The position numbers and the translations under genes were made by a program. Source: a virus. From it: a DNA stretch of 32,650 bases. The stretch covers positions 1-32,650 of the IMG/VR virus record IMGVR_UViG_3300032316_000367; one strand, written 5' to 3'. The notes under the pieces were generated by a model. The model was given only the letters and a program-made list of their open reading frames with translations, did no database searches and was not told the origin of the DNA. Below, in pieces: positions 1-32,650 of this stretch. Positions within the stretch are counted from its first letter, which is position 1. Each line of letters starts with the position of its first letter.

Positions 1-750
1 GATGAAGTCGCAGTCGCTGTGCCCACTCTTGATGTACGCCAAGCGCTCGCCCTTCCACGAACTGTTGTGCTTGTAGCCCTGCGAGTTAAGCCACTGTATC
101 AACTCATCATCGGGCTGTGAGTAACGCTCGCCGTCCTTGTGCTTGTAGGTACGCACGAAGTACTTGGGCATGGACTCGTCATTGTCACGCTGCATGAGTA
201 GCGCACGCCCCACGATCTGATGCCCCAAGCGGCGGGTTGCCACATGCCAGCCATAGCACGGCGCGTACACCTCGTAGGGATGCGCCCCGAGTTCATCAAG
301 CTCCTCACGCTCGGACGAGTTGTTCTCATCGAACTTCATACATGAGCTAGGCCCCTTCTGCACTGCGTTGACGATGGCCTCGGTGGTGCGCTCGATGTGA
401 AAGCTAGCCGCTGTAGCGTACTTGGCTACGAAGTCCCTGATGTGGTGGTCTGCTAGGTTCGGCCAGTGCTGCTTCAAGTACTTGCCCAATGATGTCAGCG
501 TCTGCCTGTCGGCCTCGCCCGCTCGCTCGTCACGGGTATAGGCCAAGCGGGTCACATCGGTCGTTGCCACATGCGGCCACTCAAGCAGTAACTGTTGCCA
601 GTCCTCTGGGTCGTGCATGTTGAACGCTGCAACCACTGCGGGGTGAAGGCGGAATCTGTCCTGTAGGTTTCGATGCCAGTGCCTTGTTTTCCATACGACA
701 TTGACGGCATCAGCAAACGCTCTGGCTTTTGGTGTGAATCCCATGTGCAT
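1..750 (-). CDS. conserved phage protein of unknown function, partial (C-terminus off the left edge)
   Basis: An open frame of 250 codons runs leftward from ATG at 748-750 to the first base with no stop, so the end of the gene lies outside the window. The start is chosen because AAGGAG lies 7 nt upstream; a second ATG two codons in is too far from it. The N-terminus begins MHMGFTPKARAF. Notable segments are KGPSSCMKFD near residue 150, then HPYEVYAPCYGWHVATRR and YFVRTYKHKDGERYS. From memory this combination (SSCM, PYxVYAPxxGW, YxRTY) occurs in conserved phage hypothetical proteins, but I know no function. It is the last visible gene of the leftward arm, separated from its neighbour by about 80 bp containing two hairpins. 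Confidence 0.8.
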   Translation of the reverse strand, partial: MHMGFTPKARAFADAVNVVWKTRHWHRNLQDRFRLHPAVVAAFNMHDPEDWQQLLLEWPHVATTDVTRLAYTRDERAGEADRQTLTSLGKYLKQHWPNLADHHIRDFVAKYATAASFHIERTTEAIVNAVQKGPSSCMKFDENNSSEREELDELGAHPYEVYAPCYGWHVATRRLGHQIVGRALLMQRDNDESMPKYFVRTYKHKDGERYSQPDDELIQWLNSQGYKHNSSWKGERLAYIKSGHSDCDFI

Positions 751-784
751 AACTAACTCCTTGAGGTTTTACTTGACTGAAAGC

Positions 785-828
785 GAGGGTGAGACAGCAC
801 CCTCATACTGTTGGGGAGAATCCTCCCC
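785..828. promoter_or_regulatory. two tandem hairpins between leftward genes
   Basis: Arms GAGGGTG (785-791) and CACCCTC (798-804) form a perfect 7-bp stem with a 6-nt loop. GGGGAG (813-818) and CTCCCC (823-828) form a second perfect 6-bp stem with a 4-nt loop. They fill the 80-bp gap before the leftward gene starting at 750. Neither is followed by a T run on the minus strand, so they are not ordinary intrinsic terminators. mRNA processing, RNA stability or attenuation are possible roles; this is inference. Confidence 0.45.
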
Positions 829-830
829 GC

Positions 831-1037
831 TTACTCCTTACCTATGAGTTCATTGCGAAGCTCGTCCATTTGTGCGAGCACCTGCTCACGAGTGCCTTTG
901 AACCCCATCTGTTTGAGCATGGAGTAGGCGCTCGGTGAGCGGCTTCGGCTCATCCCTTTCATCTCCAGCTTGAGCATGGAGCGCAGCGTGAGGAGCCTTG
1001 CGCCCTCGATCTGGTTGGGTGTGGTTAGCATGGTCAT
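831..1037 (-). CDS. small phage protein of unknown function (68 aa)
   Basis: Start is ATG at 1035-1037, which overlaps the TGA of the upstream gene (ATGA) and has GGAGG 7 nt upstream; a TTG two codons earlier touches that Shine-Dalgarno and is unlikely. The product is basic in its first half (MTMLTTPNQIEGARLLTLRS) and has a short charged helix at the end (EQVLAQMDELRNELIGKE). No family is recognised. The middle, from MSRSRSPSAYSMLKQMGFKG, may form helices. It is the last member of the tightly overlapped leftward chain 2275-831. Confidence 0.65.
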   Translation of the reverse strand: MTMLTTPNQIEGARLLTLRSMLKLEMKGMSRSRSPSAYSMLKQMGFKGTREQVLAQMDELRNELIGKE

Positions 1038-1216
1038 TGGCAATCCTCCGGTACTTCATCGCCAAGGCCAAACGCCTCGGCCAACTCTTGAATGGTCTGG
1101 CGGTGTGCGTCCCAGTTGTGGAAACTATCTGGACTGCCCCGCTGCTGGTAGTCCTGCAATGCGCCGCACAGGTCAGCGAGGGCGCAGCGTGCTGCGAAAG
1201 TTTGGTTCTCTGTCAT
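1034..1216 (-). CDS. small acidic phage protein of unknown function (60 aa)
   Basis: A 60-residue frame starting MTENQTFAARCALADLCG. The sequence just upstream, GAGGAGAAATGAA, contains a Shine-Dalgarno; the first ATG there is closed immediately by TGA, so the second ATG (1214-1216) is the start. One base separates it from the stop of the preceding gene, and its own stop overlaps the next ATG by 4 bp, so translational coupling is likely. Two cysteines (11 and 17) are not in a metal-binding pattern. No family is recognised. Confidence 0.65.
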   Translation of the reverse strand: MTENQTFAARCALADLCGALQDYQQRGSPDSFHNWDAHRQTIQELAEAFGLGDEVPEDCQ

Positions 1217-1217
1217 T

Positions 1218-1391
1218 TCATTTCTCCTCTGTGATTGTTTCGATGCTCCAGTCGGCGTTACCTACTTCGAAGTAACCCTCGTCCAAGTTGAACTCATCCC
1301 ATGCTTTCTGTTCGGCATCGTCCGCAGACTCGGCTTCGATAGAGACGGTCACAAAGCTCGTGCGCTTGAACTCCACTTGATATGTCTTCAT
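1218..1391 (-). CDS. small protein resembling the DpnD/PcfM-like fold (57 aa)
   Basis: This 57-residue gene is below usual ORF cut-offs but fits exactly between its neighbours: ATG 1389-1391 overlaps the upstream stop by 4 bp and its stop ends one base before the next start. It begins MKTYQVEFKRTSFVTVSIEA and continues with an acidic stretch and AEQKAWDEF. A short beta hairpin, then a VEAES/A-type turn and a helix (AEQKAWDEFN), is the pattern I associate with small DpnD/PcfM-like proteins; this is recall, not a search. It is clearly related to the gene at 1603-1779. Function unknown. Confidence 0.7.
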   Translation of the reverse strand: MKTYQVEFKRTSFVTVSIEAESADDAEQKAWDEFNLDEGYFEVGNADWSIETITEEK

Positions 1392-1606
1392 TTGATTGCC
1401 TCTCTTTCTTTCATGCGCTCGTTGCGGCAGTGCTCCGCATAAAACTTGAGGAACAACATATCGAATGTCGTCAACAACTTCTCTGCGTTCTGCGTGTCGG
1501 CCACATAGAACGCCCGGGCGATATGCCCTGCGAAGCTACCTCCCTCACGCTCCATACATCGGGCGGCTTGTAGCCGCATGTCGTGGTCTAAGTGCATTGC
1601 TGTCAT
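1388..1606 (-). CDS. small phage protein of unknown function (72 aa)
   Basis: Starts at ATG 1604-1606 behind AAGGAGAAAGCAA, a leader nearly identical to that of the gene starting at 2018. It overlaps the upstream stop and the downstream start by 4 bp each (ATGA). The product (MTAMHLDHDMRLQAARCMER...) is predicted helical, with repeated charged and aromatic residues and a C-terminal segment FLKFYAEHCRNERMKEREAIK-like in character. No domain is recognised. It separates two related small genes, 1603-1779 and 1218-1391. Confidence 0.65.
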   Translation of the reverse strand: MTAMHLDHDMRLQAARCMEREGGSFAGHIARAFYVADTQNAEKLLTTFDMLFLKFYAEHCRNERMKEREAIK

Positions 1607-1779
1607 TTGCTTTCTCCTTCGGTTATGTCGAGCGTGTCTTGCTCGTAGTTCTCATCGTTGTGGTCGTTCGCCGCATCGAACTCTTCATGCGCCATCATGA
1701 TGGCGTCTTCTTCGTTGTCTGCCTCCACACGCAGGGTCTTGGTGACTGTGGCTCTGATGGTGATGCTGTATGTTTTCAT
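1603..1779 (-). CDS. small protein resembling the DpnD/PcfM-like fold, paralogue of 1218-1391 (58 aa)
   Basis: A 58-residue gene found by reading the minus strand between two 4-bp overlaps: ATG 1777-1779 sits in the upstream stop, and its TGA sits in the next ATG. It begins MKTYSITIRATVTKTLRVEA, then DNEEDAIMMAHEEFD. Compared with the gene at 1218-1391 it shares the MKTY start, an alternating beta pattern, V-x-A-x-(D/S)-x-x-x-A and a helix ending (D/E)EF, at nearly the same length. This supports a duplication. The fold guess (DpnD/PcfM-like) comes from pattern recall and function is unknown. Confidence 0.7.
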   Translation of the reverse strand: MKTYSITIRATVTKTLRVEADNEEDAIMMAHEEFDAANDHNDENYEQDTLDITEGESK

Positions 1780-2018
1780 TTCTTCTTTCCTCTTAGTTCA
1801 AAATAGCCGAGCCACTGCGTGCCCTCGACTTGGGGTTGGTACATCTTGATCTCGTAGTTGGTGTTATGGGGAACGGGCACAAGGAACAGGTTGTACGAGT
1901 ACCCGAACCCGTCCATGATCTTTAGTAACCCTCTTAGGTCACGCTTGTCGTTGGTTGTTACCCAGTCCGCTACGCTTGCTGCGTAGAAGTGCATGTTCTC
2001 TGGTTGGTGCTCTTTCAT
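1776..2018 (-). CDS. small phage protein of unknown function (80 aa)
   Basis: Start ATG 2016-2018 has AGGAGAAAGCAA directly upstream and overlaps the stop of the preceding gene by 4 bp; its stop overlaps the next start by 4 bp. The product (MKEHQPENMHFYAASVADWV...) has a mixed alpha/beta look with an aromatic-rich core (GYSYNLFLVPVPHNTNYEIKM is too long to be a transmembrane helix because of its polar residues) and a strongly basic end, RGKKK. No family is recognised. Confidence 0.65.
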   Translation of the reverse strand: MKEHQPENMHFYAASVADWVTTNDKRDLRGLLKIMDGFGYSYNLFLVPVPHNTNYEIKMYQPQVEGTQWLGYFELRGKKK

Positions 2019-2275
2019 TTGCTTTCTCCTATTGTGAAACTGTGGATGGGCTCGGGCAGGTTGTCCACCCAGTCGGCGGGGTATGCGTCTACATGCAGGT
2101 CTGTTTCCTCTTTGGCGTGGCCTGAGACTTCACTCCCCGACAAGTTGATGTCGTAGCCTCCCCAGACAACCCAGTCCTCGACTCCGGCCAGCGTTGTGCC
2201 GTAGAAGGCACGATCAGTGGTAAGCCCCAAGCGGTAGCCCTCGCAGAAGGCACGCAGTTCGTTCAGTGTTTTCAT
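2015..2275 (-). CDS. small acidic phage protein of unknown function (86 aa)
   Basis: First gene of the overlapped chain 2275-831. ATG 2273-2275 has AAGGAGAAGACAA upstream. The product begins MKTLNELRAFCEGYRLGLT and is tryptophan-rich (VEDWVVWGGYDINLSG; ADWVDNLPEP). No domain is recognised. Its leader carries an 8-bp hairpin (2294-2315) and, further upstream, a copy of the GGGTCAC palindrome (2332-2346), so expression of the whole chain may be controlled there. Confidence 0.65.
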   Translation of the reverse strand: MKTLNELRAFCEGYRLGLTTDRAFYGTTLAGVEDWVVWGGYDINLSGSEVSGHAKEETDLHVDAYPADWVDNLPEPIHSFTIGESK

Positions 2276-2293
2276 TTGTCTTCTCCTTAAAGT

Positions 2294-2315
2294 GCAGCCT
2301 GAGTCGGCAGGCTGC
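2294..2315. promoter_or_regulatory. perfect 8-bp hairpin in the leader of the leftward small-gene chain
   Basis: GCAGCCTG (2294-2301) and CAGGCTGC (2308-2315) are exact inverted repeats around a 6-nt loop. On the minus strand the stem lies between a palindromic operator-like site and the Shine-Dalgarno of the gene starting at 2275. The bases after the stem (ACTTTAA) give only a very weak U tract. It could be an attenuator, a weak terminator of the gene ending at 2384, or an RNA stability element. Confidence 0.5.
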
Positions 2316-2331
2316 TAACCGTTTTGGTTTC

Positions 2332-2346
2332 GGGTCACTGTGACCC
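2332..2346. promoter_or_regulatory. palindromic operator-like site 1
   Basis: GGGTCACTGTGACCC is a perfect 7+1+7 palindrome. The same sequence recurs at 3542-3556, 4013-4027 (centre C) and 4435-4449, with a degenerate copy at 4550-4564. Here it lies 57 bp upstream of the first gene of the small-gene chain and downstream of the 250-aa gene. The 1-nt centre rules out an RNA hairpin with a normal loop, so a dimeric DNA-binding protein is the simplest explanation. Confidence 0.6.
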
Positions 2347-2383
2347 TGTAAAAGTTGATAGGGAAGCCCGTCAGGGTTAACCC

Positions 2384-3136
2384 TCAGTCTGGCAACTCGA
2401 TGCCGTGCCATGTCACCGGCACGAGGTCAGTCGGGCGCAGTAGTTTGATGGTGTGCATGGCCGCTTGCATCTTGCTGATCTGGATACGCATGTCGTTGAT
2501 CTCCTGCTGTTTGAAGATGTGCGTGTCGGTCAACTTAGCATCGGCAAGCTCCACGGCCATGCGGCGCTCAAGGATGGCAAGCTCCTTGTCGGTGCGCTCA
2601 ATCAGGCGCTTCTTGTGTATGGCGTGCTGTGTCGTTGGCCATCGGCGCTCGAACGGGGTCTTCTGCCTCACGCCCTTGATGTAGGGTATCTGGGCGAAGT
2701 ATTCCTTGATGAGGTCGATCTTTTTCTGGGGCATCCAGTCCACCCAGTGCTCGCCCTTGTTGGGGGTGTTGGCCTCCTCCGCTACTTGCCTTGGCGTAGC
2801 CCCTGATGTGTTGGCCTTGAGCACGAGCCGCCCGATGATGGCGTCAAGCACCATGAGATACGCCTCCAGTGCAAGGGTGCGTTCGGGGCTGTTATTGGCT
2901 AAATCTAAACTCAACATCCTCTGCACGATGCGGCGTTCGGCCTTGGCAGGGGCTATGAGGTCGCCCCACAATCGGGCGTGTTGCGTATCTCGGGCGAGAT
3001 GCGCGAACTTCTTGTGCCTCTCGGACATCACCTGAGATATGAGGTTTTCAGCGTATCCCAAGGGAAGTTTGCGTTTTGCAAGGTGTTTGCGTAGAGTGCG
3101 TTCGCTCATGCGTAGGTAGGATTTGGGAAAATCCAT
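2384..3136 (-). CDS. phage protein of unknown function, helical (250 aa)
   Basis: A 250-residue leftward gene. Two in-frame ATGs exist at 3142 and 3136; GGAG is 2 nt from the first and 8 nt from the second, so 3136 (MDFPKSYLRMSERTLRKHLA) is preferred. The N-terminus, with SERTLRKHLAKRKLPLGYAENL, could be a small helix-turn-helix-like DNA-binding segment; this is only suggestive. The C-terminal half (residues about 175-235) is strongly charged and heptad-like, probably coiled coil. It reads away from the repeat-rich region 3143-3540, so a replication or regulatory protein acting there is a possibility, not a conclusion. Confidence 0.75.
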   Translation of the reverse strand: MDFPKSYLRMSERTLRKHLAKRKLPLGYAENLISQVMSERHKKFAHLARDTQHARLWGDLIAPAKAERRIVQRMLSLDLANNSPERTLALEAYLMVLDAIIGRLVLKANTSGATPRQVAEEANTPNKGEHWVDWMPQKKIDLIKEYFAQIPYIKGVRQKTPFERRWPTTQHAIHKKRLIERTDKELAILERRMAVELADAKLTDTHIFKQQEINDMRIQISKMQAAMHTIKLLRPTDLVPVTWHGIELPD

Positions 3137-3182
3137 AGTCATATCTCCTTTTCATACCGAGTTTTGGACAGAGTGGGAATTG

Positions 3183-3449
3183 TATCGCATGTTGTGCTAA
3201 GCGTCTGGACACCCCGCAGGCCGCATGAACGCTAGGTTTCTTGAAAAAGTGTCCAGCTCACTATCTAACAAACAACTAGCCATAGCCAAAGCCTTTAAGT
3301 AAAAACAAAAGCCCGAGCAAACGCATATACACACTCTCTAATATATATTATATATAAAGATTTAGATAGAGGGTGCGGACACTTACCCCCCAGAATCCAG
3401 CATCCATGCGGGTTGCGGCTGTACTGGGTGCTTAGCACAAAGTGCGATA
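3183..3449. repeat. 20-bp imperfect inverted repeat pair (3183-3202 and 3430-3449)
   Basis: The left arm is TATCGCA-tg-TTGTGCTAAGC. The right arm is its reverse complement except for the two central bases, GCTTAGCACAA-ag-TGCGATA. The arms are separated by 227 bp that contain the AT-only tract. Each arm includes one copy of the heptamer TATCGCA that also makes up the iteron-like array to the right. Confidence 0.6.
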
Positions 3450-3471
3450 AGAAGGGACGGTCTGGACACTT

Positions 3472-3528
3472 AGTCTTATCTCAATTTTGTACGAGTCTTA
3501 TCTCAAATCCGTACCGAGTCTTATCGCA
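3472..3528 (+). repeat. three iteron-like direct repeats, 22-23 bp period
   Basis: AGTCTTATCTCA (3472-3483), AGTCTTATCTCA (3494-3505) and AGTCTTATCGCA (3517-3528). The period of about two helical turns puts all copies on one face of the DNA, as in replication iterons or cooperative operator arrays. They lie directly beside a GGACAC box (3465-3470) and 13 bp before palindrome site 2. Confidence 0.6.
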
Positions 3529-3540
3529 CCCTGTTGTCTG

Positions 3541-3557
3541 CGGGTCACTGTGACCCG
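3541..3557. promoter_or_regulatory. palindromic operator-like site 2 (contains a stop codon)
   Basis: CGGGTCACTGTGACCCG is a perfect 17-bp palindrome. On the minus strand it encodes the last residues and the TGA of the 73-aa gene 3545-3766, so it is partly inside coding sequence. It is adjacent to the iteron-like array. Confidence 0.6.
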
Positions 3558-3766
3558 AAAAGACCCAACTGCACGGGAGCCATGTTGCGCTCAAGCCAGC
3601 GTTCGAAGCTGGCCTCGCAGGTAAAGGAGATGCCGCAGGTCGGTCTGCCCACGGGCACAGCCGAGGTGATTTTGAAGTCGCGCCGGTCAGTGGGGTAGTA
3701 GTCGAAAAGATCGTAGTCGCCGCAGGGCAGAGACAAGACGCCGACATGTTTGATGTGCTGTTTCAT
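3545..3766 (-). CDS. small phage protein of unknown function (73 aa)
   Basis: A 73-residue leftward gene starting MKQHIKHVGVLSLPCGDYDL and ending GLFGSQ, with the stop inside palindrome site 2. There is no clear Shine-Dalgarno; the start is 9 nt after the stop of the 46-aa gene upstream, so reinitiation or coupling is likely. The product looks like a compact alpha/beta protein with three cysteines (residues 15, 44 and 50 approximately) and a C-terminal helix (ASFERWLERN). No family is recognised. An overlapping frame (3481-3747) is rejected as a shadow. Confidence 0.55.
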   Translation of the reverse strand: MKQHIKHVGVLSLPCGDYDLFDYYPTDRRDFKITSAVPVGRPTCGISFTCEASFERWLERNMAPVQLGLFGSQ

Positions 3767-3775
3767 GGTTTGCTT

Positions 3776-3916
3776 TCAGAATTCGTTGGTGAGGATGTTT
3801 GCTACGGCTTGGGCGTCTCTGGCTTTGAGCGCTTCGACAATGGCGGGGTTTTCAAGCGCAAGGCTCGGGTCTACGCCGTGCTCAAGGCACAAGGTGAGGA
3901 ATTCGTTTTGGGTCAT
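3776..3916 (-). CDS. very small helical phage protein (46 aa, or 48 aa from 3922)
   Basis: Found by reading the minus strand: ATG at 3914-3916 with GGAG 8 nt upstream; an ATG two codons earlier (3920-3922) is too close to the Shine-Dalgarno. The layout GGAGATATGACTATG is the same as at the 250-aa gene start near 3136. The product (MTQNEFLTLCLEHGVDPSLA, then a helix rich in alanine and ENxxIVEALKARDAQAV) is predicted all-helical. No family is recognised. It is followed 9 nt later by the 73-aa gene. Confidence 0.55.
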   Translation of the reverse strand: MTQNEFLTLCLEHGVDPSLALENPAIVEALKARDAQAVANILTNEF

Positions 3917-3931
3917 AGTCATATCTCCAAT

Positions 3932-3953
3932 AAAAATGCCGCTCGGTGGCGGC
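3932..3953 (-). terminator. possible leftward terminator or attenuator
   Basis: Read on the minus strand, GCCGC-CACCGA-GCGGC forms an all-GC 5-bp stem followed by ATTTTTA. The stem is short but the U tract is good. It lies only 16 nt before the start of the 46-aa gene, leaving no room for a promoter between, so partial termination (attenuation) within the leftward transcript is the more natural reading. Confidence 0.45.
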
Positions 3954-4011
3954 GGTTGACACAGAAAGAAACACCGGCCAAGCCCCGCGCCTGTACCGGT
4001 TGACAGAAAAA

Positions 4012-4028
4012 CGGGTCACCGTGACCCG
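4012..4028. promoter_or_regulatory. palindromic operator-like site 3
   Basis: CGGGTCACCGTGACCCG, a perfect 17-bp palindrome apart from the odd centre base, which is C here instead of T. It begins 2 bp beyond the stop codon of the 127-aa gene 4031-4414. Confidence 0.6.
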
Positions 4029-4030
4029 AA

Positions 4031-4414
4031 TCAGAAAGCCGCCAGCACTTTGCGAAGCTGTGCAGGGGTCAACTTAGACAGCGCCTTGAGCGCCTGAGCC
4101 ACAGGGTCAACTTCCGTGCGAGCGCTCGCCTGACGCCGTGTCGTTCCGGCCAGCATGTGCATCACATCACGCACCACTGTCTTGGCCGTCTCGTACTTGG
4201 CATGGCCGGACACCAGCGTGACCTTGCCCGTCTCATCATTGACCTTGAAGCCCTTACTGCCTGAGCCTACCTTGTCGCATGCCCACTCGATAACGACACC
4301 GCGTGCCGTCTCAAGCGTATAGCCTGCATCCCGTAGCCCCGCTATGAGCTGTACCCGTGCAGTGGCGAACTTGTTCAGGGCTGTGAAGGCGGCGGCTTTG
4401 TTTGCTGTAGTCAT
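4031..4414 (-). CDS. phage protein of unknown function (127 aa), first firm gene of the leftward arm
   Basis: Starts at ATG 4412-4414 with AGAGG 8 nt upstream and begins MTTANKAAAFTALNKFATAR. The sequence looks like a helical N-terminus (residues 1-45), a central beta-rich part (GSKGFKVNDETGKVTLVSGH) and a C-terminal helical tail SKLTPAQLRKVLAAF. No family is recognised. It is bracketed by palindromes: site 4 is 20 bp upstream of its start and site 3 is just after its stop. That position makes it a candidate regulator of its own promoter, but no helix-turn-helix is convincing. Confidence 0.7.
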   Translation of the reverse strand: MTTANKAAAFTALNKFATARVQLIAGLRDAGYTLETARGVVIEWACDKVGSGSKGFKVNDETGKVTLVSGHAKYETAKTVVRDVMHMLAGTTRRQASARTEVDPVAQALKALSKLTPAQLRKVLAAF

Positions 4415-4433
4415 TTGAAATACCTCTTAGGTT

Positions 4434-4450
4434 CGGGTCACTGTGACCCG
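4434..4450. promoter_or_regulatory. palindromic operator-like site 4
   Basis: CGGGTCACTGTGACCCG, perfect 17-bp palindrome, 20 bp upstream of the start codon of the 127-aa leftward gene and therefore in its leader or promoter. A TACAAT hexamer (a plausible minus-strand -10) lies about 45 bp further upstream near 4493-4498, without a good -35. Confidence 0.6.
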
Positions 4451-4491
4451 TGGTTGATGTAGCAGTAAGAGCGAATCCCCTACTGCTAAAC

Positions 4492-4690
4492 CTATTGTAT
4501 GGAAACCCCTGTTTGATCGGCCTCTGAGGGGCAGAATATGGGGCATTTTGGGTTACTTTGACCCCCACCCACCCCCCACCAAGCCATATATAGGGCAGCG
4601 TGGCCGTCCCACATGAACACTATTCCCCTCCGATAATCCCCAGTTTTGTCAAACGCAAAATCCACCACAAAATTTTGCAAAAATTCCATG
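4492..4690 (-). CDS. doubtful small ORF (about 65 aa)
   Basis: A minus-strand frame beginning MEFLQNFVVDFAFDKTGDYR and running to a TAG at 4492. It has some protein-like character (a hydrophobic beta-like start, then aromatic-rich sequence) and would be the first leftward gene after the terminator at 4722-4746. Against it: only a weak AGGG before the start, a poly-G/C stretch in the middle, overlap with the degenerate palindrome and no recognised family. A shorter version from an ATG further in has GGAGG upstream at poor spacing. Confidence 0.2.
4550..4564. promoter_or_regulatory. degenerate palindromic site 5
   Basis: GGGTTACTTTGACCC matches the GGGTCACTGTGACCC consensus at 13 of 15 positions and keeps both outer half-sites. 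It is the rightmost member of the family and lies in the divergence region, so the same protein could contact both arms. Confidence 0.4.
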
Positions 4691-4696
4691 AAACCC

Positions 4697-4712
4697 TGTC
4701 TAATGTTAGACA
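4697..4712. promoter_or_regulatory. 16-bp palindrome, possible operator
   Basis: TGTCTAA-TG-TTAGACA has perfect 7-bp arms. It is unrelated in sequence to the GGGTCAC family and lies between the leftward terminator and the doubtful leftward ORF. Size and symmetry fit a dimeric repressor site; no binding protein is identified. Confidence 0.4.
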
Positions 4713-4721
4713 TACACAGAC

Positions 4722-4746
4722 AAAAAAATGCCCGGACAAGCCGGGC
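4722..4746 (-). terminator. rho-independent terminator on the minus strand
   Basis: On the minus strand GCCCGG-CTTGT-CCGGGC is followed by A and seven T residues, a classical intrinsic terminator. Because genes to its right read rightward, it would block antisense or leftward transcripts before they enter the leftward arm, insulating the two arms. Confidence 0.7.
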
Positions 4747-4853
4747 GAAGATGTATTTGCACACATCAAGGAGAAGCAATGACTACGAAACCGCAGACAC
4801 CACTCAAAAAGTAGTGTACATTAAAGGCTCCGAGTCCGCAAGGTACTACGCGC

Positions 4854-5525
4854 ATGTTAGATCACTTGTTAGAATTTGAGCCGCCAGTGGTTGAGGCCAC
4901 CGGCAAGGACGTGTCCGGGCTGGACAGGGCAACGCCCGACCAAATACTCAACGCACAGGTCAATACGACCAAGTGGTTGGAAAAACTGGGCGTCGAAGAC
5001 GACCAAAAGATTCTGCAAGAGGCCGAAGCCAAGGCAGCACGCACAGTTTTCGCAGCGCTGGCCAACAATACGCCCCCCGCCGACACCAAAACCCAGTTGA
5101 CACTGCTCAAAACGCCGGAGTCCGTCAGGCATCTGGTGACGCTGCTGTCTGCATACGACTGGGAGTTTGTGGAGCAGGCCAAGCAGATGCGCGGCATGGC
5201 AGTCGCCAAGATCATTGAGGAAACCAACCACCCCGACGCTCGGATCAGGCTCAAAGCCATCGAGATGCTCGGGCGCGTGACGGAAGTGGCGCTGTTCACG
5301 GACAGGCTGGAGGTCAAGAAGACCGATCTGACCGACGCCGAGATCGACAAGAAGCTCCAAGACAAGCTCGACCTCCTCCTGAACACCATCGACGTGGACG
5401 CCACCAGCGCAGAGACCACGGCAGACATCACGGACGTCGAGCCAAGCACGCCAGACCAGTCAGATCAAAGTGAGCACTCACTGACTTCTGAAGAACCTCC
5501 AGCCCCCACCGACGATGAATCTTGA
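4854..5525 (+). CDS. terS: putative terminase small subunit
   Basis: A 223-aa protein directly before the large terminase, overlapping it by 11 bp. The central part is helical, with ETNHPDARIRLKAIEMLGRV around residues 120-140 followed by TEVALFTDRLEVKKTDLTD, a layout I associate with phage small terminase subunits that bind the packaging site. The last 50 residues are acidic and low in complexity (Ser/Thr/Asp/Glu/Pro). Start: ATG 4854 has only a weak AAGG 10 nt upstream; an ATG at 4779 with a much better Shine-Dalgarno is in frame but separated by one TAG. The assignment rests on position and pattern. Confidence 0.7.
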   Translation: MLDHLLEFEPPVVEATGKDVSGLDRATPDQILNAQVNTTKWLEKLGVEDDQKILQEAEAKAARTVFAALANNTPPADTKTQLTLLKTPESVRHLVTLLSAYDWEFVEQAKQMRGMAVAKIIEETNHPDARIRLKAIEMLGRVTEVALFTDRLEVKKTDLTDAEIDKKLQDKLDLLLNTIDVDATSAETTADITDVEPSTPDQSDQSEHSLTSEEPPAPTDDES

Positions 5526-7050
5526 CGCGCTCAATTTGAAACCGGAAGAGGTCAAGGCCATACGCGCAGCGTTGCCGACGATGACAATTGCGGCCAAGAT
5601 TGAGTTGGTGGAGATGTTAGAAGAGCGCGAACGCAGGCGGTCCCTACAGAACTCGCGCCTTAACATGATTGACTTCGCCAAGAAGGTGTACCCCGGCTTC
5701 AAGGTTGGGCCCCACCACCGCAAGCTGTCCAAGATTTTCCAAGACGTGATCGACGGCAAAAAGAAGCGCGTCATCATCAACATCGCCCCTCGTATGGGTA
5801 AGTCTGAGTTCTCCAGCTACCTGTTCCCGGCGTATTTTCTGGGCAATTTCCCCCTTAAAAAGATCATCATGGGCACGCACACCGCGTCCCTGTCGGAAGA
5901 CTTTGGCCGCAGGGTCAGGAATCTGCTGGAGGACGAGGACTACAACACCGTGTTCCCGGGCACCAAGTTGGCGCAAGATCAGAAGGCTTCAGGCAAATGG
6001 AGCACTGACGCAGGGGGACAATACTACGCCGCTGGTGTGGGTGGAGCCTTGGCCGGACGGGGTGCTGACCTGTTCCTGATCGACGACCCGCACTCTGAGC
6101 AGGACGTTAAAGCCAACAGTCGTCTAGCGTTTGACACGGCGTGGTCGTGGTTCCAGACAGGCCCGTTGCAGCGCCTGATGCCCAATGGCGCGATCATTGT
6201 GGTGATGACCCGGTGGGGGCCGCTGGACCTGACCGGGCGGCTGATCGACTACCAAGTCAAGAACCCGGACTCCCCGCGCTGGGAGATCGTGGAGCTGCCC
6301 GCCATCCTCAACGAAGGCACGGACAACGAGAAGTCGCTCTGGCCGGAGCAGTGGCCGCTCACTTCGCTGCTGTCTGCCAAGTCTTCGATGGACCCGAGGT
6401 ATTGGAACGCGCAGTACATGCAGCAGCCCACCTCGGACGTGTCGGCCATCATCAGCAGGAAGAGCTGGCGCATCTGGGAGTCAGACGAGCCGCCGCCTTG
6501 TGAGTACATCATCCAGAGCTGGGACACGGCGCACGAGACCAAGAGCACATCCGACTATTCGGCGTGCACCACGTGGGGCGTGTTCTACAACGAGGAAGAG
6601 AACAACGCGGCGCAAGTAATCTTGTTGGACGCGTTTAAGGACAGGATGCCGTTTCCCGAGTTGAAGCAGTCCGCCTTGAAACACTACAAGGAGTGGGAGC
6701 CAGACGCGTTCATCGTGGAGAAGAAAGCCGCTGGTGGGCCTCTGATACAGGAGCTGCGGGCGATGGGCATACCCGTGCAAGAGTTTACGCCGAGCCGGGG
6801 AAACGATAAGATGGTGCGGGTCAACGCAATTGCAGACTTGTTTACCTCTGGCATTATCTGGGCACCGGATACCCGCTGGGCACGCGAAGTCATCGAAGAG
6901 GTGGCGGCGTTCCCGGTAGGCGAGAATGACGACTATGTGGATACGACCAGTCAGGCGCTGCTGCGCTTCAGGCAAGGCGGGTTTATCTCACTGGACTCGG
7001 ATGAGAAAGACGACAAGATTTACCGTGGGCGCGTAGCCGCCTACTATTAA
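5515..7050 (+). CDS. terL: terminase large subunit (ATPase and nuclease)
   Basis: 511 aa, the normal length. It is the DNA packaging motor and headful or site-specific nuclease docked on the portal. ATPase domain: Walker A APRMGKSE (residues 91-98), Walker B LFLIDD (186-191), and a coupling-type MTRWGPLDLTGRL (231-243). The RNase H-like nuclease domain includes SWDTAHETKSTSDYSA (residues 335-350; Asp337), FIVEKKAAG with Glu402 and NDDYVDTTSQAL (471-482), which supply the expected acidic metal ligands. The profile resembles the TIGR01630-type terminases. Start ATG 5515 overlaps the end of terS and has no strong Shine-Dalgarno, implying coupled translation. Confidence 0.95.
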   Translation: MNLDALNLKPEEVKAIRAALPTMTIAAKIELVEMLEERERRRSLQNSRLNMIDFAKKVYPGFKVGPHHRKLSKIFQDVIDGKKKRVIINIAPRMGKSEFSSYLFPAYFLGNFPLKKIIMGTHTASLSEDFGRRVRNLLEDEDYNTVFPGTKLAQDQKASGKWSTDAGGQYYAAGVGGALAGRGADLFLIDDPHSEQDVKANSRLAFDTAWSWFQTGPLQRLMPNGAIIVVMTRWGPLDLTGRLIDYQVKNPDSPRWEIVELPAILNEGTDNEKSLWPEQWPLTSLLSAKSSMDPRYWNAQYMQQPTSDVSAIISRKSWRIWESDEPPPCEYIIQSWDTAHETKSTSDYSACTTWGVFYNEEENNAAQVILLDAFKDRMPFPELKQSALKHYKEWEPDAFIVEKKAAGGPLIQELRAMGIPVQEFTPSRGNDKMVRVNAIADLFTSGIIWAPDTRWAREVIEEVAAFPVGENDDYVDTTSQALLRFRQGGFISLDSDEKDDKIYRGRVAAYY

Positions 7051-7058
7051 GGATCAAC

Positions 7059-9527
7059 ATGGCAACGAACATCGACAAAGCACTCTTTCAGCAACCACAG
7101 GGCATCGACGCACTGGCCGAAGACGAGCAGGGCATTGAAATTGAGATCGTTGATCCCGAAGCGGTGAGCATCGAAGGCCCGGGGTTTGCCGTCGAGTTGG
7201 CCAAGGTTGAGGCGGAGAACGACTTTGATGTCAATCTGGCCGAAGAGATGGACGCCGGTGCCATTGAGTCGATGGCCGGGGACTTGGCCTCAGATATTGA
7301 CAATGACCGCCAGTCGCGCAAGGAGTGGGAGAAGGCGTACACGGAAGGGCTGAAGCTGCTGGGCTTGCAGGTCGAAGAGCGCACAGAGCCGTGGAACGGC
7401 GCGTCTGGTGTGTTCCACCCAATGATTACCGAGGCCGTGGTCCGGTTCCAGTCAGAGGCGATCACGGAGTCGTTCCCCGCTCAAGGGCCGGTGCGCACGA
7501 AGATTCTGGGTAAAGAGACCCCTGAGAAGCAGCAAGCTGCGCAGCGTGTCGAGGCCGACATGAACTACGAGCTGACAGACGTGATGAAAGAGTTCCGCCC
7601 AGAGCACGAGCGCATGTTGTGGTCGCTGCCAGCCACCGGCTCAGCGTTCAAGAAGGTGTACTACGACCCCAATCTGGGGCGTCAGGTGTCGATGTTTGTG
7701 CCCGCAGAAGACATCATCCTGCCGTACGGCACGACGGACATGGACACTTGCTACCGCCTGACACACATCATGCGCAAGACCAAGAACGACATCATCAAGC
7801 TCCAGAAGGCGGGCTTTTACCGTGACATCGAGCTGGGCGACCCCACACGCGAGCAGACCAACATTGAGAAGGCCAAGGACAAAGAGACCGGCTTCAGTGA
7901 TCTGAACGACGACCGTTACATCCTGATGGAGTGCCACGTTGACTTGGACCTCAAGGGCTTTGAAGACGAGGGCGACGACGGCGAACCCACAGGCATCGCG
8001 CTGCCGTACGTAGTAACACTCATCAAGGGGACCAACGATGTTCTGTCCATTCGACGCAACTGGCGTGAAGATGACGACCTGCGGCTCAAGCGCCAGCACT
8101 TCGTTCACTACCAATACATTCCCGGCTTCGGTGCGTATGGCTTCGGCCTCTTCCACCTCATTGGGGGATTTGCTAAGTCGGCCACCAGCATCATGCGACA
8201 GCTCGTGGACGCCGGGACACTATCGAATCTACCCGGGGGCCTCAAGTCTCGCGGACTTCGGATCAAGGGTGATGACACTCCGATTGCCCCCGGCGAGTTC
8301 CGGGACGTAGACATCGGCTCGGGCGCACTGCGGGACAACATCCTGCCGCTGCCGTACAAAGAGCCTTCGGCAGTTCTGTTCAGCCTGCTGGGCACCATCG
8401 TTGAAGAGGGTCGCCGTTTCGCAGCTACTGCGGACATGAAGGTTGCCGACATGTCGGCCAACGCCCCGGTGGGCACAACTCTGGCTCTGCTGGAGCGCCA
8501 GCTCAAGGTGATGTCGGCTGTGCAGGCGCGTATGCACTACGCGTTCAAACAAGAGCTGCACCTGTTGGCCATACTCATCCGCGACTACACAGACCCCGCG
8601 TACGACTACGAGCCTGACCGTGGTGGCCGCAGAGCCAAGGCAGAGGACTACCGCCACGTAGACATCATCCCTGTGTCGGACCCCAACGCGGCAACCATGA
8701 GCCAGCGCGTGGTGCAGTACCAAGCCGTCATCCAGATGGCGCAGATGGCCCCCGAAATTTATGACCTGCCCTTGTTGCACCGCAACATGCTGGAGGTGCT
8801 GGGCATCAAGAACGCCGACAAGCTCGTGCCGCTGCCAGACGACCAGAAGCCGAGAGACCCCGTGTCCGAGAACATGATGGTGCTCAAGAGCGAGCCGGTC
8901 AAAGCGTTCATGTACCAAGACCACGAGGCCCACATCAAGGTGCACATGTCCGCGATGCAGGACCCGATCATCATGCAGTTGATCGGCCAGAACCCCAAGG
9001 CACCGATGATCCAAGGGGCCATGATGGCGCACATTGCCGAGCACGTTGGCTTTGCGTACCGTCAGAAAATTGAGCAGCAGCTTGGCATCCCCCTGCCACC
9101 GGAAGACGAGAAGCTCCCGCCGCAGATCGAGGTCGCACTGTCTGCCATGATGGCGCAGGCTGCGCAGCAGGTTCTCCAACAGAGCCAAGCGCAGCAAGCC
9201 CAGCAACAGGCCCAGCAGCAAGCCCAAGACCCCGTGCTCCAGCTCCAGCAGCAGGACATGCAGATCAAGCAACAAGAAGTTGCGCTCAAAGAGAAGAAGA
9301 TTGCCGCCGATGCCGCCGCCCGTGCGGACGAGCTGGACCTCAAAGAAAGAGCGCTGGAAGGCAAATTGAAATTGGACGGCTTCAAGGCAGGCCAGCAGGC
9401 CACGCAGGCCGAGAAGAAGTTGCAGTCCGACCAAGAACGAGAAGGTGTCCGCATGGGCATCGACATCGCAAGGAGTCGCCAACAGGCGATGCAGAAAAAC
9501 CAACCACCGAAAGGCCCGGCCAAATAA
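7059..9527 (+). CDS. portal protein
   Basis: 822 aa, 8 bp after terL with AGGA before the start. The portal ring is the DNA channel and connects head and tail. The body has the NDRQSRKEWEKAYTEGLKLL and PWNGASGVFHPMITEAVVRF features common in portal proteins of podoviruses (P22-like portal family by recall). The C-terminal 130 residues are unusual: a Gln/Ala run (QQAQQQAQQQAQ, about residues 700-715) followed by a long charged coiled coil (KQQEVALKEKKIAADAAARA), which could form an extended barrel. The C-terminal end is basic (PPKGPAK). A long antisense frame here is a shadow. Confidence 0.88.
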   Translation: MATNIDKALFQQPQGIDALAEDEQGIEIEIVDPEAVSIEGPGFAVELAKVEAENDFDVNLAEEMDAGAIESMAGDLASDIDNDRQSRKEWEKAYTEGLKLLGLQVEERTEPWNGASGVFHPMITEAVVRFQSEAITESFPAQGPVRTKILGKETPEKQQAAQRVEADMNYELTDVMKEFRPEHERMLWSLPATGSAFKKVYYDPNLGRQVSMFVPAEDIILPYGTTDMDTCYRLTHIMRKTKNDIIKLQKAGFYRDIELGDPTREQTNIEKAKDKETGFSDLNDDRYILMECHVDLDLKGFEDEGDDGEPTGIALPYVVTLIKGTNDVLSIRRNWREDDDLRLKRQHFVHYQYIPGFGAYGFGLFHLIGGFAKSATSIMRQLVDAGTLSNLPGGLKSRGLRIKGDDTPIAPGEFRDVDIGSGALRDNILPLPYKEPSAVLFSLLGTIVEEGRRFAATADMKVADMSANAPVGTTLALLERQLKVMSAVQARMHYAFKQELHLLAILIRDYTDPAYDYEPDRGGRRAKAEDYRHVDIIPVSDPNAATMSQRVVQYQAVIQMAQMAPEIYDLPLLHRNMLEVLGIKNADKLVPLPDDQKPRDPVSENMMVLKSEPVKAFMYQDHEAHIKVHMSAMQDPIIMQLIGQNPKAPMIQGAMMAHIAEHVGFAYRQKIEQQLGIPLPPEDEKLPPQIEVALSAMMAQAAQQVLQQSQAQQAQQQAQQQAQDPVLQLQQQDMQIKQQEVALKEKKIAADAAARADELDLKERALEGKLKLDGFKAGQQATQAEKKLQSDQEREGVRMGIDIARSRQQAMQKNQPPKGPAK

Positions 9528-9722
9528 ATGATCCAAGACTTCGCACGCGTATTGCGCGAACAAATACGCAAAGACATGAACAACTACGCTGACGACGCCG
9601 CCAGCGGAGCATGTCGCTCATTTGAGGAATATCAAAAACTCTGCGGAACCATTCAGGGTCTGGCTATCGCAGAGCGCTATGTAATTGACCTTGCACAGAA
9701 AGTTGAACAATCAGATGAGTGA
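9528..9722 (+). CDS. small phage protein between portal and co-chaperonin (64 aa)
   Basis: ATG directly abuts the portal stop (TAAATGA) and its TGA overlaps the next gene. The product (MIQDFARVLREQIRKDMNNY, then a helix ending IAERYVIDLAQKVEQSDE) is predicted to be all-helical. Small helical proteins in this position are common in related phages, but I know no function. Confidence 0.7.
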   Translation: MIQDFARVLREQIRKDMNNYADDAASGACRSFEEYQKLCGTIQGLAIAERYVIDLAQKVEQSDE

Positions 9723-10146
9723 ACTTAGTCTTGAGCCGGGCACATTTGCCCTACCCGAAGCCATCCAACCGACTGAGGCCCCGGCCCCGGAAGCGACAGA
9801 TGAAGAAAAGGCCCGACAGCTTCCCGACCCCAAAGGTTGGAAACTGCTGTGCGCGGTGCCCGACGTTGTTGAGACATTTGAGAACTCCTCAATTGTCAAA
9901 GCCGGTCAGTTCATGAAACAAGAAGAGCACGCCACAACCGTGCTGTTTGTCATGAAGATCGGACCTGACGCGTACAAAGACACCACCAAGTTCCCAAGCG
10001 GTCCGTGGTGCAAGGAAGGTGACTTTGTGCTCGTGCGTACGTATTCCGGTACGCGATTCAAAATCTACGGAAAAGAGTTTCGAGTCATCAATGACGACAT
10101 GATCGAAGCAGTTGTGCAAGACCCTCGCGGACTTACCCGCGCTTGA
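9715..10146 (+). CDS. GroES-like co-chaperonin
   Basis: 143 aa; the ATG at 9715 lies inside the end of the previous gene. After an acidic, proline-rich N-terminal extension (residues 1-35), residues 38-136 match the GroES layout: a first strand (GWKLLCAVPDV), a mobile-loop-like stretch (ENSSIVKAGQFM, 56-67), a beta strand TTVLFVMKIGPDAY, and then CKEGDFVLVRTYSGTRFKIY with a final EFRVINDDMIEAVVQ, comparable to GDIVIF and ESDILAIV of GroES. As with T4 gp31, such a protein could cap host GroEL to fold the capsid protein. The link is by eye, not by search. Confidence 0.65.
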   Translation: MSELSLEPGTFALPEAIQPTEAPAPEATDEEKARQLPDPKGWKLLCAVPDVVETFENSSIVKAGQFMKQEEHATTVLFVMKIGPDAYKDTTKFPSGPWCKEGDFVLVRTYSGTRFKIYGKEFRVINDDMIEAVVQDPRGLTRA

Positions 10147-10157
10147 AGGAGCAGTAA

Positions 10158-11102
10158 ATGGCAGGTGAATTTAAGTTTCCTGACGAACAGGACGAGACTG
10201 TTGTAGTTTCGCAACAAGAAGACGGCGATGTCGAAATAGAGATCGTCGATGACACGCCCGAGCGCGACAAGGGACGAAAACCCTTGGACCGGGAGGTGGC
10301 CGACCCCACAGATGCGGAGATTGAGACCTACACCAAAGGTGCTCAGGAACGCATTAAGGAGCTGACCCACGCCCGTCACGACGAGCGCCGAGCCAAAGAA
10401 GCCCTTCAGCGGGAAAAGCAGGAGCTTGAGCGCATTGCACAACACATGCACTCGGAGAACCAGAAGCTCAAACAGTATGTGGACACCGGCTCCCAGCAGT
10501 ATGGGGAGATGGCCAAACAAGCTGCCGAAGCCGAGTTGGACAAAGCCCGCCGCGATTACAAAGTGGCGCAGGAAGCGTTTGACACGGACGGCATCATTGC
10601 GGCGCAGGAAGCACTGACCGAAGCCAAGATGAAGATTGCTTCGGTAAAAAACTTTCGCCCAACCGCTTTACAACAGGAAGAAACTGTTGTACAAACTAGG
10701 CAACCCGCACCCCAACCGGTGCAACCCGACGAAAAAACCCTGCGCTGGCAGGCCAAAAACCAGTGGTTCGGGGCCGAGGGGTTCGAAGAAGTTACCAGCT
10801 TTGCACTAGGGCTGCACCAGAAGCTAGTCAACAACGGGGTCGATCCCCGCAGCAGTGAATATTTCGAGCGGATTGATGCTCGCGTGAAGTCTACGTTTCC
10901 TGAAGTCTTTGGCGATGTCGAAGATCGTAAGGCGGCTGACTCCCCAAAACGGCCAACCTCGGTTGTTGCTCCCGCAGCTCGTTCTTCGGGCGCAAAGAAA
11001 ATTCAACTTACGTCTACGCAAATTGCGCTGGCAAAAAAGTACGGATTAACCCCGCAGCAGTATGCTGCTGAAGTTGCAAAATTGGAGAGAAATAATGGCT
11101 GA
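10158..11102 (+). CDS. putative scaffolding / head assembly protein
   Basis: 314 aa with AAGGAG upstream. The N-terminus is acidic (DEQDETVVVSQQEDGDVEIE), residues about 60-165 form a long charged coiled coil (QERIKELTHARHDERRAKEA), followed by a proline-rich linker and a basic C-terminus (KKIQLTSTQIALAKKYGLTP). Acidic coiled coil with a basic tail, between portal and capsid genes, is characteristic of scaffolds that template the procapsid and are then lost. The end overlaps the next gene by 8 bp. Confidence 0.72.
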   Translation: MAGEFKFPDEQDETVVVSQQEDGDVEIEIVDDTPERDKGRKPLDREVADPTDAEIETYTKGAQERIKELTHARHDERRAKEALQREKQELERIAQHMHSENQKLKQYVDTGSQQYGEMAKQAAEAELDKARRDYKVAQEAFDTDGIIAAQEALTEAKMKIASVKNFRPTALQQEETVVQTRQPAPQPVQPDEKTLRWQAKNQWFGAEGFEEVTSFALGLHQKLVNNGVDPRSSEYFERIDARVKSTFPEVFGDVEDRKAADSPKRPTSVVAPAARSSGAKKIQLTSTQIALAKKYGLTPQQYAAEVAKLERNNG

Positions 11103-11547
11103 AAATCGTACCCCTCGTGATCTCGTGTCACGCGACAAAACCGCTCGTCCTGTATATGTGCCACCTTCGGCGCTGCCTGATCCGACTCCAGAGCCGGGTT
11201 ATGTGTACCGCTGGATCATGACGCATCTGCTCGGTGAAGCAAACCCAACTAACGTGTCTCGCAAGATGCGCGAAGGCTGGGTGCCGGTCAAAGCGGTAGA
11301 CCATCCAGAACTGATGCTGGTAGGTAGTGACAAAACTGGAAACGTCGAAATTGGTGGCCTCATGCTCTGCAAGATGTCCGCCGAGATGGCTCGGTCCCGT
11401 GATGAATACTTCAACCAGCAGGCTCAGAACCAGATGGACTCCGTGGACAACCACTTTATGCGAAATAATGACCCTCGAATGCCACTGTTTGCTGAACGCA
11501 AGTCAACATCCAGTCGCGGACAGGGATTTGGTTCAGGTTCTAAATAA
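11095..11547 (+). CDS. conserved phage protein in the head block (150 aa)
   Basis: Start ATG 11095 (MAENRTPRDLVSRDKTARPV) is preferred because GGAGAG lies 8 nt upstream; a longer frame from 11062 is the scaffold end read out of frame. Central segment: YRWIMTHLLGEANPTNVSRK then EGWVPVKAVDHPEL. The end is glycine- and serine-rich (GQGFGSGSK). The YRW...NVSxKMREGW pattern recurs, from memory, next to capsid genes of aquatic podoviruses. A minor head or assembly role is likely but unproven. Confidence 0.7.
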   Translation: MAENRTPRDLVSRDKTARPVYVPPSALPDPTPEPGYVYRWIMTHLLGEANPTNVSRKMREGWVPVKAVDHPELMLVGSDKTGNVEIGGLMLCKMSAEMARSRDEYFNQQAQNQMDSVDNHFMRNNDPRMPLFAERKSTSSRGQGFGSGSK

Positions 11548-11558
11548 AGGAGTGCCTC

Positions 11559-12200
11559 ATGGCATCAACTGCTACCCCCTACGGCTTTCGAGCCGTAAAC
11601 GAACTGGGCGGTCTACCTTATGCTGGTAGCACGCGTCAGTTTCTGATCGACCCAGCGGGTTACAACACCAACATCTTTAACGGATCGCTGGTCTTCGTAA
11701 ACACTTCTGGTTTCATCAACATTGCTACCTCGACTGGTGCAGACGCTACGACCAATGGTTTCCCCACTGGTACAGCTAACACGGGTTGCATCGGCGTTTT
11801 CGTCGGCTGCTCCTACGTAAACTCGCAAGGTCAGGTAATCTACGCTCAGTACTACCCCGCCAACTACGTTGCTCCTGCTGGCACTGCCATCACTGCGTAC
11901 GTTATTGACGACGACCGTGCTGTGTTCCAAGTTCAGTCTGCTGGCTCTGTCACGCAAGCTGCTCTGGGTGCAAACGTGTTCCTGAACGCTGTGCAAAGCA
12001 CTTCGACTGGTTCGACTACCACTGGTAACTCGAATACTGCCGTTGTGGCTGGCGCTTCTGCTGTCACTACCACTGCCGCTTTCCGCGTCGTTGGCTTCGT
12101 GGACATGCAAGGCTTCTCGACCGTGGGTGACGCATTTACTGACATTCTGGTGAAGTTCAACCCCGGATACCATTCTTACAGCAACGCTGTTGGTCTGTAA
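11559..12200 (+). CDS. putative capsid decoration / minor head protein
   Basis: 213 aa, strong Shine-Dalgarno AAAGGAG, placed immediately before the major capsid gene. It begins MASTATPYGFRAVNELGGLP and is rich in Ala, Thr, Gly, Val and Ser with many predicted beta strands; acidic residues are few. Decoration proteins in related phages sit here and share the PYGFR start in my recollection. It has no tail or enzyme motif. Confidence in a virion role is higher than in the exact role. Confidence 0.65.
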   Translation: MASTATPYGFRAVNELGGLPYAGSTRQFLIDPAGYNTNIFNGSLVFVNTSGFINIATSTGADATTNGFPTGTANTGCIGVFVGCSYVNSQGQVIYAQYYPANYVAPAGTAITAYVIDDDRAVFQVQSAGSVTQAALGANVFLNAVQSTSTGSTTTGNSNTAVVAGASAVTTTAAFRVVGFVDMQGFSTVGDAFTDILVKFNPGYHSYSNAVGL

Positions 12201-12212
12201 AGGAGCTAAATC

Positions 12213-13145
12213 ATGGCTATTTCACGCGCACAACTACTTAAAGAACTGCTCCCCGGCCTGAACGCACTGTTTGGTCTGGAATACGCTCGCTACGGCGAAG
12301 AGCACAAGGAAATCTACGAGACTGAGAAATCAGAGCGCTCGTTTGAAGAAGAAACCAAGCTGTCCGGCTTCGGTGCTGCACCAGTGAAGAACGAGGGCCA
12401 AGCCATTGCTTATGACAATGCGCAAGAAGCCTTCACTGCACGTTACAGCCACGAGACCATCGCTCTGGGCTTCTCGATCACTGAAGAAGCGGTCGAAGAT
12501 AACTTGTACGACTCTTTGTCGGCTCGTTACACCAAAGGTCTGGCTCGCGCTATGGCCTACACCAAGCAGGTTAAAGCTGCTGGCGTCATCAACAATGGCT
12601 TCAGCGGTTCGTACCTCGGCGGTGACGGTGTGTCGCTGTTTGGCGTCAACTCTTCCAGCGCACGCGTGGGTCACCCACTCGTCAACGGCGGCGTTAACTT
12701 CAACAGCCCGACCACTGGTGTTGATCTGAACGAGACCTCGTTGGAAAATGCTGTGATCCAGATCGCTGCATGGACTGATGAGCGCGGCCTGCTGATCGCA
12801 GCCAAGCCACGCAAGATGATTGTTCCGCCTGCTCTGCAATTCGTTGCGACTCGTCTGTTGGAAACCAACCTCCGCGTTGGCACTGCTGACAACGACATCA
12901 ACGCGATCAAGAACAACGGTTCGATCCCTGAAGGCTATGCCATCAACCACTTCTTGACCGACAGCAATGCTTGGTTCTTGATGACTGATGTGCCAAACGG
13001 CCTGAAGCACTTCGAGCGTATTGCGCTGACCAACTCGATGGACGGCGACTTCGACACGGGCAACGTCCGTTACAAGTCTCGTGAGCGTTACAGCTTCGGC
13101 TGGAGCGATCCATTGGGCGCATGGGGCTCAAGCGGTTCGTCTTAA
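12213..13145 (+). CDS. major capsid protein
   Basis: 310 aa with AAAGGAG 8 nt before ATG, followed directly by a strong terminator. It contains GLEYARYGEEHKEIYETEKS near the start, FSITEEAVEDNLYDSLSARY in the middle, and a C-terminal NAWFLMTDVPNGLKHFERI then NVRYKSRERYSFGWSDPLG, all typical of the HK97-fold major capsid family that includes Mu gpT-like proteins. Length, place after scaffold and decoration, and low codon bias variation support the call. It should build the icosahedral shell. Confidence 0.88.
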   Translation: MAISRAQLLKELLPGLNALFGLEYARYGEEHKEIYETEKSERSFEEETKLSGFGAAPVKNEGQAIAYDNAQEAFTARYSHETIALGFSITEEAVEDNLYDSLSARYTKGLARAMAYTKQVKAAGVINNGFSGSYLGGDGVSLFGVNSSSARVGHPLVNGGVNFNSPTTGVDLNETSLENAVIQIAAWTDERGLLIAAKPRKMIVPPALQFVATRLLETNLRVGTADNDINAIKNNGSIPEGYAINHFLTDSNAWFLMTDVPNGLKHFERIALTNSMDGDFDTGNVRYKSRERYSFGWSDPLGAWGSSGSS

Positions 13146-13192
13146 TTGACGGCTGAGTAAGTTAGGGTTGGGGGTTCCCGGCCGCTTACTTG

Positions 13193-13218
13193 AAAAGGCA
13201 CCTTCGGGTGCCTTTTTT
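13193..13218 (+). terminator. rho-independent terminator after the major capsid gene
   Basis: AAAAGGCACC (13193-13202), loop TTCG, GGTGCCTTTT (13207-13216) and further T residues form a 10-bp perfect stem with an exceptionally stable tetraloop. It ends transcripts of the head genes. Confidence 0.92.
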
Positions 13219-13222
13219 ATTG

Positions 13223-13250
13223 TTGACACCCCGTGAAAAAGGTGTATATT
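13223..13250 (+). promoter_or_regulatory. sigma70-like promoter downstream of the capsid terminator
   Basis: TTGACA (13223-13228), a 16-bp spacer and TATATT (13245-13250) lie just 5 bp after the terminator. This is a near-consensus host-type promoter that would restart transcription toward 13339 and beyond. Confidence 0.8.
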
Positions 13251-13338
13251 GCAGGTATTCCGGGCTTTCCGGTGTATCAGACAGTCCCGGCTGACGACAT
13301 GCAGACTGATACGCCCAACTTGCATGTAAGGAAAAATC
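13251..13338 (+). promoter_or_regulatory. structured 5' leader of the gene at 13339
   Basis: The leader holds GTATCAG (13274-13280) and CTGATAC (13306-13312), exact inverted repeats 25 nt apart, and internal CCGG-containing complementary pieces, so it should form an RNA stem. The Shine-Dalgarno AAGGAA follows before ATG 13339. The role (stability or translational control of an abundant virion protein) is inference. Confidence 0.4.
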
Positions 13339-13881
13339 ATGGCACGCACTACGTTTCAAGGCCCAGTTCGTTCATTGGGCGGTATTTATCAACAAGGCCC
13401 AGCCGCTGTTGTTGAGATCACATCCAGCACTACGCTGAACCCCGAAGCTCACGGTGGTCGCATCATTTCTGTTGGCGGCACTTTGGCTGCTGCACTGACA
13501 TTGACGCTGCCTGCGATCAACATGACGGCCAATACCACCACGTCTGGCCCCGGGCAAGACCCCAATACAGTCAACAACGAAGGCGTTTTGTACACCATCT
13601 GGGTTCCTACAACTATTGCTACCAGCTCGTTGAAGATTGGTACAAACGGCACTGACAAGTTTGTTGGCTCAATCACCATGAACGACGTTGATACAGACGG
13701 CGCAGCACTGGTCGGTTTCTTTGCCGCCGCTGCTAACGATTTCATCAACTTGAATGGCACCACCACTGGCGGTGTTGCAGGTTCGTGGGTGCGAATTTTT
13801 GCAATCGCCGCTAACAAGTACATGGTTGAAGGCACGGTGTTGGGCACAGGTTCTGTGGCTACACCATTTGCAAACTCTTAA
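13339..13881 (+). CDS. putative small virion protein, monocistronic unit (180 aa)
   Basis: 180 aa, between terminator-promoter and a second terminator, with AAGGAA upstream. It begins MARTTFQGPVRSLGGIYQQG and is rich in Thr, Ala, Gly, Val and Asn with repeated beta-like stretches; there are no cysteines or charged helices. The isolated strong promoter suggests high expression, as for decoration or vertex proteins. Function is unproven; no domain is recognised. Confidence 0.7.
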   Translation: MARTTFQGPVRSLGGIYQQGPAAVVEITSSTTLNPEAHGGRIISVGGTLAAALTLTLPAINMTANTTTSGPGQDPNTVNNEGVLYTIWVPTTIATSSLKIGTNGTDKFVGSITMNDVDTDGAALVGFFAAAANDFINLNGTTTGGVAGSWVRIFAIAANKYMVEGTVLGTGSVATPFANS

Positions 13882-13890
13882 TCAACTCAA

Positions 13891-13910
13891 GGGGCTTCGG
13901 CCCCGTTTTT
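13891..13910 (+). terminator. short rho-independent terminator
   Basis: GGGGC-TTCG-GCCCC (13891-13904) with a UUCG tetraloop followed by GTTTTT. The 5-bp GC stem is short but stable; the next Shine-Dalgarno AAAGGAG starts right after, so read-through must be partial for downstream genes. Confidence 0.7.
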
Positions 13911-13924
13911 AAAGGAGTTTGATT

Positions 13925-14428
13925 ATGATGCAAACAGACGTTAAATCCGGCCACCTTAACAACTCTGGTTTTGCCGTGTTGGGGCGTAACCGCCTCAAAG
14001 CCGTTTCTATTGTGGGCACAGCTACGGCTGGAACACTGGACATCTTTGACACCACCACAGCGCCTGTAGCGGCAACATACGAGCGGGCGGGCACTCTTAT
14101 CACTGTTACAAAGTCAGCCCACGGCTTGGTTACCGGGAACGTAGTCGGGCTTACTTTTGCAACAGCAAGCGGGTCATCCGGCACAAACGGCAACTACGTA
14201 ATCACACGCACGGGCGCAAACACGTTCACAGTTACAGACATCAACTCTGGGACTATTGCTGCTTCAACCGTGGCGGCGTACGCAACGCGGTGGCTTGCTA
14301 GCTACGATATTGGCGCGGGTGACTTGTTTGGTAATTTTGCTTTGATTCCCGGCGAGGGGATACTTGTTCAAAACGGTATCTACTTGAGCATGTCCAACAT
14401 AACTTCTGCCAACATTTATTATGGCTAA
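13925..14428 (+). CDS. putative virion protein with a beta-sandwich-like domain (167 aa)
   Basis: ATG 13925 has GGAG 7 nt upstream (a TTG six bases earlier is ignored). Residues 55-112 (TLITVTKSAHGLVTGNVVGL then NGNYVITRTGANTFTVTD) form a beta domain with an AHG motif. A recognisably similar segment occurs in the nozzle protein at residues 120-180. The remainder is Ala/Gly/Thr rich. A structural role in the virion is likely; no exact family is recognised. Its end overlaps the next gene by 8 bp. Confidence 0.7.
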   Translation: MMQTDVKSGHLNNSGFAVLGRNRLKAVSIVGTATAGTLDIFDTTTAPVAATYERAGTLITVTKSAHGLVTGNVVGLTFATASGSSGTNGNYVITRTGANTFTVTDINSGTIAASTVAAYATRWLASYDIGAGDLFGNFALIPGEGILVQNGIYLSMSNITSANIYYG

Positions 14429-14681
14429 GACAGCGGCATGGACACGCAAAGAAGGCAAGAACCCAAAGGGTGGCTTGAACGCGAAGGGCCGTGCCTCGTA
14501 CAACAAGGCCAATCCGGGAAAGCCGGGGTTGAAACCGCCCGCCCCACACCCAAAGACAAAGAAAGACGCCGGACGCCGCGACTCTTTTTGCGCCCGGATG
14601 AGTGGAATGCCCGGCCCGATGAAAGACGAGAAGGGGCGACCAACGCGTAAAGCGTTGTCGTTAAAAGCATGGAATTGCTAG
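14421..14681 (+). CDS. conserved small basic phage protein with SFCARM motif (86 aa)
   Basis: 86 aa starting MAKTAAWTRKEGKNPKGGLN with many Lys, Gly and Pro, and SFCARMSGMPGPMKDEKGRP from residue 55, ending LKAWNC. I recognise this N- and C-terminal pair from a conserved family of small phage proteins often annotated as a DUF; function is unknown. The two cysteines (57 and 86) could bind metal with a partner. The end uses TAG. Confidence 0.75.
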   Translation: MAKTAAWTRKEGKNPKGGLNAKGRASYNKANPGKPGLKPPAPHPKTKKDAGRRDSFCARMSGMPGPMKDEKGRPTRKALSLKAWNC

Positions 14682-15091
14682 CATGCACTCGTTGTAAAGC
14701 AGACAAGCCCGCAACAGCGGAGTTTTTCCCGTTGCACAACAAAAAGCGTAACGGTTTGGATAGTTGGTGCAGGGAATGTCGTGCAACATACCGAAACGCA
14801 AATTGCCGGGGTAAATTCCGAACTGTTATTTCTGACGCGGAGTTGAAAGAACTTAAAGACAATACCCACGAGTGCGTTATCTGCGGATCAGTAGAGACTT
14901 TGGTAGTTGACCATGACCACACAACTGGACAGGTACGCGGTATGTTGTGCAACCACTGTAATCGTGGGCTTGGGCATTTTAGAGATGACCCCACACTGCT
15001 TGAGTTTGCGGCACAATACTTATATGCGTCAGCAAATCATCCAGCATGGGATAAATACCGGGATGCTGCTAACACGGAAATGCTGATATGA
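14669..15091 (+). CDS. recombination endonuclease VII-like HNH/zinc nuclease
   Basis: 140 aa. N-terminal zinc-ribbon-like pair CTRC (6-9) and CREC (34-37). The endonuclease VII core: CVIC (69-72), then VVDHDHTTGQVRGMLC (79-94), CN (97-98) and LGHFRDDP (101-108). Asp81/His82/Asp83/His84 and Asn98 correspond to the T4 gp49 catalytic set D40/H41/H43 and N62. Such enzymes resolve branched DNA before packaging. It lies between small structural genes and its start overlaps the preceding gene, so it may be an inserted nuclease cassette rather than core replication machinery. Confidence 0.88.
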   Translation: MELLACTRCKADKPATAEFFPLHNKKRNGLDSWCRECRATYRNANCRGKFRTVISDAELKELKDNTHECVICGSVETLVVDHDHTTGQVRGMLCNHCNRGLGHFRDDPTLLEFAAQYLYASANHPAWDKYRDAANTEMLI

Positions 15092-15276
15092 ACGACATCG
15101 TACTGACAGAGCGAGAAGAAGCAATTGCCAAGAAAGCGGCTAAGCTTGCCATCGAAGAGATGTCTGGCGAGTTCTACAAGACAGTCGGCAAGACGGTTAT
15201 AGAAAAAGCGCTGATTTGGATCGGCATGCTGGTTGTCGGCTTTGTGATTGGTAAGGGCTGGCTCATCAAGGTCTGA
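15088..15276 (+). CDS. small single-pass membrane protein (62 aa)
   Basis: Overlaps the nuclease stop by 4 bp (ATGA). The N-terminus is charged and helical (ERE EAIAKKAAKLAIEEM in style), and residues 42-58 (ALIWIGMLVVGFVIGKG-like) form one transmembrane helix followed by a short tail GWLIKV. Topology resembles small holin-like or virion membrane peptides, but no family is recognised. It is far from the lysis cassette. Confidence 0.7.
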   Translation: MNDIVLTEREEAIAKKAAKLAIEEMSGEFYKTVGKTVIEKALIWIGMLVVGFVIGKGWLIKV

Positions 15277-15277
15277 C

Positions 15278-15721
15278 ATGCCAAGCACGAGTAAAAAGCA
15301 ACACAATTTCATGGCGGCGGTGGCCAATAACCCAGCGTTTGCCAAGAAAGTAGGAGTCCCACAGTCCGTGGGACAGGACTTCAACAAGGCCGACAAAGGC
15401 CGCAAATTTTCAAAAGGTGGTGATACTATGGCTTCCAAAATGAACGCTGGTTTCATGGCAATGATTGCAAAGAAAAAAGGCGAAGGCCCTTCCGCAATGG
15501 GTAAGCCGGTTATGAAAAAAGGCATGGACATGGCTAAAGACGGCATGAAAAAGATGGCTTCTGGCGGCATGACTTCGCTGGCTAAACACGCAGCCCAACC
15601 CGCATCCAAAGCTCACGCTGGCCTCAAAGCCGGTGGCATGGCCAAGGGTGGCGGCATCGAGTCCAAAGGTAAAACCAAGGGCAAGATGGTCGTCATGAAG
15701 TCCGGCGGCAGAACCTGCTGA
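15278..15721 (+). CDS. conserved Lys/Gly/Met-rich phage protein (147 aa)
   Basis: ATG 15278 is used because the frame upstream is inside the preceding gene; it starts MPSTSKKQHNFMAAVANNPA. The first 45 residues (QHNFMAAVANNPAFAKKVGV, then DKGRKFSKGG) form a motif I have seen in conserved phage and prophage proteins. The rest is low complexity with many MKK, AKD and GG motifs, and a C-terminal GIESKGKTKGKMVVMKSGG. The composition suggests a DNA-binding or virion-internal protein. There is no enzyme motif. Confidence 0.75.
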   Translation: MPSTSKKQHNFMAAVANNPAFAKKVGVPQSVGQDFNKADKGRKFSKGGDTMASKMNAGFMAMIAKKKGEGPSAMGKPVMKKGMDMAKDGMKKMASGGMTSLAKHAAQPASKAHAGLKAGGMAKGGGIESKGKTKGKMVVMKSGGRTC

Positions 15722-15729
15722 GACCCAGC

Positions 15730-16020
15730 ATGATGCCGAGCCGTGGCATGGGGGACATCAACCCCAGCAAAATGCCCAAGGGCAAGAAGATCACCCGCAA
15801 GGATGATCCGAACAAGGCTGACTTGTTTGCCAAAGGGGGCAAGGTGAAGTCCAAGGTCAATGAGGCTGGCAACTACACCAAGCCCGGTCTTCGCAAACGG
15901 ATTTTCAACAGCGTAAAAGCTGCGGCAATCGTTGGCACAGGCGCAGGCCAGTGGAGTGCAAGAAAAGCACAAGTCATGGCCAAGCGCTACAAAGCCGCTG
16001 GTGGCGGGTATCGAGACTGA
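15730..16020 (+). CDS. conserved small basic phage protein (96 aa)
   Basis: 96 aa beginning MMPSRGMGDINPSKMPKGKK, then a glycine-lysine stretch, and NEAGNYTKPGLRKRIFNSVK followed by GAGQWSARKAQVMAKRYKAA and GGGYRD. I recognise the QWSARKAQ...KRYK...GGGY pattern from a small DUF family of phages and some giant viruses. Function is unknown, but the basic nature fits nucleic-acid binding or packaging in the virion. Confidence 0.75.
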   Translation: MMPSRGMGDINPSKMPKGKKITRKDDPNKADLFAKGGKVKSKVNEAGNYTKPGLRKRIFNSVKAAAIVGTGAGQWSARKAQVMAKRYKAAGGGYRD

Positions 16021-16021
16021 C

Positions 16022-16255
16022 ATGAAGGCACCGCAGAAATCCCTCAAAGACTGGGGCGACCAAAAATGGAGGACGAAAAGTGGTAAAAAATCTTCTGTCA
16101 CTGGTGAGCGATATTTGCCAGAATCTGCTATCAAAAGTCTCAGCCCTGCTGAGTACGCTGCGACGACCAAAGCCAAGCGAGCAGGAAAAGCCGCCGGGAA
16201 GCAGTTCGTAGCACAGCCCAAACGTATTGCAAAGAAAACAGCAGGGTTTAGATAA
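16022..16255 (+). CDS. conserved small basic phage protein (77 aa)
   Basis: The start is ATG 16022 because the upstream part of the open frame is the preceding gene in another frame; the two bases after its stop make coupling likely. It begins MKAPQKSLKDWGDQKWRTKS and contains GERYLPESAIKSLSPAEYAA, then TTKAKRAGKAAGKQ. The (L)W..Q.WRTKSG and GERYLPE...LSP.EYAATT motifs are typical of a conserved phage family of unknown role. It overlaps the next ATG by one base. Confidence 0.75.
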   Translation: MKAPQKSLKDWGDQKWRTKSGKKSSVTGERYLPESAIKSLSPAEYAATTKAKRAGKAAGKQFVAQPKRIAKKTAGFR

Positions 16256-16956
16256 TGGCAGTCTCAGGCACCACCAGCTTTAATCTCGACTTGACCGAAC
16301 TGGTCGAGGAGGCGTTCGAGCGCGTCGGTAGCGAGATGCGTACGGGCTACGACTTGCGGACTGCCCGCCGGTCGCTGAACTTACTGTTTGCTGACTGGGC
16401 CAACCGTGGCGTGAACATGTGGACGTTTGAGCAGGGCTCCATTACGATGGTTCCGGGCACGGCCACATACAACCTACCAGCAGACACGGTAGACCTCTTG
16501 GAGCACGTCATCCGCACGGGAGCGGGGAACGCAGCCACACAGGCCGACCTGACCATCACGCGTATCAGTGTTTCTACCTACGCAACCATCCCCAACAAGC
16601 TGGCCCAAGCCCGTCCGATTCAAGTCTGGATTGAGCGTCTTCAGGAGGCCCCGCGCATCACTGTGTGGCCGGTGCCAGATGCCAGCCAGACCTACACGTT
16701 CGTGTACTGGCGCATGCGCCGCATTGATGACGCTGGTGGCGGTGTGAACACGATGGATGTGCCGTTCCGCTTTATCCCCTGCATGGTGGCGGGGCTGGCC
16801 TACTACTTGGCCATGAAAGTTCCCGGGGGCGTAGAGCGTCTGGGCGTGCTCAAACAGCAGTATGACGAGGCTTGGCAACTGGCTTCGGACGAAGACCGCG
16901 AGAAGGCGTCTGTACGGTTTGTACCGCGCCAGATGTTCATTGGAAGTGGTACGTAA
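16255..16956 (+). CDS. head-tail connector / tail tubular-like adaptor protein
   Basis: 233 aa. N-terminal helices (DLTELVEEAFERVGSEMRTG) and DWANRGVNMWTFEQGSITMV, then TATYNLPADTVDLLEHVIRT, are the hallmarks of gp11-like (T7 tail tubular A) and related phage connector adaptors that bind the portal and the nozzle. The closing helical part (VERLGVLKQQYDEAWQLASD) is also typical. Position downstream of head genes fits. Confidence is good on family type, lower on exact ring. Confidence 0.78.
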   Translation: MAVSGTTSFNLDLTELVEEAFERVGSEMRTGYDLRTARRSLNLLFADWANRGVNMWTFEQGSITMVPGTATYNLPADTVDLLEHVIRTGAGNAATQADLTITRISVSTYATIPNKLAQARPIQVWIERLQEAPRITVWPVPDASQTYTFVYWRMRRIDDAGGGVNTMDVPFRFIPCMVAGLAYYLAMKVPGGVERLGVLKQQYDEAWQLASDEDREKASVRFVPRQMFIGSGT

Positions 16957-17346
16957 GTGGGCAACCGTTTCTCCTCCGGCAAGAACTCGATTGCCGAGTG
17001 TGACCGCTGCGGGTTTCGGTTCAAGCTGACGTCCCTGCGCAAAGAGACCGTCAAGACGAAGATTCGCAACATCATGGTGTGCAGCATTTGCTACGACCCG
17101 GATCAGCCGCAGTTGCTATTGGGCATGTATCCGGTAGATGACCCGCAGGCAGTGCGTGATCCCCGCCCAGACCGCAGCTATGTGTCCTCTGGGACCTTGG
17201 CGAACGGGTACCAAGGGGAAGGTAGCCGGAATATTCAGTGGGGCTGGGCACCTGTTGGCGGCTCTAGAGTTTTTGATGACGCACTGACACCCAATTTATT
17301 GGCTTTAGGTGTGATAATTGGTACAGTGACAGTTCAAACGACGTAA
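16957..17346 (+). CDS. conserved zinc-ribbon phage protein (129 aa, GTG start)
   Basis: Starts with GTG immediately after the previous TAA. Two CxxC pairs (C15/C18 in CDRC and C42/C45 in CSIC) form a zinc-ribbon-like module, with FRFKLTSLRKETVKTKIRNI between. YDPDQPQLLLGMYPVDDPQA and DPRPDRSY follow. This pattern is familiar from many aquatic phage genomes between connector and fibre genes. The C-terminal 60 residues are different, possibly beta-rich. Function unknown; a virion or capsid-linked role is possible. Confidence 0.75.
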   Translation: MGNRFSSGKNSIAECDRCGFRFKLTSLRKETVKTKIRNIMVCSICYDPDQPQLLLGMYPVDDPQAVRDPRPDRSYVSSGTLANGYQGEGSRNIQWGWAPVGGSRVFDDALTPNLLALGVIIGTVTVQTT

Positions 17347-17356
17347 GGAGTCGATC

Positions 17357-17545
17357 ATGGCATTTACAAAATCCGCAGACGGTATTGCAAGCAAGGGCAA
17401 GACCAAGGGTAGAAATCTGGGCGACAGCGGCCCCTCCGTAGCCATCGAAAAAGGTGGTAAGGGCGCTGCTGGTGGCAAGACCAACGAAGACATGCTCAAA
17501 CTGGGCCGGGGTCTGGCCAAGGTTGCAAACCAAAAGCGAGGCTAA
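17357..17545 (+). CDS. small basic Gly/Lys-rich phage protein (62 aa)
   Basis: AAGGAG 6 nt upstream of ATG. The product MAFTKSADGIASKGKTKGRN carries the same GIxSKGKTKG motif found at the end of the 147-aa protein at 15278, followed by GPSVAIEKGG. It is predicted largely disordered with a basic tail. Probable small virion or DNA-binding protein; not recognised. Confidence 0.65.
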   Translation: MAFTKSADGIASKGKTKGRNLGDSGPSVAIEKGGKGAAGGKTNEDMLKLGRGLAKVANQKRG

Positions 17546-17547
17546 TC

Positions 17548-17796
17548 ATGGCTACCAAAGTAAATAATCTCTCCGCTGCGGCGTACGCCAAGCCCCACAC
17601 CATGTCCGGTAAACCCGTGACCGTAGAGGCCAACCCGGGCAAAATGCCAAACCGCAGCAAGCTCGACACTGTGGACGCGACTGTTGGCAACATCAGCAAG
17701 TCCGCTGGCAACGAGACAACCAAAACTGCGGGCACTGTAACTCGCGGTAACGGCTGCGCCACCAAGGGCATCACCGCCCGTGGCCCAATGGCATAA
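17548..17796 (+). CDS. small phage protein of unknown function (82 aa)
   Basis: Starts 2 bp after the previous stop. Sequence begins MATKVNNLSAAAYAKPHTMS and is rich in Ala, Thr, Lys and Gly with one cysteine (GNGCATKG). It looks extended and basic. Found between basic proteins and the adaptor. No family is recognised. Confidence 0.6.
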   Translation: MATKVNNLSAAAYAKPHTMSGKPVTVEANPGKMPNRSKLDTVDATVGNISKSAGNETTKTAGTVTRGNGCATKGITARGPMA

Positions 17797-17799
17797 AGC

Positions 17800-18519
17800 A
17801 TGACATACACCGAGCTTGTAGCGGCGATCCAGTCGTACACGGAGAATCAGTTCCCAGCCACATATCTGGCGGACGGTTCCACTGTGTCCAGCACAACCCA
17901 GATTAACACTCTGATTGAGCAGGCTGAGCAGCGCATCTACAACTCGGTGCAGTTCCCATCGCTTCGCAAGAATCAGTACTCCGCGATAACGGCAAACAAC
18001 AAGTACGTATCTCTCCCAAACGACTTTTTGGCGGTGTACTCGTTGGCTTTGGTGACAGGTGTTACTGGCGCAAATTTAGACACGGGCGCGTACGAGTACC
18101 TGCTCAACAAGGACGCAAACTTCATCCGGCAGGCGTACCCCACTCCAAATTCCACAGGGGTTCCAAAATACTACGCGCTGTTTGGGCCAACAATCGTCAG
18201 TTCAGCAATTACAAACGAGTTGTCACTCATTCTCGGCCCAACGCCTGATGCTGCGTACTATGTAGAGCTTCACTACTTCTACTACCCCGAGTCAATTACC
18301 ACAGCGGGAACTTCGTGGCTTGGCGACAACTTTGATTCTGTGTTGCTGTACGGCAGCTTGGTTGAGGCCATGACGTACATGAAGGGCGAAGCAGACTTGG
18401 TTACTTTGTACAACACCAAGTACAACGAAGCGCTGGCTCTGGCTAAACGTCTGGGTGATGGACTCGAACGGGGCGATGCGTACCGCGACGGGCAGACCAA
18501 ACTGCGGATTAACACATGA
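17800..18519 (+). CDS. putative head-tail adaptor protein (239 aa)
   Basis: 239 aa. N-terminal MTYTELVAAIQSYTENQFPA, then INTLIEQAEQRIYNSVQFPS, VSLPNDFLAVYSLALVT and, in the second half, NELSLILGPTPDAAYYVELH and YYPESIT with WLGDNFDSVLLYGSLVEAMT. The helical adaptor pattern (IEQAEQRIYNxVQFPxLRK and LPNDFLA) is common in phage proteins annotated as adaptors of the gp6/gp11 type. It complements the connector at 16255. The closing helices (LAKRLGDGLERGDAYRDGQT) are also typical. Stop overlaps the next gene by 4 bp. Confidence 0.65.
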   Translation: MTYTELVAAIQSYTENQFPATYLADGSTVSSTTQINTLIEQAEQRIYNSVQFPSLRKNQYSAITANNKYVSLPNDFLAVYSLALVTGVTGANLDTGAYEYLLNKDANFIRQAYPTPNSTGVPKYYALFGPTIVSSAITNELSLILGPTPDAAYYVELHYFYYPESITTAGTSWLGDNFDSVLLYGSLVEAMTYMKGEADLVTLYNTKYNEALALAKRLGDGLERGDAYRDGQTKLRINT

Positions 18520-18962
18520 CCATAGCCCAGACGTCCACGACCAGCTTCAAGGTGGAATTGCTTCAGGCGGTTCACAACTTTGGCCCAACGTCGCCCAACA
18601 CATTCAAGATCGCGCTGTACACGGCGGACTCAAACATCGGCCCAACCACGACTGTATATACAACAACCAACGAGGTTGTGGGCACAGGGTACACGGCAGG
18701 GGGCAACACGCTGGTCATCTCCACCAGCCCAACTTCGGGCGACAACAACGCAGGTGTTCCAACGGCCTTTGTCAGCTTTGCCAATTCGTCTTGGGCAAGC
18801 GCGTCTTTCACGGCTCGCGGCGCTCTGATCTACAACAGCACGCAAGGCAACAAAACTGTGGCGGTGCTGGACTTCGGCGCGGACAAAACCGCGTCTGGCA
18901 CTACTTTTGAGATCGTATTCCCCACGGCCAATGCCACCAGCGCAATTGTGCGAATTTCATAA
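18516..18962 (+). CDS. beta-rich virion protein, paralogue of 19176-19652 (148 aa)
   Basis: Begins MTIAQTSTTSFKVELLQAVH, then a TFKIALYTADSN motif and TTVYTTTNEVVGTGYTAGGN. The same sequence of elements recurs in the 158-aa protein at 19176, so the two derive from a duplication. Beta-rich, Thr/Ser/Ala-rich composition indicates a tail or fibre-base structural protein. No enzyme motif. It overlaps the preceding adaptor by 4 bp. Confidence 0.7.
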   Translation: MTIAQTSTTSFKVELLQAVHNFGPTSPNTFKIALYTADSNIGPTTTVYTTTNEVVGTGYTAGGNTLVISTSPTSGDNNAGVPTAFVSFANSSWASASFTARGALIYNSTQGNKTVAVLDFGADKTASGTTFEIVFPTANATSAIVRIS

Positions 18963-18970
18963 GGACCAAC

Positions 18971-19165
18971 ATGCTTGTAACGACAACCAAAGGCGACATG
19001 GACGACTCCCTGCTTGAAAAGCGGGAAGGTACAGTGGATAATGACAACGAACTCACGACATGGGTTGAGTACTGGTTGGAGGGTGAGCTTGTTCACCGTT
19101 CTGCTCATGTGACCCTGAAAAAAACAGCCGTCTTTGGTGGCGGCGAAACAGCTTCTTTTGCTTAA
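18971..19165 (+). CDS. small acidic phage protein (64 aa)
   Basis: 64 aa with AAGGA upstream, starting MLVTTTKGDMDDSLLEKREG. It looks like a compact beta/alpha protein (NELTTWVEYWLEGELVHRSA) with no recognised family. It sits exactly between the two paralogous beta proteins, and may be an insertion between the duplicates or a partner of both. Confidence 0.6.
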   Translation: MLVTTTKGDMDDSLLEKREGTVDNDNELTTWVEYWLEGELVHRSAHVTLKKTAVFGGGETASFA

Positions 19166-19175
19166 AGGATAAATC

Positions 19176-19652
19176 ATGGCCAATACCCAATCAATGTGTA
19201 CCTCTTTCATGGGCGAGTTGCTCACAGCAACGCACAACTTTGGCACTGCGCCAACGCGTGGAACATCCGCAGCCGACACCTTCAGGGGCGCTTTGTACTT
19301 GGCTTCTGCCACCATCAATGCTTCAACCACTGTATATTCCGCAACAGGTGAAGTGACGGGTTCAGGTTATTCTGCTGGGGGCATCGTTGTAACAAACGCA
19401 ACACCTCCTTCTGCCACCAACACTTCAGCGACTGCTGGCGTGGCGTTCTTCACGCCTTCTGCCAGTTTGACTTACACCTCGGTAACTTTGGCTACGGCGT
19501 TTGATGCCGTGTTGATCTACAACGCATCACAGAGCAACAAGGCGGTGAGTGTCCACACATTTGGTTCACAGACCATCACGGCGGGTACGTTCACCTTGAC
19601 GATGCCTGTGAATAACACCACCACGGCACTGTTGCGTCTGGCTACAACCTAA
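19176..19652 (+). CDS. beta-rich virion protein, paralogue of 18516-18962 (158 aa)
   Basis: 158 aa with AAAGGA upstream; MCTSFMGELLTATHNFG corresponds to the paralogue's SFKVELLQAVHNFG, and TTVYSATGEVTGSGYSAGGI to its TTVYTTTNEVVGTGYTAGGN. The central segments ATTNAS etc. have drifted. A late DAVLIYNASQSNKAVSVHTF also matches RGALIYNSTQGNKTVAVLDF. A structural virion function is likely. It precedes the repeat protein. Confidence 0.7.
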   Translation: MANTQSMCTSFMGELLTATHNFGTAPTRGTSAADTFRGALYLASATINASTTVYSATGEVTGSGYSAGGIVVTNATPPSATNTSATAGVAFFTPSASLTYTSVTLATAFDAVLIYNASQSNKAVSVHTFGSQTITAGTFTLTMPVNNTTTALLRLATT

Positions 19653-19677
19653 GCGGAGGCGGCGCAAGCCGTAGACC

Positions 19678-20523
19678 ATGTTTGGTATATCCGCATTTGC
19701 ACAAGCCCCATTTGCGGCTCTTGGCGAAAACGTAGTCATCGTCGCCCTGACGGGCGTTTCTGCGTCTGGGGCTGTTGGGTCTGTAGCAGAAGAAAGCTCA
19801 GTTGCCCTGACTGGGGTTGTAGCCGCAGGTAGTGTAGGGACTGTTGTTGCCGCAGGATCGCAAGCAATAACAGGTGACGAGGCAACAGGGAGCGTTGGGT
19901 CAGTCAGCGTCGATATTTCTATCCCCCTGACCGGGGTCACGGCTCTCACAGACGTTGGCAATGTAGACGAAACCAACTTCCCATTATTGGCCGGAGTTCA
20001 CGCCAACGGCGAAGTTGGAACACCGGTAGCGGCGCTAACGCTTGCTCTGTCCGGCGTCGCAGCCTCGGGGGCGGTTGGCACAGTAACCAACGGCGGTGTA
20101 GCAGTTGCGCTGTCAGGAGTTGAGGCGGCGGGGCTTGTTGGGACGATGATCTACAACGAGTCGGACGCAACAACCGGCGATGTGGCTGTAGGCGAAGTTG
20201 GCTCGGTAGCCCCTGTAATCTCAGTTGCTTTGACGAGTGTCACGGCTTCTGGGGCAGTCAGCGCTGTTGACTACGCGCAAGTTGGGTTCTTGACCACGGA
20301 CTCCGCGTCTGGTTTTGTTGGATCGGTTGGAGTTTCAAAGACTTTTGCGCTGTCAGGTGTATCTGCTTCTGGCGCGGTTGGAAATGTGATCGCCGTCTAT
20401 TGGATTTTGGTAGATGACAGTCAGACCCCAAACTGGCAAAATGTAAACGATGCTCAATCTTCTAGCTGGGCGTTGGTGAATACCGCAGAGACCCCCGACT
20501 GGGCGTTAGTTGAGACAGATTAA
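19678..20523 (+). CDS. tandem-repeat tail or fibre protein (281 aa)
   Basis: Residues 21-245 are 11 imperfect tandem repeats of about 20-22 aa following (V/A)ALTGVxAxGxVGxV; the best copies are VALTGVSASGAVGSV and ALSGVSASGAVGNV. The last 40 residues have four Trp at 11-residue spacing (W-I-L-V ... W-Q-N-V ... W-A-L-V ... W-A-L-V). The repeats suggest a rigid beta-strand rod and the Trp tail an attachment or carbohydrate-contacting element. The Shine-Dalgarno is poor; ATG 19678 is the only plausible start. Confidence 0.72.
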   Translation: MFGISAFAQAPFAALGENVVIVALTGVSASGAVGSVAEESSVALTGVVAAGSVGTVVAAGSQAITGDEATGSVGSVSVDISIPLTGVTALTDVGNVDETNFPLLAGVHANGEVGTPVAALTLALSGVAASGAVGTVTNGGVAVALSGVEAAGLVGTMIYNESDATTGDVAVGEVGSVAPVISVALTSVTASGAVSAVDYAQVGFLTTDSASGFVGSVGVSKTFALSGVSASGAVGNVIAVYWILVDDSQTPNWQNVNDAQSSSWALVNTAETPDWALVETD

Positions 20524-20531
20524 GGATAAAT

Positions 20532-20990
20532 ATGGCTCTCGTACTTGCAGACCGGGTAAAAGAAACGACCACCACGACGGGTACGGGAACAGTAACGCTC
20601 CTCGGCGCATCAACTGGGTTTCAGTCTTTTGCGGTGGTTGGCAACGGCAACACCACCTACTACACCATTGCCGGTCAAACGGGTTCTGAGTGGGAAGTCG
20701 GGATCGGCACGTACACAGCCTCGGGAACTACGCTGGCCCGAACAACGGTGCTGTCATCTTCTAACAGCGGCTCGGCGGTCAACTTCAGCGCCGGTACAAA
20801 AGACGTGTTTGTTACGTACCCATCAGAACGCGCCGTAATTGGTGGCGAGGGCTACGTTGAGAACGCAGCGACGGTGGCTGTTAGCTCGACCATCACGGCA
20901 GGAAACAACGCCATGAGCGCAGGGCCAGTCACCATTAACTCAGGCGTCACAGTCACAGTTCCAACCGGCTCACGCTGGGTTGTGGTTTAA
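20532..20990 (+). CDS. conserved phage tail or fibre-base protein (152 aa)
   Basis: 152 aa, AAGGA upstream. MALVLADRVKETTTTTGTGT then TGFQSFAVVGNGNTTYYTIA, GSEWEVGIGTYTASGTTLAR and AGTKDVFVTYPSERAV form a motif string I recognise from many phage fibre operons. Beta-rich and small; it probably forms the anchoring part of fibres or a short trimer. The C-terminal part (ITAGNNAMSAGPVTINSGVT) is a beta motif common to such proteins. Confidence 0.72.
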   Translation: MALVLADRVKETTTTTGTGTVTLLGASTGFQSFAVVGNGNTTYYTIAGQTGSEWEVGIGTYTASGTTLARTTVLSSSNSGSAVNFSAGTKDVFVTYPSERAVIGGEGYVENAATVAVSSTITAGNNAMSAGPVTINSGVTVTVPTGSRWVVV

Positions 20991-21000
20991 GGAAACAAAC

Positions 21001-21984
21001 ATGAGTTTAATTCTAGACGGCACAAACGGCCTTTCTGATGTGGACGGCACAGCAGCCGCCCCTGCGATCAGAGGAACTGATGCCAACACCGGCATCTTCT
21101 TCCCTGCGGCTGACACCATTGCTTTTGCTGAAGGTGGTGCGGAGGTTGCAAGATTTGACAGCGCAGGGAATTTTGGTCTTGGGAATACTGCACCGAGTGT
21201 TAATTTTGAAATAGGTTCTAACACATCAACTGTTCGTGTGCTGGCGGTTCGTTACTCAAGCATACCTGCTTATTTATCAAGCTCATATGACGGAACATTC
21301 GGTCTTTCTACTTTCTCCACTAACAACTACAACACAAGTAATGGGAGTTCATCATTCTCATCATTTTCAAATGTCAACTTTGGTAGTTCAGCCGTGCAAC
21401 TTGCGGCTGGTACTGGGGGTGCAGACATTCGTTTCCTGACAGCCGCAGCAGCAAATACCAATCCATCCGAACGCGCCCGTATCGACTCCAGCGGCAACTT
21501 GCTGGTGGGGGCTACGACAGCATCAGGAAAATTTACTTTAATTGTTGGTTCTGGGCAAGTTGGTTATTACACAAACAAATCTTCTGCTGGCGGCGGTTTA
21601 GACCATGCTCAATATTACACAGACGGTGGACTCCAAGGGAAGATTACACAAACTGGCGCGTTTACCACCGTTTCTGATTACCGCATAAAAAACGCTGTTA
21701 CTTCTTTAAGTGGGATGCTGGAAAAGGTTTGCAAACTAAAGCCTGTTTCGTACACTCTGACTGCGTTTAATCAACAGCAAATTGGATTTGTTGCTCACGA
21801 ACTGCAACAAGAATTTCCGTTGTTAGTTGACGGCACAAAAGACGCAGTAAATGAAGACGGCTCTTTTGCTTTGCAGAGTGTGGATTACCCCAAAATGGTT
21901 GCTGTACTTACAGCGGCAATCCAAGAACAACAAGCCCTCATCACAGCCCTGACAACCCGCATCACCGCACTGGAGGCAGCATGA
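21001..21984 (+). CDS. tail fibre with C-terminal S74 self-cleaving chaperone domain
   Basis: 327 aa from ATG 21001 behind AAGGAA; an upstream in-frame extension is the end of the previous gene. A Ser/Thr/Asn-rich fibre body is followed by the peptidase S74 intramolecular chaperone: SDYRIKN (residues 225-231), KLKPVSYTLTAFNQQQIGFV, AHELQQEFP with His266, and a coiled coil end (MVAVLTAAIQEQQALITALT). In S74 proteins the trimerised chaperone aids folding and cleaves itself off before Ser of SDYR. The predicted cut is at about residue 224/225. Confidence 0.85.
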   Translation: MSLILDGTNGLSDVDGTAAAPAIRGTDANTGIFFPAADTIAFAEGGAEVARFDSAGNFGLGNTAPSVNFEIGSNTSTVRVLAVRYSSIPAYLSSSYDGTFGLSTFSTNNYNTSNGSSSFSSFSNVNFGSSAVQLAAGTGGADIRFLTAAAANTNPSERARIDSSGNLLVGATTASGKFTLIVGSGQVGYYTNKSSAGGGLDHAQYYTDGGLQGKITQTGAFTTVSDYRIKNAVTSLSGMLEKVCKLKPVSYTLTAFNQQQIGFVAHELQQEFPLLVDGTKDAVNEDGSFALQSVDYPKMVAVLTAAIQEQQALITALTTRITALEAA

Positions 21985-22583
21985 GTCTATTAGCCGTTCA
22001 AGGGGGCGCTACCGGCACGGGCACAGTCACCCTGTTAGCCCCTGTCACAAACACAAACCGCACACTGACGCTGCCTGATGAGACCGGCACAGTGGTTTCC
22101 ACTGGCAGCACCGCAGTAGTGTCTCAGGCAATGCTGGCTACCAATGTGGCTGGCAACGGCCCTGCGTTTAGTGCTTACGCAAGTACAACCCAATCTTTAA
22201 CAAATAACTCCTTAACTAAACTTGTTTTAGGTGCGGAAGAATTTGACACTGCCAATGCTTTTGATTCAACTACAAATTATCGGTTTACTCCACAAGTAGC
22301 TGGCTATTACCAAATTAATGCTACTGCAACATTACAAGGCGGTGCTGGCACAGGCGCTTATCAGGTTGTATTAGTGAAAAATGGTTCTTCTGTGTATAAA
22401 CGCACAAGCTATTTTGGGACTGTAGATTTAACTGTAGCTGCGGTTAATATTTTTTATTTAAACGGTTCAACTGATTATGTTGAAACCTATGTATACCAAA
22501 ACTCAGGCGTTACAAAAACAATATATGGGGCCGCTGACACAGGATATACATATATGACCGGTTGTTTAGTGAGGGCTGCATAA
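21981..22583 (+). CDS. tail fibre protein with C1q-like globular domain (200 aa)
   Basis: ATGA overlap with the S74 fibre. N-terminal GTGTVTLLAPVTNTNRTLTL and DETGTVVSTGS are a common fibre shaft motif. From residue 60, GPAFSAYASTTQSLTNNSLT, LGAEEFDTANAFD and NYRFTPQVAGYYQINATATL with a closing YTYMTGCLVRA match the jelly-roll pattern of C1q/TNF-like domains. Such domains trimerise and bind receptors. The gene is more AT-rich than most structural genes, a hint of exchange. Confidence 0.75.
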   Translation: MSLLAVQGGATGTGTVTLLAPVTNTNRTLTLPDETGTVVSTGSTAVVSQAMLATNVAGNGPAFSAYASTTQSLTNNSLTKLVLGAEEFDTANAFDSTTNYRFTPQVAGYYQINATATLQGGAGTGAYQVVLVKNGSSVYKRTSYFGTVDLTVAAVNIFYLNGSTDYVETYVYQNSGVTKTIYGAADTGYTYMTGCLVRAA

Positions 22584-22744
22584 TGTACGAAAAAATTGTA
22601 TCTTTATATCCAGAATTAACTTCGAATGATTTTGGTTTTGGCGCGCACATTTTTATTAGAAACGATTCTGACGGGCGTGGAGACTACATAGCTAAGTGGG
22701 AACACCCGACACTGGCACGACCCACTGAGGAGCAACTAGCATGA
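22583..22744 (+). CDS. small fibre-cassette protein (53 aa)
   Basis: ATG 22583 overlaps the previous TAA by one base, and the TGA overlaps the next ATG (ATGA). 53 aa: MYEKIVSLYPELTSNDFGFG, then RNDSDGRGDYIAKWEHPTLA and RPTEEQLA. The GDYIxxW...PTxEQL ending is common in small fibre-associated proteins. A tail fibre assembly or accessory role is suggested; no proven function. Base composition is AT-rich. Confidence 0.6.
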   Translation: MYEKIVSLYPELTSNDFGFGAHIFIRNDSDGRGDYIAKWEHPTLARPTEEQLA

Positions 22745-23844
22745 CCGTATCAATCAGCGGAACAGGTGGCATCACCTTCAACGACAACAGCGTACAGAAC
22801 ACCGCTGCCACGGGCTTCGGCTTCAAGAACCGCATCATCAACGGCGCGATGGTGATTGACCAGAGGAACGCTGGGGCGAGCATCACCCCGACTACGGCTG
22901 GTGATTGGTGGGGCTGCGACAGGTGGCGCTACAACGTAGAACAATCTTCTAAGTTCTCAACTCAGCAAAGCTCAACTGCACCGGCTGGCTTTACCAACTC
23001 AACACTGATTACATCCCTGTCTGCATACTCAGTTATCAGCAGCGATATTTTTACTGTTGGTCAGATTATTGAGGGATTTAACATATCCGATTTAGGCTGG
23101 GGGGCTGCTGGCGCACAGACAGTCACTTTGTCCTTTTGGGTTCGCTCAAGTTTAACTGGAAATTTTGGTGGCTCTTTCAATAACAGTGCTGTAAATCGGA
23201 GCTATCCATTCACATACACAATCAGTGCGGCAAACACTTGGGAACAAAAAACCGTTACGGTTGCTGGTGATACAACCGGAACGTGGCTTACTACTAATGG
23301 GGCCGGTATTCGTGTTTACTTCAGTCTTGGCATGGGCTCAACTCGGTCTGGAACGGCGGGGGCGTGGGCTGCGGGTGATTTCCGTTCAGCCACAGGCGCA
23401 ACCAGCGTAGTCGGCACAAACGGAGCAACCTTGTACATCACAGGCGTACAGCTTGAAAAAGGCAGCACAGACACATCGTTTGACTATCGTGATATTGGTC
23501 GTGAATTAATTATGTGCCAGCGGTATTTTGAGCGTAGCTATAACATTGGCGCGGCAACAGGCTCATTTACAAATGGCTTTATAGGTTTTAATACCCCATT
23601 AACAGCTACCAGCGATATTCCTAGTAACATTTTATTTAAAGTAACTAAACGAGATACTCCAACTGTGGTGGTATATAACGCAGTTTCTGGTGCTTCAGGC
23701 GCTGCATATAGAGCATCTGATGGAACATCAATTAGTGTCACCGGAATAAATTATGTTGGAACAAACGGCGTTGGTCAGCTTACATTGGCTTCTGGCTCAG
23801 TTAATAATTATCTGATTCATTACACAGCTTCTAGCGAATTATGA
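22741..23844 (+). CDS. tail fibre protein, KNRIINGAM type (367 aa)
   Basis: 367 aa. [20 protein letters not shown] is a fibre shaft start; [20 protein letters not shown] then [15 protein letters not shown] is a widely shared globular fibre motif. The middle (residues 90-225) is a beta-sandwich-like region, possibly carbohydrate-binding. [20 protein letters not shown] and [19 protein letters not shown] then appear, also typical of fibres. The last 90 residues are AT-rich and may be the receptor-specificity tip. Its stop overlaps the next start. Confidence 0.8.
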
Positions 23845-23855
23845 TGGAGAATACT

Positions 23856-24020
23856 ATGTATCAACTTATACTAAGTACCCCAATGGGGCCAGCAACTTGC
23901 GTCAAGCGCATATCTGATAATGCGTTTATTCCCATGTCAGAAGGCAACACCGACTACCAGCAATACCTTGCATGGCTGGCAGAGGGCAACACACCCGAAC
24001 CTGCTGACAGTACGCCGTAA
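23856..24020 (+). CDS. small fibre-cassette protein (54 aa; 59 aa from 23841)
   Basis: Below usual ORF cut-offs. ATG 23856 has GGAG 6 nt upstream; ATGs at 23841 and 23844 are in frame and overlap the previous stop. The product starts [20 protein letters not shown] and contains [20 protein letters not shown], a motif repeatedly seen in small proteins after tail fibres. Likely a fibre assembly or accessory protein. Confidence 0.6.
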
Positions 24021-24053
24021 ACCTGCGAAAATATCCCGAACTAAAGGACACCC

Positions 24054-25175
24054 ATGTCAAGCACCTACTCCCCCTCGCTGCGGATTGAACTGATTGGCGC
24101 TGGCGACCAAGCCGGTACGTGGAACACCACGACCAACACCAACCTCGGCACGATCATTGAGTCGGCTATTGCGGGGTATGTGTCGGTGTCCGTTACCTCG
24201 GCCAACCAAGCCTTCACTGCACTGGACGGTGCGCCTGACCAAGCGCGAAATGCCGTCATTGCACTGACCACCACAACCACGGCTAACTTCGCCGTCTACG
24301 CTCCCCCGCAGGAGAAGACATACATCATCTACAACACGACTGCCTACACAGCGACGATCTACAACTCCACGGTGCTGGGCAACACAACCGCAGCAGGAAC
24401 TGGTATCGCTGTCCCAGCGGGCAAGAAGCTCTTGGTGTTCAGTGACGGCACAAACTTCTTCACCACTGAGGCAGCTAACTTGACCGGGGTTCTGGCAGTT
24501 GCCAACGGCGGCACGGGCGTAACCACTTCTACTGGCACAGGCAACACCGTCCTGAGCACAAGCCCCACGCTGGTAACTCCTGCTCTGGGCACGCCGACTG
24601 CCTTGGTTGGAACGAACATCACCGGAACGGCGTCGGGTTTGACGGCGGGTAACGTAACTACCAACGCCAACTTAACAGGCATGGTCACTTCGGTGGGGAA
24701 TGCAACGACCGTTGTCACCAACGCCAACCTGACTGGGGATGTAACTTCGGTGGGCAACGCCACAACACTGGCAAACACGGCGGTATCAGCGGGTTCCTAC
24801 ACCACAGCAAACATCACGGTTGACTCCAAAGGCCGGATCACTGCGGCGTCTACTGGCACTGGGGTTACCACTGCAACAGTTCTTAACGCCACTGCCGGGG
24901 CTGCTGTGGGCGCTGTCGGGACGTACGCCTTTATGAGCTACACAACCAACTCGGTGGTTGCTACGGGCACGTCAATCGCGGGTTCTGGTCTACGGTACAG
25001 GTCTGCTCAGTGCGCTGGCGGCAGGTTTGGTAGCGGCAACTACGTAAGCACCCCCGAGGGCGGCGCTCCTGCTGGTACATGGATGTTGATGGGCTATATC
25101 GAAGGCTCGTACGAATATCAGGGTGTAAACATCAACAACAATAACTGCCCGTCGCTCTGGCTTCGCGTGTCTTGA
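24054..25175 (+). CDS. tail fibre protein with internal repeats (373 aa)
   Basis: 373 aa, AAAGGA upstream. The beginning, MSSTYSPSLRIELIGAGDQA then GTWNTTTNTNLGTIIESAI, is a conserved phage fibre N-terminus that anchors to the tail. The shaft contains ANGGTGVTTSTGTGNTVLST and two 19-residue tandem repeats (NANLTG-M/D-VTSVGNATT, DNA period 57 bp). The C-terminus (RYRSAQCAGGRFGSGNYVST and GYIEGSYEYQGVNINN) looks like the receptor tip. No S74 domain. Confidence 0.82.
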   Translation: MSSTYSPSLRIELIGAGDQAGTWNTTTNTNLGTIIESAIAGYVSVSVTSANQAFTALDGAPDQARNAVIALTTTTTANFAVYAPPQEKTYIIYNTTAYTATIYNSTVLGNTTAAGTGIAVPAGKKLLVFSDGTNFFTTEAANLTGVLAVANGGTGVTTSTGTGNTVLSTSPTLVTPALGTPTALVGTNITGTASGLTAGNVTTNANLTGMVTSVGNATTVVTNANLTGDVTSVGNATTLANTAVSAGSYTTANITVDSKGRITAASTGTGVTTATVLNATAGAAVGAVGTYAFMSYTTNSVVATGTSIAGSGLRYRSAQCAGGRFGSGNYVSTPEGGAPAGTWMLMGYIEGSYEYQGVNINNNNCPSLWLRVS

Positions 25176-25176
25176 T

Positions 25177-25575
25177 ATGCAGCTTGAGTATGCAAAGCAG
25201 CCGCAGTGGTGTGACGCAGAGCATACCGGCGTAAACGTCCTGATCCGTTGGGATGGGTGGGATGCTGAGCTACCGTTTACAGCGACGAAAGACGACCCTG
25301 AAGCACACGGGCAGCAGATTTACCAGAACATTTTGGCAGGGGTCTACGGAGAGATTGCGGAGTTTGTACCGCCACCCGCTCCAACTAAAGAAGAACTTGC
25401 CAGCGCAATCAGGCAAGAGCGGGACACCAAGTTAGCGCAAACAGATTGGACGCAGGCGGGGGATGTGCCACAAGCCATCAAAACCAAGTGGTCTGCGTAT
25501 CGGCAAGCGCTGCGAGATGTCCCCCTGCAACCCGAGTTTCCGTTTGTTGTTGTATGGCCCACCAAGAGCGAGTAG
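25177..25575 (+). CDS. tail fibre assembly chaperone-like protein (132 aa)
   Basis: 132 aa starting 1 bp after the fibre stop. The C-terminal half contains IRQERDTKLAQTDWTQAGDV and KWSAYRQALRDVPLQPEFPF then VVVWPTKSE, the RD..L..TDWTQ..D.p..W..YR..LRD pattern of tail assembly chaperone domains (PF16778-like, by recall). The N-terminus (QPQWCDAEHTGVNVLIRWDG) is less typical. It probably helps fold or attach the upstream fibre. Stop is TAG. Confidence 0.7.
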   Translation: MQLEYAKQPQWCDAEHTGVNVLIRWDGWDAELPFTATKDDPEAHGQQIYQNILAGVYGEIAEFVPPPAPTKEELASAIRQERDTKLAQTDWTQAGDVPQAIKTKWSAYRQALRDVPLQPEFPFVVVWPTKSE

Positions 25576-25577
25576 GT

Positions 25578-25697
25578 ATGGACTCCCTGCCACCTCCACC
25601 GCCAGCGGCAAAATCGCCCGTATATGAGTGCGTGAAGTGGACGTGGACGCCTGACAGACTGCTGGTCTGGTGCTTGCAGTGGAGGAAGAAGAAATGA
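25578..25697 (+). CDS. very small proline-rich ORF (39 aa)
   Basis: Immediately follows the previous stop (ATG 25578) and overlaps the next start by 4 bp. The 39-residue product has PPPPPAA at the beginning, a possible short hydrophobic Trp-rich segment, and a basic end RKKK. Coupling to neighbours supports translation; composition does not identify a function. Could be a lysis-cassette accessory. Confidence 0.4.
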   Translation: MDSLPPPPPAAKSPVYECVKWTWTPDRLLVWCLQWRKKK

Positions 25698-26164
25698 TTG
25701 ACCCCCTAACAGCGCTAGCAGGTATACAGGCAGCGGTTGCGCTCATCAAGAAGGTCAGCAAGACCGTTGACGATGTGTCTTCGCTCGGCCCCGTTCTGGG
25801 CAAGTACTTTGACGCGAAGTCCACGGCCACCAAGGCTGCTGTCCAAGCCAAGAAATCCAAGTCCAGTATGGGCACGGCTATCCAGATTGAGATGGCGCTG
25901 GATCAGGCCAAGCGGTTTGAAGATGAGCTACAACTGCTGTTTATGCAGGCGGGGAAAATCGATGTGTGGAACCGCATCAAGTCTCGTGCAGCAGCGATGG
26001 ACGTAGAGTCTGCCCATGATGCGCGGCGTGAGCGTGAGGCAGCGGTAAAACGCAAACAAGAGATGGATGAGGTTGTTGAGTTGGCCTTGCTGGCGGTTAT
26101 CTTCTTCAGCTTGGTCGGGGTGATCTTGTATTTCACCATTGGCATCCTTGAGCAGCAACGATGA
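25694..26164 (+). CDS. membrane protein of the lysis region (156 aa)
   Basis: Start ATG 25694 has GGAGGAAGAAGAA directly upstream; the longer frame from 25670 is rejected. Helical cytoplasmic part (MALDQAKRFEDELQLLFMQA; charged DARREREAAVKRKQEMDEVV) and a single C-terminal transmembrane helix at about 127-150 (ALLAVIFFSLVGVILYFTIG). A topology with N-terminal soluble domain and C-terminal anchor resembles some holin/spanin-type or antiholin proteins; unassigned. Confidence 0.6.
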   Translation: MIDPLTALAGIQAAVALIKKVSKTVDDVSSLGPVLGKYFDAKSTATKAAVQAKKSKSSMGTAIQIEMALDQAKRFEDELQLLFMQAGKIDVWNRIKSRAAAMDVESAHDARREREAAVKRKQEMDEVVELALLAVIFFSLVGVILYFTIGILEQQR

Positions 26165-26769
26165 GCGACGAGCGTTTAAACCTAGTTGACAAGGTGCTGG
26201 CGTATGTCAGCAGCCCGTTTCGTCTCTTTGCAATGGTGCTGATGGCCGTGCTCACGTTTGCGGGTTACTTTGTATATACAAACCAAGAGTTGTTGATAGG
26301 GGCGTACAAGGAGTCAAGAAAGATTCCGTCCATTGCCGAAGACCGCGTAGAAGATGCAGCAGCTCATCTGTTTAAACAGTCGGGCGCACAGATCGTGGCG
26401 GTGTTTAAAGTGAACTCGATGTTTGGCACACGCATCCTGCACCGGGCCTACGCCAAAGATGGCAGGGATAAAACGAACGACGGGCTGGACGTTGGGTTGT
26501 TTACACAGAACGCAGGCAACAACTCTGATGTGGTCAAGCTCATGGCAAACGAGATTCCATGCAGTGAGTACAAGTCAGCGCAGTCAGAAATGGGTTTGTG
26601 GTACATCGCCAAGGGCGTTACCTATACGTGCCGTATCAGCGTTCCACCGGAGCCGGGCAGGTTTGTTGGACAGATCACAGTCGGATGGGCTACTCAGCCT
26701 GAAGACATGGACAACACCCGCGCCATGCTTCAAATCGCAGCAACCATGCTTTCTAGGAGTAAACAGTAA
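26161..26769 (+). CDS. membrane-anchored protein with extracytoplasmic domain (202 aa)
   Basis: ATGA overlap with the previous gene. A transmembrane helix at residues about 20-40 (FRLFAMVLMAVLTFAGYFVY) follows an N-terminal 19-residue cytoplasmic part. The rest is soluble and predicted alpha/beta, with two cysteines (134 and 157) that could form a disulfide in the periplasm. A spanin-like or other lysis-accessory role is possible. Not recognised as a known family. Confidence 0.6.
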   Translation: MSDERLNLVDKVLAYVSSPFRLFAMVLMAVLTFAGYFVYTNQELLIGAYKESRKIPSIAEDRVEDAAAHLFKQSGAQIVAVFKVNSMFGTRILHRAYAKDGRDKTNDGLDVGLFTQNAGNNSDVVKLMANEIPCSEYKSAQSEMGLWYIAKGVTYTCRISVPPEPGRFVGQITVGWATQPEDMDNTRAMLQIAATMLSRSKQ

Positions 26770-27266
26770 TGGATTGGCTTAAACAAATCGCGCCCACAAT
26801 CGCCACGGCAATGGGCGGTCCACTGGCGGGGATGGCTGTCTCGGCTATCTCCAAGGCAATCGGCGTAGACCCAGACAAGGTTGGCGACCTGATCTCCAGC
26901 AACAAGCTGTCCGCCGAGCAGATTGCTCAAGTCAAAATGGCCGAGATCGAGTTGCAGAAACAAGCGCAGGAGCTTGGCCTCAACTTTGAAAAGCTGTCTG
27001 TAGAAGACAGGAAATCTGCGCGGGACATGCAAGCCGCCACGCGATCCATTGTTCCCCCTGCCTTGGCCGCAATAATTACGATTGGGTTCTTCGGCATTTT
27101 GGGCATGATGCTTTTTGGCAAGGTTGACGGCAGCAACCCAACGATCTTGATGATGCTGGGCAGTTTGTCCACCGCTTGGACGGGCATCATTGCTTACTAC
27201 TTCGGCTCCTCTGCTGGCTCACAGGCCAAGACAGACCTTCTTTCTAAGGCTCCGGCAATCAAATGA
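26769..27266 (+). CDS. holin, 3TM-like family
   Basis: 165 aa; ATG shares a base with the preceding TAA. N-terminal hydrophobic/amphipathic part (residues 7-30, ATAMGGPLAGMAVSAIS), a charged central helix (about 40-90), then two transmembrane helices at 94-116 (IVPPALAAIITIGFFGILGM) and 125-146 (ILMMLGSLSTAWTGIIAYYF), ending FGSSAGSQAKTDLL. The YYFGSSAGSxxKTDLL ending is typical of the Holin_3TM family. It forms membrane pores and controls lysis timing, and is directly followed by the lysin. Confidence 0.75.
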   Translation: MDWLKQIAPTIATAMGGPLAGMAVSAISKAIGVDPDKVGDLISSNKLSAEQIAQVKMAEIELQKQAQELGLNFEKLSVEDRKSARDMQAATRSIVPPALAAIITIGFFGILGMMLFGKVDGSNPTILMMLGSLSTAWTGIIAYYFGSSAGSQAKTDLLSKAPAIK

Positions 27267-27685
27267 CACCACACTTCACCCTTGCGGAACTGACCGCTAC
27301 AAGCCATCGCCAGTTTGACAACACGCCGAACGAAGCCGAGACTGCCAACCTGCAACGACTGGCTGAGTTCTTGGAGCAGGTAAAGACTGCGCTGGATGGC
27401 AAACCCATCATGGTCAACAGCGCCTTCCGGTCAAAACAAGTCAACGACAGCGTTGGCTCCAAAGACACGAGCCAGCATAGGATCGGCTGCGCGGCAGACT
27501 TCCGTGTCCCCGGGATGACGCCAGACCAAGTGGTGCGTGCGGTGATTGCTGCGGGTTTACCCTTTGACCAAATCATTCGCGAGTTTGATGCTTGGACACA
27601 CATCAGCGTGACAAACACGCCAGACGGAACTCCGCGCAGGCAGGCGCTTATCATTGATAAATCCGGTGCTCGACCTTTCGCCTGA
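27263..27685 (+). CDS. peptidase M15-type endolysin
   Basis: 140 aa with 4-bp overlap to the holin. MTPHFTLAELTATSHRQFDN, then VNSAFRSKQVNDSV, the zinc motif SQHRIGCAADFRV with His72 and Asp79, and WTHISV with His113 match M15 D-Ala-D-Ala carboxypeptidase-like phage endolysins (VanY/PSA-1 family). This enzyme cleaves peptidoglycan peptide stems after holin opening. No signal peptide or cell-wall binding domain. Length is standard. Confidence 0.88.
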   Translation: MTPHFTLAELTATSHRQFDNTPNEAETANLQRLAEFLEQVKTALDGKPIMVNSAFRSKQVNDSVGSKDTSQHRIGCAADFRVPGMTPDQVVRAVIAAGLPFDQIIREFDAWTHISVTNTPDGTPRRQALIIDKSGARPFA

Positions 27686-27703
27686 TACGTGGGAAAATGA
27701 AAC

Positions 27704-28300
27704 ATGCCTCTACAAAAACTTTGTTGTAAATGCCACGATCTAAAAACGGCGGAACATTTTTACGCTAACACGCGGGTAAAAGACGGGCTCAATTCGTTTT
27801 GTATTACCTGCCACAAAGCCGATAACATTGCACGCAAGAAAAAAAATCGTAGTGACAGCGCGTTTAAAAATGCGGAGGCTGAAAATAAAAAAGCGTATCG
27901 GGCTAAAACCGCCGCCGCGCACACAGCGTACATGCAAGCATGGCATGCTAAAAATGCAAAACAGCAGATGGAGTACCGGGCCGCATACCGACAAAATAAC
28001 CAAGACTATTTTACAAAATACGCGGCCACGCATCGAGCACAACACGCCGCAAAGTCAAGACACCGCCAAGCAGCACTTTTAAATCGTACTCCCAGTTGGT
28101 TAGACGAAGACGATTTTTGGCTCATGGAACAAGCGTATGATATTGCGGCGGTGCGCACAAAAATGTTTGGGTTTTCGTGGCATGTAGACCACGAAATTCC
28201 GTTGTTAGGTAAGTTCGTTTCTGGGTTGCACGTACCTACCAATCTACGTGTTATACCTGCAAAGGTAAACCTGTGCAAAAGCAACAAATATACGGTTTAA
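27704..28300 (+). CDS. HNH homing-type endonuclease with N-terminal zinc ribbon
   Basis: 198 aa. N-terminal CCKC (7-10) and CITC (33-36) zinc-ribbon pair, then a long basic helix (residues 40-125, Lys/Arg/Ala-rich) and a C-terminal HNH core: SWHVDHEIPLLGK (158-170), LHVPTNLRVI and KVNLCKSN, with His160/Asp162/His163 and Asn180/Asn189 as candidate catalytic residues. There is no Shine-Dalgarno for the next gene, and the first six residues equal the first six of that next gene. This suggests insertion at the start of the nozzle gene by a mobile endonuclease. Confidence 0.82.
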   Translation: MPLQKLCCKCHDLKTAEHFYANTRVKDGLNSFCITCHKADNIARKKKNRSDSAFKNAEAENKKAYRAKTAAAHTAYMQAWHAKNAKQQMEYRAAYRQNNQDYFTKYAATHRAQHAAKSRHRQAALLNRTPSWLDEDDFWLMEQAYDIAAVRTKMFGFSWHVDHEIPLLGKFVSGLHVPTNLRVIPAKVNLCKSNKYTV

Positions 28301-28304
28301 CACT

Positions 28305-30236
28305 ATGCCATTACAAAAACTTGTCTTCCGTCCGGGGATCAACCGAGAAAGTACAACTTTAAGTAATGAAGGCGGTTGGTTTGAGAGCGACAAAGTGCGC
28401 TTTCGCTCAGGCTCGGCAGAGAAAATTGGCGGCTGGGTTGCCGACACTGGCACCTCCAACGCTACGCTGGCTCCTCCTACGGGCTCGTTCTGGGGCGTTT
28501 GCCGGTCGCTGTGGAACTGGATTACGTTATCTAGCTACAACCTGCTAGGAATTGGCACGAATCTCAAGTTCTATATCCAGAACGGTAGCGGCGGCACTTT
28601 CTACGACATCACCCCTCTTCGCCTGACCACCGCTGCCGGTGATGTGACTTTTGCAGCCACCAACGGCTCGACCACCCTGACAGTTACCGATGCCGCGCAC
28701 GGAGCGCAGGCTGGAGACTTTGTTACATACAGCGGCGCGGTCAGCCTTGGTGGGGTAATTACCGCTGCCGTGCTCAACAAAGAGTATCGAGTGGTGGCCG
28801 TCACCAGCAATAACGTCTACACAATCACCTCTACCGTTGCAGCAAACGCTTCGGATGTCGGTAATGGCGGCAGCGCTACCGTCGGTAGATACCAAATCAC
28901 AACCGGCTCGGATGTTTACACGGTCAGTGTGGGCTGGGGCGCTGGTGGGTGGGGCGGTATCACCACGGGATATACAAGCACAGGCTGGGGCTCACCTGCT
29001 CCCGCTGGTGTCGGCCTTGGTACGCAGCTTCGTCTGTGGAGTCAGTCTAACTACGGTGAAGACTTGATCTTTAACCCCCGTGGCGGCGGGCTGTATCTCT
29101 GGGAAACCAACGCCAATCCAAACATTTTTGATCGGGGTACGCTGCTCACCACCGGGGACACCCCAGACATTTGCAACTTTGTCATGGTGTCGGACGCCTC
29201 CCGCTTTGTCATTGGTTTTGGTGTAAACGACTACGGCTCAGCCGTACAGAATCCCATGCTGGTGCGCTGGTCAGACCAAGAGGACTACACCCAGTGGACA
29301 CCGGCTATTACCAATCAAGCGGGCAGCTACACGCTGAGCCACGGCTCTTCCATTATTACGGCCATGCAGGCGCGACAAGAGATTTTGGTTTGGACAGACG
29401 CCGCTATTTACTCTATGCAGTATCTGGGCGCTCCTTACGTCTGGGGTTTCCAGATTCTTGGCGACAACCTGTCTATTGCAAGTCCAAACGTAGCGGTGAC
29501 GGCCAATAACATCACCTACTGGATGGGCGTGGACAAGTTCTACATGTACTCTGGTCGCGTCGAAACGCTGCCCTGCACGCTGCGCTCCTATGTTTACAAC
29601 GACATCAACATGTCGCAGGCGTTCCAGTTTTTTGCTGGCACAAACGAAGGGTTCAATGAGGTCTGGTGGTACTACTGCTCGGCCAACTCCACCACCATCG
29701 ACAAGTACGTGGTGTACAACTACCTTGAGCGCGTCTGGTACTACGGCACTTTAAACCGCTCAGCTTGGCTGGATAGCCCTCTGCGTGTAGAGCCTATGGC
29801 GACTACCTACGGGGCACAGCTTGTGTACCACGAGACTGGTGTGGATGACGGCACAACCAACCCACCTTCGCCTATCACTGCGTATGTGCAGTCTTCGGAC
29901 TTTGACATCGGGGACGGGCACAACTTTGGCTTTGTTTGGAGACTTATCCCTGACGTGACCTTTGACGGCTCCACGGTTAATGCCCCTGCGCTGGACTTCA
30001 CGGTTCGGCCTCGGCAGTTCCCCGGCTCCAACTACGGCAACTCAAACAACCCCGAAGTGATAAGCAGCATTAGCTACGCCGGACAACGTACGTACAACGT
30101 GCAGCAGTTTACTGAGCAGGTCTATGTCAGGATTCGGGGCCGTCAGATGGCGTTTAAAGTGAGTTCCGACACGCTTGGTACGGCTTGGCAGCTTGGTGTT
30201 CCTCGTATTGAAGTCCGACCAGACGGCAGAAGGTAA
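28305..30236 (+). CDS. tail nozzle / stabilisation protein (gp10/gp12-like)
   Basis: 643 aa. Begins MPLQKLVFRPGINRESTTLS then NEGGWFESDKVRFRSGSAEK and IGGWV, typical of the P22 gp10-like DNA stabilisation or T7 gp12-like nozzle families. Later, SDASRFVIGFGVND and MLVRWSDQEDYTQWTPAITN, VWTDAAIYSMQYLGAPYVWG and MGVDKFYMYSGRVETLPCTL are beta-propeller-type signatures. A beta domain at residues 120-180 resembles that of the 167-aa protein at 13925. There is no Shine-Dalgarno: only four bases separate it from the HNH stop, so translation may depend on coupling. Confidence 0.8.
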   Translation: MPLQKLVFRPGINRESTTLSNEGGWFESDKVRFRSGSAEKIGGWVADTGTSNATLAPPTGSFWGVCRSLWNWITLSSYNLLGIGTNLKFYIQNGSGGTFYDITPLRLTTAAGDVTFAATNGSTTLTVTDAAHGAQAGDFVTYSGAVSLGGVITAAVLNKEYRVVAVTSNNVYTITSTVAANASDVGNGGSATVGRYQITTGSDVYTVSVGWGAGGWGGITTGYTSTGWGSPAPAGVGLGTQLRLWSQSNYGEDLIFNPRGGGLYLWETNANPNIFDRGTLLTTGDTPDICNFVMVSDASRFVIGFGVNDYGSAVQNPMLVRWSDQEDYTQWTPAITNQAGSYTLSHGSSIITAMQARQEILVWTDAAIYSMQYLGAPYVWGFQILGDNLSIASPNVAVTANNITYWMGVDKFYMYSGRVETLPCTLRSYVYNDINMSQAFQFFAGTNEGFNEVWWYYCSANSTTIDKYVVYNYLERVWYYGTLNRSAWLDSPLRVEPMATTYGAQLVYHETGVDDGTTNPPSPITAYVQSSDFDIGDGHNFGFVWRLIPDVTFDGSTVNAPALDFTVRPRQFPGSNYGNSNNPEVISSISYAGQRTYNVQQFTEQVYVRIRGRQMAFKVSSDTLGTAWQLGVPRIEVRPDGRR

Positions 30237-30238
30237 GC

Positions 30239-30550
30239 ATGAGCAACCCTCTAGTCCGCGCTCCGCGCCTACCGACTGCCCCGGTTGAGTACGATGCTCA
30301 ATACATGGCGTCGCTTATTAGCACCCTGCGGTTGTACTTTAACAAGTTGGACAACCCCGGCGCAGTAGTTGCGTCCACACAAAATATAAACAACGAGATT
30401 GTCACCGCGCTCAGTTTTAGTCAGCCCGGAGTTACCGCCGGAACCTTGCGTATCAGTCTCCCAACACAGGTAGATCAAGCAGCGGGCAGGCTTAAAACTG
30501 GGGACGTTTACTACGACACAACCACGTTTGTGCTAAAGGTAGCACCATGA
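30239..30550 (+). CDS. conserved small virion-associated protein (103 aa)
   Basis: 103 aa with AGAAGG upstream. MSNPLVRAPRLPTAPVEYDA then QYMASLISTLRLYFNKLDN is a conserved motif of small phage proteins after the nozzle gene; the second half (LPTQVDQAAGRLKTGDVYYD) ends in a beta hairpin common to fibre-associated proteins (GDVYYDTTTFVLKV). Probably structural. Function unknown. Confidence 0.72.
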   Translation: MSNPLVRAPRLPTAPVEYDAQYMASLISTLRLYFNKLDNPGAVVASTQNINNEIVTALSFSQPGVTAGTLRISLPTQVDQAAGRLKTGDVYYDTTTFVLKVAP

Positions 30551-30584
30551 TAAACTCGACTCACCCCCGATTTCAGAGGACTCC

Positions 30585-32591
30585 ATGAATCAAACTGCAC
30601 AAGGACTCGCTGCGCTAGGTCGCGGGCCTGACACCATGCTGGTACACATGGCCCCCGAAGAAGTCGCGGGTCTGCAAGCGCTTGCTCTGAAACATGGCGG
30701 CACGTTGACCATCAACCCAGAGACGGGTCTGGCAGAAGCAGGCTTCCTGAAAAAAATATTGCCAATGGTGGCTGGCTTTGCGCTTGGCCCTGCCGGGTTT
30801 GGGTTGATGTCTTCCGCTATGGCGGGCCTTACAGTCGGCGGCATTACCGCTCTCAGTTCTGGCAGCTTGGAAAAAGGCTTGATGGCCGGTCTGGGTGCGT
30901 ACGGCGGCTCCGGGCTTGGCGAAAGTCTAATGGGCGCAGGTACGGGGGCGCTGTCGTCTGCGGCGGGAAACACGGCTGCTTCCGGGGTAACTCAAGCGGT
31001 TCCTGTGGCTGCTACCGAAGCAATTGGAACAACAACGGCACAAAACGCTGCGTCTGCCATTCCTGCCGGGGCGGCTAATACGGTATCACAGACAGCCGTA
31101 GACGCTTTTGGTTCTACCATTCCCAATCCTGCTTTTAGTCCTATTCAAACCGTAACGCAAGCCCCCGCGCTATCTCAGTCCGCCGCAGACATCGGAAATG
31201 CGTACGCACAAGAACAAGCCGCGCAAAATGCTGTGGCAAACAAACTTGCCACCTCAACCCCAATGGACAGGCTTGGCGCGGGATTCAATGCCGTTACGTC
31301 CAGCTCTGACGCGGCATTAAAGTTTGCCAAAAATAACATGATGCCGCTTGGCGCACTCGGTATTGCCGCGCTGTCCTCAGACGACAAGAAGGTTTCTGCT
31401 TCAAACGACCCGGGCATGATTCGCCCCTATACGTATTCCCGCACTAAGGTTCCCGGGGCTTTTGACCGTACCGCAAACGACCCGATGTCGTCTAGAGAGC
31501 GTCAGTACTTCAACGACCAGTACACAGCACTCACCCCATATAAAGCCCCCGGCCCAGAGTACATGGCAGAGGGTGGCCCGGTTGAGGCAATGTCAGACGC
31601 CAACGCAATTGGCATGAACACCGGCTACCCACAGTCTGGTATCCGCACAGGCGCATACGCAACGCCAGACCAACAACCAATCAGTCGGGATATGCTTCCT
31701 TACCCGGGCCAACCGCAGTTTGCTGATGGCGGCTCCGTTGGCGGCTATACCTTTGACCCAAGGACGGGGCTTTACACCAGACCCGGCGGGCAGGGGGCCA
31801 CAACGGTTTCTCCTACGGGGGACATCTCTGGAGCCAGTGGTTCAAGTGGCGGTAACATGCAGCCCCTAAGCCAGCAAACTATTGATTTTCTTGATAAAGA
31901 AGCAGCGACCCCCGGTGCGCGTGATGCGCGAATGGCAAGCGTGGATCGCACTATAGGGACGTTATTAGGGCTTGTGCCGGGGCCAATGGGGACTCTTGCG
32001 GGGCTTGCTAATTTTGCAAACAACGGCCAGTTGGGCACTCTTGCTGGCGGGATTGCAAACTTTTTTGGCGGCACGCAGGCATCCGCACCTTATGGCGAGT
32101 TGGGCACTTATGCTGGCGTTCCCGGCGAATTGAACGATGCACAGCAATTTTCGTATGACCAAGATGCTGCCAATAATGCCCAAGTTGGAGCATCTGAACA
32201 ATCTGCCGCTAACGAAGCTGCTGGCCCAAGCGGAGCAGGCACTGCGGACGGCGGCGATGGCTACGCTCATGGGGGCTTATTTGCTCTGGCCCAAGGCGGC
32301 ATGTCCAATCTTGGCGATTACTCCGATGGTGGCAGACTTCTGCGTGGCCCCGGTGATGGCGTGTCTGATGACATCCCCGCAATGATCGGCCAGAAACAGC
32401 AAGCCCGTCTTGCCGATGGTGAGTTTGTAGTCCCCGCACGCATTGTGTCTGAGCTGGGTAACGGCTCCACCGAAGCTGGCGCTCGTCAGTTGTACGCCAT
32501 GATGGACCGGGTGCAGAAAGCCCGCAAGAAAACAGTCGGCAAAGACAAAGTGGCAACGAACTCCCGCGCAGCAAAACTTCTGCCAGCATAA
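30585..32591 (+). CDS. large Gly/Ala-rich virion protein, ejection-type (668 aa)
   Basis: 668 aa with AGAGGA upstream. Residues about 54-100 (LKKILPMVAGFALGPAGFGL) are glycine-rich and hydrophobic, possibly membrane-inserting. Long Ala/Gly/Thr/Ser stretches follow, with scattered ADGG and AEGG turns, and a conserved C-terminus RLADGEFVVPARIVSELGNG and ARQLYAMMDRVQKARK. The end motif (DGEFVVPA..VS.LGNGS...GA..L..MM.RVR.A) is familiar from internal virion proteins of aquatic podoviruses. A pore or ejection role is inference. Confidence 0.75.
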   Translation: MNQTAQGLAALGRGPDTMLVHMAPEEVAGLQALALKHGGTLTINPETGLAEAGFLKKILPMVAGFALGPAGFGLMSSAMAGLTVGGITALSSGSLEKGLMAGLGAYGGSGLGESLMGAGTGALSSAAGNTAASGVTQAVPVAATEAIGTTTAQNAASAIPAGAANTVSQTAVDAFGSTIPNPAFSPIQTVTQAPALSQSAADIGNAYAQEQAAQNAVANKLATSTPMDRLGAGFNAVTSSSDAALKFAKNNMMPLGALGIAALSSDDKKVSASNDPGMIRPYTYSRTKVPGAFDRTANDPMSSRERQYFNDQYTALTPYKAPGPEYMAEGGPVEAMSDANAIGMNTGYPQSGIRTGAYATPDQQPISRDMLPYPGQPQFADGGSVGGYTFDPRTGLYTRPGGQGATTVSPTGDISGASGSSGGNMQPLSQQTIDFLDKEAATPGARDARMASVDRTIGTLLGLVPGPMGTLAGLANFANNGQLGTLAGGIANFFGGTQASAPYGELGTYAGVPGELNDAQQFSYDQDAANNAQVGASEQSAANEAAGPSGAGTADGGDGYAHGGLFALAQGGMSNLGDYSDGGRLLRGPGDGVSDDIPAMIGQKQQARLADGEFVVPARIVSELGNGSTEAGARQLYAMMDRVQKARKKTVGKDKVATNSRAAKLLPA

Positions 32592-32608
32592 ATATTTGAG
32601 GAATCGAA

Positions 32609-32650
32609 ATGGCCGAACCAGCACAACAACAGATCACGCAGACAAGCATC
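32609..32650 (+). CDS. start of a further virion gene, partial
   Basis: ATG 32609 with GAGGAA 5 nt upstream, 17 bp after the ejection-type gene. The 14 visible codons read MAEPAQQQITQTSI, a start I recall from conserved structural proteins placed at this point in related phages. The rest lies beyond the right edge. Confidence 0.6.
   Translation, partial: MAEPAQQQITQTSI

Follow-up and report, generated by a model that had tools for sequence, protein, structure and literature searches.

What is the function of an intergenic gap dense in repeats in the genome of a freshwater phage? In the window, by which we mean the whole 32,650-base virus record that was analysed, the genes for the large terminase (TerL), portal and other structural proteins run rightwards from ~4.85 kb, and small early genes point leftwards. 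Its TerL is ~52% identical to those of phages DSL-LC04 and HTVC027P and 48% identical to that of HTVC023P. The gap is flanked on both sides by leftward genes, the downstream one encoding a protein of 250–252 aa, and its other boundary is a conserved 73-aa ORF that ends at 3545.

Repeat content and layout of the gap

The features of the gap and of its downstream neighbour are as follows.

2384–3136, minus strand: gene of an all-helical protein of 250 aa (252 aa if counted from an upstream ATG); homologues in L015 (34%), L096 and L139
3143–3544: whole candidate origin region, intergenic, from the 252-aa gene to the 73-aa ORF; layout kept in L002–L011
3183–3202, plus strand: 20-bp inverted repeat, arm 1; TATCGCA box over what may be the −10 of the 252-aa gene
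3207–3212, plus strand: GGACAC box 1
3217–3239, plus strand: second, more degenerate core copy CAGGCCGCATGAACGCTAGGTTT, inverted and about 190 bp from the main copy
3249–3254, minus strand: GGACAC box 2; GGACACTTT invariant in relatives
3339–3358: AT-only tract of 20 bp, candidate DNA unwinding element; kept in relatives
3377–3382, plus strand: GGACAC box 3
3394–3417, minus strand: main core copy CGCAACCCGCATGGATGCTGGATT; 18 columns invariant in 7 sequences
3430–3449, minus strand: 20-bp inverted repeat, arm 2, with TATCGCA box
3464–3469, plus strand: GGACAC box 4
3473–3528, minus strand: three tandem iterons TG(A/C)GATAAGACT, period 22–23 bp; number and sequence vary among relatives
3542–3556: GGGTCACTGTGACCC palindrome at the upstream edge of the gap; lineage-specific

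The initial annotation had described most of these repeats and had regarded their density as unusual. Checked base by base, all five TATC(T/G)CA heptamers are present (3183, 3443–3449 on the minus strand, 3477, 3499 and 3522), the last three being spaced 22 and 23 bp apart, as are the four GGACAC/GTGTCC boxes and, where it had been reported, the inverted repeat with 18/20 identity around the AT-only stretch. The density is far above chance: in simulations preserving the dinucleotide content of the region (Markov-1), 0.09 heptamers and 0.15 boxes are expected compared with 5 and 4 observed, and neither count was reached in 5000 simulations (0/5000 for each). An inverted repeat matching at 18 positions arose in 1/200 simulations. 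This outer inverted repeat had been noted, whilst an inner one (3214–3238 / 3394–3418, 25 nt, 76%), inside which both core copies lie, had been missed. The AT-only run at 3339–3358 is the longest in the window and has the base composition of the AT-rich unwinding element of an iteron-type origin; likewise, the three tandem copies and further boxes constitute multiple specific direct repeats in a non-coding region. From its position, we infer that the TATCGCA box of the 3183–3202 arm overlaps a possible −10 of a promoter. A search of the gap against Rfam gave no match to any described RNA family, and a tRNA/tmRNA search found none.

The GGGTCACTGTGACCC palindrome at 3542–3556 probably lies outside the origin proper. 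Palindromes of the form GGGTCACNGTGACCC occur at 2332–2346, 3542–3556, 4013–4027 and 4435–4449, with a degenerate copy at 4550–4564, and several of them sit directly after the stop codons of early genes. Similar places in relatives carry other palindromes (GGGGAGA..TCTCCCC, GGGGACA..TGTCCCC, GGCGGAAC.GTTCCGCC and GTGAGACAC.TGTCTCAC), with three kinds found within L105 and three within L117.

The neighbouring gene and conservation in relatives

The true start of the 252-aa gene is probably the second ATG (3136), since L007 lacks the first. Close to the gene start, a heptamer-like TATCTCC forms part of its ribosome-binding site (AAGGAGATATGACTATG), which resembles an iteron over 29 nt (76%). A ribosome-binding region, GAGATATGACTATG, is common to two genes (3134–3147 and 3914–3927, both minus strand) and resembles the gap iterons TGAGATAAGACT. 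The model of the 252-aa protein is all-helical and of fair confidence (mean pLDDT 84, pTM 0.65); it matched no fold in the PDB at E 0.001, and searches of Pfam and NCBIfam gave no match and no initiator domain. The window as a whole likewise yielded no Rep-type winged-helix initiator. Distant homologues of the protein adjoin a gap in L015 and L096, where the repeats differ, and lie some kb from it in L139. This placement fits a candidate iteron-binding protein.

Failure of the repeats to be conserved among relatives had been named beforehand as evidence against an origin; the repeats are kept. Moreover, the layout of boxes, AT tract and inverted repeats is maintained in relatives found via the 252-aa protein, and the gap could be aligned in relatives down to 60% identity of the neighbouring protein. 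The longest invariant block of this alignment is CGCAACCCGCATGGATGCT; strong conservation extends to the AT tract with AGAGAG, to GGACACTTT and to TGCGATA.

A core motif common to many mobile elements

Searching for the invariant block elsewhere returned exact matches in other viral contigs, and a looser 18-base pattern of this core was found in at least 120 other viral contigs compared with 0 and 1 for two control patterns, one reversed and one rearranged. The core has the consensus AACCCGCATGRATGCTRGGTTT. It was sampled by exact pattern; at 82 independent sites the bases beyond the searched pattern are biased too, giving a consensus near AAnCSSCCKSMAACCCGCATGRATGCTRGGTTT. Paired copies, often inverted and 136–190 bp apart, occur in several unrelated elements.

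Bacterial genomes with the core are mostly those of Burkholderiales, and several of these matches are probably due to chance, for example those of the Variovorax group. We considered whether the core is a repetitive extragenic palindrome or other chromosomal repeat and rejected this: the 18 genomes with a match contain 1–4 copies each and the core occurs in 4/200 genomes of the order. To our knowledge, it does not match the consensus of IHF, Fis, XerCD dif, matS, CsrA or PriA sites. A search of open-licence papers found none naming the motif and, given that restriction to open-licence papers, its novelty is provisional. One paper on a P2-like Burkholderia phage was discarded as a description of the core, the match being to a ribosome-binding site only.

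Position of the core within the phage family

The core is present in 15 records whose TerL is 49–100% identical to that of the window. It lies 0.8–2.5 kb upstream of TerL in 14 of these; in the remaining record, G232, the distance from TerL is 7.4 kb and that from the skew minimum ~6 kb. Across the family the core is constant and the iterons differ in most records, with a low-GC tract near the core in most. The local repeats of the window are GGACAC and GATAAGAC, whilst other records carry GCGTCCAA, CTGCCAAG, GTGTCTCA, AATTACAC, ATATGAAG, GAATAATA, TGGAACAA and others; close relatives have the same local repeats.

GC skew had been proposed as a test of the origin. In five relatives of 61–63 kb, the cumulative skew minimum is about 0.05–5.5 kb from the start of the large terminase gene. 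With TerL set at 15 kb, the minima fall at 14.9, 11.9, 14.7, 9.5 and 13.7 kb and the maxima at 52–55 kb. Three relatives have end repeats of 123–127 bp and are probably complete genomes. In the long relatives the core is near the divergence of early and late genes, close to the skew minimum. The minimum falls in the same part of the genome as the gap, which is weak evidence for an origin: the early and late genes diverge there too, so that the turn in skew cannot be credited to replication alone.

The core flanks replication genes in unrelated elements

Outside the family, the genes next to the core include those for VapE, DUF5906 with Toprim, Prim-Pol with DUF3987, DUF927 with a Cch helix-turn-helix, D5_N, RepL, RepB primase and AAA_25, and in Klebsiella IncFIB phage-plasmids such as pKPHS1 a Rep3-type initiator. 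These replication genes belong to unrelated families. We examined 13 elements chosen for having a replication gene nearby (VapE, DUF5906, Prim-Pol/DUF3987, DUF927/Cch, D5, RepB primase, AAA_25 and the IncFIB Rep of a Klebsiella phage-plasmid). In every one of them the core is downstream of the 3′ end of the replication gene (13/13, a statement about side and distance rather than prevalence), at a distance of 13–375 nt in 12 of the 13 loci and in either orientation. Under random placement in intergenic DNA, P is about 2e-11 for at least 10/11 cores being so placed, a value that is too small because the elements were chosen for a nearby replication gene. A VapE or DUF5906 domain is encoded in 8 of 50 core-bearing records, the others having other families or none recognised; in most of these 8 the gene is beside the core, and in L147 it is far off.

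Often, iterons are packed around the core and are different in each element. An 8-mer repeated at least 5 times within about 500 bp was found at 12% of 83 core sites compared with 0.3% of randomly chosen positions within these loci. In the Klebsiella IncFIB phage-plasmids of the L072 group and pKPHS1 (L246), repA is followed downstream by a separate array of TATGCTGTCAGCGGT iterons and, beyond it, by the core, which has GTGGTCACTAACC/GGTTAGTGGTTACTAAC on its flanks.

The core has other neighbours as well. In several chromosomal elements (L042/L201, L212, L216; Rhodoferax UBA4127) it is 9–100 nt upstream of tyrosine integrase genes. In L043 and L215 it lies between TTTACGACTTTA repeats, and the L215 locus adjoins a tniQ-like gene, like the end of a Tn7-like transposon. 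In L068, L110, L115, L119, L145, L154 and L177 it is about 20 nt from a tRNA-like sequence, which may be an attachment site.

A candidate replication origin and its alternatives

The initial annotation had suggested a candidate replication origin, and our data support this suggestion and add to it the shared core. On sequence evidence, the gap at 3143–3544 is probably, though far from certainly, an iteron-type replication origin. The stronger support for this reading comes from unrelated elements, in which the core sits at the 3′ side of replication genes and often amongst iterons specific to the element. Against it, no replication gene adjoins the gap in the window phage; one complete relative, read by eye, seems to encode its own DNA polymerase and helicase elsewhere. 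Under the origin reading, the GGACAC and TGMGATAAGA boxes would be bound by a protein specific to the phage, which might be the 252-aa neighbour or a partner helicase; this protein would melt the AT tract at 3339–3358, after which the phage replisome would load in both directions. The core AACCCGCATGRATGCTRGGTTT would be the binding site of a factor that many hosts or elements have in common and that aids assembly or priming of the fork.

The alternative raised by the initial annotation, a regulatory switch, remains compatible with an origin and could coexist with it, yet as the explanation of the gap we consider it unlikely. Here, the repeats would be operators at which a phage regulator controls the early operon of the 252-aa gene through its promoter (TGCGATACAAT, immediately before the ribosome-binding site) and perhaps a divergent transcript. 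TATCGCA boxes over the possible −10, an iteron-like copy over the ribosome-binding site and the nearness of the gap to the early/late divergence all fit operators. However, in unrelated elements the core is downstream and not upstream of the replication gene, in either orientation, and two core copies around a long AT tract exceed what an operator needs. A packaging site (pac/cos), in which phage-specific repeats upstream of terS/terL would be recognised by the small terminase, is highly improbable. Sites recognised by terminases commonly lie close to terS and differ from phage to phage, and the position of the core upstream of TerL in 14/15 family records would suit one; in unrelated elements, the IncFIB replicon of pKPHS1 among them, the core nevertheless accompanies replication and not terminase genes, and in G232 it lies 7.4 kb from TerL.

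The remaining alternatives concern the core itself. It might act within an origin as a single-stranded priming hairpin (AACCC-loop-GGGTT), like the RepB′ sites ssiA and ssiB of RSF1010. A bulged hairpin is possible in full core copies, the copies are paired at 136–190 bp and often inverted, and one neighbour gene has a RepB_primase domain. Second copies, however, keep the left half AACCCGCATGRAT and mostly lose the complementary right half, and the flanking inverted repeats have no fixed geometry. We rejected a strict hairpin with a conserved outer stem: flanking inverted repeats are enriched, 14 of 72 exceeding the 95% null compared with 3.6 expected, yet their geometry is not fixed. As second copies mostly lose the inner stem pairing, a strict hairpin is not favoured, and the priming-hairpin reading as a whole is rather unlikely. 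Alternatively, the core could be a general mobile-element site for a DNA-bending or recombination factor acting at origins, attachment sites and transposon ends, the gap being a site of nucleoprotein assembly. The copies upstream of integrases in a Rhodoferax genome, the copy between TTTACGACTTTA repeats beside a tniQ-like gene and the presence of integrase amongst the commonest core-neighbour families point this way. This explanation is improbable given that the known IHF and Fis consensus sequences do not match the core and that the association with iterons and replication genes is stronger. Even so, an origin role alone does not account for the integrase and Tn7-like copies, which suggest that the core may serve more than origins.

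Returning to the origin reading, its wider form is that phages, satellites and plasmids of Burkholderiales and other Gram-negatives, though otherwise unrelated and each with its own initiator and iterons, share the core in their origins, and that it marks an unrecognised common host factor, or a widely shared one, for starting the replication of mobile DNA. Judged from sequence comparison, we place this slightly below an even chance; the factor would perhaps be used at attachment sites and transposon ends too. The origins of environmental phages are seldom located, and a constant core beside variable iterons would offer a simple means of locating origins by sequence in phages, satellites and plasmids alike. 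If the core does bind a common factor, mobile DNA would depend on that factor in general.

Comparison with known origins

The origin of SaPIbov1 and related SaPIs has two sets of iterons around an AT-rich stretch, beside the gene of an element-specific initiator helicase. Some core-bearing elements resemble SaPIs in encoding Cch-like or VapE helicases. In contrast, the gap of the window phage has no adjacent gene for a SaPI Rep/Pri-like helicase, and carriers of the core are mostly Gram-negative. We know of no comparable common core in SaPI origins.

The oriV of RSF1010 (IncQ) contains iterons. The gap is like it in combining iterons, an AT-rich region and two special sites, one per strand. 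The RepB′ primase of RSF1010 recognises the ssi sites, of which ssiA folds into a hairpin (PMC4434180). The two differ in that ssiA is a 40-nt site for a dedicated primase whereas the core is common to elements with unrelated initiators; moreover, conservation of a hairpin in the core is not supported, second copies mostly being devoid of stem pairing.

In the PLE satellite (RepA_N with iterons), the origin is non-coding and contains repeats to which the satellite's own initiator binds (PMC7145576). As a candidate mobile-element origin, the gap resembles it in being non-coding and repeat-bearing and differs in the family of initiator. Finally, Rep3-type iteron plasmids such as IncFIB differ from the window in the Rep-type winged-helix initiator, which was not detected here. 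They are alike in the tandem arrangement of repeats specific to the replicon, next to an AT-rich unwinding element (a candidate one in the gap), and the core itself also occurs in the IncFIB phage-plasmid pKPHS1, close to the iterons there.
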